Positions 1-64,000 of a stretch of 64,000 nucleotides of DNA are shown here, piece after piece; position 1 is the stretch's first letter, and the number at the start of each line of letters is the position of its first letter. The notes under the pieces are model-generated. The model was not told where the DNA came from. It saw only the letters and a list, made by a program, of their open reading frames with translations, and did no database searches. The stretch is from an uncultured Candidatus Actinomarinales bacterium (GTDB taxonomy: Bacteria > Actinomycetota > Acidimicrobiia > Actinomarinales > Actinomarinaceae). Both the position numbers and the translations under genes were made by a program. The stretch is taken from the NCBI GenBank assembly GCA_943840565.1, contig CALSUY010000001.1:310001-374000 (forward strand), given 5' to 3'.

Positions 1-443
1 ATGCGGATAAAGAAGGATTCTTAAGATCAGAAACAAGCCTTATACAAACAATAGGTAGAGCAGCTCGAAATAAGGATGGGTACGTAATTATGTATGCTGA
101 TAGAAAAACTGACTCAATTGCAAAATCAGTTTATGAAACTGACCGAAGAAGAGAAATCCAAATTGCTCACAACAAAAAATACGGTATTACTCCTACAACA
201 ATATCAAAAGAGATAACTGACATTCTTGAAATGGTTGAGAAAAATAGGCCATCTAGGGATGATATGGATTTCAAATCAAATATAGATTTGAGCAATGCCT
301 CAAAGCAAGATTTATACAAAATCTCGAAAAATATTGAAAAGGAAATGAAGGTTGCCGCTGATTTATTAGAGTTTGAATTAGCTGCTAGATTAAGGGACGA
401 ACTTAAAGAGATTAAAAAAGAAATTATGGAGTTACCAAGCTAA
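1..443 (+). CDS. uvrB: UvrABC excinuclease subunit B, C-terminal end (partial at window start)
   Basis: The reading frame is open from base 3, before the window edge, and ends at TAA 441-443. The first residues visible, ADKEGFLRSETSLIQTIGRA, are the helicase motif V/VI region of UvrB with the arginine finger (IGRAAR). The last 45 residues form a UVR domain (DLLEFELAARLRDELKEI), the coiled-coil that binds UvrC. UvrB is the damage-verifying DNA helicase of nucleotide excision repair. Its stop overlaps the uvrA start by one base, so uvrB, uvrA and uvrC form one operon. The N-terminal two thirds lie outside the window. Identity is very secure. Confidence 0.96.
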   Translation, partial: ADKEGFLRSETSLIQTIGRAARNKDGYVIMYADRKTDSIAKSVYETDRRREIQIAHNKKYGITPTTISKEITDILEMVEKNRPSRDDMDFKSNIDLSNASKQDLYKISKNIEKEMKVAADLLEFELAARLRDELKEIKKEIMELPS

Positions 444-3253
444 TGTCTCAAGATTATTTAAAAGTAAAAGGCGCAAAAGAACATAATTTAAAAAATATTT
501 CACTCGATATTCCAAAAAATAAATTCGTAGTAATTACTGGTTTGTCAGGATCGGGCAAATCTTCACTTGCTTTTGATACAATATATGCAGAAGGACAGCG
601 TAGGTATGTTGAAAGTTTATCGGCTTATGCTCGACAATTTTTAGGCCAAATGGAAAAGCCAGATGTTGAAAGTATTGAGGGATTGTCACCTGCAATAGCT
701 ATCGACCAAAAAACCTCTTCAAGAAGTCCAAGATCAACAGTAGGTACAGTTACTGAAGTGCACGACTATCTTCGTTTACTCTGGGCGAGAATTGGTATAA
801 GTTACTGTCCAATATGTGGTTCTAAAATTGAAAAACAGTCAGTAGATTTTATTGTAAATCAAGTTATGTCCCTTGGTGAAAACGTAGACATAGAGATTCT
901 AGCTCCAGTAGTTAAATCCAGAAAGGGTGAGTTTGAATCACTTTTTAAGGATTTATTAAAAGATGGATTTACAAGAGCTTATATAGACGGTGAACTAACA
1001 AGACTTGATGAGGCAAAGAGACTTGATAAATATTTCAATCATGACATATCTGTTCTTGTTGATAGAGTGAAAATTAAAAAAACACCAGGAAGACGATTAC
1101 CTCAATCTATTGAAACAGCATTAAAGCTTACTGGCGGAACTCTTGATATAAGATTTAATGAAAATATTCAGAATTATAGTCAAAATCTAGGATGCCTAGA
1201 GTGTGGAACTTCTTATGACAAACTTGAGCCACGAGACTTTTCATTCAACTCACCTTTTGGTGCTTGTAATACTTGTAATGGGCTTGGTATAAATTATGAG
1301 ATTGATGAAAAACTATTGATTAAAAATAGAGAATTAAGCATAGGTGAAAATGTATTTCCCGATATGTCTACCAGAAAATACTTTAGAGCACAGATTTATG
1401 GGGTCTGTGAATTTTTTGAGATACCAATGGATATTTCTTATAAAGATTTATCCGAAAACGATAAGCATATATTACTAAATGGAAGTGACGGAATTAAGAC
1501 TCCTATTAGATATACAAATAGATTTGGTAATTCAAGAACTTGGGAGAGACCCTATCCTGGAATAATCCCAATGTTTAAAAGACTTTACGAAGAAACTACA
1601 TCAGACCATGCACGTGACTACTACATGCAATTTATGCGTGAACTTCCATGTGGTGGTTGCGAAGGTGAGAGACTTAATGAACGTTCAAGGATGGTGCAGG
1701 TAAAGTCACTAACGTTAGGACAGTTCAATAAACTATCAATAACCAGGGCTTATGAGGTTATTGATAAATTGAAACTCACAGGAAACTCTAAAGAGATTGC
1801 AGAAGCTATTCTTAGAGAAATAAAAGAAAGACTTAATTTTTTAAACGAAGTAGGACTTGGTTATCTTCAATTAAATCGTGGAGCAGCAACACTATCAGGT
1901 GGAGAAGCTCAAAGAATTAGATTAGCCACACAAATTGGCTCAGGTTTGACTGGAGTCTTATATGTTTTAGATGAGCCTTCCATAGGTTTACACCAATCGG
2001 ATAATAACAAATTAATAGAAACATTAATACGGCTGAGAAATCTAGGTAATACTGTACTAGTAGTGGAGCATGATGAAGAAACCATGAAGCAATCAGATCA
2101 CCTAATTGATATTGGCTGGGGAGCTGGCGAACAAGGTGGGAATATTGTCGCATCTGGAACATGGGAAGAGGTTGCTCAAGTAAAGAAATCTATAACAGGT
2201 AGATACCTTTCTGGAAAAGTTAAAGTTCCATATCCGAAAGTAAGAAGGCAAGGAAACAAGTCAAAAATTGTTTTAAGAGGCGCCCAAGAAAATAATTTAA
2301 AAAATCTTACAGTTGAGTTTCCCCTTGGTAAATTTATTTCCGTTACGGGAGTATCCGGAAGTGGCAAATCGACACTTGTAACCGAAATTTTATCTAAGGC
2401 TATTCAAAATGAATTTACAAGAAAGAATTGGATACCTCCCGGTATACATAAAAGTATCTCAGGATTAAATTACCTAGATAAGCTAATTGAAATAGATCAA
2501 TCACCAATTGGACGAACACCTCGATCAAACCCAGCCACTTATTCGGGTGTCTTCGATATGATTCGTAAATTATATTCTATGACTGAAGAATCTAAAATTA
2601 GAGGATATAAACCAGGTAGATTCTCTTTTAATGTACCTGGTGGTAGGTGTGAAGTATGTAGAGGTGACGGCACTATTAAAGTTGAAATGTATTTCTTACC
2701 TGATGTATATGTTAAATGTGAAGACTGTGATGGCTCAAGATACAATCCAGAAACATTGAGTATTAAATGGAAAGGCTACAGTATTGCTGATATTCTTAAC
2801 TCAACTATTGAAAATTCATTGAAAATATTTGAAAATCAGCCCTCAATTTTTAAAATAATCAAAACATTAGATGATGTTGGGCTTTCTTATATTACCTTAG
2901 GTCAAGCAGCTACAACACTTTCTGGGGGAGAAGCTCAAAGAGTTAAGCTTGCTAAGGAGTTAAGCAAACGTTCTACTGGTCAAACAATGTATATTCTCGA
3001 TGAACCCACAACTGGCCTTCACTTTGCAGACGTCCAAAAATTACTTGAAGTATTGCATATGCTGGTCGACAAGGGTAATACAGTAGTAGTTATTGAGCAT
3101 AACCTTGATGTAGTAAAAAACTCTGATTGGGTAATTGACCTCGGTCCTGAGGGGGGCGAGAATGGTGGCAAGATTGTAGCTTCTGGAACGCCTGAAAGCA
3201 TTGTTAGAGATAAGAATTCACTCACTGGTAAATATTTAAAATCTTTACTTTAA
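443..3253 (+). CDS. uvrA: UvrABC excinuclease subunit A
   Basis: UvrA is the dimeric ATPase that finds bulky lesions and loads UvrB. The 936-residue length is normal for the family. Two ABC ATPase modules are seen: Walker A GLSGSGKSS near residue 35 and GVSGSGKST near residue 635, each with a later signature LSGGEAQRI / LSGGEAQRV and an ILDEP or VLDEP Walker B. Zinc-binding cysteine pairs are present (CPICG near 123, CLECG and CNTCNG near 250-275, CEVCRGDG and CEDCDG near 735-760). ATG at 443 overlaps the uvrB stop, and uvrC begins on the base after its stop, so translation is probably coupled. Confidence 0.98.
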   Translation: MSQDYLKVKGAKEHNLKNISLDIPKNKFVVITGLSGSGKSSLAFDTIYAEGQRRYVESLSAYARQFLGQMEKPDVESIEGLSPAIAIDQKTSSRSPRSTVGTVTEVHDYLRLLWARIGISYCPICGSKIEKQSVDFIVNQVMSLGENVDIEILAPVVKSRKGEFESLFKDLLKDGFTRAYIDGELTRLDEAKRLDKYFNHDISVLVDRVKIKKTPGRRLPQSIETALKLTGGTLDIRFNENIQNYSQNLGCLECGTSYDKLEPRDFSFNSPFGACNTCNGLGINYEIDEKLLIKNRELSIGENVFPDMSTRKYFRAQIYGVCEFFEIPMDISYKDLSENDKHILLNGSDGIKTPIRYTNRFGNSRTWERPYPGIIPMFKRLYEETTSDHARDYYMQFMRELPCGGCEGERLNERSRMVQVKSLTLGQFNKLSITRAYEVIDKLKLTGNSKEIAEAILREIKERLNFLNEVGLGYLQLNRGAATLSGGEAQRIRLATQIGSGLTGVLYVLDEPSIGLHQSDNNKLIETLIRLRNLGNTVLVVEHDEETMKQSDHLIDIGWGAGEQGGNIVASGTWEEVAQVKKSITGRYLSGKVKVPYPKVRRQGNKSKIVLRGAQENNLKNLTVEFPLGKFISVTGVSGSGKSTLVTEILSKAIQNEFTRKNWIPPGIHKSISGLNYLDKLIEIDQSPIGRTPRSNPATYSGVFDMIRKLYSMTEESKIRGYKPGRFSFNVPGGRCEVCRGDGTIKVEMYFLPDVYVKCEDCDGSRYNPETLSIKWKGYSIADILNSTIENSLKIFENQPSIFKIIKTLDDVGLSYITLGQAATTLSGGEAQRVKLAKELSKRSTGQTMYILDEPTTGLHFADVQKLLEVLHMLVDKGNTVVVIEHNLDVVKNSDWVIDLGPEGGENGGKIVASGTPESIVRDKNSLTGKYLKSLL

Positions 3254-5062
3254 ATGGATAAAATAAAAACAAATGAGATTCCAGAAAATCCTGGCATATA
3301 TATATTTAAAGATAAATATAATGACCCACTTTATGTAGGTAAAGCAAAAAATCTTCGTAAAAGAGTGCCTTCCTACTTTCGTGAAAACTCAACTTGGAAG
3401 ATAAAAAGATTAACTTCAGAGGCAACTCAAATAAGTTTTGTTACTTCAAAAAATGAAGCGGATGCATTATTGGCTGAATATTCTTTCATTCAGCAATACA
3501 AGCCGAAATATAATGTTCGACTGAAAGATGATAAATCCTATCCTTATGTAACACTCACAAATGATGATTGGCCAAGGGCTTATGTTTCTAGAAAAATTAA
3601 TTCAAATAATATTAACTTTGGACCTTTCCCATTTATTGGCGCTGCAAGAAGATCTTTAGATCATTTAATTAATATATTCCCTGTAAGAACTTGTACTAAA
3701 AATGTCTTTGAAAGACATCAAAAACTTAATAAACCATGTTTGCTCTATGATATAAAAAAATGTGCTGGACCATGTATAGATGCAGTTCCACGTAATGAAT
3801 ATAAAGAAATGTTGAATAACATTGAAAATTTCTATTCTGGGAAATCAGATGTATACGTGAATGATAAAGTATCAGATATGAAAAAATATTCCTCTAATCA
3901 GGAATATGAAAAAGCTAATGAAGCTAAAAAGTTAATAGAGCATCTAGAAAATGCACGTTCAACTCAAACATTAATGGTATCAAACACTAAATCTGTTGAT
4001 GTTATAGGTATAGATGTAAGCAATTTGGACGTAGTTATATCTTGTTTGTTGATACGAAACGGAAGAATTATTGGGGAAGTTAAGAAAACATTTGAACCTA
4101 TAGATACAAAAAAACATGATGAATACTTACCTCAGATTATCTTATCAATATTTTCTGAAAATCAACCATCTGAGGAAATCCTTGTTAGCCACAGTTTTCC
4201 GTACATAGATCTCATTCAAGAACAACTGACACACAAATGGGGTCGCAAAATTGTATTAAAAACTCCCAAGCAGGGATGGAAAAAGGAACTCTTAGACACG
4301 GCAATTATTGATGCAAAAGAGTTACGTAGAGTTGTTAATTTTAGAAGAAGGACAGATTTAGAATTTAGATCAAGATCTTTAGAACAGTTAAAAAATAAAT
4401 TAGGTTTGAAGAATATTCCTTACCGCATAGAAGCCTACGATATTTCAAATTTAGGGCCTGATTATAGAGTCGGCTCAATGGTTGTAATGGAGGATGGTTT
4501 ATCAAAACCATCAATGTATAGAAAATTTCACATCAAATCATTTCAAGGACAGGATGATTTTAAATCAATGGAGGAAGTCTTATTTAGAAGACTTAAAAGG
4601 TTAACAAAGAATACAGAAAACGATCCAAGTTTCAGAAGAAAACCAGATTTAATATTAATTGATGGGGGAAAGGGACAACTATCATCTGCCAAGGGAGTAA
4701 TAGATCATCTTCAATTGGATATTGATATTGTTGGTCTAGCAAAAAGAGAAGAGGAAATTTTTAAACCATTTAAAAAAGACTCAATTATGTTAAATAAAAA
4801 CTCCGAAGCCCTTTTTACATTGCAAAATATTAGAGATGAAGCACATAGATTTGCAATTAACGAAAATCGAAGATTAAGAATAAAGAACTTTGATAAACAA
4901 ACACTACTAACCATTGAAGGGGTTGGAACCATCTCTTCAAAAAAAGTATTAGATAAATTTAAAACTATTGAAAAACTTTCTAAGGCTACTTATCAAGACT
5001 TAGAGGAAATAGTTAGCCCTAACATAGCAAGAAAGATCTATACACACTTTAATGGCTTATAG
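3254..5062 (+). CDS. uvrC: UvrABC excinuclease subunit C
   Basis: UvrC makes the 3' and 5' incisions in nucleotide excision repair. The 602-residue protein has the N-terminal GIY-YIG nuclease (NPGIYIFKDKYNDPLYVGKA near residues 12-31), a cysteine cluster typical of UvrC (CLLYDIKKCAGPC near 163), a UVR helix pair (QEYEKANEAKKLIEHLENA), the RNase H-like domain with catalytic aspartates (YDISN near 395 and LILIDGGKGQL near 468) and C-terminal helix-hairpin-helix repeats (IEGVGTISSKK). The ATG directly follows the uvrA stop. A 68-base gap then separates it from rapZ. Confidence 0.98.
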   Translation: MDKIKTNEIPENPGIYIFKDKYNDPLYVGKAKNLRKRVPSYFRENSTWKIKRLTSEATQISFVTSKNEADALLAEYSFIQQYKPKYNVRLKDDKSYPYVTLTNDDWPRAYVSRKINSNNINFGPFPFIGAARRSLDHLINIFPVRTCTKNVFERHQKLNKPCLLYDIKKCAGPCIDAVPRNEYKEMLNNIENFYSGKSDVYVNDKVSDMKKYSSNQEYEKANEAKKLIEHLENARSTQTLMVSNTKSVDVIGIDVSNLDVVISCLLIRNGRIIGEVKKTFEPIDTKKHDEYLPQIILSIFSENQPSEEILVSHSFPYIDLIQEQLTHKWGRKIVLKTPKQGWKKELLDTAIIDAKELRRVVNFRRRTDLEFRSRSLEQLKNKLGLKNIPYRIEAYDISNLGPDYRVGSMVVMEDGLSKPSMYRKFHIKSFQGQDDFKSMEEVLFRRLKRLTKNTENDPSFRRKPDLILIDGGKGQLSSAKGVIDHLQLDIDIVGLAKREEEIFKPFKKDSIMLNKNSEALFTLQNIRDEAHRFAINENRRLRIKNFDKQTLLTIEGVGTISSKKVLDKFKTIEKLSKATYQDLEEIVSPNIARKIYTHFNGL

Positions 5063-5130
5063 AGAATTACCCTATTAAAAATGCCTTCCATCTCATTACA
5101 TCGCAACTACAATATCTTTGAAAGGTAAAA

Positions 5131-5994
5131 ATGGTTTCTAAAAGACCCGAAGTTTTGTTACTGGTAGGTATGTCTGGTGCCGGTCGTTCTGCTAGCTCTA
5201 ATGTCTTTGAAGACCTTGGGTATTATGTTATTGAAAACTTACCACCTGAGTTGGTTGAGTCTGTTGTTGAATCTAATGATGTTGCTGAATCAAATAAACA
5301 ACTTGTTCTAACAATTGATGCTAGAGATGGGACAGCACAAGAAGCACTTAACAAAAGTCTTGAAAGGTTAAGTCAATCAGGTGTTTTGACAAGAGTAATA
5401 TTTTTAGATGCAAATAATGAAACCCTCATAGAGCGTTATGAGGAGAATAGAAGACCTCATCCGATGGGTCTAGATTCATTATCTCAATCAGTAAAAAATG
5501 AAAGAGATCAATTAAAGCCCATAAAAGAACTTGCTGACTTAGTTATAGATACTACAGACATGAACGTACATGAACTAAGAAAAAGAATTATTGAGGGATT
5601 CCAGGGTGAAGCAACAAATCAAGATCTAAAGATATCCGTTACATCATTTGGATTTAAAAATGGTGCACCCAGGGATGCAGACATTGTATTAGATGTAAGG
5701 TTTTTACCAAACCCTCATTGGAGAGAGGAATTACGTTCCTCTACTGGGCAATCTCCAATGGTGAGAAATTATGTACTGTCGTTCGAAGATGCAGAAATCT
5801 TTCTTGAGAAGACAAAAGACTTAATTGATTTTTTGTTACCTAGATTCACATCTGAAGGAAAATCTTATGTAGGTATAGCAATAGGCTGTACCGGTGGAAA
5901 GCATCGAAGTGTTGTGATGACAGAAGAAGTTGGCGGTTGGTTGATTAACGCAGGTAAAGATGCAGTGATTCTACACCGAGATATGAAAGAATAG
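5131..5994 (+). CDS. rapZ: RNase adapter / nucleotide-binding protein RapZ
   Basis: This 287-residue P-loop protein belongs to the RapZ (YvcJ) family. Walker A reads GMSGAGRSAS near residue 13, a variant in which the usual final Thr is Ala-Ser. The family C-terminal signature GCTGGKHRSVVM is intact near residue 250. The start is ATG 5131 behind a GAAAGG-type ribosome site. In most Actinobacteria the order is uvrC-rapZ-yvcK-whiA-pgk. Here pgk begins three bases after rapZ, so yvcK and whiA are missing from this place. In Gram-positives RapZ binds nucleotides and influences cell envelope metabolism; its exact job here is not known. Confidence 0.95.
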   Translation: MVSKRPEVLLLVGMSGAGRSASSNVFEDLGYYVIENLPPELVESVVESNDVAESNKQLVLTIDARDGTAQEALNKSLERLSQSGVLTRVIFLDANNETLIERYEENRRPHPMGLDSLSQSVKNERDQLKPIKELADLVIDTTDMNVHELRKRIIEGFQGEATNQDLKISVTSFGFKNGAPRDADIVLDVRFLPNPHWREELRSSTGQSPMVRNYVLSFEDAEIFLEKTKDLIDFLLPRFTSEGKSYVGIAIGCTGGKHRSVVMTEEVGGWLINAGKDAVILHRDMKE

Positions 5995-5996
5995 TA

Positions 5997-7151
5997 TTGT
6001 CTTCCGGATTAAAACTTGGCAACACCCTCATACGAGCTGATCTAAATGTTCCTATCCATGAAAAGGTTGTCAAAGATAATTTTAGAATTATTAAGGCTAT
6101 TGAGTATTTAGTAGATCTTCGTAAAATTTCAAAATCTGTAACATTTCTCAGTCATCTTGGACGGCCAGATGGAATAAATCTTGACTATTCTCTTAAACCT
6201 GTGGCAGAGGAAATGTCATTATTGTTGAACGAGGAAGTCCTGTTTATTAACTCTCTTCATGGTCCAGAGGTTAAGAATCATATTGATGAAAATCCTGGGA
6301 AGGTTTTTCTTCTGGAGAATCTAAGATTTCACGACGAAGAAACAGAAAATAATTTAAATTTTGCCAAAAAAGTAACGGAAAACTTTGACTCATTTATTTT
6401 AGATGCTTTTGGAGCAGCACACAGAAATCATGCATCTATAGTTTCTTTTGGCAATTTTTTAGAAGCATACCAAGGAAAGTTAATGACAAATGAAGTCAAC
6501 AACCTAGAACTACTCACAAATTCACCTAAAAAGCCATTCTCAGTAATCCTTGGTGGTGCAAAGATATCTGATAAGTTACAGTTGATTAATAATCTTTTGC
6601 CGAATGTCGACAATCTTCTTATAGGTGGCGGCATGTGTTTTACATTCCTAAAAGCACTTGGTAACAATATTGGGAAATCTCTGTATGAAGAGGACTATCT
6701 ACAAGAAGCTAAAGAGTTGCTTGATTCAGATAATGGTAAGAAGATACATCTACCAACAGATTTTGGAGTAACTAAATCTATAGATTCAGGCATAAGATTA
6801 GATAAAGAAATTTCTGAGTTTTCAGATGATGACATAGGCGTTGACATATCAGAAAGAACGGTGAAAGAATTTGCATCAATATTAGTTACTTCTAATACTG
6901 TATTTTGGAATGGTCCAATGGGTATTTTTGAAGTTGATAATTTTAAATTAGGTACACAATCGATAACTGAAATCGTTTCAAATTTAGAAGCTTACACTGT
7001 TGTGGGCGGGGGAGATTCTGTTAGCGCAATAAGAATTTTTTCCGATCTTTCAAAATTTAATCATATATCTACTGGAGGTGGAGCATCACTTAAATATTTA
7101 CAAGGCAATGAATTGCCAGGTGTAAATATCTACAAACCCCTTATACTTTGA
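5997..7151 (+). CDS. pgk: Phosphoglycerate kinase
   Basis: The enzyme converts 1,3-bisphosphoglycerate and ADP to 3-phosphoglycerate and ATP in glycolysis. The 384 residues carry the substrate-binding LIRADLNVPI (near 12), SHLGRPDG (near 53), the ENLRF motif, the ADP site ILGGAKISDK and the C-terminal GGGDS and STGGGASLKYL loops. The start is TTG 5997, giving an N-terminus about ten residues shorter than usual because only SSGLKLGN precedes the first strand; no earlier in-frame start is available before the rapZ stop. It is followed within five bases by tpiA, forming a lower-glycolysis operon. Confidence 0.97.
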   Translation: MSSGLKLGNTLIRADLNVPIHEKVVKDNFRIIKAIEYLVDLRKISKSVTFLSHLGRPDGINLDYSLKPVAEEMSLLLNEEVLFINSLHGPEVKNHIDENPGKVFLLENLRFHDEETENNLNFAKKVTENFDSFILDAFGAAHRNHASIVSFGNFLEAYQGKLMTNEVNNLELLTNSPKKPFSVILGGAKISDKLQLINNLLPNVDNLLIGGGMCFTFLKALGNNIGKSLYEEDYLQEAKELLDSDNGKKIHLPTDFGVTKSIDSGIRLDKEISEFSDDDIGVDISERTVKEFASILVTSNTVFWNGPMGIFEVDNFKLGTQSITEIVSNLEAYTVVGGGDSVSAIRIFSDLSKFNHISTGGGASLKYLQGNELPGVNIYKPLIL

Positions 7152-7155
7152 AAAT

Positions 7156-7920
7156 ATGAAAAAGATTATTATTGGTAATTGGAAACTTAATTTAGATCAT
7201 TTAGAAGCTATACAGCTTTTACAAAAACTCAATTATTCACTCGAAGTTAATATAGAAGACAAAATTGACATTGTCATAGCTCCTTCACATACATCTTTAA
7301 GATCGCTTCAGACAATTATTGATGCTGATAATCTAAAAATTAAAATTTCATCTCAGGATGTTTCAGCTTACATAGAAGGGGCTTACACTGGTGAAGTGTC
7401 TGCTCTTCAATTGAGTAAACTAAATATTACACACTCTATTATTGGACATTCAGAGAGAAGAACAGTTTTCAATGAAACAGATGAGACAATTAACCTAAAA
7501 GTCCATAATGCGGTGAATAACAAACTTATACCTGTAGTTTGTTTTGGCGAATCTGAAGAACAGAGAGACACTAATGCATATTTATCCTATATTCTAAATC
7601 AGGTCAATATTGCGGTAAAAGGTCTTCGAAAAGACAAAGTAGAAGAAATTATCTTTGCTTATGAACCAATTTGGGCAATAGGTACTGGCAAAGTTGCTTC
7701 AGTTGAAAATGCAATAGAAGTTATCTCCTCTGTAAAGCAAGAGATTTCAACAAAGCCTTTCTATGATGAAGAAAAAATAAGATTCATATATGGTGGAAGC
7801 GTCTCACCCACAAATGCATCTGAGTTACTTAATACTAAAATTATTGATGGAGTGCTCGTTGGAGGTGCTTCCTTAGATGTAGATAAATTCGTACAAATTA
7901 TTAAGTCAGTTAAATTATGA
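7156..7920 (+). CDS. tpiA: Triose-phosphate isomerase
   Basis: This interconverts dihydroxyacetone phosphate and glyceraldehyde 3-phosphate. The 254-residue protein has all catalytic landmarks: NWKLN (Lys) near residue 8, GHSERR (His) near 98, YEPIWAIGTG (Glu) near 170 and phosphate-binding loops IYGGSV and GVLVGGASLD near the C-terminus. It lies four bases after pgk and its stop overlaps the ATG of gpmA by four bases (ATGA), so the three glycolytic genes are very probably co-translated. Confidence 0.98.
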   Translation: MKKIIIGNWKLNLDHLEAIQLLQKLNYSLEVNIEDKIDIVIAPSHTSLRSLQTIIDADNLKIKISSQDVSAYIEGAYTGEVSALQLSKLNITHSIIGHSERRTVFNETDETINLKVHNAVNNKLIPVVCFGESEEQRDTNAYLSYILNQVNIAVKGLRKDKVEEIIFAYEPIWAIGTGKVASVENAIEVISSVKQEISTKPFYDEEKIRFIYGGSVSPTNASELLNTKIIDGVLVGGASLDVDKFVQIIKSVKL

Positions 7921-8660
7921 ACTTAATATTTGTTCGTCATGGACAAAGTGAATGGAATAAAGAAAATAAATTTACTGGTTGGGTAGATGTAGGACTTTCT
8001 GAAAAAGGGAAACTAGAAGCTATCGAAGCGGGTAAAGTATTACTCAATGCCGGTTTTGCCCCAAGCATTTGTTACACCTCATATTTAACTCGGTCAAAAG
8101 ATACTGCTAAACATATTTTATCTGAATTGCCTATAGATGAATCAATTGAATTTCCGATAAAGAATTTATGGCAGCTTAATGAAAGACATTATGGAGCTCT
8201 TCAGGGACTTGATAAGATTGATACGGCAAATAAGTATGGGGAAGACCAGGTTCAACAATGGAGAAGAGGTTACAAAATAAAACCACCTCTAGTTGAAAAA
8301 GATTCAAAATATAATCCAAACAATGATTTAATTTACAAAGAAATCAAAGAAAAATTACCTTTAGGGGAGTCATTAGAAGATGTGGTCGTGAGAGTTGAAG
8401 AGACACTTAATTTAATTAAGTCAGAAACAAAAGAAGGAAATGTATTAGTTGTTGCTCATGGAAACAGCATTAGAGCAATACTAAAAATACTAGAAAAAAT
8501 CTCTGACAATGATATTGTGGATATAAATATTCCGACTGGAATTCCTCTCGCATTTAACATTAATGATGATAAAATAACTAGAATTGGGTATCTTGGAAAT
8601 GAAAAAAAGATACAGGAACTTGAAGAAGAAGTTAAACAACAATCTAGATTGAAAGAGTAA
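7917..8660 (+). CDS. gpmA: 2,3-bisphosphoglycerate-dependent phosphoglycerate mutase
   Basis: The 247-residue protein converts 3- to 2-phosphoglycerate. The catalytic phosphohistidine motif FVRHGQSEWN is near residue 5, NERHYGALQG near 86, and the second histidine motif VAHGNSIRA near 181. FTGWVDVGLSEKG is typical of the cofactor-dependent branch. A short hydrophilic tail (IQELEEEVKQQSRLKE) extends the C-terminus. Its ATGA overlap with tpiA and the five-base gap to secG place it inside the same transcript. Confidence 0.97.
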   Translation: MNLIFVRHGQSEWNKENKFTGWVDVGLSEKGKLEAIEAGKVLLNAGFAPSICYTSYLTRSKDTAKHILSELPIDESIEFPIKNLWQLNERHYGALQGLDKIDTANKYGEDQVQQWRRGYKIKPPLVEKDSKYNPNNDLIYKEIKEKLPLGESLEDVVVRVEETLNLIKSETKEGNVLVVAHGNSIRAILKILEKISDNDIVDINIPTGIPLAFNINDDKITRIGYLGNEKKIQELEEEVKQQSRLKE

Positions 8661-8665
8661 TTTTT

Positions 8666-8902
8666 ATGGATACATTAACAGCGAGTTTAGTTGCAGTACA
8701 TATAGTTATTTCGATAGCACTTATTGGACTTGTATTATTAAATAGTGGAAAAGGTGGTGGCCTATCGGATATGTTGGGTGGACCAGGTGCGTCTGGAAAT
8801 ATCGGGCAAACATTAGCTGAAAGAAACTTGAGTAGAATCACCGCAGCGGTTGCTCTTTTATTTTCTGTAACAACGTTATTACTTTTTTGGTTTCTTGACT
8901 GA
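8666..8902 (+). CDS. secG: Preprotein translocase subunit SecG
   Basis: A 78-residue, two-helix membrane protein with the SecG pattern: an N-terminal transmembrane helix (VAVHIVISIALIGLVLLNSG), a glycine-rich cytoplasmic loop (GKGGGLSDMLGGPGASGN) and a second helix at the C-terminus. SecG is the accessory subunit of the SecYEG channel. The actinobacterial position directly after the glycolytic genes supports the call. The rbpA gene that often follows secG in Actinobacteria is not seen; a tRNA follows after four bases. Confidence 0.95.
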   Translation: MDTLTASLVAVHIVISIALIGLVLLNSGKGGGLSDMLGGPGASGNIGQTLAERNLSRITAAVALLFSVTTLLLFWFLD

Positions 8903-8906
8903 TTTA

Positions 8907-8990
8907 GCGCGGGTGGCGGAACTGGTAGACGCGCAGGATTAAGGATCCTGTGGGGTAAAACCCGTGGAGGTTCGAGTCCTCTTCCGCGCA
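8907..8990 (+). tRNA. tRNA-Leu, anticodon AAG
   Basis: An 84-base class II tRNA folds well. The acceptor GCGCGGG pairs with TCCGCGC with discriminator A at 8990. The D stem is GCG/CGC with the GG of the D loop, the anticodon stem is CAGGA/TCCTG around the loop TTAAGGA, a variable arm TGGGG..CCCG follows, and the T arm has loop TTCGAGT. CCA is not encoded. The long variable arm and A discriminator fit leucine. The anticodon read from the seven-base loop is AAG, which is unusual because bacteria normally use GAG for this box. Confidence 0.93.
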
Positions 8991-8995
8991 CAAGT

Positions 8996-9653
8996 ATGGA
9001 AACTATAAAAACAATTGCAATCATAAATGATCCGAAAGTAACTCTCGGATCGTTATCAAATATTGATATAGAAGAAAAGTATGCATGGGACGTTAATTGG
9101 GAATCGCTTTCAGAGCATCATGAATATATCATATTGGGTGGGCACATGGGGGCATATGAGATAGAAACCTATCCATACTTGCTCAAAGAAAAGGAATGGC
9201 TTAATAAAGTTATTAATAACGGAACTAAAGTATTTGGTATTTGCTTAGGTGCACAACTTATTGCTGATTCAATGGGGGGCACAGCATTTCTTTCTGAAGA
9301 GATTGAGTTTGGATTTAAAGAGTTAGAATTTCACAAAGAGTCTGAAATATTCTCGGGATTAAAAAATTCAAAAGTCTTTTTATGGCATAGAGATACCTTC
9401 ACCCTTCCTCCATCAGCAGAGCTTATTGCTTCTACAAAATATCCTCAAATCTTTACGATTAGGAAATTCTATTGCCGTACAATTCCATCCGGAGGTAACA
9501 GAGACTCTTTTTAAAGACTGGTATGACAGTGACATAAGTAGAAAAGAGTTAGTAGATTATGATGTATCTTCAACTTTGAATTATTTAATCACTAATACAG
9601 AACAATTTAAGTTTGAAATCAATTCAATATATAAAAAGTGGAAAAATATTTAA
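8996..9653 (+). CDS. Class I glutamine amidotransferase-like protein (one frameshift)
   Basis: This is a free-standing GATase1 domain of the GuaA/GMP-synthase-like family, which releases ammonia from glutamine. The first frame gives the oxyanion strand (YIILGGHMGAY near residue 45) and the nucleophile elbow GICLGAQL (Cys near 83). The catalytic His-Glu motif, VQFHPEV, is found only in another frame from about 9456. Removing one base near 9452-9455 (CTTTACG) joins the two frames into PQIFRLGNSIAVQFHPEV, so I treat it as one gene of about 218 residues. The acceptor substrate is unknown. It begins six bases after the tRNA and ends overlapping a convergent gene. Confidence 0.82.
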
Positions 9654-10228
9654 AAATTTATGTCATTTATTTTTTGAACATAATTTTTTAATATTGAGTA
9701 TCTTTTAACAATTTCTCTTTCGGAAACTAGATAATTCCTTGTTTCATCAGCCATTGGCAACTTTGCTGACAGTTCCCAAAGTTTTAGAATTCTATTAGCT
9801 GAGTCTATTTCAAATATTGGTAATTCAATATCTAAACCTTGTTCTATCAATTTTCCAATGCCTCTTTTGATATCTGCTTCAAGTGATAAAAGCTCATCTT
9901 CAGTTGGAGGTAGCCCAATATCTATTACTAACTCACCCGACGCTTTTGGATATTCATTTTGAAGGTTGATATTTGTAATTTCTATTAGATTGATACATTC
10001 TACAACTACTACCTGTTCAGCATTTGATATGTCTTGATGATCAATAATCCTAACTTCTGAGGCAATCTCATTTAAATTATCCAATGATCTACCAACACAA
10101 AATGTACTGTTATTTTGAATACTATCACCTATTAAAAGAAGATATCTTGGCTCAAATATACGTAAAACTGATATTTCATTTGGAAAATAATTAATACCAG
10201 CGGCAAAAAAAGGAAATTCAACTATCAT
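9650..10228 (-). CDS. Stand-alone Lon protease substrate-binding-domain protein
   Basis: The 192-residue protein resembles the N-terminal (LAN/Lon_sub) domain of ATP-dependent protease La but lacks the ATPase and the Ser-Lys protease. The start FPFFAAGINYFPNEI followed by LRIFEPRYLLLIGDS is the domain's hallmark (typical: PLfp...lFPg..lpL.IFEpRY..l). Such small proteins are common in Actinobacteria and proteobacteria and are of unknown role, perhaps in substrate recognition. It is convergent with the amidotransferase and divergent from guaC across a 36-base gap that must hold both promoters. Confidence 0.85.
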   Translation of the reverse strand: MIVEFPFFAAGINYFPNEISVLRIFEPRYLLLIGDSIQNNSTFCVGRSLDNLNEIASEVRIIDHQDISNAEQVVVVECINLIEITNINLQNEYPKASGELVIDIGLPPTEDELLSLEADIKRGIGKLIEQGLDIELPIFEIDSANRILKLWELSAKLPMADETRNYLVSEREIVKRYSILKNYVQKINDINF

Positions 10229-10264
10229 AATCTTTGTTATTTAGGATAAGTGATATAAAACATT

Positions 10265-11310
10265 ATGAGAATAGAAGATGAGATAAAGTTAACTTTTGAT
10301 GATGTATTGATAAGACCTAAAAGAAGTACACTCGTATCAAGAGCGGAAGTCGAATTAAACAGAGAATTTAAATTTCGTCATTCAAGCGAAAAATGGACTG
10401 GTATACCTATCTTTTCAGCAAATATGGATACAACAGGGACGTTTGAAACAGCTAGGGCACTTCAAAGTCACAACATGCTTACTGCAGTTCATAAATTTTA
10501 TACTTTAGATGAATGGCAAGAAAACCTAAAAAGTCTAGATCCAGAATATCTTGCTGTGACTGTGGGCACTTCAAAAGAAGACTTTCAGAAAGCTGTAGAT
10601 GTCTTCAAACTAGAAGATGGATTAAAATTTTTATGCTTGGATGTTGCAAATGGCTACCGTGAAGATTTTGTAGAATCAGTTAAGAAATATAGAGAAAAAT
10701 TTCCAAACAAAATAATTATTGCAGGAAATGTAGCTACAAGAGAAATGACAGAAGCACTAATCCTTGCTGGTGCTGATATAGTTAAAATTGGTATTGGTCC
10801 TGGATCGGTTTGTACTACTAGAAAAGTAGCAGGAGTAGGCTACCCTCAACTTTCTTCTATTTCTGAATGTTCTGATGCCGCTCACGGTCTTGGTGGACAT
10901 GTAATTGCAGATGGTGGTTGCAAGTACCCAGGTGATGTTTCTAAAGCTTTTGGAGCTGGTGCTGACTATGTCATGCTTGGTGGAATATTTGCTGGTCACA
11001 AAGAATCGGGAGGAGAACTTGTCACCGATAAAAATGGTATTCAGTACAAAGATTTTTATGGAATGTCTTCAAGAAAAGCTCAAGAAACATATTATGGTGA
11101 CCTTGCAGAACATCGCGCACCTGAGGGAAAAAAGTAAGACTTAAATACAAAGGTGAGATTGATTCTACTGTTCAATCAATCCTCGGTGGAATTAGATCAG
11201 CATGTTCCTATGTAGGTGCAAAGTCTATAAAGGACTTGCCAAAAAGTACTACGTTCATAAGAGTTACTCAAACAACAAATGAAATATTTACAGGATCTGA
11301 AAACAGTTGA
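10265..11310 (+). CDS. guaC: GMP reductase (one frameshift near the C-terminus)
   Basis: GuaC reduces GMP to IMP with NADPH. The N-terminus [19 protein letters not shown] and [11 protein letters not shown] followed by TAVHKFYTL match GuaC rather than the longer, CBS-containing IMP dehydrogenase. The catalytic cysteine loop is [20 protein letters not shown] near residue 175. The frame stops at 11137 inside an A-run (11128-11133). Restoring one A continues as [20 protein letters not shown] and [11 protein letters not shown] to TGA 11310, the normal GuaC tail, giving about 348 residues. The stop overlaps the TTG of the next gene by four bases. Confidence 0.92.
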
Positions 11311-11540
11311 ATATAGAAATATATACAAAAGATTTCTGTATTTGGTGTGATAGAGCAAAATCTTTGCTTGAGTCAAAAAACCTTAGCTTTACTGAAATTG
11401 ATTTATCTGATGACTCAGTTAGATCTGAATTTTATTCAAAATTAGGTGAAGGCGTGAAAACTGTTCCACAGATATTTATGGACAACAAACGTATTGGTGG
11501 TTTTCAGGAACTTGTTAGATGGTTTGCTGATGGCAACTAA
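11307..11540 (+). CDS. Glutaredoxin-like protein
   Basis: A 77-residue thioredoxin-fold protein with the redox-active motif CIWC near residue 11, the cis-proline TVPQIF near 52 and the GG-containing helix start RIGGFQELVRW. This is the glutaredoxin/NrdH/mycoredoxin group. CIWC is an uncommon active site (CPYC and CVQC are commoner), so the electron donor cannot be named. The start is TTG 11307, overlapping the end of guaC. It overlaps the transporter downstream by 11 bases. Confidence 0.9.
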   Translation: MNIEIYTKDFCIWCDRAKSLLESKNLSFTEIDLSDDSVRSEFYSKLGEGVKTVPQIFMDNKRIGGFQELVRWFADGN

Positions 11541-12432
11541 CGAATCATCTAAAACTGTTTTTCTTGCAATGTCTGTCAATTTTTCTATAGGTATTGCTAA
11601 ATCAATCATTGCAACAATAACTATGTCTAGTGCAATGTTTTCAGAAGCTATACATTCATTTGTAGATACCGGTAACCAATTTCTCTTATGGTTTGGAATA
11701 AAGCAATCAAAAAAGGTAGATGCAAGAATATATCCCTTAGGGAGAGGCAGAGAAGAATATTTTTGGACACTTGTCGTAGCTGTGCTTATCTTCACTATTG
11801 GAGGACTTGTTTCTTTAGAACATGGAATAGAATCTCTTTCACATCCTAAAAAGCTTGAAAACCTAGCAATTTCAATAACATTATTAATTGTTTCGATAAT
11901 ACTCGAGTCTTATGTGTTAAAAAAAGCCATTACAGAGCTAAAAAAGGGACAAGATAATAAAAAAAGTGTTGTTGGACTATTAAAAGAATCAACAGATGGA
12001 CCCTTAATAGCGATTGTAGTGGAAGACTTTGCAGCAACTTTAGGACTTTTTATAGCATTAGTCGGAACCATACTTTCATCACTTACCCAAAATTCGATAT
12101 ATGACTCAATATCTGCAATTTCTATTGGAGTTCTACTCATGGTGTCTGGTTTATTTTTAGGGTATGAAATGAAACATTTAATTACTGGAGAAAGTATTTC
12201 ACAAGAGAAACTTAAGTTAATTGAAAATATAATTAATAAAAATAAAAATATATCTAATATAACAAACTTAAAAATATTACCAATAGGAAGTAAGCAATAT
12301 TTAGCGTTAGTAAAACTTGATTACAAAGACTCCCTAGGTGATGTAGACATAGTTGAAATTAATACAGCTCTTAAGAATGAAATAGTAGAAACAGAGTCTA
12401 CAATCACAGAAATTTACTTTAATCCTCAATAA
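11530..12432 (+). CDS. Cation diffusion facilitator family transporter
   Basis: The protein exports divalent metal ions (Zn, Fe, Mn or Co) by proton antiport. I place the start at ATG 11530 rather than at the upstream 11494, because that start lies deep inside glutaredoxin; this gives 300 residues. Visible are the TM2 metal motif SEAIHSFVDTGNQFLL (His and Asp four apart), the TM5 partner ESTDGPLIAIVVEDFAAT with another Asp pair, six hydrophobic segments, and a C-terminal cytoplasmic ferredoxin-like domain (ISNITNLKILPIGSKQYLAL). Metal specificity cannot be assigned. Confidence 0.92.
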   Translation: MATNESSKTVFLAMSVNFSIGIAKSIIATITMSSAMFSEAIHSFVDTGNQFLLWFGIKQSKKVDARIYPLGRGREEYFWTLVVAVLIFTIGGLVSLEHGIESLSHPKKLENLAISITLLIVSIILESYVLKKAITELKKGQDNKKSVVGLLKESTDGPLIAIVVEDFAATLGLFIALVGTILSSLTQNSIYDSISAISIGVLLMVSGLFLGYEMKHLITGESISQEKLKLIENIINKNKNISNITNLKILPIGSKQYLALVKLDYKDSLGDVDIVEINTALKNEIVETESTITEIYFNPQ

Positions 12433-12446
12433 GATAAAATAATCCT

Positions 12447-12818
12447 ATGGCAATAAATAAAGACCATTTAACTGCAGAACAAATACAAGTTACACAATTT
12501 TGTGGGACAGAGCCTCCATTTTCTGGAAAACTTCTTAATGAAAAAAGAATTGGTAATTATGTATGCGCAGTTTGCAAAGAAATATTATTTGATTCCTCAA
12601 CAAAGTATGAATCAGGCTCAGGATGGCCAAGTTTTTTTGATGCAGTTGCAGAAAAAATAGAAACTAAAGAAGATACAACTCTAGGCATGATAAGAACTGA
12701 AATACTTTGTAAAATTTGTTCTTCCCATCTTGGCCACATATTTCCTGACGGTCCAAAACCTACAGGGAAAAGGTATTGTGTCAACAGTCTTAGCTTAGAG
12801 TTTCAAGTAAATGAGTGA
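12447..12818 (+). CDS. msrB: Peptide methionine-(R)-S-oxide reductase
   Basis: MsrB repairs the R-epimer of methionine sulfoxide in proteins using thioredoxin. The 123 residues include zinc ligands CAVCKEILF and CKICSSHLGH, the substrate loop SGSGWPSFFDA and the catalytic cysteine motif RYCVNSLSLEF near the C-terminus. A resolving cysteine may be the one in QFCGTEPPF. It overlaps the DCC-family gene downstream by eight bases, and with the glutaredoxin upstream suggests a redox-repair cluster. Confidence 0.96.
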   Translation: MAINKDHLTAEQIQVTQFCGTEPPFSGKLLNEKRIGNYVCAVCKEILFDSSTKYESGSGWPSFFDAVAEKIETKEDTTLGMIRTEILCKICSSHLGHIFPDGPKPTGKRYCVNSLSLEFQVNE

Positions 12819-13119
12819 AATTTTTGTAGACCAAAACTGTACTGTTTGTAGTGCTTATGGAAAATTTATTAATAAAAAAAATAAAAATGTAAGCGTGTCT
12901 AATCAGCTTGATCTTAGTAATGAGGACATAGCTAGAGATGAAGTTGTTTATGTAAAGAATCAAGAAAAATTTTATGCTTCTGATGCAATTATTGAGTCTG
13001 TCGCCGATCTGGGTGCATTTTATAAAATTATTAAAATTTCATATATAATTCCGAAATTTATTAGAAACTCAATTTATAAGTTAATTTCTAAAAATAGAAA
13101 AAGGTTTTTTTATAAATAA
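12811..13119 (+). CDS. DCC-family (DUF393) thiol-disulfide protein
   Basis: A 102-residue protein. The N-terminal IFVDQNCTVCSAYGKFI is the DxxCxxC pattern that names the DCC family, a thioredoxin-like group of unknown substrate. The C-terminal half contains DAIIESVADLGAFYKI, which matches the conserved A..Al...lg..w.l repeat of the family. No signal peptide is seen. The short overlap with msrB suggests co-expression and a shared redox function, which is inference. Confidence 0.8.
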   Translation: MSEIFVDQNCTVCSAYGKFINKKNKNVSVSNQLDLSNEDIARDEVVYVKNQEKFYASDAIIESVADLGAFYKIIKISYIIPKFIRNSIYKLISKNRKRFFYK

Positions 13120-13159
13120 ACTTAATAAACTAATTCAAACAAAAACATTTAAAACATTT

Positions 13160-13330
13160 GTGTTGTTTTCTATATTCCGGGCTATACATGGCGTTGTTGT
13201 TCTAATAGTCTTTTATTACTTTGGATATAAAGCAAATGTAGGTTTTGAAGTTTATATACTTTATTTAATCGTTTCCATTCTTCTATCAAGGCAAATTTTT
13301 AAAAGATTAAAAAAAAGGTTTAATCTCTAA
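13160..13330 (+). CDS. Small hypothetical membrane protein
   Basis: An open frame from GTG 13160 to TAA 13328-13330 encodes 56 residues: one clear hydrophobic helix (HGVVVLIVFYYFGY), a second (VYILYLIVSILLS) and a basic tail (RQIFKRLKKRFNL), typical of a cytoplasm-facing positive end. The frame is open further upstream but has no ATG, GTG or TTG there. It overlaps the convergent yajQ end by 11 bases. I do not recognise a family; it could be a degenerate piece. Confidence 0.45.
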   Translation: MLFSIFRAIHGVVVLIVFYYFGYKANVGFEVYILYLIVSILLSRQIFKRLKKRFNL

Positions 13331-13809
13331 AGTTTCCAAATGATAGATGTATATCATAATTTTTATCTTTAATCTCGTTCATAATTGACTGCAGAGAGTC
13401 CCTTTTTTTTGAAGTTACACGTATCGAACCATCTTGAATAGCAGGCTTGCATTTTTTTATCTTTTTCTTTAATAAATTTAACTATTTCTTTAGCATCGAC
13501 AGTCTCAATCCCAGTTTTTAGGGTGTAAACTCTTTTGTTTTCGGATGGTGTTTCTTCATCTGAAAAGTCAGATAAAAACTTTATAGAAATATTTCTTTTT
13601 GCAAATTTTTCTCTTAATACTTGATCTGCGGCTAAAAGTCGATCTTTCGTGGCACTATTAATACTTACAGTTGACTCTGAACTATTAATAGAAGTACTCG
13701 TATTTTTAAAATCATATCTGTTAACAATTTCTCTTTTGCTTTGGTCTACAGCATTTAAAACTTCTTGTTTGTCGAATTCTGAGGTAATGTCAAAACTTGG
13801 CATAATCAA
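13320..13809 (-). CDS. YajQ family nucleotide-binding protein (one frameshift)
   Basis: YajQ/DUF520 proteins bind RNA or cyclic-di-GMP and have two ferredoxin-like domains of about 160 residues. The N-terminus SFDITSEFDKQEVLNAVDQS and REIVNRYDFKNTSTSI are diagnostic. The first frame goes wrong after KKMQA. In another frame the expected tail AIQDGSIRVTSKKRDSLQ and the ending GNFRD are present and stop at 13320-13322. One extra base near 13444-13448 explains this. The restored protein is about 162 residues, the normal size. ATG at 13809 overlaps the upstream small gene by four bases. Confidence 0.88.
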
Positions 13810-13994
13810 CTCCCGTATTTTTCTTTAATATAGTTAAGTTCACTTTCAATCTTATTGATACTTTTTTTTAAAACTTTGATTTCTTCAACTTTATCAAAGT
13901 TCTCATAGAGTTTTATCTTGGTTTCTAACGACCTATACCTGATTAGTAAAAAAACTATTATTATTAAAAGACCTACCCAAAATATATTTTCCAT
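13806..13994 (-). CDS. Small single-pass membrane protein with coiled coil
   Basis: The 62-residue product has an N-terminal transmembrane helix (IFWVGLLIIIVFLLIRY) followed by a charged heptad-like segment (ETKIKLYENFDKVEEIKVLK and KSINKIESELNYIKEKYG), so it probably sits in the membrane with a cytoplasmic coiled coil. No family is recognised. Four-base overlap with yajQ and a three-base gap to crcB make it part of the minus-strand operon trmL-crcB-this gene-yajQ. Confidence 0.7.
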   Translation of the reverse strand: MENIFWVGLLIIIVFLLIRYRSLETKIKLYENFDKVEEIKVLKKSINKIESELNYIKEKYGS

Positions 13995-13997
13995 AAT

Positions 13998-14361
13998 CTA
14001 ATTTACCATTTTACTACCTATGTATACACCTATTAATGCACCAAAGATTGAAAGAAGTACTGTTGAAAAAAAATAACCAAGTGTAGATAATTGCGATTGG
14101 GTATTTAATTCTATTAGGTCAAAGGTAAATTGTGAATAGGTAGTAAACCCTCCAAGTATGCCTGTAAGTAGGAAAATACTAACCAAACTATTTTCTGCAA
14201 CTATTGAATATATTATTCCAAATAAGAATGATCCAAGTACATTTATAAATAATGTCGAGAACTGTGGTAACGAAGATACATTTATTAGTGTATTTAATAA
14301 GAAACCTTAAGACTGTACCTATTCCACCACCAATGAAAACTAGTAAAACTTTACTATACAT
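13998..14361 (-). CDS. crcB: Fluoride efflux channel CrcB (one frameshift)
   Basis: CrcB/Fluc is a small four-helix dual-topology fluoride channel. The start codon ATG 14361-14359 opens [20 protein letters not shown], the family N-terminus GGxxGxxxR. The remainder is in another frame: [19 protein letters not shown] (the conserved N..G.f..G) and [19 protein letters not shown] (the signature GxxGGxTTFS). A one-base insertion around 14292-14304 joins the parts into about 120 residues. Actinobacteria often carry two crcB copies in tandem; only one is here. It overlaps trmL by eight bases. Confidence 0.85.
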
Positions 14362-14800
14362 TTTTCTGCCTCAGGTATTCATACCCAACTATTGCAACTG
14401 AGTTAGCTAAATTTATACTTCGCGAATTATCATCCATTGGTATTGTTAAAAGATATTTTTGCTCCAAAATAATATCTTGTGGTAATCCAACAGATTCCGG
14501 ACCAAAAACTAAGTAATCAAATGATAGGAGATTAGCAGTCCCAATAGTTTTTGCTTTCCCTTTGCCGAAAGATATGCGATTGCTTTGTTTTGGTTTTTTT
14601 GAATAAATTCATCCCAATTTTCATAGATACTGACCGTAGCTAAATCATGATAATCCAAACCAGCACGGCGAATCTTATTCTCCTGAAAGCTAAAACCAAA
14701 TGGTTTTATTATATTTAATGGAACTACCTGTATTGGCAGAGAGTCGTATGCAAGCTCCAACATTTCCCGCAATCTCTGGCTGATAAAGTACTATTTCCAC
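14354..14800 (-). CDS. trmL: tRNA (cytidine(34)-2'-O)-methyltransferase, TrmL type (two frameshifts)
   Basis: This SPOUT methyltransferase modifies the wobble base of tRNA-Leu. GTG 14800-14798 opens [20 protein letters not shown] (family: lveP.ip.NtGniaR). After a shift near 14720 the frame reads [20 protein letters not shown] then GLDYHDL and YENWDEF. After a second shift near 14551-14558 it reads [15 protein letters not shown] and [19 protein letters not shown], the knotted SAM site, to TAG 14354. The restored length is about 149 residues. Two indels in one short gene argue for sequence error. A leucine wobble modification enzyme is notable beside the AAG tRNA-Leu 5.8 kb away. Confidence 0.85.
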
Positions 14801-14851
14801 AATGTAATTATATTCCTATTCAAGAACCATATAGTATGTAAAATATTTAGT

Positions 14852-16408
14852 ATGAAACAATTTACAGGCTTATTTCTGCCGTCTTTCAGAAGCTTCAAAA
14901 GAGCTCTGAAGCGAAGTATCTAAAACTTCAAATTCTAGAGTTAGGTTTATCGACTTTGTAAAAGTTTCTGGTTTGTTGCTAATTATTTTTAATACAAACT
15001 ATTTTCTAGATTTTGAAAAATCAAGTGGAGAATTTATTATTTACAATCGTACTGTTTTAGATAGTTCCTTAACTCCTGTTACTTGGTTGACAGCGGGGAT
15101 GGCTCTATTTTTCTTTTCTACAGGTTTCACCAATAAGATTGCTTGGTATTCAAATGTTGGCAGGGACGGAAGTCAGTGGAAATTTTTGACAGATAGGGTG
15201 GATGGATTGATGGGATCTGTTCTTGTTTGGATCTTCTTCATTACAGTGTCTTTGAACGCAGCAACAGAATTAATTTATTTTCCTAAGTATATTACAAATC
15301 AACAAGATGGCATTCTCACTGTCACAGAATTTATCATGTGGCCATTATGGCTTGTGTCAATTTATTTAGTAGTTGTATTGTTTTGTCCACTAACGATATA
15401 TCTACATAAAAAGAATCCGTATTTAACTCTTTCTTTTTTGATATCTAGCTTGGTGTTAATAGACAATATTGAATTCAATTTATCTCTCTCGTATATAAAG
15501 CTGTTTAATTATTTAGATTTTTTGGTTAACAATACACCAGCTAGGTTATTTTCTAGCCGATGGAAAAATCTTTGCATTCAGAAAATCGTTGTTTGCAGGA
15601 ATAACATTTTTTTCTTACAGCTATCTATCTTATATTCACACAACAACAGAACAGTATTTATCAGTTTCGAATTATCGGTTACTTTCTTTTTCAAATGAAG
15701 ACCCTCCAACCACTGTATATTTAATTTCATCTATAGGGCTAATTTCACTCTTTCTATTATTTCGTGATCAAGTCGAATCTTTATTAAATAAGAAAATCAT
15801 TTGGTCTATCTTCTCGACAATACATGCAAATATTTATACATTGTTTCTCTGGCACGTTGTTTTATTCTTTTTTCATTAGCTATTTTCCAACTTTTATAAT
15901 CTATTACCCACTAGTAATATTTTTAATTATTTTTTGTTTTGGTAATTACGAGCGACAAACTTTTAGACTTTCCCGTTCTTTAATCAAGAGAGTGAATCCA
16001 CTCCAACCATGGCCCACACCAATAAAAGCAAGGTTATCATACAGTAATTTTCTTCTTGCTTGGATATCTTCAATGTTGATTTTGATTGGGATATTGCAAA
16101 TAACTCTTGGTGGTATTGGTTTGTCAGGGTTCTTTTCTTTAAGGCAGTTATATTTGTTTTCAGGAAATACATTTGAAGCATTTGTTAGGATCGTTATTGG
16201 TCTGTTATTACTTAATGTTACGATTAGACGAAAAGATTTAAAAAACCAGTTACTAGTAATTGGTATTCTGTCTCAGATTATTACATTAGTTGTTAGGTAT
16301 CAACTTTATAACTCAGTAACTACACTTGAGCTCTACATGAGTATTTTTTTAATAGGGTTTTTTCTGATACTGATATTTAATAATCGTAACTATAAATCAA
16401 TAGCTTGA
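14852..16408 (+). CDS. Membrane acyltransferase family 3 (several frameshifts)
   Basis: A large multi-pass O-acyltransferase (Acyl_transf_3/OafA-like) split over three frames. The order read is VRFIDFVKVSGLLLIIFNTN (family start R..DF.K...l), LTPVTWLTAGMALFFFSTGF, DRVDGLMGSVLVW, MWPLWLVSIYLVVVLFCPLT, then IHQLGYFLADGKIFAFRKSL in a second frame after a T-run at 15518-15523, and ISYFPTFIIYYPLVIF in a third after the T-run at 15868-15873. A fourth shift near 14915 would link it to ATG 14852. About ten transmembrane helices and roughly 515 residues are expected. Substrate is unknown; cell-surface lipid or glycan acylation is the family role. Confidence 0.72.
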
Positions 16409-16418
16409 GTCATAATAT

Positions 16419-17453
16419 ATGAATATGAAAAAAGATGAATCTAGACAAGAATTATTAAATAGAGCATTTATTTATGTGCTATTTATTGGCATTTCAGTAA
16501 TAATATTTCTAAGAGTTAAACCTTTACTCTTTGATCTTTTTGTAGCTGTAGTTTTAGCAGCATTGGCAGAACCAGTTGTTTATAGACTTTCAAAGAAATT
16601 CGGTCGAAAGATATCTGCCCTCATTTCTGTCGCACTGTTACTTCTGGTAATATTTGGAATAATCTTTTCTCTTATTCCAATAATGGTTCAAGAGATTTAC
16701 TATATCTCTACACAATTACCAACATATCTAGATAACCTTTTGGATTATTTCAATAGAGAAGGCTTTACAATATCCAACCAGTCTCTAGATTTGGAATCAC
16801 AATTCAGTACATTTATTAACACTTATGGAGGAACAGTTGGAGAAACAGTAGTTTTTGCTGGCCAAGGGGTCTTAAGTGCTTTTGGTCATTTCTTTATCAT
16901 TTTCTTCTTTTCATTCTATTTGATTAGTGAAGGTGAACATTGGAGAGAAAATCTAAAGAAAAATATCGCACCGAAATACTCAAATCTCATTGAACAAGTA
17001 TGGACAATCGGAGTTTCTAAAGCTGGTGGATTTATTGTGGCAAGAGTAATTCTTGGGATACTTGCAAGTATTGTGTTCACAGTATCTTTTCTTGTGATTG
17101 GGTTACCATCTGCTGTAGCTTTGGGTATTGCTGCAGGTGTTCTTTCACAACTAATCCCCGTGATAGGAACATTCCTAGGTGGAATTGTTCCAGTTTTAGC
17201 CTCTATATCACTTGGTGTTAACTATGTTCTATATACATTGATTGTTTTATCTGTGTATCAGTTAATTGAAAACTATTTCATAAGTCCAAAAGTTACTCAG
17301 TCAACAATGGAGATCCATCCGGCTGTTGCAGTATTTTCAACTATATTTGGAGCTTATACGGTGGGTGCTGTTGGCGCAATCTTAGCATTGCCAGTTGCTG
17401 CAACAATTCAAGGTGTAGTAGGAACTATTATAGAGAATAGCAAAAATGAATAA
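16419..17453 (+). CDS. AI-2E family transporter (PerM/YdiK-like)
   Basis: A 344-residue polytopic protein with about seven helices. The C-terminal half carries the family's conserved signature (LVIGLPSAVALGIAAGVLSQ, LIPVIGTFLGGIVPVLASIS and YQLIENYFISPKVTQSTMEI). Family members have been linked to export of autoinducer-2 or to sodium/proton antiport; the substrate is unproven. It begins ten bases after the acyltransferase and overlaps the following gene by eight bases. Confidence 0.9.
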   Translation: MNMKKDESRQELLNRAFIYVLFIGISVIIFLRVKPLLFDLFVAVVLAALAEPVVYRLSKKFGRKISALISVALLLLVIFGIIFSLIPIMVQEIYYISTQLPTYLDNLLDYFNREGFTISNQSLDLESQFSTFINTYGGTVGETVVFAGQGVLSAFGHFFIIFFFSFYLISEGEHWRENLKKNIAPKYSNLIEQVWTIGVSKAGGFIVARVILGILASIVFTVSFLVIGLPSAVALGIAAGVLSQLIPVIGTFLGGIVPVLASISLGVNYVLYTLIVLSVYQLIENYFISPKVTQSTMEIHPAVAVFSTIFGAYTVGAVGAILALPVAATIQGVVGTIIENSKNE

Positions 17454-17739
17454 TTTTATAAATATACCTATTAATGCTGTGAAATCTATTGATAATCTTC
17501 TCCAACACTTTAAAGAGGAGACTGTTGACGAGGTTGAGAACTCAATAAAGTCATTAAAAAGAAACTTCAAAGCCGGTAACTATTTAGCTCTTGCGACATT
17601 ATTTATCATTATTGGTGTAGCGTCTATTTTAAGTCAGATGTTTATTGGAAACTATTTCCTACAAGCTATGACATATTTTTCTATGGCTCTATTATCCTTG
17701 ATTGCATTCGGATTAATTGTATGGAGAATATTGAAATGA
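17446..17739 (+). CDS. Small two-helix membrane protein (holin-like/DUF1469-type topology)
   Basis: The 97 residues consist of an amphipathic N-terminal part (INAVKSIDNLLQHFKEETVD), then two transmembrane helices (YLALATLFIIIGVASILSQM and FSMALLSLIAFGLIVWRIL). The topology resembles the actinobacterial 'phage holin family' proteins often found near cell-envelope genes, but the match is by topology only. It overlaps its neighbours on both sides (8 and 4 bases), so it is co-translated with the AI-2E transporter and the next small gene. Confidence 0.6.
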   Translation: MNNFINIPINAVKSIDNLLQHFKEETVDEVENSIKSLKRNFKAGNYLALATLFIIIGVASILSQMFIGNYFLQAMTYFSMALLSLIAFGLIVWRILK

Positions 17740-17891
17740 CAGAATATAGAGAAACATATAACGAACTGAAGAAAAATATTAATTCAGAGAATTCAAAAGT
17801 CATTTCTTTCCTATTTTTTGGAATACTAGTTGGTAGAGCTTACGAAAAATATCGCAAGATTAAAAAATCAATCCTTAAAAAACGTTCGTGA
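17736..17891 (+). CDS. Small hypothetical protein, 51 residues
   Basis: The frame from ATG 17736 (overlapping the previous stop as ATGA) to TGA 17891 encodes a polar N-terminus (TEYRETYNELKKNINSENSK), one short hydrophobic stretch (VISFLFFGILVGRAY) and a lysine-rich tail (EKYRKIKKSILKKRS). No family is recognised. Perfect ATGA and GTGA overlaps on both sides argue that it is a real gene. Confidence 0.6.
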   Translation: MTEYRETYNELKKNINSENSKVISFLFFGILVGRAYEKYRKIKKSILKKRS

Positions 17892-17977
17892 ATAAGTCAC
17901 TACAAAAATTCGTAGCAATCGTCTTAGCTGCTGGTGTTGTATTTTCTACGATTGCCTATTTTTTACTGTTAATATAA
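17888..17977 (+). CDS. 29-residue single-helix membrane miniprotein (Prli42-like)
   Basis: GTG 17888 overlaps the previous TGA; TAA is at 17975-17977. The product is a short basic head (MNKSLQKFVA) and one membrane helix (IVLAAGVVFSTIAYFLLLI). Size and layout resemble Prli42/DUF4044, the tiny membrane anchor of the Listeria stressosome, and similar miniproteins of actinobacteria. The resemblance is one of architecture; no stressosome genes are visible in this window. Its place between other overlapping genes and five bases before trmI supports translation. Confidence 0.5.
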   Translation: MNKSLQKFVAIVLAAGVVFSTIAYFLLLI

Positions 17978-17981
17978 ATTT

Positions 17982-18755
17982 GTGGAAATTGACAACAGAC
18001 TCGTAATAATTTCATCTGAATCAAAAAAGTACTTAAGCGTAATAACAAAAGGCAAAGAATTCATAACTAATGATGGCAAAATAGAATTTGATAAAATAAA
18101 ATCCCTTCCTACTCAGATTGAATCATCAACCGGAAAAATATTTACAATTTATGTTCCATCTTATAAAGAATTTATTCTTCTTATGAAGAGAGGGCCTCAA
18201 ATAATATATCCCAAAGATGTGGGTTCAATACTCATTTCAGGGAATATAAATGCAAATAGTAAAGTTTTGGAGATTGGTACTGGGTCTGGAGCATTAACTC
18301 TTTTTCTAGCGTCAATTTTAGGTACTAATTCCAAATTTTATTCTTTAGATATCAGTAAAAAAAATCAATATCGAGCTAAAAAGACAATATCACGATATTT
18401 ATCTAATTATTCATCTGATTTTATAAATGATATTCAATTTATTAATACAGATCTGTCTGATTTTAAAATTGATACTGTTCCTTTTAAATTTGATACTGTT
18501 ATTACAGATGTCCCAGAACCATGGGTATTCTTCGAAAATAATCATATAAATAGTAATCTTTACTGGGTTTCATATTTACCCTCAATATCTCAAGTTTCTA
18601 AATTAGCTGACGCCTTACAAGATAATAGTTTTAAAGATATTGAGATTAAAGAGACAATAGAGAGAGAGTGGACCATACGAGGTAATATTTCAAGGCCAAA
18701 GCATACAATGGTTGGTCATACGGGGTTTACAGTTAGTGGAAGGTATATTTTATGA
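17982..18755 (+). CDS. trmI: tRNA (adenine-N1)-methyltransferase TrmI
   Basis: TrmI methylates A58 in the tRNA T-loop. The 257-residue class I methyltransferase has the SAM motif LEIGTGSGALTLFLA near residue 93, an acidic loop YSLDISKKN, the family motif DVPEPW (usual D.p.PW) near 176 and a C-terminal substrate part REWTIRGNISRPKHTMVGHT. The start is GTG 17982. In most Actinobacteria this gene directly precedes the proteasome-associated ATPase; here it is followed by a reverse-strand ferredoxin. Confidence 0.92.
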   Translation: MEIDNRLVIISSESKKYLSVITKGKEFITNDGKIEFDKIKSLPTQIESSTGKIFTIYVPSYKEFILLMKRGPQIIYPKDVGSILISGNINANSKVLEIGTGSGALTLFLASILGTNSKFYSLDISKKNQYRAKKTISRYLSNYSSDFINDIQFINTDLSDFKIDTVPFKFDTVITDVPEPWVFFENNHINSNLYWVSYLPSISQVSKLADALQDNSFKDIEIKETIEREWTIRGNISRPKHTMVGHTGFTVSGRYIL

Positions 18756-18756
18756 T

Positions 18757-19002
18757 TTATGGTTCAATCATTATGCATTCGCCAGGACATTCCTCTGCCG
18801 ATTCAACAACTGCATCTTCTTGACCTTTAGGAACAACAGCTAGGCCTTCAGCACCACCGACATTCCCATTTTCTTCTGAAAAAACTTTATCACCCTCTTT
18901 AACATAAAAAAGGCCATCATCTAATCCGACAAATACATCTGGTGCGATCTCTTCACAAAGGCCATCACCGGTACATAAATCTTGATCAATCCATACTTTC
19001 AT
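18757..19002 (-). CDS. Small acidic ferredoxin (3Fe-4S/4Fe-4S type)
   Basis: The 81-residue protein has cysteines in CTGDGLC near residue 10 and CPGECI near residue 73, with an aspartate/glycine between, a pattern seen in 3Fe-4S or divergent 4Fe-4S ferredoxins of actinobacteria. It is strongly acidic. The same ferredoxin type sits next to the proteasome cluster in other actinobacteria, facing trmI as here. It probably donates electrons to an unknown partner, such as a cytochrome P450. Confidence 0.88.
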   Translation of the reverse strand: MKVWIDQDLCTGDGLCEEIAPDVFVGLDDGLFYVKEGDKVFSEENGNVGGAEGLAVVPKGQEDAVVESAEECPGECIMIEP

Positions 19003-19102
19003 AAGTAGTATTTTACCTTGTTATAGATTTACACAAATCTTCGAATATAAAATTTATATCTAATATTTTGTAAGATACTTATAAAGCTAAAACTAATTAT
19101 TT

Positions 19103-19936
19103 ATGAAAAATGTATTTAAAAGGTGTTTAAAGTTAATCGCTCTTTTCGATAGCTCAAACACATTCAATCTCGATAGTAATTACATAAAAGACAATATACC
19201 CGAGTATCGTAATTTGAATGATTCAGCGTACAAACGATCTTTTGAGAGAGATAAAGCACTCCTAAAAGAGGTCGGGTTCAATTTAGAATATGAAAATGAC
19301 AAATGGAGTGTTGAGGATGGTTATAAGCTTAAAGGAACAAATATAATTTTAGACTTACAAAGTAAATCTGGATTTGACATTGAGAGGTTTATCAACACAT
19401 ATTCTGTTATTAAGAAATACTTATCACCATATTTACAACTCAATAAAGATTTAAAAGTTATACCAATACTCAATACAGCCATAAAGGAGCGGAGAAGAAT
19501 TTCATTTATTTACAATGACAAACTAAGAAAAGTATATCCTTTAGGCCTGAGGTTCCATGCTGGAATATGGTACCTGGGAGCAGATGATGGAAATATTGTT
19601 AAAACATTTAAAATAAACACTATAGAAAATCTAAAAATAGGTAACAAAGAGAATCTTCACACTAAAAATATTTCAGAGTTTAACTTTTCATGGGAAAACA
19701 TGTCAAGTTTTATTACGGTCGAGATAATTTCAGATAACGACTTACATAGAGTGCACAGTAGGATTTTCAATTTTACTGAGGTCTCTTCGAAGGAAAATGA
19801 AGAAAATATTACCATAAAATTAAAAACGAATGATCATCATGGCTTAATCAAGTACTTACTGTTGGTTGAGCCAAAATTACTAAATATAAATAAGCAAGAC
19901 AAAGAGGCACTAAAGCGAGCTATAAATGGAATTTAA
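19103..19936 (+). CDS. pafB: WYL-domain regulator, PafB-like
   Basis: A 277-residue protein with an N-terminal winged-helix region (about 1-80) and a WYL-type domain (IKERRRISFIYNDKLRKVYP and LGLRFHAGIWYLGA with the W-Y-L core). It overlaps a second WYL protein by 11 bases. In mycobacteria the PafB-PafC heterodimer is a transcriptional activator of the LexA-independent DNA damage response. The pair here occupies the expected place before tatA-tatC. I see divergence (no canonical PafB alignment can be run), so the symbol rests on pairing and context. Confidence 0.8.
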   Translation: MKNVFKRCLKLIALFDSSNTFNLDSNYIKDNIPEYRNLNDSAYKRSFERDKALLKEVGFNLEYENDKWSVEDGYKLKGTNIILDLQSKSGFDIERFINTYSVIKKYLSPYLQLNKDLKVIPILNTAIKERRRISFIYNDKLRKVYPLGLRFHAGIWYLGADDGNIVKTFKINTIENLKIGNKENLHTKNISEFNFSWENMSSFITVEIISDNDLHRVHSRIFNFTEVSSKENEENITIKLKTNDHHGLIKYLLLVEPKLLNINKQDKEALKRAINGI

Positions 19937-20747
19937 AATAAACCTAGGTAATATAATTCACATTCTTTCACTTATTAAAAAAGAAAGATCATTTAACTTA
20001 GAAGACTTAGCAGAAAATGTTAATTTAAGCTCCGACAAACTGTTGTATTCATTAACAATCTTATCGGAAGTGTACTCTTCAGATGGCGACAGCTTTATAA
20101 ACTTTGAAGTAAATTTGGAAAAGAATGTCATTACCTTCGAGTTCAATGAATCTCTAGCAAGTATCCCTACAATTACTGATCTAGACTTATTTAAAATATA
20201 TACAGTTCTAAATAATCCTAAGATAAATGTTGAAAAGTTATTTGACAATAAGTCAGATCTTATTTACCTATATAACACACTAAATAATTACTTTAAATCT
20301 CACCAAAGTGCAGCAAACAGTGCCAAACTTGACTTTAATAGAGTGTTTGTATCCGATGAACTGTATATAGAGTACATTAAATTAGGGCACAATATTTCAA
20401 ATATCTATAAAATTAAGCCATTATCTTTCAATATTACAAATGATGGAGATGTTCTTGAAGCGTATGATTATGAAGACGACAAAATAAAAAGTTTTTTAAT
20501 AGAAAGAATTGTTAACTTTCCAGAGGAAAAAAGTCTTAAAGAAAGATTTTCAAAAAATGATAATAAGATTTCAGTTACCTATCAAGACCTAGCATTAAAA
20601 AGACATCAACAGCATTTCCGTTCAGAAGAAATAGCTGTAGAGCATTTCCTAAAGAATATAGATTCACAAAATGTTATTGCTCCAAACTCCGTTAGAGTTG
20701 AAATTGAAAAAAGAAAAAATAAATTGATTGCTGAGTTTTTATCATGA
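19926..20747 (+). CDS. pafC: WYL-domain regulator, PafC-like
   Basis: The 273-residue partner of the previous gene. An N-terminal helix-turn-helix region (SFNLEDLAENVNLSSDKLLY) is followed by a diverged WYL domain in which the W-Y-L triad is weak (NIYKIKPLSFNITNDGDVLE and KSFLIERIVNF). PafC-like proteins form the DNA-binding/sensing partner of PafB. It overlaps the tatA-like gene by four bases. The symbol is assigned mainly from gene order. Confidence 0.72.
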   Translation: MEFKINLGNIIHILSLIKKERSFNLEDLAENVNLSSDKLLYSLTILSEVYSSDGDSFINFEVNLEKNVITFEFNESLASIPTITDLDLFKIYTVLNNPKINVEKLFDNKSDLIYLYNTLNNYFKSHQSAANSAKLDFNRVFVSDELYIEYIKLGHNISNIYKIKPLSFNITNDGDVLEAYDYEDDKIKSFLIERIVNFPEEKSLKERFSKNDNKISVTYQDLALKRHQQHFRSEEIAVEHFLKNIDSQNVIAPNSVRVEIEKRKNKLIAEFLS

Positions 20748-20923
20748 GCATTATTGAATTACTAGTTATAGTCCTAATCTCTCTTGGTATATTTGATAAA
20801 AGCAAAATTTTATATTACTTTAATAAAATCTCTAAATTCCAAAATGGGCAAAGTCGCCAAATAATTGGAGATAATTCAATTGATGAAAATTGGATCTGGC
20901 TAAATGAAAATGAGGAGGAATAA
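20744..20923 (+). CDS. TatA-like twin-arginine translocase subunit (diverged, short)
   Basis: A 59-residue protein from ATG 20744 to TAA 20921-20923. The N-terminal membrane helix (MSIIELLVIVLISLGIF) followed by DKSKILYYFNKISKF has the position and shape of TatA/TatB (family: f.elliilviallvFGPkKLpel.r.lGk), but the FGP motif is replaced by FDK. The tail is acidic. It lies between pafC and tatC, exactly where tatA stands in other Actinobacteria, and is overlapped by both neighbours' signals. I infer TatA; a very diverged or non-functional form is possible. Confidence 0.6.
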   Translation: MSIIELLVIVLISLGIFDKSKILYYFNKISKFQNGQSRQIIGDNSIDENWIWLNENEEE

Positions 20924-20924
20924 T

Positions 20925-21626
20925 ATGAAAAAACCATTCATGGAGCACCTTCAAGAGTTAAATAACAGAATATTATTTTCTTTTACTTTAGTTGGGATAG
21001 TTGCAATATTTGTATATAACCAGTACTCATTTTTTGGTGATATTTTATTAGAACCTCTCATAAATGCTGGATATGATGACTCTAATATATTTGCATTAAC
21101 AATCTATGAAGGTTTTCAAGTAAAGCTACAGAATACTTTTTGGATATCCATAATTATTACATTTCCATTAATACTTTTAATATTAGGTTATTTCGTTAAA
21201 CCAGCTTTAGAGATAAGAACATTAAGCTTTTCGTTATATTTCATCTTCTTTACTCTCTTATTTTATTCAGGTATATTTTCTTCACTAAGTATTGCTCATG
21301 TCGGTATTGAGTTCCTCCTTTCATTTAATGAGAATGAAATTATTTTAAGATCTCAAAACTATTTTCAGTTCATAACGAGAATTTCTTTGTTATTTGGAGT
21401 TTCATTTCAATTACCATTAATCATGCTTTTTCTCCTTAACAAAGGAATAATAAAGGTAAAGAGCCTAACCAATAAACGGGCTGAAATGTTTATAGTCATA
21501 CTTATTTTTTCAGCAGTAATAACACCAACGGGTGATCCTATTTCGCTTTTTATCTTCACTCTCCCTATGTATTTACTCATAGAAATAATGATTTTTATTC
21601 ATAAAAAAAGTAATCGTGAATTTTAA
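20925..21626 (+). CDS. tatC: Sec-independent protein translocase TatC
   Basis: TatC is the twin-arginine signal receptor. I choose ATG 20925 (233 residues), which follows the strong ribosome site GAGGAGG at 20912-20918, rather than an earlier in-frame ATG at 20904 inside the tatA-like gene. The start KKPFMEHLQELNNRILFSF is the diagnostic TatC N-terminus (F..HL.ELR.R). Six hydrophobic helices follow, with FGVSFQLPLIMLFL and ITPTGDPISLFIFTLPMYLL (usual TP.D...q..l..P). It overlaps helY by 11 bases. Confidence 0.95.
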   Translation: MKKPFMEHLQELNNRILFSFTLVGIVAIFVYNQYSFFGDILLEPLINAGYDDSNIFALTIYEGFQVKLQNTFWISIIITFPLILLILGYFVKPALEIRTLSFSLYFIFFTLLFYSGIFSSLSIAHVGIEFLLSFNENEIILRSQNYFQFITRISLLFGVSFQLPLIMLFLLNKGIIKVKSLTNKRAEMFIVILIFSAVITPTGDPISLFIFTLPMYLLIEIMIFIHKKSNREF

Positions 21627-23487
21627 TTTAGATAAATTTCAGGTTGAGGCAATTAACTCTATTAATAAAGATTTTAATGTATTAGTCGTTGCACCTACGG
21701 GATCAGGAAAAACCTATATAGCCGAAAAAGCTATTGAAAAATATACTAACCAGAACCAAAATGTAATTTATACGACACCCATTAAAGCATTATCGAATCA
21801 AAAATATAATGATTTCACAAATTTGAACATTGATACTGGATTGCTCACAGGAGACAGGACCATCAGCCCAGATTCAAATCTTATTGTTGCCACTACTGAA
21901 ATATTAAGAAATATGATTTATTCAGATGACAAAAGATTAAAAAAAATTGGACTCATAGTCCTTGATGAAGTTCACTATCTATCTGATTCCGAGCGAGGCA
22001 CAACTTGGGAAGAAATAATTATTCATGCCCCAAAAAATATCAAGTTTCTTTTTCTATCAGCGACTATTAGAAATAAAGAAGAATTCCACAACTGGATAGT
22101 TTCATTAAGAGGAAAAACATCATTGGTGTACTCCAATATAAGGCCCGTCCCACTAGAAATATCCTTAGTTGGTTTAAACCCTCACAGTGAGCAATTAAAA
22201 ATAATTAAATCTTCAAAAGATAAGCGTAATAATAAAATCTTTAAATTTGAAAAACAATATAGAAAGTACAAGAGACCTCATCTAGGCTTTCAACTTGACT
22301 ACCTCGAAAGTAAAAACCTTACACCTTCAATATTTTTTTATTTTTCAAGAGATAGAGTTGAAACAAAAGCTAGACAGGCAGCGACAAATAGAAATAAAAT
22401 TAAAAAAGCAAATGAGATTAAAGATGTTTTTAATGATGTTTTTAGTTCCCTAGATTCAACTCAATATGATCTTTTAAATTTGGATGAACTACTGTGGATG
22501 TGGGTAAGGGGAATCGGATATCATCATGCGGGGCTTGCACCTATTGTAAAAGAATTTATTGAATTTTTATTTCTAAATAGATATATAAAATATTTATTTG
22601 CCACAGAAACACTATCACTTGGTCTCAACCTTCCTGCGAAATCTATTGTTATCGATAGACTTTACAAATACGATGGAATAAAAACACGATTAATCAATCA
22701 ATCAGAATTTCTACAATTGACTGGGAGAGCAGGAAGGAGAGGGATTGACACAAAGGGATTTGCATTTATAAATTATGACAGAAATATTGAAAATTTTTGG
22801 TATAACAACTTGTTTACCCTCAAGTCAAGTAATTTAAATTCTGCATATTCGGTCTCGTATTCTTCAATATTGAATATGTTAAGCAAATACTCACTAAAGC
22901 AAGCCATAGAACTCCTTGAAAAAAGTTTCTTTTCTTATCAAAATAACTTCAATATCAAAAAGCTTCAAAATACATTTACATCCAAGCTCGAAGTCCTTGA
23001 GTTGTTAAATTTCAAGAATGACAATAAGAAATCCATGGTTTTAACTGAAACCTATAGGGATAATCTAATCGTCGGACTTGAATTACTAGAGAGTGATTTT
23101 GATAAAGATATGAATTTCTACTTGATGCTTGTATGCTCTGGTTTATCCACAACCAGGCATGACTTGTCCCTTAATGAGTTGTATGTGGATACATTCATTA
23201 AATTTCAAATTATGGAGGAAAAGATTAATAAGATGGAATCATTTGCAGGGGTGAAAAAAATAACTTCAATTGAAATTGGTTGGTTCAGTATTTTTAATGA
23301 ATATTTGCAATCTGAAGACGTTGAATCAGTATTATCTAAATTCAATATCAGTATCGGTGATTTTATTCGTGCTGGTAAGGAAGCTTCTGAACTCTCAACT
23401 AAACTCTTTAATATATATCGTATTAAGGAATTTAAAATGATTACTGATATTTTTAATGATGAGTTAATCCAGAAATCTATGCGATGA
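21616..23487 (+). CDS. helY: Ski2-like DEAD/DEAH-box helicase (HelY type)
   Basis: A 623-residue superfamily 2 RNA helicase. Motifs in order: Q-like LDKFQVEAINSI, Walker A APTGSGKT near residue 25, TTPIKALSNQKY (Ia), LDEVHYL (II) near 114, LFLSATI (III), YHHAGLAP (IV), FATETLSLGLNLPAK (V) and QLTGRAGRRGID (VI). The HelY/Mtr4 family usually has about 900 residues; the C-terminal arch and helical parts are shortened here. The start is GTG 21616 within the tatC end. Its place after tatC is conserved in Actinobacteria. Likely role: RNA turnover or ribosome maturation. Confidence 0.92.
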   Translation: MNFNLDKFQVEAINSINKDFNVLVVAPTGSGKTYIAEKAIEKYTNQNQNVIYTTPIKALSNQKYNDFTNLNIDTGLLTGDRTISPDSNLIVATTEILRNMIYSDDKRLKKIGLIVLDEVHYLSDSERGTTWEEIIIHAPKNIKFLFLSATIRNKEEFHNWIVSLRGKTSLVYSNIRPVPLEISLVGLNPHSEQLKIIKSSKDKRNNKIFKFEKQYRKYKRPHLGFQLDYLESKNLTPSIFFYFSRDRVETKARQAATNRNKIKKANEIKDVFNDVFSSLDSTQYDLLNLDELLWMWVRGIGYHHAGLAPIVKEFIEFLFLNRYIKYLFATETLSLGLNLPAKSIVIDRLYKYDGIKTRLINQSEFLQLTGRAGRRGIDTKGFAFINYDRNIENFWYNNLFTLKSSNLNSAYSVSYSSILNMLSKYSLKQAIELLEKSFFSYQNNFNIKKLQNTFTSKLEVLELLNFKNDNKKSMVLTETYRDNLIVGLELLESDFDKDMNFYLMLVCSGLSTTRHDLSLNELYVDTFIKFQIMEEKINKMESFAGVKKITSIEIGWFSIFNEYLQSEDVESVLSKFNISIGDFIRAGKEASELSTKLFNIYRIKEFKMITDIFNDELIQKSMR

Positions 23488-24251
23488 AAGAATATGTTGT
23501 AGTTTATAACCTAAATTCTAGAGGTAAAAAATTAACCGAAAGCTACTTGTCCACACTTTTTGAAAAGCATAATTTGAAATCCAAAATCTTTATGACTTCT
23601 GATGTTTCAGAAGTTGATCAAATAATAGAACAGCATAAGGACACTAAAAAATATAATTATTGTGCAATTGGGGGAGATGGCACTATTAATTCTTTGATAG
23701 ATAGTCTTCTAAGAAAAGGTCTAGATCGTCCTATTGTAGGATGTCTTCCATCAGGTAGTGGTTCTGATTTTTTAAGAACTTTTGCAATCCCTCAAAATAT
23801 AGAAACCGCAATAGAACACCTCAAAGGAGATTCTACTTACCTTATTGACACAGCAATTGTGTCCACTTCCGAAAAAGAAAGACATTTTGTTAATATTTTA
23901 AACTTTGGTTTTCTTGCTGATACAGTTGAAATGAGTGAAAAATTGCCAAAGATTTTTAGAAGATTTAGATATCCGATTAGCTTCTGGCTAAAGCTACTTC
24001 CTGCTAGGTCTGGAATGATGTCTATTAAAACACACAACTATGAATTTAATGCCGATGCCTTCGTTATTACTGTATGTAATGGTCAGTTTTTTGGAGGTGG
24101 TTGGAATATATCACCTAAATCTAGTCTTCAAGACGGTCTACTTAATATTCAAATTTTTAAAGTAACAAAAAAGAAAGCAATGAAATTATTTTTTCTAGCA
24201 AAGAAGGGTTTAGCAGGGTTTATATCTGATATAGGTATCATGTTGTACTGA
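23484..24251 (+). CDS. Diacylglycerol/lipid kinase (YegS/Rv2252 family)
   Basis: The 255-residue protein has the DAGK catalytic domain: NLNSRGKK at the start (usual NP.aG.g), CAIGGDGTINSLID with the GGDGT nucleotide motif near residue 60, LPSGSGSDFLRTFAIP (usual P.GTgNdfA) and the second domain GQFFGGGWNISPKSSLQDGL then LNI (usual g....p.A...DG.ldv). It phosphorylates diacylglycerol or a related lipid to feed phospholipid recycling. ATG 23484 overlaps helY by four bases. Confidence 0.92.
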   Translation: MKEYVVVYNLNSRGKKLTESYLSTLFEKHNLKSKIFMTSDVSEVDQIIEQHKDTKKYNYCAIGGDGTINSLIDSLLRKGLDRPIVGCLPSGSGSDFLRTFAIPQNIETAIEHLKGDSTYLIDTAIVSTSEKERHFVNILNFGFLADTVEMSEKLPKIFRRFRYPISFWLKLLPARSGMMSIKTHNYEFNADAFVITVCNGQFFGGGWNISPKSSLQDGLLNIQIFKVTKKKAMKLFFLAKKGLAGFISDIGIMLY

Positions 24252-24277
24252 CTCCAAGTTGCGTATAATATATCCTA

Positions 24278-25078
24278 GTGAAGAATATATTAATTATTTC
24301 ATCAAAGAAATATACCAAATTAAAAAATTATACAGATTTTGTTAGTTTGATAAAATCAAGAAAATTAGAATTCCATATTTCATTTGTTGAAGATGTAGAA
24401 CAATATGATAATTATTTAAACAAAGATACACTTGTTGTTAGTTTTGGCGGAGATGGTACTGCACTTAAGGCTATGAAAATATCTTGGACCTATAATTTAC
24501 TATTCATGCCCTTAGGAACTGGACGAGTTGGATATCTTGTAAACAAATCTGAAAATATAGAGCAAATACTTGACGAGTGGATTGAAGGCAAGAGCCACAT
24601 CAACAATAGGAAAGCAATAATACAAGATAATAATTTAAAATCCCCGGCCTTTAATGAAATCGTATTAATTAAAAATTCTCCAACAAGAATTCTTGATATT
24701 GTATTTAAAACTCATGACCAAACAGTAAAACTAAGAGCTGATGGAATTATTATTTCAACATCTTTAGGCTCAACAGCATATAATTATTCAGCAGGTGGAC
24801 CAATTGTACAAAATAGTCTTAATTCAATTATCATTACACCTATCTCACCATTTTCTAAATTTCCCAGGTCAATTGTTTTAGATCAAAAGTCGAAAATTCA
24901 GATTGAAATCAAAAAAAAGCAAAATTATGCAATTCAATTTGATGGTGTGGTTGAGTCGGAAGTAGAAAGCGATAAAGATAACAAACTTGACTATACGTTA
25001 TCAGAAAAGTCTTTACACATAATAGGAACAGATAATTCTCCCAGATTAGATTTATTTCTAAATCAAATTCTTAGATAA
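24278..25078 (+). CDS. nadK: NAD kinase
   Basis: NadK makes NADP from NAD. The 266 residues include the ATP motif VVSFGGDGTALKAM near residue 54, LGTGRVGYLV (usual GhlGFLt), the conserved FNEIVLIK (NE/D motif) and the catalytic stretch DGIIISTSLGSTAYNYSAGG near 160-180. The start is GTG 24278. A TATAAT box lies just before it (24262-24267) in the 26-base gap after the lipid kinase, so it may have its own promoter. Confidence 0.95.
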   Translation: MKNILIISSKKYTKLKNYTDFVSLIKSRKLEFHISFVEDVEQYDNYLNKDTLVVSFGGDGTALKAMKISWTYNLLFMPLGTGRVGYLVNKSENIEQILDEWIEGKSHINNRKAIIQDNNLKSPAFNEIVLIKNSPTRILDIVFKTHDQTVKLRADGIIISTSLGSTAYNYSAGGPIVQNSLNSIIITPISPFSKFPRSIVLDQKSKIQIEIKKKQNYAIQFDGVVESEVESDKDNKLDYTLSEKSLHIIGTDNSPRLDLFLNQILR

Positions 25079-25115
25079 TCCTTTTAATAAGGATTTATCA
25101 TGCTAAAATTTTCGA

Positions 25116-26741
25116 GTGACCAAATACATATTTGTAACTGGCGGTGTAGTCTCTGGTCTTGGTAAAGGGATTACCTCTGCATCCCTTGGTAACCTTCTAA
25201 AATCACGTGGACTTACAATTGTTAATCAAAAACTTGATCCATATATCAATGTTGATCCAGATACCATGAATCCTTTTCAACATGGTGAAGTATTTGTAAC
25301 TGAGGACGGCGCAACGACTGATCTAGATCTTGGTCACTACGAACGGTTTACTGGGGTGAATCTACGAAAAGATGCAAATGTGACTACTGGAAGCATTTAC
25401 AGAAAAGTAATAGAAAGAGAACGTAAAGGTGACTACCTAGGAGCAACGGTTCAAGTTATTCCTCATATCACGGATGAAATAAAGAGAAGAATTAAAGGTA
25501 TCTCAAATGATGTAGATGTCCAGATTACAGAAATAGGAGGTACTGTTGGCGATATAGAGATACTTCCATTTCTAGAAGCAGCTAGGCAAATGCGTAAAGA
25601 GCTTGGTCAAGAAAATGTTATGTTTATACACGTGACTTTGGTTCCTTTTATTGGACCAAGTACAGAACTGAAAACAAAACCTACTCAACACTCAGTCTCA
25701 ATGTTACGAGGGTATGGAATTAGTCCAGACATAATTGTTCTTCGTTCAGATAGAAAACTAGATGAAGATATCAAAAACAAAGTTTCACTATTTTGTGATG
25801 TAAGTTATGAGAATGTAATTAATGCTCCAGATCTTGATGACATCTATGACGTACCTCTTAAAATGCACTCCGAGGGCTTAGATGTAGCAGTTAATAAAAG
25901 GTTAAACCTCAACACAGAAGAGCCGGAGTTGAATGAATGGAAAAATATGCTTTCTCTAAAAAAAGAATCCACTAAAGATGTTAAGATTGCGATCCTTGGT
26001 AAATATTTCGGCTTACCGGATAGCTACATGTCTGTTGTTGAATCATTAAAACATGCATGTCTTCAAAATAAAGTTAATTTAGACCTTCAGTGGATTGATG
26101 CTGACAATTATGATGCGGAAGACATTTCTAACCTTGATGGGGTTGTAGTTCCAGGTGGTTTTGGAGTGAGGGGGATAGAAGGTAAAATTTCAGCCATACA
26201 GTATTTAAGAGAGAATAAAATTCCATTTCTTGGGATTTGTCTTGGATTACAGTGTGCCGTTATAGAGTATGCAAGAAATGTATGTGGAATTAATGAAGCT
26301 AATTCTTCTGAATTTTCACAAAATACAAAAGATTTTGTTATTGATCTTTTACCGAATCAAGACCTAGATAAAGATGATGTTGGCGCATCTATGAGATTAG
26401 GAACATATCCTTGTAAAATTACTAAAAATACTATTACCTCTGAAATATATAAAGAGGAAGTTATATACGAGCGTCATAGACATAGATATGAAGTGAATAA
26501 CAAATACAGAGAAGTTTTAGAGAAAAACGGTTTAATTTTCAGTGGCTTGTCTCCAGATAATAACTTAGTAGAAATGATTGAATTAAAAGACCATCCTTTC
26601 TTCGTTGCCTCTCAATTTCATCCTGAGTTCAAGTCTCGTCCTTGGGAACCGGCTCCAATGTTTGATAAATTCATACAAAGCGCAGCTTTTTCTCAAAATA
26701 CTGAAAAAATAACTTCTACTAAAATGAAAGTAAAAGATTAA
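25116..26741 (+). CDS. pyrG: CTP synthase
   Basis: PyrG aminates UTP to CTP with glutamine and ATP. The 541-residue protein has the synthetase domain (TKYIFVTGGVVSGLGKGITS with the P-loop, DPYINVDPDTMNPFQHGEVF) and the class I glutaminase domain with nucleophile FLGICLGLQCAVIEYA near residue 385 and FHPEFKSRP near the C-terminus. The start is GTG 25116, behind a region with a weak GAGTGA ribosome site. Length and motifs are normal. Its order with xerD, scpA, scpB, rluB and cmk is actinobacterial. Confidence 0.98.
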   Translation: MTKYIFVTGGVVSGLGKGITSASLGNLLKSRGLTIVNQKLDPYINVDPDTMNPFQHGEVFVTEDGATTDLDLGHYERFTGVNLRKDANVTTGSIYRKVIERERKGDYLGATVQVIPHITDEIKRRIKGISNDVDVQITEIGGTVGDIEILPFLEAARQMRKELGQENVMFIHVTLVPFIGPSTELKTKPTQHSVSMLRGYGISPDIIVLRSDRKLDEDIKNKVSLFCDVSYENVINAPDLDDIYDVPLKMHSEGLDVAVNKRLNLNTEEPELNEWKNMLSLKKESTKDVKIAILGKYFGLPDSYMSVVESLKHACLQNKVNLDLQWIDADNYDAEDISNLDGVVVPGGFGVRGIEGKISAIQYLRENKIPFLGICLGLQCAVIEYARNVCGINEANSSEFSQNTKDFVIDLLPNQDLDKDDVGASMRLGTYPCKITKNTITSEIYKEEVIYERHRHRYEVNNKYREVLEKNGLIFSGLSPDNNLVEMIELKDHPFFVASQFHPEFKSRPWEPAPMFDKFIQSAAFSQNTEKITSTKMKVKD

Positions 26742-27609
26742 TAATTCTATTAAATACTTACTTGACGATTACCAAGATTATTTATTGTACTCAAAAGGAT
26801 TATCAAAAAATTCAGTTGAAGCATATAGAACTGATCTTTTAAACTTATTCAAAGAAAACTTAGTAACAAATATATCTAGTGATGCACTCAACAAATTAAT
26901 AAAGTTGATTTCTACAAAAGAGTACAGCCCTAATACAAAAAAAAGAAAAGTTTCCGTATTAAGACAGTTTGTAAAATGGTATAACTTTAGGGAAAATACT
27001 AAAACAGTTATTCTTGAGGATGTAACAATTAAGTCTGGTCAAAGACTTCCTGAAACACTTTCTATTACACAAATTGAACAATTAATAAATTTTCATGACC
27101 AGGAAACCTTTATAAGTAGGAGAAATAAAGCCATAATCGATTTTATGTATTCTACCGGATGTCGTGTTAGTGAATTATGTGATGTTAAAATTGCCGATAT
27201 TGATTTTGAAGAAGATTATATTCAATTAACTGGAAAAGGTTCAAAACAACGAATTGTCCCAATTGGTTCCAAACTTAAAATTAATTTACTATCTTATCTC
27301 GACCTAAAGCTTTTAAAAGATATCTCAAAAAGTCCTTTTTTGTTTATTTCCCGTACCGACAATCCGCTAGAACGTACTGCTATTTTTAGGATAATTAAAT
27401 CAACAGCTCTTAAAACCTCAACAACTCTAAATATCCATCCCCATACGTTAAGGCATAGCGCTGCAACTCATATGCTTGAAGCTGGTTGTGACCTTCGAAC
27501 ACTTCAAGAATATTTAGGACATTCATCTGTATCCACAACGCAAATCTATACTAAGTTAACAAAAGAATTTCTTAATGAAGTTTTTAACGAAAGTCACCCA
27601 AGAGCATGA
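26737..27609 (+). CDS. xerD: Tyrosine recombinase XerD
   Basis: XerD resolves chromosome dimers at dif with XerC. The catalytic C-terminal domain has Arg in TGCRVSELCDVKIADIDF, Lys in GKGSKQRIVPIG, HTLRHSAATHMLEAGCDL (His-Arg), GHSSVSTTQIYTKLT (His and nucleophile Tyr). From the first canonical start (TTG 26785) the SAM-like N-terminal domain would lack its first helix. The frame continues upstream with NNSIKYLLDDYQDYLLYSKG, the normal XerD N-terminus, to an ATT at 26737 that overlaps the pyrG stop. I therefore extend the gene to that ATT (about 290 residues); the exact start is uncertain. Confidence 0.88.
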   Translation: MNNSIKYLLDDYQDYLLYSKGLSKNSVEAYRTDLLNLFKENLVTNISSDALNKLIKLISTKEYSPNTKKRKVSVLRQFVKWYNFRENTKTVILEDVTIKSGQRLPETLSITQIEQLINFHDQETFISRRNKAIIDFMYSTGCRVSELCDVKIADIDFEEDYIQLTGKGSKQRIVPIGSKLKINLLSYLDLKLLKDISKSPFLFISRTDNPLERTAIFRIIKSTALKTSTTLNIHPHTLRHSAATHMLEAGCDLRTLQEYLGHSSVSTTQIYTKLTKEFLNEVFNESHPRA

Positions 27610-28046
27610 ATGAAATTTATTTAAAATCAAAAAGAGCCATAAGATTTCTTTTTTATAAACATCTTTCTATAGATGAACAATTGGTAATCTCAAATACTCT
27701 TAAAAATAATCAATTAATAAAACAATACTGGTTATTAAACAAAGCTGATAGACATCACTCTATTGAGGTTATGAATAGAACCCTAAGATTCTCTGATGAT
27801 TTAGAATTATTACAACTTTCCCTACTCCATGACATTGGTAAAAATACTGGGCATTATTCATGGCTCTTAAGAATACTTTCTGACCTAAAAATAGTTTCTT
27901 CATATAAATCTAAGAAATATCTCGATCATGAATTAATAGGACTTGAAGTATTGTCTCAAATTGGGGACATAGATTCTTTAGTTGATCAATACAAAAAAAA
28001 TCTTCTTCAAAATAAGCATCAAATACTAGATAAAACTGATTACTAA
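27606..28046 (+). CDS. HD-domain hydrolase-like protein
   Basis: The 146 residues contain KADRHHSIEVMNRTLRF and LSLLHDIGKNTGHYSWLLRI, the H..HD pattern of metal-dependent HD phosphohydrolases. A second histidine-aspartate set is not obvious, so activity is unproven. It lies between xerD (four-base overlap) and scpA (one-base overlap). In most Actinobacteria a parA-like gene occupies this spot. Substrate unknown. Confidence 0.75.
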   Translation: MNEIYLKSKRAIRFLFYKHLSIDEQLVISNTLKNNQLIKQYWLLNKADRHHSIEVMNRTLRFSDDLELLQLSLLHDIGKNTGHYSWLLRILSDLKIVSSYKSKKYLDHELIGLEVLSQIGDIDSLVDQYKKNLLQNKHQILDKTDY

Positions 28047-28753
28047 TGGAAAATATACAAGTAATAGAAAATTTAAAAAGTCTTCTTGTTGAATATACAT
28101 CAAATACAGAAACACAAATTGCTAATAATCTCACAATGATTTTTCAGAGTTTCCAAAATAAATCATTAAAAGAAGACATAGACAATTATGCCGAGTTTGT
28201 TCTACTTGGTGCATCACTATTTGAGTTAAAAGCAAAAAGATTACTGCCCCAAGATGAGGAAGTAGATTGGCTTGATGAAGTTGAACTAATAAAAGACAAA
28301 GATCTTGCATTTGCCAGATTGCTCCAATTTAAAGCTTTTACTGAAGTTGGACTGGCTCTAGCTATAAAAGTTAAACAAACCGAACGTGAAATACCCGCTT
28401 TTAAATATTATCAAACAAGTTCATTATCAGTAAAGCCCGAAATTCGTTACAACATTGACATTACTAAATTTACAGAAACAGCAAATGAAGTTTTCAGTAG
28501 ATATAAAACAATACAGGGATTTTCACATATTGACAAAGAACTCCCTGATTTACAAGTTGCAATAGATGATCTATTAAAACTTGTTGATAAAAGATTAAAT
28601 ACAACATTCGAAGAATTAGTCTCCTCAGTAAATTCTTCACAAGAGGCTGTAGCATTTTTCTTAGCGTTACTTGAAGCTGTCCGATGGGGCTTTATTAAAG
28701 CTGAGCAAACAAATGTTAATAAAGAGATTATTATTGAGAAAAACTATGAATAG
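28046..28753 (+). CDS. scpA: Segregation and condensation protein A
   Basis: ScpA is the kleisin that bridges SMC heads for chromosome condensation. The 235-residue protein has the family middle section DNYAEFVLLGASLFELKAKR then LLPQDEE (usual eFlvmAatLleiKSr.LLP) and a C-terminal winged helix ending VAFFLALLEAVRWGFIKAEQ (usual v..FLAlLEL.k...v...Q). The N-terminal FEGPLDLLL motif is strongly diverged. It begins on the last base of the HD gene's stop and overlaps scpB by eight bases. Confidence 0.93.
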   Translation: MENIQVIENLKSLLVEYTSNTETQIANNLTMIFQSFQNKSLKEDIDNYAEFVLLGASLFELKAKRLLPQDEEVDWLDEVELIKDKDLAFARLLQFKAFTEVGLALAIKVKQTEREIPAFKYYQTSSLSVKPEIRYNIDITKFTETANEVFSRYKTIQGFSHIDKELPDLQVAIDDLLKLVDKRLNTTFEELVSSVNSSQEAVAFFLALLEAVRWGFIKAEQTNVNKEIIIEKNYE

Positions 28754-29270
28754 CAAAAAAGTTATATCTGCAGTACTACTTGTAAGTGATGGACCGGTAG
28801 AACACGAATATTTCGAAAAACTACTAACAATAAATAATTCGGAACTTATAAACTTAATTGATGAAATTAATGCCAACTTTGAAAATGCAGACATTGGTTT
28901 TTTTATAAAATATAATGATTTTAAATCTGACATTGTGACTAAATCAGAAATTTCAGAGCTACTTGGTGATGTAAAACCTCCAGCAATTTTAAGAGGTCTT
29001 TCCACGCCAGCGTTAGAGACTCTTGCAATAATTGCTTACGAACAGCCAGTTACAAAAATGAAAATTTCAGAAATTAGAGGGGTTGAATCTGAATCCTCCA
29101 TTAAAACTTTAGAATCAAGGGGTCTCATAGAAAAAGGTGGCGAACTCGACGTTCCTGGTAATCCAATTCTGTATACAACGACAGAATTGTTCTTACAAAA
29201 ACTAGATTTATCTTCAATAAGTAATCTACCGACCATCGGTGAGTATTTTAATAAAGCAGAAGAAGAGTAA
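28746..29270 (+). CDS. scpB: Segregation and condensation protein B
   Basis: ScpB forms the condensin-like complex with ScpA and SMC. The start is ATG 28746 (174 residues); an earlier in-frame ATG at 28671 falls inside scpA and would add a non-homologous stretch. Visible motifs are VISAVLLVSDGPVEHEYFEK (usual iea.Lfas..p), LSTPALETLAIIAYEQPVTK (the ScpB signature), IRGVESESSIKTLESRGLIE and the ending LPTIGEYF. Two winged-helix units are expected. Confidence 0.94.
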   Translation: MNSKKVISAVLLVSDGPVEHEYFEKLLTINNSELINLIDEINANFENADIGFFIKYNDFKSDIVTKSEISELLGDVKPPAILRGLSTPALETLAIIAYEQPVTKMKISEIRGVESESSIKTLESRGLIEKGGELDVPGNPILYTTTELFLQKLDLSSISNLPTIGEYFNKAEEE

Positions 29271-29274
29271 ATTA

Positions 29275-29925
29275 TTGAGAATTAATCGTTTTCTTGCATT
29301 GAATCTAAATGTTTCACGTAGAGATAGTGATATTCTCGTAGAGAATAAATCTATCAAGATAAACGGAGTTATAGCTAATCATGGTGACCTTGTAGATGAT
29401 GACGATATAGTCATGCATAAGAATCAAGTTATCCAAGCCATAAAAGAACATGAATATTTTCTTTTCTATAAGCCCTATGGATATGTTTCATCTCACAAAA
29501 GACAAGGGGAGTCAAAAATTATCTACGACTTGATCCACAATAAATCATTAAAATTTGGTGGTCGTCTGGATAAGGACTCAGAAGGCTTAATGCTACTAAG
29601 CACAGATGGCGTGTGGCTAAATAAATACTCACATCCAAAAAGTAATATTTCTAAAAAATACATTGTTGTTACAAGTAAAGAAATTAATTTTGAAACATTT
29701 AGAAAAACTATAAAAGATAATGACGAACAACTAAAAATCCATAAACTAACTGAGATTAAAAAATTAACTTATGAAATAGTTCTTAAAACTGGTAAAAATC
29801 GTGAAATACGAAGGATTTTTGATGTTAACAACATTCCAATTAAAAACCTTAAAAGGATTCAAGTTGACAAATTTGAAATTGGTAAAATGAAAATTGGTCA
29901 GTTAAAAAAAATTAAATTAACATAG
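29275..29925 (+). CDS. rRNA pseudouridine synthase, RsuA/RluB family
   Basis: The 217-residue protein has an N-terminal S4 RNA-binding domain (RINRFLALNLNVSRRDSDIL then VENKSIKING) and the synthase domain with YKPYGYVSSHKR, the catalytic aspartate motif GGRLDKDSEGLMLLSTDG near residue 98 and KTGKNREIRRIFD. I choose TTG 29275 rather than the 29239 start inside scpB because RINRFL is the natural S4 beginning. RluB-type enzymes modify the 23S peptidyl transferase region. It sits in the conserved scpA-scpB-rluB-cmk order. Confidence 0.93.
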   Translation: MRINRFLALNLNVSRRDSDILVENKSIKINGVIANHGDLVDDDDIVMHKNQVIQAIKEHEYFLFYKPYGYVSSHKRQGESKIIYDLIHNKSLKFGGRLDKDSEGLMLLSTDGVWLNKYSHPKSNISKKYIVVTSKEINFETFRKTIKDNDEQLKIHKLTEIKKLTYEIVLKTGKNREIRRIFDVNNIPIKNLKRIQVDKFEIGKMKIGQLKKIKLT

Positions 29926-29931
29926 TTACGT

Positions 29932-30546
29932 ATGAATTATATCGTAACTATTGATGGACCCTCAGGTGTTGGTAAGACATCATTAGGAAGTCTTTTGGCA
30001 CAAGAATATAATTCAAATTTCTTTTCAAGTGGAAAACTATACAGAATTATAGCTAAATACTTCATTGATCATTCAACTTCTGACACTAGCAATTTACAAA
30101 TAGAAATTAACGAGGAATTACAAATTACTTTAAATAGTTTTTCTTATTCTGATTCTGATTTGTATATAAAAAATATCAATTCTAAAAGTTCTGAAATTGC
30201 AAAAATAAAAGAAGTTAGACAAATTGTTTCAGAATCCCTAACTAATTTATCCAAAAAACTTTCAAATGGTTTAATTATTGAAGGTAGAGATATGGGATCT
30301 ATAGTCTTTCCAAATGCTGATTTAAAAATCTATCTTGATGCAGACATTGAAGTAAGGTCAAAAAGAAGATTAAAGCAATCTAACGATTCTGAGACAAAAG
30401 AAGATTTATTGAAAAGGGATGATAATGATAAAAATAGAGCTGAATCACCCTTAGTAATTCCCGACGATGCACTTTATATTGATAATTCCGATATAAATAT
30501 GGATGACGTTCTTGAGTTGGTTAAAGAGAAGCTAAAGCTTCTGTAG
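29932..30546 (+). CDS. cmk: Cytidylate kinase
   Basis: Cmk phosphorylates CMP and dCMP. The 204-residue P-loop kinase starts YIVTIDGPSGVGKTSLGSLL and continues with SSGKLYRIIAKYF (usual dTGalYRa), the acceptor motif IIEGRDMGSIVFPNADLKIY (usual v.eGRDigt.V.P.A..k.f) and the LID region KRDDNDKNRAESPL (usual R...D..R...P). The last 26 bases overlap the convergent ispH gene. Slightly shorter than average but complete. Confidence 0.95.
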   Translation: MNYIVTIDGPSGVGKTSLGSLLAQEYNSNFFSSGKLYRIIAKYFIDHSTSDTSNLQIEINEELQITLNSFSYSDSDLYIKNINSKSSEIAKIKEVRQIVSESLTNLSKKLSNGLIIEGRDMGSIVFPNADLKIYLDADIEVRSKRRLKQSNDSETKEDLLKRDDNDKNRAESPLVIPDDALYIDNSDINMDDVLELVKEKLKLL

Positions 30547-31552
30547 CAGACCATTGCTTATCTTTATTAACACTTCTTACAGGCTCAACTTTATTTTCTG
30601 GAAATAATTCCAGTAAAAAATTACTTATCGTTGTAATATTTGACCTTAGCTCTTTAGGAAGCGGAAAATATTCTGTCTCATTTGTATTTTCAAAATAAAT
30701 TGTTTCGTTTGGTTGAAGTTTATTGATAATTTCTTGAACTATATGATCAGGCGCAGAAGCTCCAGCTGTCACAGCAACATTTTTATCTTTTAAGTCTAAA
30801 TTATCTATCTCTTCAGTTGTGTTCACTCGGAAACTTTCTTTACCTAAGTTCTTTATTGTTGAAACAAGTGCCTTAGTGTTACTTGATGTATCTGAACCCA
30901 CAACTAAGACTACATCAACCTTACTTGAAACATTGATTACAGCTTCTTGACGGTTTGTTGTTGCATAACAGAGATCACTCTTTCTTGGCATATTCAAATT
31001 TGGATATTTTTTTTGTGCTGATTCCATTATTGGTGTCCACTCTGACATAGCTAAGGTCGTTTGTGCAAGTAATGCTACATTATCACTGGATATGTTTATT
31101 TCTTCTAAATCATCTTCCTTCTCGACTAAAAACATTGAGTCAGGTGCTACACCTAAAGCTCCAAGTGCTTCATCATGATTTTTATGACCTACGTAAATAA
31201 TTTGTTGTCCTGCTTCACTAAACTTCTTTGCCTCATGATGCACCTTAGTTACTAGTGGACACACCGCATTGACTTGAACGGATGAGAGAGAATTAAATTC
31301 ATTTTCTGTTTTTGGTGAAGTTCCATGAGCTGATAGCATTACAATTGCATTTTTTGGTAGTTCTTCAGATGACTCAATAAATTCAATATTTTTGGTTTTA
31401 AAACGTTCTACAATCCAGTCGTTATGAACAATTTCATGATAACAATAAATAGTTTCATCATAGATTTTCAACATCCATGTCAATGCTTTAATTGCCATCT
31501 CCACGCCAGCGCAAAAGCCCCTTGGAGTAACTAAATAAAGATTGTTTACCAT
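30521..31552 (-). CDS. ispH: 4-hydroxy-3-methylbut-2-enyl diphosphate reductase
   Basis: IspH (LytB) is the [4Fe-4S] enzyme that completes the MEP isoprenoid pathway, giving IPP and DMAPP. The 343 residues show the first cluster cysteine and histidines in TPRGFCAGVEMAIKAL, the VMLSAHGTSP motif, VNAVCPLVTKVH with the second cysteine, SDLCYATTNRQEAV with the third, and the substrate loop VGSDTSSNT. It overlaps cmk tail-to-tail and is divergent from der over a 26-base gap. It is the only MEP pathway gene in the window. Confidence 0.97.
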   Translation of the reverse strand: MVNNLYLVTPRGFCAGVEMAIKALTWMLKIYDETIYCYHEIVHNDWIVERFKTKNIEFIESSEELPKNAIVMLSAHGTSPKTENEFNSLSSVQVNAVCPLVTKVHHEAKKFSEAGQQIIYVGHKNHDEALGALGVAPDSMFLVEKEDDLEEINISSDNVALLAQTTLAMSEWTPIMESAQKKYPNLNMPRKSDLCYATTNRQEAVINVSSKVDVVLVVGSDTSSNTKALVSTIKNLGKESFRVNTTEEIDNLDLKDKNVAVTAGASAPDHIVQEIINKLQPNETIYFENTNETEYFPLPKELRSNITTISNFLLELFPENKVEPVRSVNKDKQWSATEALASL

Positions 31553-31578
31553 ATCAGTAGGATAGCTATATTTAAATT

Positions 31579-32821
31579 ATGACTAAAAACAATATCGATG
31601 AAGTTTTATTAATTGGACTACCTAACTCTGGTAAGTCTTCATTGGTTAATGCGTTGTCCAGAGAAAAAAGTATCAATAATTGGTTCTACGCCAAATACAA
31701 CGCGAGATAAAGTCTCTTCAACAATTAAAAGAAATGATAAAGTTTTTAATATTTCTGATTTACCTGGATATCTCGAAGACCCAGATGAATTAAATGAAAA
31801 GTTTCAAAATAAGCTAAAAGCATATCTCAATGATGCAAAATTAATCATGTTTGTTATAGATGTGCACACCACAAATTATTCTGGATTAGATAAAATACAC
31901 AGTCTTCTGCAAAAGAATATAAATAAAGAACAAAAAGTCATAACGGTCTTTAACAAATGTGAAAACTTTAAAAAGTTTGAGTTGAATACAGAGCTGTACA
32001 AATACATTTATGATTCAGACTATTATGTCTCATCTATACATAAATTGGGTACTGAAGAATTAATGGAGGCACTTACCAAAAGCATGTCATCTAATACGGA
32101 TTCAATTAAAAATACTTACAAATCTATAGCAATTATTGGAAAGCCAAACTCGGGTAAGTCTACATTGTTTAATAAGCTCTTGAATGAGGAAAGAGCAATT
32201 GTTTCAAATATTTCGGGCACCACAAGAGATAAATTAGAAGAAACAATCAAGTTCGATTCAGATTCTTATAACATTATTGATACTGCTGGTGTACCACGTA
32301 AAAAACAAAAAAACCAAATAGATAGATACGCATCATCTTTAGCAGTTGGTCAATTAGAAAATTCAGTAATAGCTTTTCTTGTTGTGGATGCAAAACAGGG
32401 GATAAATTTTGAAGACATGAGATTAATTAGTGAATGCATTGAAAACAAAGTAACACCAGTATTAATTATGAATAAATGGGATCTCTTAAAAGAAGAAGAG
32501 AAACTTTTTATAAACAAAAACATTGCCTCATTGTTAAAAAAATATTCTTGGTTAAAGATTTTAAGAATTTCAGCACTTAATGGTAAAGGTGTAAAAAATC
32601 TTAATACTCCGCTCAACTCTTCACCCGACCTTCCCCCTCATCCGTTTAGAGGTAGGAGAGCGAAGCTAAAATATGTGACACAGTACGATGTTTACCCTCC
32701 TTCGTTCAGTTTTATATTAAGTGGTAGAGTCCCAATTAATTATCAGAACTTTATAGATAATAGACTTCGTGACACATATAATTTTGACAATATATGTTTG
32801 AACATAAAATTTAAAAATTAA
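31579..32821 (+). CDS. der: Ribosome-associated GTPase Der (EngA) (one frameshift)
   Basis: Der has two tandem GTPase domains and a KH-like tail and helps assemble the 50S subunit. The true N-terminus, ATG 31579, reads EVLLIGLPNSGKSSLVNALS (first Walker A). An extra A in the run 31664-31669 breaks the frame; after it come SIIGSTPNTTRDK, ISDLPGYL and VFNKCE. The second domain has IIGKPNSGKSTLFNKLLNEE, ISGTTRDK, DTAGVP and MNKWDLL. The C-terminus (AKLKYVTQYDVYPPSFSFIL) is the KH-like domain. Restored length is about 413 residues, slightly short for the family. Confidence 0.92.
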
Positions 32822-32822
32822 T

Positions 32823-32960
32823 ATGGAAAACTTTGGCTTCAAAATAGGAGTATTCTTGTTTGGCTTTCTATCTAATATTGAGGTTGTTTCAGTTTTTAAT
32901 CAACTTAGTCATATAAACAAAATACAACCTATTTTTAATAAAATTAGACTTTTCAATTGA
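32823..32960 (+). CDS. Possible small ORF, 45 residues
   Basis: A short open frame from ATG 32823, two bases after the der stop, to TGA 32958-32960. It encodes a hydrophobic start (FGFKIGVFLFGFLSNIEVV) and a polar tail. No family or clear ribosome site is seen, and its end overlaps the proposed promoter of the next gene. It may be spurious. Confidence 0.25.
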   Translation: MENFGFKIGVFLFGFLSNIEVVSVFNQLSHINKIQPIFNKIRLFN

Positions 32961-32984
32961 AATGCTTACAAATACACCTAATAT
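32957..32984 (+). promoter_or_regulatory. Putative promoter of the peptide-binding lipoprotein gene
   Basis: TTGAAA at 32957-32962 and TAATAT at 32979-32984 are separated by 16 bases, a sigma-70-like arrangement. A start of transcription about seven bases downstream would fall at about 32991, the first base of the hairpin at 32991-33010. This is the largest intergenic gap upstream of the ABC importer operon, which supports a promoter here. Confidence 0.5.
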
Positions 32985-32990
32985 TAATAC

Positions 32991-33010
32991 ATCCACACTT
33001 ACGTGTGGAT
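32991..33010 (+). promoter_or_regulatory. Perfect hairpin in the leader of the lipoprotein mRNA
   Basis: ATCCACAC and GTGTGGAT form an 8-base-pair perfect stem around a TTAC loop. It is followed by TTTTG only, so it is a poor terminator. It sits 23 bases before the gene's start and next to the proposed transcription start. It could protect the 5' end of an abundant mRNA or be an operator for a dimeric regulator. Confidence 0.5.
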
Positions 33011-33032
33011 TTTGTATACAAAAGGAGAAAAA

Positions 33033-35024
33033 TTGAGTAATTTCAAAGGATCCAGAAGTTGGCGCCTTATCTTACTTTTCTCAGTTTTTGCATTAGTTGT
33101 GGTTGCCTGCGGAGGCGACACAGCAGAAGAAGAAGTTGCTGTCGAAGAGACAGAAACAACTGAAGCTCCTGCTACAACTGCTGCGGCAGCTGAAGAAGCA
33201 GCTCCATCAGGACCTGATGGTGTTTATAAGATGGCGATCTTCTCAGATCCACAAACACAAAATTACTGGAATTATCTTGATACAGAAACAGATGTGTGGA
33301 CACAATACGTGATGTCCGGACAAGCTGTGTCATTATTCTCTATTTCATATCCTAACTACCAGTTAGTTACAGGTATCGCAGACGAACTTGTTGAGACCTC
33401 AACTGACAACGGTGACGGAACATGGACTTATAGTGTTCCTATAACAGAAGGATATAAATGGAGTGATGGTTCAGACCTCACAGCCAACGATATGGTATTT
33501 ACATATAATACCGCTAAAGATCTTGGCCTCTTAAGTAACTGGGAAACAAACTACCCACAAGGTAGTGGAACAGACTCAGCTGCTGAAGGATATGCACAAG
33601 GTATTTTAACCCTTGTTGCTAGTGATGCTTACACTGTAGAGATAACTCTAAACTTTGATGCCGGGTTAGCTTCATGGCAGTACCAAATTGCACAAGCACC
33701 AATACTTCCAGAAAGTTATTGGGCGCAATATGCTACTGACAGAGAAACCCTTTTAGCAGCCTCAGGAGCTGACGCTCCAGTAGCTAGCGCATTTGTCTAC
33801 GACAAAGTAGAACAAGGTGCTTTTTACACATGGGCATATGATGCTAATACAATGTGGGATGGTGGAACTACCACAATTTATAAGAGTGGTACCACAGTCG
33901 AATGGGATAATGGAAAAGCTCCAGCTATCAACCAATCATTTGGTGATACAACTGGCGATTCATTCTCATACACAGCAGGACCTTATGTAGGAACTGTTGA
34001 GTTCACATTATATGGTGATCAAGATGCTGCTTATCTTGCATTCCAAAATGGCGAAGTTGATTTCGTTCTTAACCCATTAGGTGTTAAGAGAAATCTTTTT
34101 GACCAATTATCCAGAGTTCCAGGTGTCGAAACTGTTTCCAACTTAGGTAACGGTATGCGATACATGGCATTCAACACTAGGGTTTTCCCTGGAAGCGACA
34201 AATCTTTTAGACAAGCTGTTGCATGTATTTCTGATAAAGAATTCGTGTTAAACAACATTCTTCAAGGTGTTGCTGTAAATATGGATGGTCAAATGCCTGA
34301 AGCGTTAACAGCTTGGGTTGCACCTGTAACAGGTGTCCTTGCTGATTGTGCTGGCCTTAATGCTGAAGAACGATTCAACAAATCAGTTGAAATTCTTCAA
34401 GCAGGTGGTTGGACAGCTTCAGACTGGGGTTCCCATGCTGGTGGTGCTGAAAGAGCAGTCGCTCCAACAGGAATTAAAGGACCAGGAGGAGAAACACCTC
34501 CATCAGACATGTTGCTTTATGCACCAGGTGCTGGTTATGATCCATTGAGATCAACAATGTCCTTATTTATTGCTGATTGGATGCAACAACTTGGACTTGA
34601 CGTAACAGCGAGACCTACTGGTTTCAACGTTATTGTTGACAAGGTGTTCACACCAGAGACTTGTGAGGATTGGTATTTCTACATGCTTGGTTGGGGTTTA
34701 AGTGCATTCCCTAATCACCCTGGAGATTTCTTCAATTCCAAGAACGACACATGCGAAGGTGGCTATAACACACCTGGTTTTAACAACGCAGAATTTGACG
34801 CATTAGATGCTGAATTCCAAGCTGCTAAAACAATAAGTGATGCTATTGTCCTATCGCAAAAAATGGAAGCTATATTATTTGAAGAAATGCCATATTTGGT
34901 ATTATTCAACGTACCTACATTAGAGGTATATAAAGATACTGTAGAATTTCCATTCACAGATGTATTAGACGGATTAACTGGAACAGGTGGCGGTTACGCT
35001 TCACTTGTGAAAGTACAGAGCTAA
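33033..35024 (+). CDS. ABC transporter solute-binding lipoprotein, peptide/nickel (SBP_bac_5) family
   Basis: The 663-residue extracytoplasmic binding protein captures oligopeptides or similar solutes for the importer encoded just downstream. The start is TTG 33033, placed by the strong ribosome site AAAGGAG at 33020-33026; an upstream in-frame ATG would lack one. A lipoprotein signal peptide is clear: basic SNFKGSRSWR, hydrophobic core LILLFSVFALVV and lipobox VVAC. An Ala/Glu/Thr-rich linker (about residues 30-60) follows, then the SBP_5 fold (YKWSDGSDLTANDMVFTYNT near 145, FNTRVFPGSDKSFRQAVACI near 380). Codon use looks richer in GC than the neighbours, as expected for a highly expressed gene. 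Confidence 0.95.
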   Translation: MSNFKGSRSWRLILLFSVFALVVVACGGDTAEEEVAVEETETTEAPATTAAAAEEAAPSGPDGVYKMAIFSDPQTQNYWNYLDTETDVWTQYVMSGQAVSLFSISYPNYQLVTGIADELVETSTDNGDGTWTYSVPITEGYKWSDGSDLTANDMVFTYNTAKDLGLLSNWETNYPQGSGTDSAAEGYAQGILTLVASDAYTVEITLNFDAGLASWQYQIAQAPILPESYWAQYATDRETLLAASGADAPVASAFVYDKVEQGAFYTWAYDANTMWDGGTTTIYKSGTTVEWDNGKAPAINQSFGDTTGDSFSYTAGPYVGTVEFTLYGDQDAAYLAFQNGEVDFVLNPLGVKRNLFDQLSRVPGVETVSNLGNGMRYMAFNTRVFPGSDKSFRQAVACISDKEFVLNNILQGVAVNMDGQMPEALTAWVAPVTGVLADCAGLNAEERFNKSVEILQAGGWTASDWGSHAGGAERAVAPTGIKGPGGETPPSDMLLYAPGAGYDPLRSTMSLFIADWMQQLGLDVTARPTGFNVIVDKVFTPETCEDWYFYMLGWGLSAFPNHPGDFFNSKNDTCEGGYNTPGFNNAEFDALDAEFQAAKTISDAIVLSQKMEAILFEEMPYLVLFNVPTLEVYKDTVEFPFTDVLDGLTGTGGGYASLVKVQS

Positions 35025-35037
35025 TAATATAACTTGA

Positions 35038-35070
35038 ACATGGGTAGGCTTCGGCCTACCTATGTTTTTT
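35038..35070 (+). terminator. Strong hairpin terminator/attenuator after the lipoprotein gene
   Basis: A 12-base-pair stem (ACATGGGTAGGC with GCCTACCTATGT, one G-T pair) is capped by a TTCG tetraloop and followed by six T residues. It lies between the binding protein and the permease genes of the same importer. Partial read-through would explain excess binding protein over membrane components, a known pattern for ABC importers. Confidence 0.88.
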
Positions 35071-35094
35071 AAATGTCTAAAATAGGGTACGAAT

Positions 35095-36269
35095 ATGGTT
35101 GAGTACATAGTTAGAAGAACATTGCAAATGGTTGTTGTGTTTTTTATTTTCCTTGTTAGTTCTTATCTTTCTATTTAATGCCATTCCCGGTAATGCATTC
35201 TCTAACTTACTTCTTAATCCCTAATCTTCCTCCAGATGCCTATCAAAAAGTACTAGAAACTTATGGCTTAGATAAACCTCTTTTTGAAAGAGTACAGCTT
35301 TATGTAGTTAACTTTTTTAAAGGTGATTTCGGATACTCATATAAATATTTCCCTAAAACTCCTATTGAATTAATAGCAGAAAGATTACCTCGCACTCTTA
35401 TGTTGTTTTCTGTTGTAAACATCGTTGCTTTCTATACCGGTTTTTTTATTGGTAAAGTACTTGCTTGGAGAAGAGGTTCAAAGTCTGAAACATGGATTAC
35501 TATCACTTCAGTATTTTCTTACACTGTTTTTTATCCCTGGTTTGCATTAATGATGTTATGGTTCTTTGGATATAAAATGGGTTGGTTTCCAATCGGTAAA
35601 TTCTTATATCCTGAAAAATGGTATGACGCTCCCTTTGATAGTGATGTTATATTCTCAATGATGATTAAATTTGTAGTGATAATTTCTTTGCTACAATTCG
35701 CAGCGTACACAGCAACTAGAGGTATAGAAGCACTATCTTCAAGAAGGAATGTACGGTTTGCAAGTTTGATAGCAATATTTATTGGAAGTTATTTTTATTG
35801 GAATACAGGAGAAGCGTTAGCTAGAAAGCCATATGCAGCAGACATCGCTTATCATATGATACTTCCAGTTCTAGTAGTTACAATTGTAGCTTTTGCCGGT
35901 ACAGCTCTTCTTACGCGTACAACGATGATGGAAGTTTTAAAGGAAGACTATATACTCACGGCAAGAGCAAAGGGTATTAGCCAAAAAAGAATTAGGGATA
36001 GACATGCCGCTAGAACAGCACTTTTACCAGTCGTAACGTCTTTCATTTTCACAATAGTTACAATAATCGATGGTTCCGTTCTTACAGAACAAATCTTTTC
36101 ATGGCCTGGCATGGGGCAGTTACTTCTTCAAGCTGTTTTGGAAGAGGATATACCAGTTGCAATGGCAGCATTTTCTTTTGTAGGCGTATTTGCATTAATT
36201 GCTCACTTAATTGCTGATATTTCATATTCATATTTAGATCCAAGAATTAGAGTTAAATCACAGGGATAA
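35095..36269 (+). CDS. Peptide ABC transporter permease, DppB type (two frameshifts)
   Basis: First membrane subunit of the importer. The N-terminus MVEYIVRRTLQMVVVFFIF starts at ATG 35095. One extra base between 35140 and 35157 and another in the CCC at 35219-35221 separate it from FNAIPGNAFSNLLLNP and then LPPDAYQKVLETYGLDKPL, which run on to the stop. The C-terminal BPD_transp domain has LTRTTMMEVLKEDYILTARA then KGISQKRI (the EAA loop) and ILTEQIF-like VLTEQIFSWPGMGQLLLQAV. The restored length is about 390 residues, somewhat longer than average because of an insertion near the middle. Confidence 0.9.
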
Positions 36270-36272
36270 AAT

Positions 36273-37352
36273 ATGGAAATTGATGAATTAAAAGAAAAGA
36301 ATTTACAAAAACAGCTCAGAAAAGAAGCTATCAGAAGAAATTGGAAATTATTTTCACAAAGCAAATTAGGAATGATTGGATTGGGAATTGTACTATTCTT
36401 TCTTGTTTTGGCATTGTTACAACCTTTCCTTTTCATGACTGGATTATGGAATGAAAGTATTTATCATCCTGTAGTTGGTTATGATCAAATTATTGAAAAA
36501 AAATTAGTTGTTGAATGCCCTAAGGATTATCCAACGCCTAAATATGAAACTTATCTTGATTGTCCTGGAGACGGTGAGGTCCAGAAAAAAATGCTATATC
36601 TTGCCCAAGGTGTAGAAGTTGGTGATATGTATGATGTTTATTTACAGCCAGCACCTCCATCAACTAAACATATACTTGGAACAGATTCACTAGGTAGAGA
36701 TGTATTCTCTCAAATAATGGAAGGTAGTCAAGTAGCATTTGTTTTGGGCTTACTCAGTGCAACTTTAGGTGTAGGAATATCAACAATACTTGGAACAATT
36801 GCCGCTTTTTTTGGTGGTAGGATCGATGCATATTTAATGAGACAATCAGACCTAGTCCTTATGCTACCAACTTTACCATTACTATTTATAATTTCTGCTT
36901 TTGCAGAGTTGAAGATTTGGCATCTTGCTGTTGTTCTGGGAGTACTTGGTGGTCTTGGAGGCTCAGTTATAACTATTAAGTCACAAGCGCTTCAGGTAAA
37001 AGTAAAACCATTTGTAGATTCAGCAAGGATAACAGGTGGCTCACAAAGAAAAATTATGTTCTCACATGTATTACCAAACGTAGCCCCGCTAGCTTTACTA
37101 TTTATGGTCTTTAGTGTTACTGGTGCTATTGCTTCAGAATCAGTTCTATCATTTCTAGGATTATTAAACATAGATATGAGTTGGGGATTAATGATATACC
37201 TTTCACAGACTGATGGATTTATATTTTCTGGTTTGGAATACTGGTGGTTGATACTTCCAGCTGGTCTTTCTGTAACTTTTCTTGCAGGTGGCTTTTATTT
37301 AGTTGGCCGAGGACTTGATGACGTTTTCAATCCTCGTTTAAGGAAACGGTAA
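36273..37352 (+). CDS. Peptide ABC transporter permease, DppC type
   Basis: The second membrane subunit has 359 residues. An OppC_N-like N-terminus (RRNWKLFSQSKLGMIGLGIV) carries the first helix. An extracytoplasmic insertion of about 90 residues precedes PPSTKHILGTDSLGRDVFSQ, the diagnostic DppC sequence. The transport domain ends with DSARITGGSQRKIMFSHVLP (EAA loop) and GLMIYLSQTDGFIFSGLEYW. It starts three bases after dppB and is followed four bases later by the ATPase genes. Confidence 0.94.
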   Translation: MEIDELKEKNLQKQLRKEAIRRNWKLFSQSKLGMIGLGIVLFFLVLALLQPFLFMTGLWNESIYHPVVGYDQIIEKKLVVECPKDYPTPKYETYLDCPGDGEVQKKMLYLAQGVEVGDMYDVYLQPAPPSTKHILGTDSLGRDVFSQIMEGSQVAFVLGLLSATLGVGISTILGTIAAFFGGRIDAYLMRQSDLVLMLPTLPLLFIISAFAELKIWHLAVVLGVLGGLGGSVITIKSQALQVKVKPFVDSARITGGSQRKIMFSHVLPNVAPLALLFMVFSVTGAIASESVLSFLGLLNIDMSWGLMIYLSQTDGFIFSGLEYWWLILPAGLSVTFLAGGFYLVGRGLDDVFNPRLRKR

Positions 37353-37356
37353 TTCG

Positions 37357-38328
37357 ATGAAAGATATTTTAGTTGTAGATAATCTTAATATGCATTATGA
37401 AACTCTTGAAGGAAATGTGATGGCAGTAAATAATGTATCTTTTACAGTAAAAGAGGGTGAGTCATTTGGTTTAGTCGGTGAGTCAGGTTGTGGTAAGTCA
37501 TCTGTTGCTTCTACTTTATTACAACTTCAATCAGACAATGCAGTAATTTCCTCAGGAAGCATACTTCTAGAGAATCAAGAACTTGTAGGTATGTCCGAAT
37601 CTGAATTACGTAAGGTACGTTGGAATGACATAAGTATCGTATTTCAAGGAGCTATGAATGCGTGGAATCCAGTAATAAAAATAGGCGAACAAATTAGAGA
37701 AGCTATAAGAGAGCATCATCCTGAGAATACTAAAAAAGAGAATACAGAAAAAATATCTGAATTATTTAAAATAGTAGGTCTTGAGGATTCAATTATGGAT
37801 AGATTCCCACATGAATTATCAGGAGGAATGAAACAGAGGGCTGTAATTGCACTCGCTTTATCTTGTGATCCAAAAATTGTAATAGCAGATGAACCGACAA
37901 CAGCACTTGATGTAGTTATACAAGACCAAATTTTGAAAGAGATAAAAAAAGTTCAGGAACTATTGGGCTTAAGTCTAATTTATATTTCTCACGATATAGC
38001 TGTAATTGCAGAGATGACAGATAATATGGCAGTCATGTATGCTGGCTCAATTGTGGAAATGGGTCCTACTTCCTCAATTTTTACTAACCCAAGGCATGCA
38101 TATACAAAACTATTGCTAGAGTCTACACCTTCGGTAGTTGGTGAAAAAAAGAAATTAAGAGCTCTGGATGGAGAGCCCCCAAGCCTTATTAATGGCTTAA
38201 GCGGATGTGCATTTTCGCCTAGATGTCCAGACCCTTCAGAGGATTGCAGTAATGGAAAACTTGATATGAAACTAATAGAGCTAGAAACTGGACACTGGGC
38301 CGACCAGTGTTGTGTAAATTGTGGGTGA
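37357..38328 (+). CDS. Peptide ABC transporter ATP-binding protein, DppD type
   Basis: A 323-residue ABC ATPase. Walker A is GESGCGKSSVA near residue 43, Q-loop IVFQGAMNAWNPV, signature LSGGMKQRAVIALAL, Walker B IVIADEPTTALDV and the H-loop YISHD. The C-terminal oligopeptide-transporter extension contains the CAFSPRCPDPSEDC cysteine cluster that can hold an iron-sulfur cluster in DppD-type proteins. It pairs with the next gene to energise the importer. Confidence 0.95.
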   Translation: MKDILVVDNLNMHYETLEGNVMAVNNVSFTVKEGESFGLVGESGCGKSSVASTLLQLQSDNAVISSGSILLENQELVGMSESELRKVRWNDISIVFQGAMNAWNPVIKIGEQIREAIREHHPENTKKENTEKISELFKIVGLEDSIMDRFPHELSGGMKQRAVIALALSCDPKIVIADEPTTALDVVIQDQILKEIKKVQELLGLSLIYISHDIAVIAEMTDNMAVMYAGSIVEMGPTSSIFTNPRHAYTKLLLESTPSVVGEKKKLRALDGEPPSLINGLSGCAFSPRCPDPSEDCSNGKLDMKLIELETGHWADQCCVNCG

Positions 38329-38331
38329 TAA

Positions 38332-39285
38332 ATGGATAATGTAATAGAAGTAAATAATTTAGTTAAAAATTTCGATGTATCGGGTGGCTTTTTTTCACGC
38401 ACTAAACAGGTTGTAAAAGCGGTTGATGGTATCAGTTTCAGTATTCCAAAAGGTGAATCTTTGGGTTTAGTTGGTCAAAGTGGTTGTGGTAAAACAACAA
38501 CAGCTAGGGCGTTATGCCTACTTGATCCAAAAACTTCTGGAGATGTTAAGTTTTACAATTCAGAAGCAAATGAGATGCAAAACTTAGATGATCTTTCTGA
38601 AGAACAGGTAAAACAATTTCGCAGAAATACTCAGATGATATTTCAAGATCCCTATGAATCATTAAATCCAAGATGGACAATTAAAGACATAATATTAGAA
38701 CCGTTGAACATTCATAATATCGGCTCACTTGAGAATAGAACTGAAGCAGTAGTTGAAATTTTGAAAACTGTAGGATTAACCCCTCCAGAAAACTATTTAC
38801 CAAGATACCCACATGAATTGTCTGGCGGGCAAAGGCAGCGAGTCTCCATAGCAAGATCTTTGATTATGAACCCAAAATTTGTAATATGCGATGAACCCAC
38901 TTCTATGCTAGACGTCTCAATAAGAATCTCAATTATGGACTTGATGCTAGACCTAGCAAAAGATTTACAAGTTTCATATTTATACATAACTCATGATTTA
39001 GCGGTAGCAAGATATATGTGTAATAGAATTGCAGTCATGTTTAATGGTAAAATTGTAGAAATCGCTAAAACTGAAGAATTACTTAGTAATCCTATACATC
39101 CATATACAAAGAGATTAATTTCTTCAATACCAGTGCCAGATCCTAAATACACAAGAGTAAAATACGAATTAGATTTTACAGAACTTGATGGAATCATTGA
39201 AAATAATACAGATAACTTACCAATGGTAGATATCGGTGATGAGCATTTTATAGCAACACACGATGTCAAGGATTTACTTATTTGA
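38332..39285 (+). CDS. Peptide ABC transporter ATP-binding protein, DppF type
   Basis: The second ATPase has 317 residues with Walker A GQSGCGKTTTARAL near residue 47, Q-loop MIFQDPYESLNPRWT (typical of DppF), signature LSGGQRQRVSIARSL, Walker B FVICDEPTSMLDVSIR and H-loop YITHD. The C-terminal region is shorter and lacks the cysteine cluster of its partner. Its stop overlaps the TTG start of the phospholipid gene by four bases. Confidence 0.95.
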   Translation: MDNVIEVNNLVKNFDVSGGFFSRTKQVVKAVDGISFSIPKGESLGLVGQSGCGKTTTARALCLLDPKTSGDVKFYNSEANEMQNLDDLSEEQVKQFRRNTQMIFQDPYESLNPRWTIKDIILEPLNIHNIGSLENRTEAVVEILKTVGLTPPENYLPRYPHELSGGQRQRVSIARSLIMNPKFVICDEPTSMLDVSIRISIMDLMLDLAKDLQVSYLYITHDLAVARYMCNRIAVMFNGKIVEIAKTEELLSNPIHPYTKRLISSIPVPDPKYTRVKYELDFTELDGIIENNTDNLPMVDIGDEHFIATHDVKDLLI

Positions 39286-39815
39286 AATTTAAAGATATTT
39301 TCCTACCTCCTAATTTGATAACTTTTTTTAGATTATTTGCTTCGGTTTATCTTTTTCAAATCTTTCATCCCTTAGATATAAATAATTACCTACTAGTTAT
39401 AGTTATTGCTGTTATTGGTTTAAGTGACTCACTTGATGGCATTGTTGCTAGAAAGTTTAACATGGTAAGTGAGCTTGGCATCATTCTCGACCCTTTTGTG
39501 GACAGAACAGTGTTCATCTTATTAGTTATTTGGCTCCAAGATATTTTTCCAAACATTTTTTTCATAGCACTAATCGCGAGAGAAATATTGGTTCTACTTG
39601 GTGGTATATATGTTTTACTTTCAAAGAAACCCATCGAAGTCTCAAAAAAAGGAAAACTAGCTACGGTGTTTATGTTTATTACAATATGTTTATACGTGTT
39701 GGATATTAGTTTGAGCACAGGGTTAATTAATTTTATCGCCTTTCCAGTCATGATTTTTTATTACTTTGTTGCATTAGAATACCTTTATTACCTAGTATTT
39801 AATTATGAACAATGA
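39282..39815 (+). CDS. CDP-alcohol phosphatidyltransferase (PgsA-like)
   Basis: A 177-residue membrane enzyme with the complete CDP-alcohol phosphotransferase signature D-G-x2-A-R-x8-G-x3-D-x3-D in LDGIVARKFNMVSELGIILD followed by PFVDR, near residues 52-75. N-terminal PPNLITFFRLFAS is also typical. Five or so hydrophobic helices surround it. The acceptor is probably glycerol-3-phosphate (phosphatidylglycerophosphate synthase) but inositol phosphate or another lipid alcohol cannot be excluded. The start is TTG 39282. Confidence 0.9.
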   Translation: MKFKDIFLPPNLITFFRLFASVYLFQIFHPLDINNYLLVIVIAVIGLSDSLDGIVARKFNMVSELGIILDPFVDRTVFILLVIWLQDIFPNIFFIALIAREILVLLGGIYVLLSKKPIEVSKKGKLATVFMFITICLYVLDISLSTGLINFIAFPVMIFYYFVALEYLYYLVFNYEQ

Positions 39816-40149
39816 AACAATACCATTAGAAGATTCTTTAATATTTAATCAAAATTCTAAATATATACTTTCATTGCTTAATGAGGAAGTCTCTTCAACA
39901 TCATGGTTTTTACCAAATGGCTTACATAAAATAGGTAGGCTTCCAGAAAAAGAAATTATTTTAGATGATGTTACGGTTTCCAGACATCACGCTTTCATAA
40001 CTGTAGATGACGAAGAAATCTCTATTACTGACGAAGAGTCGACTAACGGGATTTTTATAAATGGAGAGCTGTTAACGGAATCAACCCTTAAAAGTGGTGA
40101 TAGGTTACAAGTTGGTAAATTTTCTTTAATCGTTACTAAAACAGATTAG
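39805..40149 (+). CDS. FHA-domain protein
   Basis: The 114 residues are mostly one forkhead-associated domain that binds phosphothreonine peptides. The core motifs are HKIGRLPEKEIILDDVTVSR then HHAFI (usual GR....i.l....vSr.Ha.i) and SITDEESTNGIFINGELL with SGDRLQVG. A short N-terminal tail of about 35 residues precedes it. This resembles the small actinobacterial FHA proteins that read Ser/Thr kinase signals. No kinase gene is present in the window. It overlaps the previous gene by 11 bases. Confidence 0.9.
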   Translation: MNNETIPLEDSLIFNQNSKYILSLLNEEVSSTSWFLPNGLHKIGRLPEKEIILDDVTVSRHHAFITVDDEEISITDEESTNGIFINGELLTESTLKSGDRLQVGKFSLIVTKTD

Positions 40150-40151
40150 CA

Positions 40152-40742
40152 ATGGATATTTCTGCAAGCATTCAAGCTGCGAATCAACTCGATCTACTTA
40201 GAGATATTGAAACTAATGCAAACAAATTCGATCAACTACATGTAGATATTACTGATGGACACTTCACTAATAATATAGGTCTATCTTTGGATATTGTTTC
40301 AAAGATGAAAAACAGTACAGACTATAAACTGGATGTTCACTTGATGCTTCAAGAAAACACTAAATATGTTGAAAGAGTTGTTGATTACGGAGCGGACATA
40401 GTTACGGTTCATTGTGAATCAACAGAAATTGATGAATTTAAACTCTTAACTAGTAATTTTGAAAATATTGGGATTGGTATATTACCTACAACTAAAATTG
40501 AACGTTTGAAATCTTATGCTGAATATACATCAACTTTTTTACTTTTAACTGTCAACCCCGGCTTTTCCAATCAGCCGAAAGCAGTAAATCTTATTGATAG
40601 AATTAATGAGTTTAAAAGTACTATAGGCAACAGTGATTATACGTTAATCATTGATGGCGGTGTAACGGTGAATGATTTAGGCCCCCTTGAATCTCATGGA
40701 GTAAATATTGCCGTACAAGGTGGAGCTATATTTGGAAAATAA
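40152..40742 (+). CDS. rpe: Ribulose-phosphate 3-epimerase
   Basis: The TIM-barrel enzyme of the pentose phosphate pathway that makes xylulose 5-phosphate. The 196 residues show LHVDITDGHFTNNIGLSLDI (metal-binding His and catalytic Asp), LDVHLMLQ (usual DvHLMv), VHCEST, LLTVNPGFSNQPKAV (usual vMsVNPGFGGQ) and LIIDGGVTVNDLG. It is about 20 residues shorter than normal at the C-terminus. It precedes the riboflavin genes, which use ribulose 5-phosphate, the substrate of this enzyme. Confidence 0.93.
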   Translation: MDISASIQAANQLDLLRDIETNANKFDQLHVDITDGHFTNNIGLSLDIVSKMKNSTDYKLDVHLMLQENTKYVERVVDYGADIVTVHCESTEIDEFKLLTSNFENIGIGILPTTKIERLKSYAEYTSTFLLLTVNPGFSNQPKAVNLIDRINEFKSTIGNSDYTLIIDGGVTVNDLGPLESHGVNIAVQGGAIFGK

Positions 40743-41775
40743 CTTTCAATATTTAGGTTATTCAGAGCCTATGGCCCTAGCTATGGTCGAAGCATTAAAA
40801 GTTAATCCGTACCCTAATCCAAGAGTAGGTGCACTTTTAGTTGACAATCATGGGAATGTTAAAGCAGTAGCTAATCATACAAAAAAAGGTACTAATCATG
40901 CTGAAATTAATATTTTTAATCAGGTGGAAGTTGAAGATTCTGATACCCTTTATGTTACGCTCGAACCGTGCTTTCATAACGATACATCTCCCTCTTGTGC
41001 GGTAGAGATTATAAAACAGGGCGTTAAAAATATTGTCATTGGGGATATAGATCTTGATATCAGAACAAACGGGAGAAGTATTTCGTTATTAGAAGATAAT
41101 GATATATCTGTACAAATAGAACCGAATGCTAATAATTTTCTTAATCCCTATTACCAAAATCAACACAAGAAATTAAAAGATATTCACTACCTTCTAAAGA
41201 TTGGAATATCTGAGAATGATTATATAACTGACGATGCTTCTGAGTTAAAGTACATCACTAACGAACTATCACTAAGTATTGTCCATTACTTAAGAGCAAC
41301 GGCTGACTGTATTGTCATTGGTAAAAATACACTAATTAATGATGAACCAAAACTTAATGTTCGTATATCAGGTGTTAATAATATTGACCACAATCCTGTT
41401 CCGATTGTTTTGTGGGGCACGTCAACAGAGAATCTGACGTCTACAATGGAAAAATATTCACACTTCACTTTCTTAAGTAGCATGCCATCTCGAGATAATA
41501 ATATATATTGCTCAACAGATTCACTTACCGATGTTGAAGACTATTTTCTTAAAAGAAAATTCAGAAACATTTTTATTGAAGGCGGCAAAGGTATCATTAA
41601 TTCTTTTTTCCAAGATGGCAAAATTGATTCAATTTATGAATTTAAGAGTAGTTCATCCATAGAAAATGGAATCCATATTGGGAGTGAGTATACAAAGCAG
41701 ATAGATAAAAACTTTCTTTTGAATAACAGATATGCTCTTTTAGATAATTTATTAACTACTTATACTAAGAGTTAA
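40732..41775 (+). CDS. ribD: Bifunctional riboflavin biosynthesis deaminase/reductase
   Basis: RibD deaminates and then reduces the pyrimidine intermediate of riboflavin synthesis. The start TTG 40732 (347 residues) overlaps the end of rpe. The deaminase half has NPRVGALLVDNHGNV, the zinc motif NHAEINIF and LEPCFHNDTSPSCA (usual PC.H.g.tppC). The reductase half has LRATADCIVIGKNTLINDEP then LNVR and IFIEGGKGIINSFFQDGKID. It is the first of four riboflavin genes with overlapping ends. Confidence 0.93.
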   Translation: MENNFQYLGYSEPMALAMVEALKVNPYPNPRVGALLVDNHGNVKAVANHTKKGTNHAEINIFNQVEVEDSDTLYVTLEPCFHNDTSPSCAVEIIKQGVKNIVIGDIDLDIRTNGRSISLLEDNDISVQIEPNANNFLNPYYQNQHKKLKDIHYLLKIGISENDYITDDASELKYITNELSLSIVHYLRATADCIVIGKNTLINDEPKLNVRISGVNNIDHNPVPIVLWGTSTENLTSTMEKYSHFTFLSSMPSRDNNIYCSTDSLTDVEDYFLKRKFRNIFIEGGKGIINSFFQDGKIDSIYEFKSSSSIENGIHIGSEYTKQIDKNFLLNNRYALLDNLLTTYTKS

Positions 41776-42353
41776 TGTTTACTGGAATAATACAAAGTGT
41801 TGGAGTTGTTACATCTCTAGATGGAGAAAACTTAATTATCTCTACTAATTCAGATAAATTCCTAAATCATGACTTAGGAACAAGTATTGCTGTTGACGGT
41901 GTTTGCTTAACGTTAAGAGGTTATGATGAAAACAATCTAACCTTCCAAGTTTCCAACGAGTCAATTTCAAGATCTATTATAAAGAATTACACTATCGGGG
42001 ACTTTATTAATCTAGAACTACCACTTACTATGGAAACTTTTCTAAGTGGGCACATTGTTCAAGGACACGTTGATACGATTACCACAGTTTCAAATATTGA
42101 GCAGGTCTCTGATGATCTTTGGAATTTCTTTTTTGTTAACAATAATTATAAATATTTAGTAGATAAAGGCTCTATAACTATTAATGGAGTTTCACTTACT
42201 CTTGTTAACCCAAATGAAGATAAATTTTCTGTTGCAATTATTCGCGAAACATACGATCGAACAAATTTTAATAATCTTCAAGTAGATTCACCTGTGAATG
42301 TAGAATTCGATATTATGGCAAAATATGTTGAAAGAGCTCTTGATGATAAGTGA
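41775..42353 (+). CDS. ribE: Riboflavin synthase, alpha subunit
   Basis: Combines two lumazine molecules to give riboflavin. The 192-residue protein has the typical two similar barrels. MFTGIIQSVG at the start, SIAVDGVCLTLRGYD (usual sIavnGvCLTv) and FLSGHIVQGHVD are in the first; GSITINGVSLTLVN is in the second. It begins on the last base of the ribD stop and overlaps ribBA by 11 bases. The gene is also called ribC in some bacteria. Confidence 0.95.
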   Translation: MFTGIIQSVGVVTSLDGENLIISTNSDKFLNHDLGTSIAVDGVCLTLRGYDENNLTFQVSNESISRSIIKNYTIGDFINLELPLTMETFLSGHIVQGHVDTITTVSNIEQVSDDLWNFFFVNNNYKYLVDKGSITINGVSLTLVNPNEDKFSVAIIRETYDRTNFNNLQVDSPVNVEFDIMAKYVERALDDK

Positions 42354-43550
42354 TATAAAAGATATTATCTCTACCTTTAAAAATGGAGAGATGATTATTT
42401 TAATTGATGATGAAGACAGAGAAAATGAGGGTGATTTAGTAATCTCTTCCAAAAACTTAACACCTGAACATATTAATTTTATGATAACTCATGCAAAAGG
42501 ATTAGTTTGCGCACCAATTTCATCCGAGATTGCATCTAATTTAAAACTTGCTCTTATGGAAGGAGTTAACAATGAAATGGAAACTCAATTTACTGCCTCA
42601 GTTGATCTTAAAGGTGAAGGTGTTACCACAGGGATTTCTGCTGAAGACAGATATAAGACAATAATTGGTCTTACTAATAAAGATGCCACAAGAAATGATT
42701 TCAGTATTCCAGGTCATATTTTTCCATTGCAATCCATGGATGGGGGAGTTTTAAGAAGAGCTGGGCATACAGAAGCTGCAGTAGACTTATGTAAAATATC
42801 TGATCACTATCCAGTTGCAGTTATCTGTGAGATTATAAATGATGATGGCTCAATGGCTAGACTTGAAGACCTTGAGTTATTCGCACAAAAACATGATTTA
42901 CCGATTGGTACGATTAAAGACTCTCATCGAATATAGGCTGGAGACAAAAACACCTAGTATCTTTTATATCAAAATCTAAAGTTCCAACAGAATACGGTGA
43001 CTTTAATGCGCCATGTGTTTAGAGATAATAATGACAATACAGAACATATTGCTATGACCTACGGTGATTATTTATCAGAAGATGCAACGATGGTCAGGGT
43101 TCATTCAGAGTGTCTTACTGGTGATGTTTTATTTTCGAAAAAGATGTGATTGCGGTTATCAACTTGAAGCTGCTTTTAAAACAATTGTAGAAAATGAATC
43201 TGGCGTTATTCTTTATGTTCGTGGTCACGAAGGTCGTGGAATCGGTCTGGGAAATAAGATCAAGGCTTATTCTCTTCAGGATGAGGGGAGCGACACTGTA
43301 GATGCAAACCTTCGAATTAGGTTTCCAAATGGATCAAAGAGATTATGGAACTGGTGCGCTTATTTTAAGAGAACTTGGAATAACAAATATGAACTTACTT
43401 ACCAATAATCCCTCTAAGAGGGCTGGCTTAGAAGGTTTTGGGTTAAATATTATAAAAAGGACACCTCTTTTGGGTAAGATCACAGAGGACAATACACATT
43501 ATTTGCAGACCAAAAAAAATAAGATGGGCCATAATTACGATGAAGAATAA
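42343..43550 (+). CDS. ribBA: Bifunctional DHBP synthase / GTP cyclohydrolase II (at least five frameshifts)
   Basis: RibBA makes both precursors of riboflavin. The RibB half (42343 to about 42920) is intact: [37 protein letters not shown] and [13 protein letters not shown]. The RibA half is present but spread over all frames: [52 protein letters not shown] (zinc cysteines), [40 protein letters not shown] and [19 protein letters not shown]. Shifts map to about 42922, 42946-42950, 43003, 43138-43142 and 43313, most of them one extra base. All catalytic motifs survive, so I treat it as one real gene of about 400 residues with sequence errors. Confidence 0.85.
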
Positions 43551-43936
43551 GGTAGCAATAATAAATACTGATTATTACGGAGAATACACTAAAAAACTTC
43601 TTGCCGGTGCAACCTCAAGCTTAGATGGTGACTTTGAATATGAGACTTTTAGAGTTAAAGGTGCATGGGATATTGTTTACAAAGTCAATTCCTTAACTGC
43701 AACTTATGATAAATTTATTGTCATTGGTATTATTTGTAAGGGTGATACAGATCATTATGAATATATTTCTTCAGCTGTTGCGAACTGGACTCATGGATCT
43801 TACAATCAACAAAGAAGTCTACATTGCTAATTGTATATTGAACGTCCATAATCTTGAACAGGCGGCAAAACGCTGTGAGGATGGCAACAATAAAGGTATA
43901 GAAGCTGCATTGGCATTAAAAGATATTTTTAGTTGA
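43540..43936 (+). CDS. ribH: 6,7-dimethyl-8-ribityllumazine synthase (one frameshift)
   Basis: RibH condenses the two precursors to lumazine. The first frame carries [33 protein letters not shown] (usual vpGafEip) and FIVIGIICKGDTDHYEYISS (usual GvvirGeT.Hfdyi). An extra base near 43784-43787 breaks the frame, after which GLMDLTINKEVYIANCILNV, EQAAKR and NNKGIEAALALKDIF complete the enzyme (about 131 residues, slightly short). It overlaps the ribBA end by 11 bases and is the last gene of the riboflavin operon. Confidence 0.88.
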
Positions 43937-43959
43937 TATACTTTTTAATAGTATATAAT
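43933..43959 (+). promoter_or_regulatory. Putative promoter for the infC operon
   Basis: TTGATA at 43933-43938 and TATAAT at 43954-43959 are 15 bases apart, a good -10 with a slightly short spacer. It overlaps the ribH stop and precedes a leader of about 85 bases before infC. Confidence 0.5.
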
Positions 43960-44011
43960 TAAAGTCAAGCGAACAAAGTTCCACCTACTGTGAAAAATAG
44001 TATGGTAAATT

Positions 44012-44034
44012 AACAGCTTCGTGCTGTTTTTTTT
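44012..44034 (+). terminator. Hairpin terminator in the infC leader (possible attenuator)
   Basis: AACAGC and GCTGTT form a six-pair stem around TTCGT, followed by an unbroken T-run to 44034. It lies between the proposed promoter and infC, 17 bases before the infC start. It may end riboflavin operon transcripts, or act as an attenuator controlled by the upstream leader, as known for infC-rpmI-rplT operons in other bacteria. Confidence 0.72.
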
Positions 44035-44051
44035 ATTGAGAGGAGAAAGTT

Positions 44052-44567
44052 ATACCAGAACTTAAGATAAACGAAGACATTAGGTCAAAGGAGTTGTTAG
44101 TTATTGCTCCAGATGGCGTACAAGTTGGAGTTTTAGAATTAAAAAAAGCAATTATTGTAGCTGAGGAACTTGGGTTAGATCTTGTGGAGGTATCTCCCGA
44201 AAGCAAACCACCAGTTGCTCGATTAATGGATTATGGTAAATATAAGTATGAGCTTTCTCAAAAAGCAAAAGAATCAAGAAAAAATCAAGTTAAGATAAGC
44301 GTCAAAGAAGTTCAACTTAAACCGAAAATCGATACGAATGACTACAATATCAAATTAAATCAATCTAGAAAATTCTTAAGAGATGGTGATAAGGTAAAAT
44401 TCACAATGAGATTTAGAGGAAGAGAAGCAGAGCATCCTGAATTTGGACAAAGAATATTAGATAAACTGAAGGATGAACTTAGCGAAGTTGCTGAAGTGGA
44501 ATCAACTTCTCGTCCTGATGGAAGGTCATTAACTATGGTGTTAGCACCAAATGGAGGTAGAAAATGA
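44052..44567 (+). CDS. infC: Translation initiation factor IF-3
   Basis: IF-3 keeps ribosomal subunits apart and checks the start codon. From the first canonical start (TTG 44094) the conserved N-terminal INEDIRSKELLVIAPDG would be cut. The frame runs upstream to an ATA at 44052, six bases after AGGAG (44041-44045), giving 171 residues, the normal length. Rare start codons are a known self-control device of infC. Further motifs are LVEVSPESKPPVARLMDYGK then YKYE, the linker, VKFTMRFRGREAEHPEFGQR and the C-terminal domain. It overlaps rpmI by four bases. Confidence 0.94.
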   Translation: MPELKINEDIRSKELLVIAPDGVQVGVLELKKAIIVAEELGLDLVEVSPESKPPVARLMDYGKYKYELSQKAKESRKNQVKISVKEVQLKPKIDTNDYNIKLNQSRKFLRDGDKVKFTMRFRGREAEHPEFGQRILDKLKDELSEVAEVESTSRPDGRSLTMVLAPNGGRK

Positions 44568-44752
44568 AACATAAAACACACAAAAGCTCATCCAAAAGAG
44601 TTCGTGTTACTGGTACTGGGAAATTTATGAGACGTAGAGCGCATACTTCTCATTATAAATTAGCCAAGGGGAGTAACACCTGGGGAAGATTAAAAAGAGA
44701 TGTTGAAGCATCTAAAGGTGATAGTAAAAAGTTAAGAAAGTTGTTGAGTTAA
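44564..44752 (+). CDS. rpmI: 50S ribosomal protein L35
   Basis: A 62-residue, very basic protein with the L35 start KHKTHKSSSKRVRVTGTGKF (usual pKmKThkaaaKRfk.TgsGk) and the RRAHTSHYKLAKGS motif. It binds 23S rRNA. The start overlaps infC by four bases and the stop is directly followed by the rplT ATG, the conserved infC-rpmI-rplT order. Confidence 0.97.
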   Translation: MKHKTHKSSSKRVRVTGTGKFMRRRAHTSHYKLAKGSNTWGRLKRDVEASKGDSKKLRKLLS

Positions 44753-45112
44753 ATGGTCAGAATTAAAAGATCTGTAAATAGTAAAAAATCAAGAAGAAAG
44801 ACTATGAAGCAAGCAAAGGGTTATACCGGAGCTAGAAGTAGAACCCTACGTGCAGCCAAAGAACAGGTTATGCATGCAGGTGCTGATTCTTTCACGCATA
44901 GAAAAGATAAAAAAGGTGATTTCAGAAAACTTTGGATTAGTCGTATAAACGCTGCAGCACGATTACATGACTTATCATATTCCAAATTTATAAATGGTTT
45001 AAACAAAGCAGATATAAAAGTTGATAGAAAAATTCTTGCAGATATTGCTATAAATGATCCAAAAGGTTTTAAAAAATTAGTAGATGTTGCTAAAGATAAC
45101 TTAAATGGCTGA
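44753..45112 (+). CDS. rplT: 50S ribosomal protein L20
   Basis: The 119-residue protein shows VRIKRSVNSKKSRRKTMKQA and KGYTGARSRTLRAAKEQVMH (usual RVkrg..ar.rrkkilk.akGy.gar) then LWISRINAAARLHDLSYSKF, an essential early assembly protein of the large subunit. In other bacteria L20 represses this operon by binding the leader. It overlaps pheS by eight bases. Confidence 0.98.
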   Translation: MVRIKRSVNSKKSRRKTMKQAKGYTGARSRTLRAAKEQVMHAGADSFTHRKDKKGDFRKLWISRINAAARLHDLSYSKFINGLNKADIKVDRKILADIAINDPKGFKKLVDVAKDNLNG

Positions 45113-46097
45113 AGTCAATTTAGATAAGATCTTTGCATCATTCATACTTAGCCTTGAAGACGTAGTAGATGTTTCTGAACTCACTCAAATAGAAAAAGAG
45201 TATTTAGGTAAAGGATCAGTTCTTTCTGAAGAAAGAGCAAAACTAGCATCTTTAAGTAATGATGATAAAAAGAAATATGGCTCACTATTAAAAGATTTTG
45301 CTAATAAGGTTTCTAAAAAATTAGAGAGTTTCAAAGTTGACTTTGAGAAATCTTATTTTACGGAAAAAGAAAAATCTGAAAATCCTGATATCTCTTTAGA
45401 TTGGTTTTCTAAAAAAGGTACAAGGAAACATATACTTACAAATGTAATGGAAGAGGTAGTAGACATTTTCGCTTCTCTTGGTTACACAGTAGCCCATGGC
45501 CCAGAAGCTGAAACATCCTGGCATAACTTTGATGCTCTTAATACTCCAGATTGGCATCCTGCTAGGTATGAATCTGATACCTTATATTTAGATAAAGATT
45601 TAAAAAATCTACTAAGGACTCAAACTAGTACCGTTCAAGTACGGCACATGCAAGATAACAAACCTCCTGTGTATATAGTTGCACCTGGAAGGGTTTATAG
45701 ATCAGATCAACTTGATGCAACGCACTCCCCAGTATTCCATCAAATCGAAGGTCTGGCTGTTGATGATGGTATTACATTTTCAGACTTGAAAGGGACCCTT
45801 GAGTATTTTGTAAAAGAATTTTTTGGAAAAAATGTACAGACTAAATTTATTCCACATTTTTTCCCCTTCACTGAACCATCTGCTGAAGTACTCGTTAGTT
45901 GGAAAGATGGAGAATGGTTAGAAATTTTAGGTTGTGGAATGGTTGACCCAAATGTATTTCAAAATGTAAAATACCCAAGTACCACTCAAGGTTTCGCATT
46001 CGGAGTAGGCGTAGAACGATTAGCTATGCTGAGATATGGAATTGACCATATTAAAAACTTTTATGAAAATGATTTGAGATTTTTGGAACAGTTTTAA
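45105..46097 (+). CDS. pheS: Phenylalanyl-tRNA synthetase alpha subunit
   Basis: PheS is the catalytic subunit of the (alpha-beta)2 enzyme. The 330 residues show an N-terminal coiled coil, then class II motif 1 (DIFASLGYTVAHGPEAETSW), motif 2 (VAPGRVYRSDQLDATHSPVF and HQIEGLAVD), and motif 3 (GFAFGVGVERLAMLRYGI then DHIKNF). The stop overlaps the ATG of pheT by one base. Confidence 0.98.
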   Translation: MAEVNLDKIFASFILSLEDVVDVSELTQIEKEYLGKGSVLSEERAKLASLSNDDKKKYGSLLKDFANKVSKKLESFKVDFEKSYFTEKEKSENPDISLDWFSKKGTRKHILTNVMEEVVDIFASLGYTVAHGPEAETSWHNFDALNTPDWHPARYESDTLYLDKDLKNLLRTQTSTVQVRHMQDNKPPVYIVAPGRVYRSDQLDATHSPVFHQIEGLAVDDGITFSDLKGTLEYFVKEFFGKNVQTKFIPHFFPFTEPSAEVLVSWKDGEWLEILGCGMVDPNVFQNVKYPSTTQGFAFGVGVERLAMLRYGIDHIKNFYENDLRFLEQF

Positions 46098-48457
46098 TGA
46101 AAGTACTTAAATCATGGTTGAATGATTGGGTTGATATAGACAAAATCAATGGTGATGAATTATCTTTAGCACTCGAAAGTCTTGGTTTCGAAATAGAATC
46201 AAGAATCGATATTAAACCTAACTATAAAAATATTGTTGTCGGTAAAGTACTTGAAATTTATCCTCATCCAAATGCTGATAAAGTTCGAGTAACAAAAGTT
46301 GATACAGGAAATAATGTCTTTGAAATAGTATGTGGTGCTTTCAACTTTGATGTTGGTGCTGTCGTTCCGGTAGCTTTACCTAAATCAGAAATCAAAGACT
46401 CTTTTTTAATCGATAAAAGAGATATTAGAGGTGTTGAGTCAAACGGCATGATATGTTCAGCAACAGAGTTAGATCTTTGGGAAGATAATTCCGGAATCTT
46501 GTTACTAGATGACGATGTTAAACCTGGTACTGATTTCTCTACTATTTATCCACAAAATGATATTGTATGGGAAATTGGTGTTACACCTAATAGGGGAGAC
46601 TGCATGTCTCATCTAGGTGTTGCTCGTGAACTTTCACATTATTTTAAAAAGCCACTTCTTGATAACTCATCACAACTAAACCCATCTATTGAAAGCATCC
46701 TTTCTTTAAGTAGTGGAACTATCAAGGAATGTAATACTTATGCAGGTATCGAAATTGAAAATATAAAAATTAAGGATTCAAACTTTAATACAAAGTATAG
46801 ACTTTCACAGGTTGGTACAAGGATAATTAATAATGTAGTTGATTACACCAATTATGTACTTTACGACATAGGACAACCACTCCATGCTTTTGATAGAGAT
46901 AAATTATTTGGCAAAATTTCGGTTAGGTATGCGAAACAAGATGAAACGTTATTAACTCTCGATAACCAAAATCGTCAATTATCTAAAAATGATCTTATTA
47001 TCACTGCTGATGATAAACCTATTGCTCTTGCAGGGGTAATGGGTGGACTTGAAACAGAAGTAACACAAGAAACAAACAATCTTTTAATTGAGAGTGCATA
47101 TTTCGATAAAGTATCAATAATGAACACATCGAGAAAACTTAATTTAATTTCAGATGCTTCTATTAGGTTTGAAAGAGGAATTGATCACCAATTTCAATTA
47201 CTGGGACTAAACCGATTCATAAACATATTTCAACAAGATCAACATATTACCTACTCTTCGCCTGTTGTAGATTCAAAGCAACAGTTTTCTATGGTTGATG
47301 TAAGTTTTAGTAGAAATGAAATATATAAAATATTGGGTATAAAACTAGAAAATGATTTTATTGAAAATATGCTTGAGTATTTAGGAATTAATTACACATT
47401 AACTGACAACGATATTGTATTTCAATCACCTAGTTGGCGTTATGATTTAGAAAGACCTATAGATTTAATTGAAGAATTCGCTAAACATTATGGTTTCAAT
47501 AATTTTGAGAGCACGTTACCAATTGGTAATAATAAAAATAATCTAGGTGAATATTGGCATCTCAAAAGGAGCCTCACCGATAAACTCATTGCAATGAATA
47601 TGTATGAGATACAGACACTTTCTTTTGTTTCACAAGAGATAAACCAAATTTTTACTCCTGAAAAAAAGAGTGTGGAAATAAACAATCCTATCGATCAAAC
47701 AAATAAGTTTTTGAGAACAAGCTTACACCCTTCATTAATTGAGGTGTATAAAAATAATATTGAACAGAACAATCAATCTGAAATGTTTTTTGAAATTAAC
47801 AATATATTTGATGCTGGAGAACATCAAAATTTTGATTCCATTCCCAATCAAATATATTCCTTATCAGCATTAATACCATCTAAATTAACGAATTCTGACA
47901 CGAGACAAGACCCTACTATTAATGATATATATTTTGCTAAACAAATTTTAATAGATTGTTTTGGCAAAATAGAATTAAAACAAATTCACAAACCTGGATT
48001 TCATCAAAACTTATCATTCCTTATATTAAAAAATAATAAAGTTATAGGACATCTTGGCCAACTAGCTTCACAATTAGAAAAGTCTTATGAACTAAATAAT
48101 TCCATATTCCTTTTTAGTATTGATCTAACCTCAATTAGTTCCGAAGATTTAATTAATATAATTTATTCCCCACTATCTCCGTATCCTTACGTAAAGTTTG
48201 ACTTATCTTTTATGGTTCCAGATGCATTTGCTGCAAGTGAATTAATACAGGAAGTTGAAAAATTCTTAATTAACAATGAAAATGTAATAACTATTTTTGA
48301 TGATTTCAAGAATGAGAAAAGTAGGAATTTAGGAATTAGAATAAATACGAGAAGTTATTCAAAAACTTATAGCGAAGAAGAGGTAACAGATATACTTAAT
48401 CAGGTAGTTGATGTGCTTGAAAATAAGTTCTCAATAAAACTAAATAAGGGAAACTAA
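46097..48457 (+). CDS. pheT: Phenylalanyl-tRNA synthetase beta subunit
   Basis: The 786-residue partner of PheS. Domains in order: a tRNA-binding OB fold (IVVGKVLEIYPHPNADKVRV near 48), a B3/B4 editing domain (GQPLHAFDRDKLFGKISVRY and PIALAGVMGGLETEVT), the B5 DNA-binding-like domain (RFERGIDHQ nearby), the catalytic-like domain (LRTSLHPSLIEVYKNN) and the ferredoxin-like anticodon-binding domain at the end (YPYVKFDLSFMVP). Length is normal. It is followed at once by mpg. Confidence 0.98.
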   Translation: MKVLKSWLNDWVDIDKINGDELSLALESLGFEIESRIDIKPNYKNIVVGKVLEIYPHPNADKVRVTKVDTGNNVFEIVCGAFNFDVGAVVPVALPKSEIKDSFLIDKRDIRGVESNGMICSATELDLWEDNSGILLLDDDVKPGTDFSTIYPQNDIVWEIGVTPNRGDCMSHLGVARELSHYFKKPLLDNSSQLNPSIESILSLSSGTIKECNTYAGIEIENIKIKDSNFNTKYRLSQVGTRIINNVVDYTNYVLYDIGQPLHAFDRDKLFGKISVRYAKQDETLLTLDNQNRQLSKNDLIITADDKPIALAGVMGGLETEVTQETNNLLIESAYFDKVSIMNTSRKLNLISDASIRFERGIDHQFQLLGLNRFINIFQQDQHITYSSPVVDSKQQFSMVDVSFSRNEIYKILGIKLENDFIENMLEYLGINYTLTDNDIVFQSPSWRYDLERPIDLIEEFAKHYGFNNFESTLPIGNNKNNLGEYWHLKRSLTDKLIAMNMYEIQTLSFVSQEINQIFTPEKKSVEINNPIDQTNKFLRTSLHPSLIEVYKNNIEQNNQSEMFFEINNIFDAGEHQNFDSIPNQIYSLSALIPSKLTNSDTRQDPTINDIYFAKQILIDCFGKIELKQIHKPGFHQNLSFLILKNNKVIGHLGQLASQLEKSYELNNSIFLFSIDLTSISSEDLINIIYSPLSPYPYVKFDLSFMVPDAFAASELIQEVEKFLINNENVITIFDDFKNEKSRNLGIRINTRSYSKTYSEEEVTDILNQVVDVLENKFSIKLNKGN

Positions 48458-49036
48458 ATGGTCGAAACAACTGGTTTAAACAACAGAGTTTACCAAATGC
48501 TTTCTCAGAAGTCATCAAAAGTTGCAGTTGATATTCTTGGTATGAGACTTTCAACTAATTATAAAAGTAAATTTACTGAAATTATGATCACTGAAACAGA
48601 AGCTTTTGGTCGACAAAAAACAGATCCAATGTCACTCGTTAATATGTTTAACAGAAAATTTCCTGAATCTTTACCAAAGGGTCCACCTCATATTCTTGTA
48701 CTCAAATCATATGGAGAGAACAGAAGTTTGTATTTATTAACTTCTAAAAAAGGTTCGTGTGAAGCAGTATTAATACGTTCAGGTGAAGTACTTTTGGGTA
48801 AAAGTTACGTTGAGTCGAGACGAAAAGTTAAAATGAAAACTAACAAAGTGACAGGTCCTGGAAATATAACTAAAGGACTCGGTATAGATTTAGTCAATGA
48901 TGGCGAAGATTTATTTTTTGGGTCCCTCAATCTAGCTCCTCGTATACATCCGGTTGATAGAGCTATTGCTACTCAAAGAAAAAACGCAAAACCTAAAGAT
49001 AAAAATCTTTGGCGATATTCTTTGGTGCAAAAATGA
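48458..49036 (+). CDS. 3-methyladenine DNA glycosylase (AAG/Mpg family)
   Basis: The 192-residue protein excises alkylated purines. Key family motifs are ILGMRLS (usual LLGk.L), ITETEAF with the catalytic Glu near residue 48 (usual IvEtEAY) and GPGNITKGLGI (usual GPGkL..AlGI). The middle section that usually contains hAs.G.T.RN..MF is strongly altered, though MSLVNMFNRKFPESLPKGPP may be its remnant. In mycobacteria the same gene also precedes tyrS. Start ATG follows pheT immediately. Activity is plausible, not certain. Confidence 0.82.
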   Translation: MVETTGLNNRVYQMLSQKSSKVAVDILGMRLSTNYKSKFTEIMITETEAFGRQKTDPMSLVNMFNRKFPESLPKGPPHILVLKSYGENRSLYLLTSKKGSCEAVLIRSGEVLLGKSYVESRRKVKMKTNKVTGPGNITKGLGIDLVNDGEDLFFGSLNLAPRIHPVDRAIATQRKNAKPKDKNLWRYSLVQK

Positions 49037-50208
49037 AATATATTGAAGACAGATCTTCTGTAATTAATCCACTTGCTGATTATGAAGATTTACTTAAATC
49101 TAAAAAGAAACTAAGAGTTAAGCTAGGTGTCGATCCAACAGCTCCAGATGTAACACTAGGTTGGTATGCCATTTTAAGAGCATTAAGAAAATTCCAAGAA
49201 TATGGTCACACTGCAGTATTGATACTAGGTGAATTTACTGCACAAGTCGGTGACCCATCTGGAAAATCAGAAACACGATCTGTTTTAGAGGAAAATGAAA
49301 TTGATATAAATGCAAAAGGCGTACTACCAATAATTAAATCAATTCTACATTCTGATAACCTTGAAATAGTTTCTAATAAGGAATGGCTTTCTAAATTAAC
49401 TATTTCAGAAATGATGAACCTTGCGTCTTCAACAACACTTGCACAAATGTTAGAGCGTGAAGATTTTTCAAAAAGATACGATTCTAAAAATCCAATATCC
49501 CTACTTGAATTCTTTTATCCGTTATTTCAAGGTTATGATTCAGTAGCTGTTAAAGCAGACATCGAAATTGGTGGCAATGATCAACTCTGGAATCTTATGT
49601 TAGGCAGGGAGATACAAAAGTTTTATAATATCAGTCCCCAAGTTGCTATTACATTCCCACTTTTAGTTGGAACCGATGGTAAGAAAAAAATGTCTCAGTC
49701 TTTGAATAATTATATTTCAGTAACTGAATCAGCAAATAATATTTATGGGAAAATTATGAGTATTCCTGATGAAGTCATGTGGGATTATTTTCTAATGCTT
49801 TCAGATTTAGAATTAGACGAAATCGAAGAAACTAGATCTCTTGTTGCAGACGAAAAAATGAATCCATTTGATGTTAAGAAAAGCCTTGGAAAAATTATAA
49901 CTAATGAACTCTACGATGAAACTCTCTCTACTCAAGCTGAGCAAAGTTTTAATGATATAACTATTAATAAAAATATCCCAGATGTAATTCCAGATGCATA
50001 CATATCTGATGGGGAAGTACACTTACCGAATTTATTAACAGAAAATGATATTACTAGCTCCAATTCTGAAGCTCGACGTATTATTGCCTCAGGTGGTTTT
50101 AAAATTGACAATGTTAAATATATTGAATTGGACATATCAGCCGCACAATTAGATGGAAAAATCCTACAGATTGGTAAAAGAAAATTTTTAAGAATAAATA
50201 AAAAATAA
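49033..50208 (+). CDS. tyrS: Tyrosyl-tRNA synthetase
   Basis: The start ATG 49033 (391 residues) overlaps the mpg stop. The class I fold begins GVDPTAPDVTLGW near 32-44, where the usual HIGH-type motif HLGH is read as TLGW. Further on are EFTAQVGDPSGKSETR, the tyrosine site EFFYPLFQGYDSVAVKADIE and GGNDQLWNL, and the second signature DGKKKMSQSLNNYI (KMSKS-like). The C-terminus has an S4 RNA-binding domain (SNSEARRIIASGGFKIDNVK). This is the TyrZ-like type. It is the last gene before the rRNA operon. Confidence 0.95.
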   Translation: MKYIEDRSSVINPLADYEDLLKSKKKLRVKLGVDPTAPDVTLGWYAILRALRKFQEYGHTAVLILGEFTAQVGDPSGKSETRSVLEENEIDINAKGVLPIIKSILHSDNLEIVSNKEWLSKLTISEMMNLASSTTLAQMLEREDFSKRYDSKNPISLLEFFYPLFQGYDSVAVKADIEIGGNDQLWNLMLGREIQKFYNISPQVAITFPLLVGTDGKKKMSQSLNNYISVTESANNIYGKIMSIPDEVMWDYFLMLSDLELDEIEETRSLVADEKMNPFDVKKSLGKIITNELYDETLSTQAEQSFNDITINKNIPDVIPDAYISDGEVHLPNLLTENDITSSNSEARRIIASGGFKIDNVKYIELDISAAQLDGKILQIGKRKFLRINKK

Positions 50209-50251
50209 TACCCTCTTTAAACAAGAAGGTGTTACTCTTAAATTACGAAAT

Positions 50252-50269
50252 TTGGCTTTTTGACAACTG
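50252..50269 (+). promoter_or_regulatory. boxA-like antitermination element before 16S
   Basis: TTGGCTTTTTGACAACTG matches TTGGCTTTTTGAAAATTG in the 16S-23S spacer (52074-52091) at 16 of 18 bases, and both resemble the Gram-positive boxA (TGxTCTTTGAAAACT). Two copies before 16S and before 23S are the usual layout for Nus-dependent antitermination. Confidence 0.6.
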
Positions 50270-50323
50270 AGTAGAGTATGAACGCCGGTAGTGCAGAATT
50301 AATTTTCTAGCACTCTTTTTTTG

Positions 50324-50346
50324 TCAACTTTTAAGTTAAAAGTTGA
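50324..50346 (+). repeat. Perfect 11-base inverted repeat in the rRNA leader
   Basis: TCAACTTTTAA and TTAAAAGTTGA are exact reverse complements around a single central G. The centre is too tight for an RNA hairpin of full length, so a DNA operator for a dimeric protein is a better guess. It lies about 95 bases before 16S. Confidence 0.6.
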
Positions 50347-50441
50347 TGGCTAGTTCTTTTTATTAAGAGTTAGTGATGGTTTAAAAACCATAATATGGGA
50401 TAAAACCCATGTTGATTCTTTGGTCAGATTAAAATTCAAAG

Positions 50442-55183
<4,742 letters not shown>

Positions 55184-55231
55184 GAATACTGAACAAGAAC
55201 GCTTGCTATAGAATTTTTAAGAAGTTGATTA

Positions 55232-55348
<117 letters not shown>

Positions 55349-55361
55349 TTTTATTGAAGAG

Positions 55362-55384
55362 CCCCTAGGAAACTAGGGGTTTTT
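55362..55384 (+). terminator. rRNA operon terminator
   Basis: CCCCTAG and CTAGGGG form a perfect seven-pair stem with a GAAA tetraloop, followed by five T residues. It lies 14 bases after 5S and clearly ends the rRNA operon. Confidence 0.93.
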
Positions 55385-55416
55385 CTTTATATTTAGAAAT
55401 AATCTATAATCTGTTT

Positions 55417-55821
55417 ATGAAAAATATTGATTACAATAAATTTCTTAGGTTTTCTATGATTTTTGCAATCGTTGGCTTGGCAGCTTTATTTATCATAGTT
55501 AACTTCTCAAGAACTTTCGCTTATGAGTTTTACGATTTGTTTCCTGGAATGAATCATGGCAGTAGTAATTTTATAACTTATCCAAGTGTTCTGTATCTAT
55601 ATGCAATTTATATTTGTTTTATGTATTTAGGTTCAAATGATTTGAAATACATTGATACGTTTATAGTACTTTCTATTTTTATATCTAGTATGAGGATTAT
55701 CTCGATTATTGCTGATGGTTTGTCCGTTACGCCCTTTACAGTACTTGCGTACCCACCAGAATTTCTTGCTGCTCCAGTTCTTTTCTTTATAAAGAAAATG
55801 ATCCAAAATCAATCTAAATAG
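55417..55821 (+). CDS. Small four-helix membrane protein (DUF4345-like)
   Basis: The 134 residues contain about four hydrophobic segments (FLRFSMIFAIVGLAALFIIV, VLYLYAIYICFMYLG, FIVLSIFISSMRIISIIADG and PPEFLAAPVLFFIKKM). The spacing and the conserved R/D-G in IRIISIIADGLS resemble DUF4345, a family of unknown role, but I make this match by eye. It stands alone after the rRNA terminator and overlaps the end of the convergent MBL gene by eight bases. Confidence 0.55.
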   Translation: MKNIDYNKFLRFSMIFAIVGLAALFIIVNFSRTFAYEFYDLFPGMNHGSSNFITYPSVLYLYAIYICFMYLGSNDLKYIDTFIVLSIFISSMRIISIIADGLSVTPFTVLAYPPEFLAAPVLFFIKKMIQNQSK

Positions 55822-56722
55822 AACTATTCCTTAAACCCCAAATCTGCATTTCAAAATTAGAGTTTTGCATGTAGTTTGAAATAGTTTGATTATCAATTTT
55901 TAATGCTTTATAATTTTGTGTTACCCATTCTTGTAATTTTTTAGCAGCTTCCTGATTAGAAAGTTCAGGTATGTCTTTAACAAAATTAACCCATTTATCA
56001 ATACTATTAATCGCATCATCAATTAACTTATAAGGGTTTTCATGAATTCCAAAGTGAGCGATACCAATGTAATTAAGTTCAAGTTTGCTTATGTCTTCAA
56101 GTGTTTTAATTAGTACATCTCTATTGAAATCAGGCGGTGGGAGATTTGGTTGTACAAAGTCACCATGTGGATAAATTAACCCAAGAGTATCACCCATAAA
56201 TATAGTTTTTGATAATGAATCATAAAAACTAAAGTGATGCTTTGCGTGACCAGGACTGTAAATAGAGGATAGTTTTCTATTATTTCCTAAATCAAAATTA
56301 AAACCATCATTAAGTATTTTTATATTTTCAATAGGAGTCGGTTTAATCTTGCCCCAGTTTTCTGTCAACCAATCCTCTGTATAAATTGCAGCTACCGCAT
56401 TCCATAATTTTTCAGGGTTTGGAAGATGTTTTAATCCAAGTTCATGAATGTATACAAAATGATTTTTATATTTTTCTACCACATGACCAATACCTCCTAC
56501 GTGGTCAAGGTGCAGATGTGTTATTGCCGACCTGTTTACATTTTCTATCCCTAGGCTATTTAATGCTGAGACCAGATAAGGAAAAGAGTTAGATGGACCT
56601 ACTTCAATGAGTATAGGATCAGATGAGTCTATGTAGTAACATGACATCCTCCCAGGTTTGTCTTCCATGAGTACATCAATTTGGTAGACGCTATCGTTAA
56701 ATTTTGTTATTTCAGGTTGCAT
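55814..56722 (-). CDS. MBL-fold metallohydrolase
   Basis: The 302-residue protein has the metallo-beta-lactamase fold with the metal motif ITHLHLDHVGGIGHV (HxHxDH) near residue 64, a second histidine in SPGHAKHHFSFYD near 155, the aspartate in IFMGDTLGLIY near 173 and a final histidine in GIAHFGIHENPYKL. Binuclear metal hydrolysis is likely. The substrate cannot be deduced. It is divergent from the gamma-glutamyltransferase homologue across a 44-base gap. Confidence 0.9.
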   Translation of the reverse strand: MQPEITKFNDSVYQIDVLMEDKPGRMSCYYIDSSDPILIEVGPSNSFPYLVSALNSLGIENVNRSAITHLHLDHVGGIGHVVEKYKNHFVYIHELGLKHLPNPEKLWNAVAAIYTEDWLTENWGKIKPTPIENIKILNDGFNFDLGNNRKLSSIYSPGHAKHHFSFYDSLSKTIFMGDTLGLIYPHGDFVQPNLPPPDFNRDVLIKTLEDISKLELNYIGIAHFGIHENPYKLIDDAINSIDKWVNFVKDIPELSNQEAAKKLQEWVTQNYKALKIDNQTISNYMQNSNFEMQIWGLRNSSI

Positions 56723-56766
56723 ATATATATTTTTGCATATCAGTTCTATAAACTACAATTGTTTGT

Positions 56767-58203
56767 GTGAAAGTTTCATTATCATCTACATCGCTTTACT
56801 CCATTCAAGCTGCTGAATCAATTAAAGACTTATCACCAAATGCAGCAGATGTAATGGTAACTAGTGTGATAACCTCTATGGTTACTGATCTAGGAGTTGT
56901 TTCACCTACAGCTGGTGGGTTGCTTACTTACTATGATGGTGGAAATGGCAGTACTAATACTGTTGATGGATATTTTGTTTCTCCAAAAAATTTTAATGGT
57001 AATGATCATGAGGAACATAAAATCTCAATGTCATATGGTGGTTACGTCGAAACTTGTAAAGGGGGCAATACGTTTGCAATTCCAGGGATTTATAAAATTC
57101 TAGAACTAATCCATACAAGATTTGGCAGTATCCCACTTGAAAAACTTTTTGAATACCCAATTGAATTAGCTAAAAATGGATTTTTGTTACCTCAGCCATC
57201 TAAAGATTACTTAATTCATTCACTTGAGCCATTGTTTATGTGGCATCCTACATCCAAAAGTACACTGCAAAGTGTATTTAACGATTTAGAGAATGGGGTA
57301 GTGGTTCTATCAAAATTATCCGATAGCCTCAGCCATATGGCGAATGAAGGTTTTAGTGATTTTTATTATGGAGACATTAGTAAAGAAATTATATCTACGG
57401 TACAAAAAGAGGGTGGTCATGCCACTGTGGATGATTTTGTTAACTATGGGTTAATTGAGAACAGTAAATTTACTACAGAATTTCGTGGGTTGGAGCTAAC
57501 TGGTCATGCTGGACCCTCTATAGGGGGACTAATGGTCTTGAAATACTTACATGCACTTGCTGGTGATGAAATAAAGATTAAAGAAAACCTAATGCAAGTA
57601 TATGAAGATAGAAAAAATTATTATGAGTTCTTTGGAAATAGAACTACGTTTATAGATAATGAAATATCCAAAATATCACAATCTAGTTCTACAATTCAAG
57701 TCAACACATCGGATGAATTAAATAATCATTTCTCACTAACCTTTTCAAGTGGATACGGTTCTGGTGTTCAATGTTCGGAGACAGGTATGTTTCTTAATAA
57801 TTCACTTGGTGAAATTGAACTTAATCCACAGGGGTTTTTAGGAGAAACATCTGGAGACCGATTAATCTCAAATATGAGCCCTTTAGTTATTAAGAATCAC
57901 AAAGGTATATTCACAATCGGTTCACCAGGCGCTGATAGAATTAGTTCGGCACTAGCACAGGTCTTATATGACTATTCACTAAAAGCTGATTGGGTTAAAG
58001 CAATTGAAAAACCTCGGTTCCACGTAAATATTGATGGCACTATTCGTTGCGAACCAGATACATATTTTTCATTCCCAGAGCAAATAACTACTAATAAAAA
58101 TGATATGTATTTTGGCGGTGTTTGTGTTACCGGTTTAGAGGAACAACTATTCGCTAAAGGTGATCCTCGTAGGGGAGATTCGGCATGGACAAATGTTAAA
58201 TAG
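56767..58203 (+). CDS. Gamma-glutamyltransferase family protein with altered nucleophile site
   Basis: The 478-residue protein follows the GGT family along its length: SIQAAESIKDLSPNAADVMV, VVSPTAGGLLTYYDGGNGST, GGNTFAIPGIYKILELIHTR (usual g..vaVPG...gl), and FGSIPLEKLFEYPIELAKNG. In active enzymes the chain is cut before a threonine in (T)THFSv.D..GNavs. Here the same place reads DELNNHFSLTFSSGYGSGVQ, with Asn where the nucleophile Thr should be and a shortened loop. GMFLNNSLGEIELNPQG follows normally. Autocleavage and transferase activity are therefore doubtful. No signal peptide is seen. Start GTG 56767. Confidence 0.88.
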   Translation: MKVSLSSTSLYSIQAAESIKDLSPNAADVMVTSVITSMVTDLGVVSPTAGGLLTYYDGGNGSTNTVDGYFVSPKNFNGNDHEEHKISMSYGGYVETCKGGNTFAIPGIYKILELIHTRFGSIPLEKLFEYPIELAKNGFLLPQPSKDYLIHSLEPLFMWHPTSKSTLQSVFNDLENGVVVLSKLSDSLSHMANEGFSDFYYGDISKEIISTVQKEGGHATVDDFVNYGLIENSKFTTEFRGLELTGHAGPSIGGLMVLKYLHALAGDEIKIKENLMQVYEDRKNYYEFFGNRTTFIDNEISKISQSSSTIQVNTSDELNNHFSLTFSSGYGSGVQCSETGMFLNNSLGEIELNPQGFLGETSGDRLISNMSPLVIKNHKGIFTIGSPGADRISSALAQVLYDYSLKADWVKAIEKPRFHVNIDGTIRCEPDTYFSFPEQITTNKNDMYFGGVCVTGLEEQLFAKGDPRRGDSAWTNVK

Positions 58204-58867
58204 ACTAAATAATCTACCAAATAAATATCTTTTTTATTTTGGTCTAATTTTTGTTTTTATATTTATATCACTGTCATATTGGCAGTTCACAAGCTACCTG
58301 GAAGAAAGAGAACTATCTGCTCAAATATCGTATCCACAAGAACCTACAGAAGTATTAATATCACAAATAAATATTAGTAATGAATTTTCACTGATTACCA
58401 CACAGGGGAAACTTCAGTTTGTAAAGTCATGGTTATTAAGGTCTAGAGTAAATAATGGTGTAAGTGGATACCATGTAATAACAATTTTTAAAAATGATAT
58501 GAATGAGCATATTTTAATAAACAGAGGGTGGGTTCCTCTCTCTGCTTATGTTGATAATTACAATTTAGATACTGAAATGTCATTTACTGGAATGTTATAT
58601 ACATACGATGAAATACCAAGATTTGGTCAGGAGGACATACCTGGATCTGAATATATTTTTAGAATCGATAAAATATTTCTTCAAAATGAAACTGAAGTAA
58701 TACTTCCAAATTACTATCTACAATTATCACAAAATTGTGGATCTGAAATAACATGTATCGATACCTTAGATCAATACCAAGCACCTCACCTTGGATATGC
58801 ATTTCAGTGGATATTTTTTGCTATATGTTTAGCGGTTGTTGTTTTGAGGAAGAATAAACTCATATGA
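58193..58867 (+). CDS. SURF1-like cytochrome oxidase biogenesis protein
   Basis: Members help insert heme or assemble cytochrome c oxidase. ATG 58193 (224 residues) overlaps the previous gene's end. The N-terminal helix (YLFYFGLIFVFIFISLSYWQ) is followed by the SURF1 conserved stretches NNGVSGYHVITIFKND (usual ..g.pG..vltPl), HILINRGWVPLSAY (usual vlVnRGWvp) and a C-terminal helix after HLGYAFQWIFFAICLAVVVL (usual Hl.YA.qWf.fa). No oxidase genes are in the window. Confidence 0.9.
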   Translation: MLNRLNNLPNKYLFYFGLIFVFIFISLSYWQFTSYLEERELSAQISYPQEPTEVLISQINISNEFSLITTQGKLQFVKSWLLRSRVNNGVSGYHVITIFKNDMNEHILINRGWVPLSAYVDNYNLDTEMSFTGMLYTYDEIPRFGQEDIPGSEYIFRIDKIFLQNETEVILPNYYLQLSQNCGSEITCIDTLDQYQAPHLGYAFQWIFFAICLAVVVLRKNKLI

Positions 58868-59775
58868 TTAAACATTTTAAAAATGGTTCCTATGACATAG
58901 CTTATCTCACCCAAGGTGAGGGTAGGGATATATTATTTTTACATGGGTTTCCCTCAAATATGTACATGTGGGATGAAATTACCAGTGCACTAAATCATCA
59001 AGATTATCGAACCACGGTTATTGAGCAGAGAGGTTATCCTTTATCTTCCTCTAAGAAAATGAGACCAAATGATTTTACAATCGATAAATTATGCGATGAT
59101 GTAGAAATCTTGATAAAAAATCTAGATTTAAATAACAAATTGACAATAGTAGGACACGACTGGGGGACAGTAGTTGCCTGGGCATTAGTTAAAAGAAATA
59201 AAGTTCATGTAGAAAAACTTTTATCAATCTGTGGTGGTACCCTTTTTCCAAGTTCTAAAGTGTACAGTTCCCTTAATTATGAAGATGGCGATCATTACAT
59301 CACTTCATTTCAAAAACCGGAAAATGCTGCGATTTTAATGGATGAGAATATTAGGAACTCAATACTTGGAGCATATAGAACAAAAAATAAGGAAGTCAAT
59401 GTGAGTCTCTCTATTCAATCATTATTTAACGATATCAATCACGATGAATATGCACTCACTGACATTCAGATAGAAAGTATTACATCACATTACAAAGCTA
59501 ATGGATTCTATGGGCCAATTTCATGGTATAAAAACTTAGATGAAAACATTGAAATATCAAAAAATTGGATAAACAATGAAGTTTCCCAAGAAATAACATT
59601 TATGTTTGGTGAAAAAGATATGGCAGTCTTGTTGAATGAAAAAATGTTAGAAAGACTAACCAATGAAGCTGATCTTGTTAACATTAAGGAAATATCTGGT
59701 GCTGGTCACTGGCTGCCATACACACATAAGGAGAGTGTATTAAATGAAATCTATAGTCTTAATAAAGATTATTAA
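58864..59775 (+). CDS. Alpha/beta hydrolase, epoxide hydrolase/dehalogenase-like
   Basis: The 303-residue protein has the oxyanion motif FLHGFPSNMYMWDEI near residue 27, the nucleophile elbow VGHDWGTVVAWAL near 97 with aspartate as nucleophile (the epoxide hydrolase and haloalkane dehalogenase type), and the catalytic histidine GAGHWLPY near the end. Two cap-domain tyrosines typical of epoxide hydrolases are not clearly placed. Substrate is open. It overlaps the SURF1 gene by four bases. Confidence 0.9.
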   Translation: MIKHFKNGSYDIAYLTQGEGRDILFLHGFPSNMYMWDEITSALNHQDYRTTVIEQRGYPLSSSKKMRPNDFTIDKLCDDVEILIKNLDLNNKLTIVGHDWGTVVAWALVKRNKVHVEKLLSICGGTLFPSSKVYSSLNYEDGDHYITSFQKPENAAILMDENIRNSILGAYRTKNKEVNVSLSIQSLFNDINHDEYALTDIQIESITSHYKANGFYGPISWYKNLDENIEISKNWINNEVSQEITFMFGEKDMAVLLNEKMLERLTNEADLVNIKEISGAGHWLPYTHKESVLNEIYSLNKDY

Positions 59776-59805
59776 TATGTCCTATAATATATATTATGTT
59801 GCGTT

Positions 59806-60750
59806 ATGAATAAAGCAGTTCTTCACGATCATCTAGATGGAGGCCTGAGGCCCACTACAGCTAAAGAGTTAGCCGTTAAGTTAAATTACACTCCACTTAT
59901 TGACGTTGATGATACATCAAAATTTTTTGATCGATCAGAATGTTCGTCCCTTGAAGAATACCTAGAAGCTTTCACACACACTATTGCTTTGATGCAATCT
60001 TATGAAAACCTTGTTCGTATCGCTTTTGAAGCTGCTGAGGATATGCATAACAATGGGATAACTTTATATGAAAGCAGATATGCCCCTTTCTTTTCAGTAA
60101 ATGAGCACTTGTCCCCTGAGGATGTGCTTAGTGCAATTAATACAGGTTTTGCAGAAGCAGAAAACACTTTTGGTATGAAATGTGGTTTGATTCTCTGTGG
60201 GATGAGACATGATGCAGAAAACGTGAAACTTGTTGAAGAGCTTGCCCTGGCAAATTCTGACAAAATTATTGGTTTCGACATAGCTGGGCCAGAATTAAAC
60301 TTCAGGCCTAGTTTATTTAGTAAAACCTTCAAAAATATAGCTGATGCAGGTATAAATATAACTATTCATGCAGGTGAAGGTGACGATGTCACTTCAATTC
60401 AGGAGGCATTGGATAATGGAGCTCAAAGGATAGGTCATGGTGTACGCATTATTGAAGATATAGACATCCAAAATAATAAAATAGGAAAAACCGCAGAGTA
60501 TATTTTACACAACAAAATCCCATTAGAAGTTTGCATTACATCGAATCTCCATACCAATATGTATGAAACTGCTGAAAAACACCCAATTAATGAATTAATA
60601 GAACTAGGTTTTCAAGTTTCTTTAAATACTGATAATAGGTTAATGAGTAATACAACAATCAAAGAAGAAATCGAAGTTGCTAAAATCGCTGGAGTTAAGG
60701 ATCCTGAAGAATTGCTTGTTAAATCAGCTAGCTATAGTTTTTTGAACTAA
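59806..60750 (+). CDS. add: Adenosine deaminase
   Basis: Deaminates adenosine and deoxyadenosine for purine salvage. The 314-residue TIM barrel has the metal motif LHDHLDGGLRPTT near residue 7 (HxH), GFDIAGPELNFRP, INITIHAGEGDD near 187 (His and Glu), QRIGHGVRI with the catalytic His near 208 and VSLNTDNRLMS near 269. The last motif has Asn after the metal aspartate, as is common in Actinobacteria. It overlaps the reverse gene at its end. A TATAAT box lies within the gap at 59784-59789. Confidence 0.95.
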   Translation: MNKAVLHDHLDGGLRPTTAKELAVKLNYTPLIDVDDTSKFFDRSECSSLEEYLEAFTHTIALMQSYENLVRIAFEAAEDMHNNGITLYESRYAPFFSVNEHLSPEDVLSAINTGFAEAENTFGMKCGLILCGMRHDAENVKLVEELALANSDKIIGFDIAGPELNFRPSLFSKTFKNIADAGINITIHAGEGDDVTSIQEALDNGAQRIGHGVRIIEDIDIQNNKIGKTAEYILHNKIPLEVCITSNLHTNMYETAEKHPINELIELGFQVSLNTDNRLMSNTTIKEEIEVAKIAGVKDPEELLVKSASYSFLN

Positions 60751-61056
60751 GTCGCGATTATCTATTTCTAGAAAGTTATAGAATTCCTTTTCGTTTATTA
60801 GTTTAAAATTTTTATCTGGATAAAGTTTTTTTGCTTTCTTAATTTTCTGCGACTTCCTAGTTATTAGGTTTTGATTCATTGTTGTAATTTCAACATAAGT
60901 ATCCAATGAAGGAATAAAAAAATCAGGTGTGAACATCATTTTTATTGAACCACTACCCCACTTTAATGGAAAACTTGTTGGTTCATATATCCATTCAATT
61001 CCAAATAAATCTAAGTGTTCTGCAAAAACTTCCTCAGAGTTATGTGCGAATGTCAT
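60724..61056 (-). CDS. Small PD-(D/E)xK nuclease-like protein
   Basis: The 110 residues resemble the restriction-endonuclease fold: an N-terminal helix with AEHLDLFGIEWIYEP, then FTPDFFIPSLDTYVEITTM, where PD and E-x-T stand where PD...ExK would be, and RKSQKIKKAKKLYPDKNFKL (core helix and strand). The lysine of ExK is replaced by Thr here, although a lysine could come from the next helix. No restriction-modification partner is present. It overlaps the MerR gene by four bases. Confidence 0.65.
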   Translation of the reverse strand: MTFAHNSEEVFAEHLDLFGIEWIYEPTSFPLKWGSGSIKMMFTPDFFIPSLDTYVEITTMNQNLITRKSQKIKKAKKLYPDKNFKLINEKEFYNFLEIDNRDLVQKTIAS

Positions 61057-61496
61057 GCGTTTTGAGAAGAAACTTTATCAGGGTATAGAGAAAAAATCTC
61101 AGCTTCAGCTTCTAGTGTCACAGGGCCTAGTGATATTCCAAAAACAGCTTGACCACTTTTAAGCAAGTCTATCATTTGATCATTATCAGAGATGACATAA
61201 ATCGATTTACCATCAGAAAAAATGGAAACATCTGAGATCTGTGTATCATCACCTAAAATGTTTTCAATATTTTTTAATGCGATTCTTATTTTCTGAAGAC
61301 TTACTCCAGCTTCCCGTAGTTTGTTAACAAGTTTTATTTGGATAATGTCTTGAAATGAATATATTCTATGGAAGCCAGAACCTTTTAGATTTCTTATAGA
61401 AGCATAAATTAATTTACTTGTTGTCCAATGATCTAATTGTCTATAAGTTATTCCAGTTATTTTACATACCTCTGGACCGGTATATCCCTGTTGCAT
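61053..61496 (-). CDS. MerR-family transcriptional regulator (Rv1830-like position)
   Basis: The 147-residue protein has an N-terminal MerR DNA-binding helix-turn-helix (YTGPEVCKITGITYRQLDHW then TTSKLIYASIRN) and the wing and dimer helix (SFQDIIQIKLVNKLREAGVS). The C-terminal domain (IFSDGKSIYVISDNDQMIDL) has a ligand-binding look. In mycobacteria the order FtsR-like MerR, bifunctional nuclease, MerR (Rv1828-Rv1830) is the same. No effector is known. Confidence 0.88.
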   Translation of the reverse strand: MQQGYTGPEVCKITGITYRQLDHWTTSKLIYASIRNLKGSGFHRIYSFQDIIQIKLVNKLREAGVSLQKIRIALKNIENILGDDTQISDVSIFSDGKSIYVISDNDQMIDLLKSGQAVFGISLGPVTLEAEAEIFSLYPDKVSSQNA

Positions 61497-61534
61497 ATTG
61501 TTAATCTACTATAATTATTTTTTTTATCAAGGTT

Positions 61535-62014
61535 TTAGAGAAAATCGTCAGGAGTTATGTTGTCAATAAACTCCTTAAACTCTTCTATATCCTCTGATTT
61601 ATCTTTTATTAAATCGATTGAATTAGCCTCAAAAACGTCCTTATTAACCGTTATAGGGGCTTCTGAGCGCAATGCTAAGGCAATTGCGTCACTAGGTCTA
61701 GCTGTGAGAGAGATGTCGCCATTTATAGTTGTAAGTATCAAATCTGCGTAATACGTTTTATCTTTAATATTTGAGATACTAACTTCTTTTAAAACAGCAT
61801 TTAGAGACTCAATTACATCAATGATTAAATCATGGGTTTGGGGTCTCTCATGTAGGACACCCTCTTGAGCATAAGCAATTGAAACAGCTTCTATTGTTCC
61901 AATCCATATCGGTAGAACTTTATTAGATATTGGATCAGAAAGTATCATTATTGGAGTGTCGGAGTTCTCTTCCAATCTTATGCTATTAACAGCGACTTGT
62001 ATTTTATTAGTCAT
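61535..62014 (-). CDS. Bifunctional nuclease family protein (DUF151)
   Basis: The 159-residue protein has the BFN domain pattern: TPIMILSDPISNKVLPIWIG (usual p.vvLld...r.LPIwIg), TIEAVSIAYAQEGVLHERPQ and THDLI (usual E..aI.....g....RP.tHdL), then SARPSDAIALALRSEAPITV (usual aRPSDAiaLAlr...pIyv). The family is called bifunctional nuclease from a plant member; in bacteria the role is uncertain. It is conserved between the two MerR genes in Actinobacteria. Confidence 0.93.
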   Translation of the reverse strand: MTNKIQVAVNSIRLEENSDTPIMILSDPISNKVLPIWIGTIEAVSIAYAQEGVLHERPQTHDLIIDVIESLNAVLKEVSISNIKDKTYYADLILTTINGDISLTARPSDAIALALRSEAPITVNKDVFEANSIDLIKDKSEDIEEFKEFIDNITPDDFL

Positions 62015-62073
62015 AGATTAAGGTTAATAAAAAATATAACTATGAAAAAGTCAGGCCGTATACTTTCCAGTAT

Positions 62074-63147
62074 TTAATTTGCAAAAATAGAAAATAAATC
62101 TAGGAACTTAAATTTCCAAATTACTTCATAGCTGTTTGAATCTACACGTACTCGTCTACTTGAAATTGTATTATCGAAATTTAATGTATTTTCATTGAAC
62201 TTAATAAAATTTATCGAAAGCTTGTCTTTTAGATTTAAAAAATCTTTCCACTCATCTTTTGACGTACTGACAGATTGAGAACTTGAGTTTCTTATAGAGT
62301 AAATCGGTTGGTCAATTTTAAAATTCTGAAAGTATCCAAAATTTTTAAGAGACTCATAATACAGTAACTCTGTGTCGATAAAATGGTTTGTTTTAAGTTC
62401 ATCCACGAAAGACTTGTTAACAATTGTAATGATTTGTCTATCATTATCTAAATTAAGTCCAGCAAAGGTTAGTCCCGCATTAGCAGTCCATCCTGTTTTT
62501 ATACCAATAAAGCCTTTATCGATAATTTGATTAGTTGAATAATAAACTTGTTCATTTCCAGACACATCATCAGAAAAACTACTCTTACTTGTTATAGCTA
62601 TTAGTTTATAGTTTTCAATAAAATCTAAAGACATTAATAGTAGATCACTTAAAGTTGTCATATGATTTGCTTCATCCAAACCATCAGGATTTACAAAGTT
62701 AGTATCTAACATACCAAGATTTTCTGCTTTCTTGTTCATTTTATCAACAAATAAATCTACATCATTGGATACAGCCATTGCAATTGCATATGCAGCGTCA
62801 TTTGCGGAATAGATTAGAAGAAATTCAAGAAGATCTTCTACCGTTATTGTTACCCCATTCTTTAGATATGCAACCTTTCCAGCATATTCATAGTTTTCAG
62901 GTAATGAAATTGTTATTAAGTCTTCAAACTCAAAGTGGTCAAGAAAAACAAGTGCTGTCATAATTTTTGTAATAGAAGCCGGAGCTATTTGTACGTCTAT
63001 ATTCTTTGAGTACATAGTAATTTCATTAACCAGGTCGTAAGAAAGGTAGTGTTCCGTTGTTATTTCCTCATTTTCTAATTCTGCACTAAGTAAATTTGTT
63101 CCTGGTAAAACAGTGAATGCAAGGAATAAAATTATAAATCTTCTGAT
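62074..63147 (-). CDS. D-alanyl-D-alanine carboxypeptidase (peptidase S11), non-ATG start
   Basis: This penicillin-binding protein trims peptidoglycan stem peptides. The active-site motifs are PASITKIMTALV (SxxK), IYSANDAAYAIAMA (SxN) and GIKTGWTANAG (KTG). From the first canonical ATG at 63015 the signal peptide and the first strand would be missing. The frame continues upstream through HYLSYDLVNEITMYSKN and a signal peptide (RRFIILFLAFTVLPGTNLLS) without ATG, GTG or TTG. An ATC at 63147-63145 lies six bases after GGGAG and is my choice (357 residues). It would overlap the ftsR end by 16 bases. A C-terminal membrane anchor segment may end it (FKFLDLFSIFAN). Confidence 0.85.
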   Translation of the reverse strand: MRRFIILFLAFTVLPGTNLLSAELENEEITTEHYLSYDLVNEITMYSKNIDVQIAPASITKIMTALVFLDHFEFEDLITISLPENYEYAGKVAYLKNGVTITVEDLLEFLLIYSANDAAYAIAMAVSNDVDLFVDKMNKKAENLGMLDTNFVNPDGLDEANHMTTLSDLLLMSLDFIENYKLIAITSKSSFSDDVSGNEQVYYSTNQIIDKGFIGIKTGWTANAGLTFAGLNLDNDRQIITIVNKSFVDELKTNHFIDTELLYYESLKNFGYFQNFKIDQPIYSIRNSSSQSVSTSKDEWKDFLNLKDKLSINFIKFNENTLNFDNTISSRRVRVDSNSYEVIWKFKFLDLFSIFAN

Positions 63148-63701
63148 ATAAAGCTCCCGATAATACTTGTAAAATTTTCAATAGCAATATTTAACTCTGA
63201 ATCATCATCAATATTATTTTTAACTAGTTCCATAAAGCCAGCTCCCCTATCAGACATAGATTTAAATATGGAAAAATTTTTAGCAGTAAAGCCTAAAGAA
63301 TAGAAATAAGCAAAAGCTAAGAATCTTCTAACGTCATCTTGTGTGTATAAATCCTTTTTATTTTCTAGTTGGTAATCTATAAGATCTTCATAATGAGCTA
63401 TTGACAACCCGGACCTTTTTAAAGCTTCATGTAAAGAGTAATCTTGAATAATAATGTTAACTTTTGCTCCTGATTTAAATAAATCAGGATTATTTTTAAT
63501 AGCTTTTAGTGTATAAAACTGATTTTCTTGTAAATCTAAAATTTTTAATATTCTCTTTATATCCTTATCTTTGAAATTTCTTGTCCCACCTTTTGAACGA
63601 GTTGGAGCTATCAATCCTTCCTTTTCAAGAAATCTAAGTCTAGAGATTGTAACTGATGGAAAATCTTTTTGAAGTTTCTTAACTGTTTCTCCAATATTCA
63701 T
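63132..63701 (-). CDS. MerR-family regulator, FtsR-like
   Basis: The 189-residue protein begins with NIGETVKKLQKDFPSVTISR then LRFLEKEGLIAPTRSKGGTR, which closely follows FtsR/Rv1828 (usual iGevL..L...Fpd.tiSKiRFLE.eGLv.P.RT.sGyR). FtsR activates ftsZ in corynebacteria. A C-terminal half with LYTQDDVRRFLAFAYFYSLG is a second helix-turn-helix-like part seen in this family. It overlaps the formyltransferase gene upstream by three bases. Confidence 0.9.
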   Translation of the reverse strand: MNIGETVKKLQKDFPSVTISRLRFLEKEGLIAPTRSKGGTRNFKDKDIKRILKILDLQENQFYTLKAIKNNPDLFKSGAKVNIIIQDYSLHEALKRSGLSIAHYEDLIDYQLENKKDLYTQDDVRRFLAFAYFYSLGFTAKNFSIFKSMSDRGAGFMELVKNNIDDDSELNIAIENFTSIIGSFISEDL

Positions 63702-64000
63702 AAATTTCCTCTCATGTAGTCGTTTATACTCATCATTTTTTTTCCTTCAGGTGTTATTAATGAAGGATAAAGTTTCCCGTCAGTTAATTCTATTGGATAA
63801 TTATGTTCTTCATCTGTATATTTATGAATCTTAAAAATGTGTTGTTTGTGTGTAATAAATGCTGGACCCATAACATCAAACGCACGTATTATTTTTTTTG
63901 CTTCGGTAAGGGTTTTCCCATCTAGAGAGAAATCAACTTTTTTAAATTTCTTTGTAGTTGAATCTACTGTAGGTGATTTGATAACTATTTTTTCAGTTGC
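63698..64000 (-). CDS. fmt: Formyltransferase C-terminal part, probably methionyl-tRNA formyltransferase (partial)
   Basis: The frame is open to the window edge at 64000 and ends at TGA 63700-63698 (100 residues seen). The part contains KTLTEAKKIIRAFDVMGPAF and ends LITPEGKKMMSINDYMRG, which fits the Fmt C-terminal pattern (raL.PwPGa... and .PEGKk.Ms..dflrG). Fmt formylates initiator Met-tRNA. The catalytic N-terminal domain lies outside the window, so another family member with the same C-terminal domain is possible. Confidence 0.65.
   Translation of the reverse strand, partial: ATEKIVIKSPTVDSTTKKFKKVDFSLDGKTLTEAKKIIRAFDVMGPAFITHKQHIFKIHKYTDEEHNYPIELTDGKLYPSLITPEGKKMMSINDYMRGNL

Follow-up and report, generated by a model that had tools for sequence, protein, structure and literature searches.

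The Candidatus Actinomarina genome G065 keeps the 20S proteasome genes prcB-prcA in the ancestral slot of the Pup-proteasome locus together with a gene for the activator Bpa, and in it no Pup, PafA, Dop or ARC was found; this combination is what is new here. This points to loss of the tagging system before that of the proteolytic core. We consider it probable that Candidatus Actinomarina inherited the Pup-proteasome and then lost it stepwise at the ancestral locus, tagging and ATPase before the 20S core, an order of events that we infer.

Organization of the locus in the window

The window, the whole stretch of 64,000 nucleotides that was analysed, comes from a Candidatus Actinomarina MAG (G000). 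Actinomarina members are tiny marine bacteria. The locus reads as follows.

17982-18755, plus strand: TrmI, a tRNA m1A methyltransferase of the GCD14 family (PF08704, E 2.2e-16); left flank of the ancestral Pup-proteasome locus, upstream in 24/27 class loci and undetected in the other 3
18757-19002, minus strand: single-cluster ferredoxin, conserved left flank (Fer4_15, PF13459, E 4.3e-15)
19003-19102: gap of 100 bp, the slot of arc, dop, pup, prcB, prcA and pafA in class relatives
19103-19936, plus strand: PafB orthologue, winged HTH and WYL (PF13280, E 4.9e-10)
19926-20747, plus strand: probable PafC orthologue, strongly diverged (position, Foldseek, weak WYL matches in homologues)
20744-20923, plus strand: tatA-like small ORF of 59 aa, named by position
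20904-21626, plus strand: TatC (PF00902, E 1.1e-38)
21616-23487, plus strand: HelY-type DEAD/DEAH helicase, right flank (PF00270, E 8.6e-29)

The first-pass annotation had described this series of genes without a proteasome block, and ORFs, families and the 100-bp gap, which has no room for any of the six absent genes, all bear it out. Its gene order also stands, with one correction to the layout: the ferredoxin gene lies opposite in strand to its neighbours, in the window as in the class loci with ferredoxin detected (21/27). The name tatA-like is positional only, since the 59-aa ORF has no TatA family match in Pfam at E≤1. An ORF of 55–61 aa occupies the same slot in other genus loci covered that far. 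TatC matches TIGR00945 at E 4e-31, under the curated cut-off, and a HelY-like ORF was found at the corresponding end in 12/27 class loci, many of these sequence stretches stopping short of helY. The start of pafC overlaps the end of pafB by 11 bp.

The slot is empty in all but one PafB-bearing genus genome

The genus set comprised 42 Actinomarina genomes, 31 of which contain PafB. Because the order TrmI-ferredoxin-PafB recurs in 31/31 of these, the empty slot is neither chance nor a local assembly gap. Of the 24 PafB-bearing loci examined first, 23 show the order as far as HelY, and in the other, that of G104, the assembly stops within pafB; the 7 further loci were examined from TrmI to PafB. 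Ferredoxin adjoins pafB in 30/31 genomes, with a gap of at most about 113 bp between ORFs as called, and in the remaining one, G065, prcB-prcA lie between them. PafB had no match in 11/42 genomes, and HelY none in 9 of these; G143 gave a weak HelY match to a different long ORF and G151 a HelY C-terminal fragment. With PafB and mostly also HelY unmatched, these 11 assemblies are without most or all of the locus.

Searches beyond the locus did not refute the earlier claim that the proteasome block is missing. Pup, Pup ligase/Dop and ARC gave no match above curated cut-offs in 42/42 genus genomes, and 20S subunits none in 41/42; in G000 itself nothing matched Pup, PafA/Dop, ARC, PrcA or PrcB. That the genes are present but overlooked, having moved elsewhere or dropped out of incomplete assemblies, gains some ground from the completeness of the MAGs (70.6% for that of the window, 51 to 94% across the genus), but among the eight genomes of at least 90% completeness 0/8 match Pup ligase, Pup or 20S, and the ancestral slot is assembled and empty in 30/31 genomes. 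We regard this explanation as very unlikely.

Distribution of the block in the class and phylum

Pup ligase is present in 342/353 class genomes outside the genus and in 0/42 within it, and the ARC-Dop-PrcB-PrcA-PafA block was found in 27/27 class loci, which were selected for ligase presence, mostly within the same flanks. The synteny anticipated by the first-pass annotation is thus seen in the class, and from this distribution we conclude that the block was evidently lost in the genus, not primitively absent. Had the system never been in the lineage, and had the flanks been joined for another reason, the genus-wide lack of ligase would be expected; the distribution in the phylum is also patchy, 216/396 sampled genomes having no Pup-ligase match. 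That reading is nonetheless extremely improbable, given the ligase and same-flank block of the class relatives, and survival of prcBA in the exact ancestral slot of G065 refutes it unless those genes were transferred. The first-pass annotation had offered clean loss or primitive absence; loss is upheld, and a single clean excision throughout the lineage is not, in view of prcBA and Bpa in G065.

No Pup-ligase match was found in 11 class genomes outside the genus; 10 of these also had no PF00227 match, and G360 (60% complete) had a partial one. G020, a ligase-negative class genome of 100% completeness, appears to have lost the whole system independently. In the phylum sample, Pup ligase occurs in 170/170 genomes with PrcB, a count that excludes G484, whose PrcB-profile match is under the cut-off (1.4e-7) and which has no ligase.

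A 20S core with Bpa in G065

G065 is a MAG, 87% complete, examined as 906,347 bases in 53 contigs, and is the one genome behind the proposed intermediate state. Its ferredoxin gene is followed by 60 bp, prcB, prcA and pafB, with no gap before pafB; both ancestral stretches flanking prcBA, arc-dop-pup on one side and pafA on the other, are absent. PrcB scores 207.4 bits against TIGR03690 (cut-off 191.9) and PrcA 244.1 bits against TIGR03691 (cut-off 139.05). No G065 ORF of 40–119 aa has GG[EQ] at its C-terminus, and the sole matches to ARC at E≤0.001 are FtsH and ClpX.

Bpa is an activator that depends on neither ATP nor a tag; its C-terminal GQYL opens the gate of the alpha ring. Among the 42 genus genomes it was found in one, G065, also the sole member with prcBA. 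The protein scores 150.8 bits against PF10759 (cut-off 29.5), matches a PDB Bpa entry at 1.1e-33 and ends in RPGQYL; of 2,940 G065 ORFs of at least 40 aa, it alone ends in QYL. Bpa has been reported to occur strictly together with prc genes across Actinobacteria (PMC8223512).

A different history would have the whole block deleted once in an ancestor, with prcBA and bpa of G065 arriving by later transfer or bin contamination. The occurrence of these genes in 1/42 genomes fits such a history, as do the few matches of the bpa contig to 464 kb of G000, so that composition and single-copy genes, rather than synteny, are what assign that contig to the bin. Against it, re-insertion in operon order exactly between ferredoxin and pafB is improbable, and PrcBA and the flanking genes place G065 beside one and the same set of seven class relatives, with support of 100 in both trees. 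The bpa contig has a tetranucleotide signature ordinary for the bin, its larger housekeeping proteins are single-copy in the bin, and the sole candidates in the bin for SecA, glucose-6-phosphate isomerase, adenosylhomocysteinase and SmpB lie on it (named by reading the sequence, not by family search). Since bpa sits on a separate contig from prcBA, transfer would take two events. We judge this history unlikely and favour stepwise loss.

That the G065 20S core is a functionless, dying relic is somewhat less improbable, yet still unlikely. Searches of this genome turned up no ATPase, tag or ligase, and PrcA differs in a docking residue: at the docking-pocket position R26 (Mtb numbering), G065 has Lys and 19/19 aligned class PrcA have Arg. 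However, prcB and prcA are both uninterrupted ORFs whose length is normal, in a genome with 31% G+C, Thr1 and the motifs DRRAT, VVKVY, GSGS and DSAT of PrcB are intact in the alignment, and Bpa with its GQYL tail is kept elsewhere in the genome. PrcBA has also diverged less than its flanks: the PrcBA/flank distance ratio is 0.56 from G065 to outgroups vs 0.88 among outgroups, so G065 PrcBA appears relatively constrained. From these features we infer an active proteasome.

Under stepwise loss, Pup with its ligase PafA and depupylase Dop, along with ARC/Mpa as the unfolding ATPase, would have gone first, with prcB-prcA staying in place. The 20S core would then have been left running with Bpa alone, a state of which G065 would be the present-day example, and other lineages, that of the window included, would have lost prcBA and bpa to give trmI-ferredoxin-pafB-pafC-tatA-tatC-helY. 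A basal G065 would require one later loss and a nested one two or more. G065 is nested in the best tree; p-AU (0.063) does not reject the basal placement, but bp-RELL and c-ELW, at 0.025 each, do exclude it.

PafB and PafC

By sequence comparison the first WYL protein is a clear PafB orthologue, as first proposed. Besides its position, a PDB profile search with the window protein matched 7p5x chain AY and 9fnd chain X at 2.7e-14 and PafBC 6sj9 at 1.3e-8, the next match after the PafB/PafBC structures being CapW at 0.055, and hhalign against class PafB gave 99.5%. The PafB recognition helix F-x-R-x-F-x-R has two strictly conserved arginines (PMC6789036). Both are present in 23/23 genus PafB, with the first Phe changed to Tyr in 3, and the WY of WYL is present in all 23 rows. 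R211 and R214 in the WYL domain of M. smegmatis PafB, required for ssDNA binding (PMC11804915), are a functional residue pair outside the PafB family definition. Arg occupies neither equivalent position in the genus (0/23 each; Lys, Asn, Ser or Ile at R211, and Lys in 3 at R214). Class PafB has Arg at R211 in 16/16 and at R214 in 15/16 rows, the alignment consisting of 16 of 18 rows after 2 of more than 420 aa were dropped. Genus PafB thus keeps the DNA-reading helix and not the ssDNA-binding arginine pair.

The second regulator is probably PafC by position and predicted fold; it is very diverged, and the fold fits best. The sequence alone has no WYL family match in Pfam and no PDB match at E≤1; among its 11 homologues in the genus, 8 reach WYL at E≤0.1, the lowest value being 0.00098. 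In hhalign it gave 1.3% and E 0.04 against class PafC, with E 0.049 for class PafB, 0.015 for genus PafB, and 0.34 and 0.2 for unrelated controls. With a modest model (pLDDT 70.3, pTM 0.31), the top Foldseek match was 9fnd chain Y at 1.8e-9 (TM-score 0.23), which we take as PafC because chain X is the match of PafB; 29/29 matches at E≤0.001 were WYL-protein structures, with low query-length TM-scores (0.21–0.27). VIA-align returned mostly generic winged-helix rows, the PafBC rows (Z 8.4 and 7.8) being distinct by length alone (200 and 201 residues) and their rmsd very large (20.6 and 13.2); the identification therefore relies on Foldseek, position and the weak WYL matches. The earlier assignment as PafC is therefore supported by position and fold, the class PafC profile comparison having given 1.3% only.

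PafBC was probably retained for transcriptional activation in the DNA-damage response, because this role needs no proteasome. Retention, which the first-pass annotation had noted correctly, does not by itself imply that the mycobacterial activation mode was kept, since the PafB sensor residues have changed.

Relation to known systems

Flanks and order match the actinobacterial locus arc-dop-pup-prcB-prcA-pafA-pafB-pafC as in class relatives, and the genus keeps its 3′ pafB-pafC. Compared with that locus, the window and 40 other genus genomes show 0/6 proteasome and pupylation genes, and G065 prcB-prcA only. Corynebacterium-type loci have likewise undergone secondary loss of some of these genes in this place, with pupylation genes and ATPase kept and 20S genes lost (PMC3511204 and PMC6466877). 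G065 is their mirror image, 20S kept and pupylation and ARC not found, so the apparent order of loss is opposite to the known one. Degradation by PrcBA with a GQYL-tailed Bpa/PafE is known from mycobacteria, where Bpa acts beside Mpa and Pup (PMC12288473 and PMC4254994); G065 has the same pair, and its Bpa appears to be the sole activator. Mycobacterial PafBC resembles that of the genus in consisting of two adjacent WYL-type proteins, and in the WY of WYL and both recognition-helix arginines of PafB (PMC11804915 and PMC6789036); unlike M. smegmatis PafBC, the genus has PafB without the R211/R214 arginines and a PafC beyond sequence-profile reach.

In open-licence PMC text we found no Actinomarina genome paper on the proteasome by title, no report of a proteasome without pupylation, and no mention of the proteasome in the genome papers on Actinomarinales and UBA5794. 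Because the Bpa and Pup-Mpa pathways share one core in mycobacteria, the role of Bpa itself is hard to isolate there. G065, with 20S and Bpa kept and the rest dropped, would amount to a naturally occurring tagging-branch knockout that makes the usefulness of Bpa-20S degradation by itself directly testable, and the genus offers a setting in which to study PafBC without a proteasome resetting the response. On balance we lean towards the broader view that a proteasome without tag or ATPase operates in a living lineage with PrcBA and Bpa alone, that pupylation, commonly regarded as what makes a bacterial proteasome worth keeping, can go first, that Bpa-dependent degradation is sufficient reason to keep the 20S core, and that PafBC outlived the system in the genus with its ssDNA-sensing pocket rebuilt.

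DNA-damage regulation

A putative Mycobacterium-like PafBC regulon acting through the RecA-NDp motif (consensus TTGTC, 12 bases and TAnnnT) was looked for in the window and in upstream regions of G065 and G000; the motif is unenriched there, and the results speak neither for such a regulon nor against it. The stricter TTGTCR form has 2 matches in the window vs 1.94 expected, both within called ORFs, one of them pafB. In the upstream sets scanned (408 in G065; 239 in 464 kb of G000), the 12-base spacing was not enriched, compared either with other spacings or with the opposite strand (3 vs 3 and 1 vs 2), and TTGTC was common to 2/105 orthologous upstream pairs (p 0.11, rank 514 of 889 pentamers). 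As suggestive candidates only, recA and one two-gene operon of unknown function may be RecA-NDp cases; at recA, which is not among the 2 TTGTC-sharing pairs, TTTGTCTTA lies 3′ of a LexA-type box in G065 and G000. The idea that PafBC is the sole remaining damage regulator was rejected: a family search identified LexA in G065, with recA nearby, and G000 carries recA and a LexA-like ORF recognized by motif only.

Loss of the Pup-proteasome block in the genus of the window

The window (G000:C1:310001-374000) comes from a 640-kb MAG of four contigs, G000, which is 70.6% complete. Open reading frames and family matches reproduced the gene list of the first-pass annotation at the trmI-helY locus, except that ferredoxin lies on the minus strand and that the name tatA is positional only. 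Just 100 bp separate ferredoxin from pafB, and the reported absence of proteasome genes from their conserved place was confirmed. ARC, Dop, PrcB, PrcA and PafA were all found in 27/27 loci from the class Acidimicrobiia, which were picked around ligase matches and so contain the ligase by choice. These loci had TrmI upstream in 24/27, ferredoxin in 21/27 and PafB downstream in 22/27, some stretches being ended by contig ends; in one (L091), inspection by eye showed a Pup ORF with a GGQ end after Dop and before PrcB. The window flanks are therefore those of the ancestral locus.

The Pup ligase/Dop profile (PF03136) matched 342 of 395 class genomes. The 53 without a match comprise 11 others and all 42 members of the genus to which the window belongs, a genus that makes up its entire order in the collection used; the ligase is thus present in 342/353 genomes outside the genus and 0/42 inside it. 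This distribution, with the ancestral flanks, supports the loss that had been proposed. Of the 268 class genomes with ≥90% completeness and ≤5% contamination, nine had no ligase match: eight genus members and, by elimination, G020. The latter (family f12, rated 100% complete) has no match to the Pup ligase or to 20S and seems to have lost the full system independently, in a different class family. None of the 42 genus genomes had Pup over cut-off (one stray match, E 0.04, lies inside a 409-aa open frame) or ARC (TIGR03689) over cut-off. Sub-threshold ARC matches occurred in 37/42, and each of the 14 control genomes gave some match; the ~150-bit match is FtsH in G065, the sole genome in which its identity was checked.

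We also searched 396 genomes of the phylum, requested at ≥90% completeness, with the window's own MAG added and G065 not in the sample. No ligase match was found in 216/396, so the window's state is ordinary across the phylum and unusual only in its class. Taken alone, it is a case of a known system being lost in one lineage.

A 20S proteasome in the ancestral slot of G065

A 20S match (PF00227) was found in 1/42 genus genomes, the MAG G065 (87% complete, 1% contamination). Here, in the state INTERMEDIATE, prcB (248 aa) and prcA (213 aa) lie exactly between ferredoxin and pafB, with 60 bp between ferredoxin and prcB, a 1-bp overlap of prcB and prcA, and no gap before pafB, so that arc-dop-pup is missing on the ferredoxin side and pafA on the pafB side. 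Profile searches of G065 gave no Pup ligase, Pup or ARC over cut-off. Across its contigs C1-C53 (906,347 bases; 2,940 ORFs of at least 40 aa), no ORF of 40–119 aa has a GG[EQ] end, and FtsH and ClpX were the only ARC-profile matches with E ≤ 0.001.

Alignment columns show PrcB Thr1 intact (residue 40, aligning with residue 1 of mature chains), preceded by Ala in G065 and four class relatives, and the motifs retained around what we take to be Asp17, Lys33, Ser129, Asp166 and Ser169. PrcA has Lys at the position of Mtb K52, presumably the lysine docking activators, and Lys at that of the residue we number R26.

Bpa (PF10759, 9.9e-45) was found in G065 alone among the 42 genus genomes; the 14 control genomes had no match and hence provide no positive control. 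The protein has 142 aa and a C-terminal GQYL, and is the only QYL-ending ORF among the 2,940. Its contig fits the bin in composition and carries the bin's only copies of several housekeeping genes, an argument for membership of the bin that is weaker than synteny; most of its genes went unmatched in the 464 kb compared from G000.

In the phylum sample, PrcB was over cut-off in 170/396 genomes and the ligase reached E ≤ 0.001 in 180/396 (179 over cut-off). All 170 genomes with PrcB have the ligase; ten have the ligase without PrcB (one, G423, by a 2.3e-4 match only), the known direction of loss. A passage of one review puts at about half the sequenced actinobacteria that have lost prc genes and kept pupylation (PMC6466877), a much larger share than our 10/180, and a passage of another states that Bpa strictly co-occurs with prc genes (PMC8223512). 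The reverse, 20S without ligase, was not seen in the 396-genome sample, which excludes G065, and we found no description of it in open-licence PMC text. The better find is this putative relic state, a bacterial 20S with Bpa only, in one MAG; it gives the loss an order and allows the worth of Bpa by itself to be tested.

Descent and proposed order of loss

In trees of TrmI+PafB+TatC+HelY (genus) and of PrcB+PrcA (G065), the genus and G065, respectively, group with one and the same set of seven class relatives (support 100 in each). The PrcBA/flank-gene distance ratio from G065 to outgroups was 0.56 (n=14, range 0.50–0.61) vs 0.88 among outgroups (n=91 pairs, range 0.42–1.14), or 0.59 vs 0.97 with three flank genes, a rough sign that PrcBA may be under constraint. 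The tagging branch would have gone first, and 20S and Bpa afterwards. Placing G065 as sister to all other members gave p-AU 0.063, although bp-RELL and c-ELW excluded it; for nested placements p-AU was 0.16–0.69. A single loss of 20S and Bpa would accordingly have followed, or repeated losses if G065 is nested.

PafBC and the damage response

Profile comparisons bear out the proposed PafB orthology and make this identity secure. All 23 genus PafB rows have the two DNA-reading arginines and the WY pair. The two arginines that follow the WYL motif as a pair are both missing in 23/23; class relatives keep them (16/16 and 15/16). Counted on the alignment, this pair corresponds to M. smegmatis R211/R214. 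According to passages of PMC11804915, PafB R211A/R214A alone completely abolishes ssDNA binding and lowers mitomycin C survival only moderately, and PafC R201A/R204A binds ssDNA as wild type. At the PafC pair, the genus keeps the second Arg and has Leu for the first (both 23/23). These patterns suggest that genus PafBC probably still reads its promoters and may sense differently. In one class relative, a 697-aa ORF matching PafB (L089:15664-17757, + strand) occupies the expected PafB and PafC place, which suggests a natural PafBC fusion.

Further features of the window are:

14910-16402, + strand, membrane gene of ~520 codons, broken over three frames in the window
21616-23487, HelY, 621–630 aa across 23 genus genomes

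Matches to the membrane gene stay in one frame in four relatives (L063, L064, L066, L083), one with a 99% identical HelY, and its G065 counterpart is a single ORF; the break reflects either sequencing errors in the G000 MAG or a fresh pseudogene. Window HelY shares 99% identity with its counterpart in Actinomycetota bacterium bin97s and 98% with the one in uncultured Candidatus Actinomarina AG-313-L19. Class HelY ORFs span 839–991 aa (5 loci with the ORF uncut by the stretch end; starts may be over-long), and the genus protein is predicted to be a reduced HelY. pafB and helY each occur twice in G000 in 100% identical copies (window 19103-23487 on C1; G000:C4:3849-8230), which we read as a redundant contig or strain duplicate. 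In G005, a 94% complete genus member, neither PafB nor HelY was found, the locus being either absent from a near-complete assembly or lost.

LexA is still present in G065, and in both genomes, G065 and G000, recA carries a LexA-type box, by what we take to be its consensus. A two-gene operon encodes a 38-aa Cys/His peptide and a 170–190-aa protein that had no Pfam match over cut-off:

L218:1252-1815, + strand, operon in G000
C39:30334-30855, − strand, operon in G065

A promoter-like element, TTGTC...TGTAWATT, lies at equal distance from the operon in these two distant members, making it a possible PafBC target.

Follow-up and report, generated by a model that had tools for sequence, protein, structure and literature searches.

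The window, the whole 64,000-nucleotide stretch of DNA analyzed here, derives from a genome of Candidatus Actinomarina (Acidimicrobiia), a small marine actinobacterium. Within it, genes named from their sequence follow the order infC, rpmI, rplT, pheS and pheT, and the L20-encoding operon infC-rpmI-rplT sits downstream of an RNA leader of about 70 nt, which begins just after a conserved TATAAT hexamer and has the architecture AAGCG-P1-CCACC-P2-terminator. The features of the locus are the following:

43954..43959, +, -10 promoter hexamer TATAAT; the genus leader alignment has TATAAT or TATACT here
43967..43971, +, AAGCG, 5' end of the leader; invariant in the genus, AAGNG across the phylum
43971..43981, +, helix P1, GAAC (43971-43974) with GUUC (43978-43981); pairs kept in 23 of 23 genus leaders and nearly invariant there; both partners change across the phylum
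43981..43985, +, CCACC between P1 and P2; invariant
43983..44006, +, helix P2, ACCUACU with AGUA, a bulged U (44003) and GGU; both partners have changed at two pairs within the genus, and the phylum set retains the ACC/GGU base
43969..44022, +, proposed antiterminator, GCGAA (43969-43973) with UUCGU (44018-44022) and GUU (43978-43980) with AAC (44012-44014), P2 nested inside; from truncated-RNA folding, pair counts and duplex permutation tests
44012..44034, +, intrinsic terminator, AACAGC-UUCGU-GCUGUU and U-tract; conserved in the genus
44041..44045, +, Shine-Dalgarno sequence AGGAG; from sequence and the Shine-Dalgarno-anchored rule
44052..44567, +, infC (IF3), AUA start codon through stop codon (44565-44567)
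44564..44752, +, rpmI (L35), overlapping the infC stop; open reading frame and position, name from sequence
44753..45112, +, rplT (L20), proposed ligand gene; open reading frame and position, name from sequence

Upstream of the leader, at 42921-43785, RibBA-type and RibH-type frames are broken by six single-base insertions relative to a 96%-identical relative (L002), which are due either to decay or to poor assembly quality in this part; from infC to pheT none of such insertions was seen against the same relative. Elsewhere in the window, three regions (12430-13371, 13825-14909 and 17451-17972) each run for more than 350 bases with no long open frame and are possibly further broken genes or non-coding regions.

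The start codon of infC

The Shine-Dalgarno sequence AGGAG (44041-44045, + strand) is followed by six nucleotides and then by ATA (44052-44054), exactly where the original prediction had placed them, and the codons around this point read TGA GAG GAG AAA GTT ATA CCA GAA CTT AAG ATA AAC. The frame is open from an in-frame TGA at 44037, upstream of the ATA, to the stop that ends at 44567. Translated from the ATA, the product matches the TIGR00168 profile from position 5 with 210 bits (cut-off 60), is in register with the solved IF3 chain 5me0_Y (residue 5 on residue 5), and matches both IF3_N and IF3_C; judged by these alignments, it is a complete protein. The first in-frame ATG, GTG or TTG is the TTG at 44094, and a start there drops positions 1-11 of the Pfam IF3_N profile, in agreement with the earlier claim that the conserved N-terminus of IF3 extends upstream of this codon.

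An alignment of infC starts in related genomes, proposed earlier as a check, revealed ATA at the corresponding position (query residue 2) in 31 of 31 genus loci, and never ATT or ATC. Isoleucine is present in all 31 loci at five protein columns, and since the codons vary among ATT, ATA and ATC in the other four, the ATA is conserved at the level of the codon. It is the sole codon-invariant isoleucine column among the five, while only 4 of the 100 amino-acid-invariant columns in the genus alignment are codon-invariant. This difference makes an internal isoleucine codon or a base error very unlikely; the latter had been raised as a possibility for position 44052, and independent assemblies carry the same ATA. 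The comparison supports AUA as the codon at which infC of Actinomarina begins, as had been predicted.

A start elsewhere, either at an upstream ATG or TTG of the relatives or at the internal TTG, would turn the ATA into upstream sequence or an internal isoleucine codon, and we regard this as hardly credible. An in-frame ATG or TTG does lie 15 nt upstream of the ATA in 21 of 29 genus relatives, and an ATG or GTG at another position in relatives had been named in the original prediction as an observation that would count against it. This upstream codon, however, overlaps the terminator U-run, lacks a Shine-Dalgarno sequence, is not conserved, and is missing or out of frame at eight loci (the window and seven others), and translation is therefore unlikely to begin there; the ATA alone is codon-invariant, and the internal TTG costs the protein the beginning of IF3_N. 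A gene finder limited to ATG, GTG and TTG would be expected to choose the upstream codon, and gene callers restricted in this way are likely to misplace infC in this lineage. Misannotated infC starts have been documented in Streptomyces (PMC5472188). The genus loci in which an ATG or TTG inside the terminator U-run is likely annotated as the infC start include L005, L008 and L021.

A start-calling rule anchored on the Shine-Dalgarno sequence was applied to the deduplicated genus loci and to 78 other infC loci. It chose ATA in 29 of 29 genus loci, and at the other 78 it chose ATC (54), ATA (16), ATT (6), GTG (1) and ATG (1), which amounts to AUC, AUA or AUU at 76 of 78; the locus with the ATG call (L054) also has a conserved ATC preceded by AAGGAG. 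A further class sample of 40 members gave ATC in 23, ATA in 13, ATT in 1, CTG in 1 and no call in 2, that is, AUC, AUA or AUU in 37 of 40. Starts of this type are the rule for infC, and the predicted AUA, although real, is less unusual than had been implied. It is of a kind already known: infC starts at AUU in E. coli and at AUC in Streptomyces (PMC5472188), and retapamulin profiling places the S. aureus start at AUA (PMC13009471). As in these three systems, a strong Shine-Dalgarno sequence precedes a lineage-conserved, non-canonical AUN start in Actinomarina (PMC5472188, PMC13009471), which, unlike E. coli, the only one of the three with proven infC autocontrol, is known from sequence alone. 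The AUA start thus bears out, in an uncultured lineage, a rule that was already known. Among the Acidimicrobiia, loci such as L057, L067 and L159 form a second set with AUA, rather than AUC, as the likely infC start, and AUA is also the likely start in single loci labelled Thermoleophilia and Deltaproteobacteria (the group of L050, L053 and L099, of which L050 uses AUC).

A leader RNA in the genus and across Actinomycetota

The 31 genus leaders share AAGCGAA...GTTCCACC, then a hairpin with an ACC/GGU base and a bulged nucleotide, and then the terminator hairpin with eight U. The transcript is expected to start at about 43965-43967. A simple promoter scan did not report the TATAAT at 43954, and a TTGATA at 43933 would leave merely a 15-nt spacer to it. 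The hairpin followed by a T-run that had been noticed at 44012-44034 is present there as the one terminator-like site found, versus 0.1 in shuffles, and none of the 31 distinct genus leaders lacks it; one of its pairs shows a double change from A-U to G-C. The covariation check suggested for the leader also favors the structure: across 23 distinct genus leaders, 98.5% of cells are paired, three pairs are changed on both sides, and 13 double-changed cells were counted versus 3.5 in shuffles. A short frame, AUG UUC CAC CUA/CUG CUG UGA (MFHLL), is held by L004, L021 and most other genus leaders; attenuation through a leader peptide was rejected because its AUG is AAG in the window and in several relatives, the nearest ones included.

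Outside the genus, the core AAGNG-P1-CCACC occurs upstream of infC, no more than 400 nt from its start, at 55 of 72 loci (chance about 0.001 per locus), and control sequence contained 2 matches in 854 kb. In the further class sample the strict pattern was found in 21 of 40 leaders, versus 0.002 in shuffles, and several of the remaining ones show near variants by eye; strict terminator-like sites were present in only 15 of the 40. When a covariance model of the genus (R1) was run on 301 kb of outgroup DNA, the three best matches were all infC leaders on the right strand. A phylum model (R2), in whose alignment row L101 is misaligned, gave 14 matches in a blind search of 80 genomes, most of which had no match under the strict filters; the 8 best were all infC leaders, and 10 in all lay at infC. 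On the genome of the window itself, the phylum model returned no match and missed the known leader site, so that its negative result there carries no information. A second match of the genus model in this genome (19 bits), near a short HU-like open reading frame, was not taken as another copy of the leader, and a loose pattern, GGAG-N-CTCCCACC without AAGNG, performed no better than a reversed control. The core motif was absent from all 19 infA leaders scanned; a leader shared with infA was rejected on this ground, and the leader looks specific to its operon.

Rfam 15 returned no family over cut-off for the leader. The L20_leader family (RF00558) scored 16.2 bits at the window against a gathering threshold of 58.7, in a match that was not repeated, and it exceeded its cut-off in 0 of 30 relatives versus 2 of 14 control genomes; since the weak matches in relatives also lay away from infC, assignment of the leader to this family was rejected. 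None of the 20 r-leaders listed in PMC7247131 is the AAGNG-P1-CCACC-P2 leader, and the papers searched contained no description of it as a motif; most subscription papers lie outside that search, and an earlier description is possible. We consider the leader more important than the start codon, as a conserved RNA ahead of infC across the phylum, Mycobacterium included, that is absent from Rfam 15. That this leader and its terminator control infC-rpmI-rplT by attenuation across Actinomycetota, including mycobacteria, in series with IF3 control at AUA or AUC, is a tentative proposal to which we assign just short of even odds.

A proposed alternative pairing and model of control

In folds of leaders truncated at the terminator loop, P1 was often open, and its strands paired with the terminator's loop and 5' arm; minimum-energy folds with upstream partners for four or more of the five arm bases, however, numbered only 7 of 31. 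The antiterminator pairs in 95.9% of cells in the genus, but with hardly any variation, and GCGAA-UUCGU is broken in some relatives. In a set of 22 leaders, most of them from Acidimicrobiia (L053 bears the label Thermoleophilia) and put together once the pairing was already known in some of them, P1 gave -15.3 kcal/mol with its own terminator arm, -13.9 with the arms of other genomes (P = 0.0002) and -9.9 with shuffled arms; the permutation of P1 and arm within and between genomes gave P = 0.0012 for 46 non-genus leaders and was not significant for the genus only (P = 0.09), and relatedness among the leaders weakens all three P values. Read from these comparisons, the leader most likely combines an intrinsic terminator with a mutually exclusive alternative pairing, and would be a transcription attenuator. 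The attenuator-like leader of the original prediction is thereby supported and enlarged, with two upstream helices, a phylum-wide core and a plausible antiterminator pairing.

In the model that we propose, infC-rpmI-rplT would be transcribed from a promoter just upstream, with its -10 element at 43954. In one fold, P1, P2 and the terminator would form and transcription would stop at about 44034, whereas in the other the P1 strands would base-pair with the terminator's loop and 5' arm, and transcription would read through. A ligand that stabilizes AAGNG-P1-CCACC-P2 would favor termination, and the leading guess, from the position of the leader and the Bacillus precedent, is free L20 made by the operon itself. 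Readthrough transcripts would be translated from AUA, a codon that IF3 discriminates against, and excess IF3 may lower its own synthesis, by analogy with E. coli and Streptomyces (PMC5472188). Attenuator and AUA may in this way provide two layers of control. We assign the model as a whole, with attenuation most likely through L20 and IF3 control at AUA, a probability of about 0.6. The sequences show where the AUA lies and that it is conserved, the conserved helices, the terminator and the complementarity that a switch requires; that termination occurs in the cell, which ligand acts and that IF3 feeds back are what we infer.

The position of the hairpin between ribH and infC would also suit a mere terminator of the upstream rib genes, with infC transcribed from a downstream promoter or by readthrough. 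This is very unlikely, given that a conserved TATAAT lies after ribH and before the leader, that P1 and P2 stand between this hexamer and the hairpin, that leader and terminator stay with infC in distant relatives, and that the 17 nt from the U-run to the ATA showed no clear promoter. As for the second layer, AUA could simply fix a low output of IF3 without responding to it, and reporters in S. aureus do express AUA and AUU starts at about 10% of AUG (PMC13009471); we hold this to be rather unlikely, since in E. coli and Streptomyces the level of IF3 affects how strongly genes with non-canonical starts are expressed (PMC5472188).

The identity of the ligand is more evenly contested. There is a substantial chance, though below one half, that the attenuator senses IF3, L35 or another factor, or that it has no ligand and acts as a partial terminator that sets the level of expression. 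The failure of RF00558 to match the Actinomarina leader points this way, as do comparisons with the 23S rRNA of the window's own genome, which gave short, chance-level matches. An AA dimer and two successive G-C pairs of 23S rRNA are reproduced in known L20 leaders (PMC7247131); both could be matched in the Actinomarina leader, though the comparison did not demonstrate mimicry. Sensing of L20 is favored by the precedent of the Bacillus leader of infC-rpmI-rplT, whose ligand is L20 (PMC6097659), and operon specificity together with conserved, unpaired AAG and CCACC segments would be expected of a protein-binding leader.

Relation to known leaders

A concrete switch model of this type can be tested in culturable relatives, and the leader would enlarge the set of known ribosomal leaders. 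L20 feeds back on its own operon in E. coli, where control of rpmI-rplT is translational and exerted inside the operon. Feedback of L20 on its own operon is likewise proposed for Actinomarina, whereas the control there would be transcriptional and located ahead of infC. In Bacillus, binding of L20 to the leader of infC-rpmI-rplT stabilizes a terminator (PMC6097659). The L20-interacting leader of B. subtilis (RF00558) precedes the same operon, and competition between its intrinsic terminator and an alternative fold has been proposed (PMC6097659), but the core sequence of the Actinomarina leader differs from it, and the 30 relatives gave no match over cut-off. In M. tuberculosis, RNA from the 5' UTR of infC (Rv1641) is abundant (Arnvig et al., PMC3207917), and mycobacterial loci carry AAGTGGAG...CTCCCACC together with a terminator-like hairpin; homology of this 5' UTR with that of infA has been reported (PMC3207917), whereas the core motif was found at 0 of 19 infA genes. 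A leader-like AAGTGGAG...CTCCCACC core was also observed at L163:1490-1900, in a locus with no infC, where the downstream sequence reads by eye like an IS256-type transposase.
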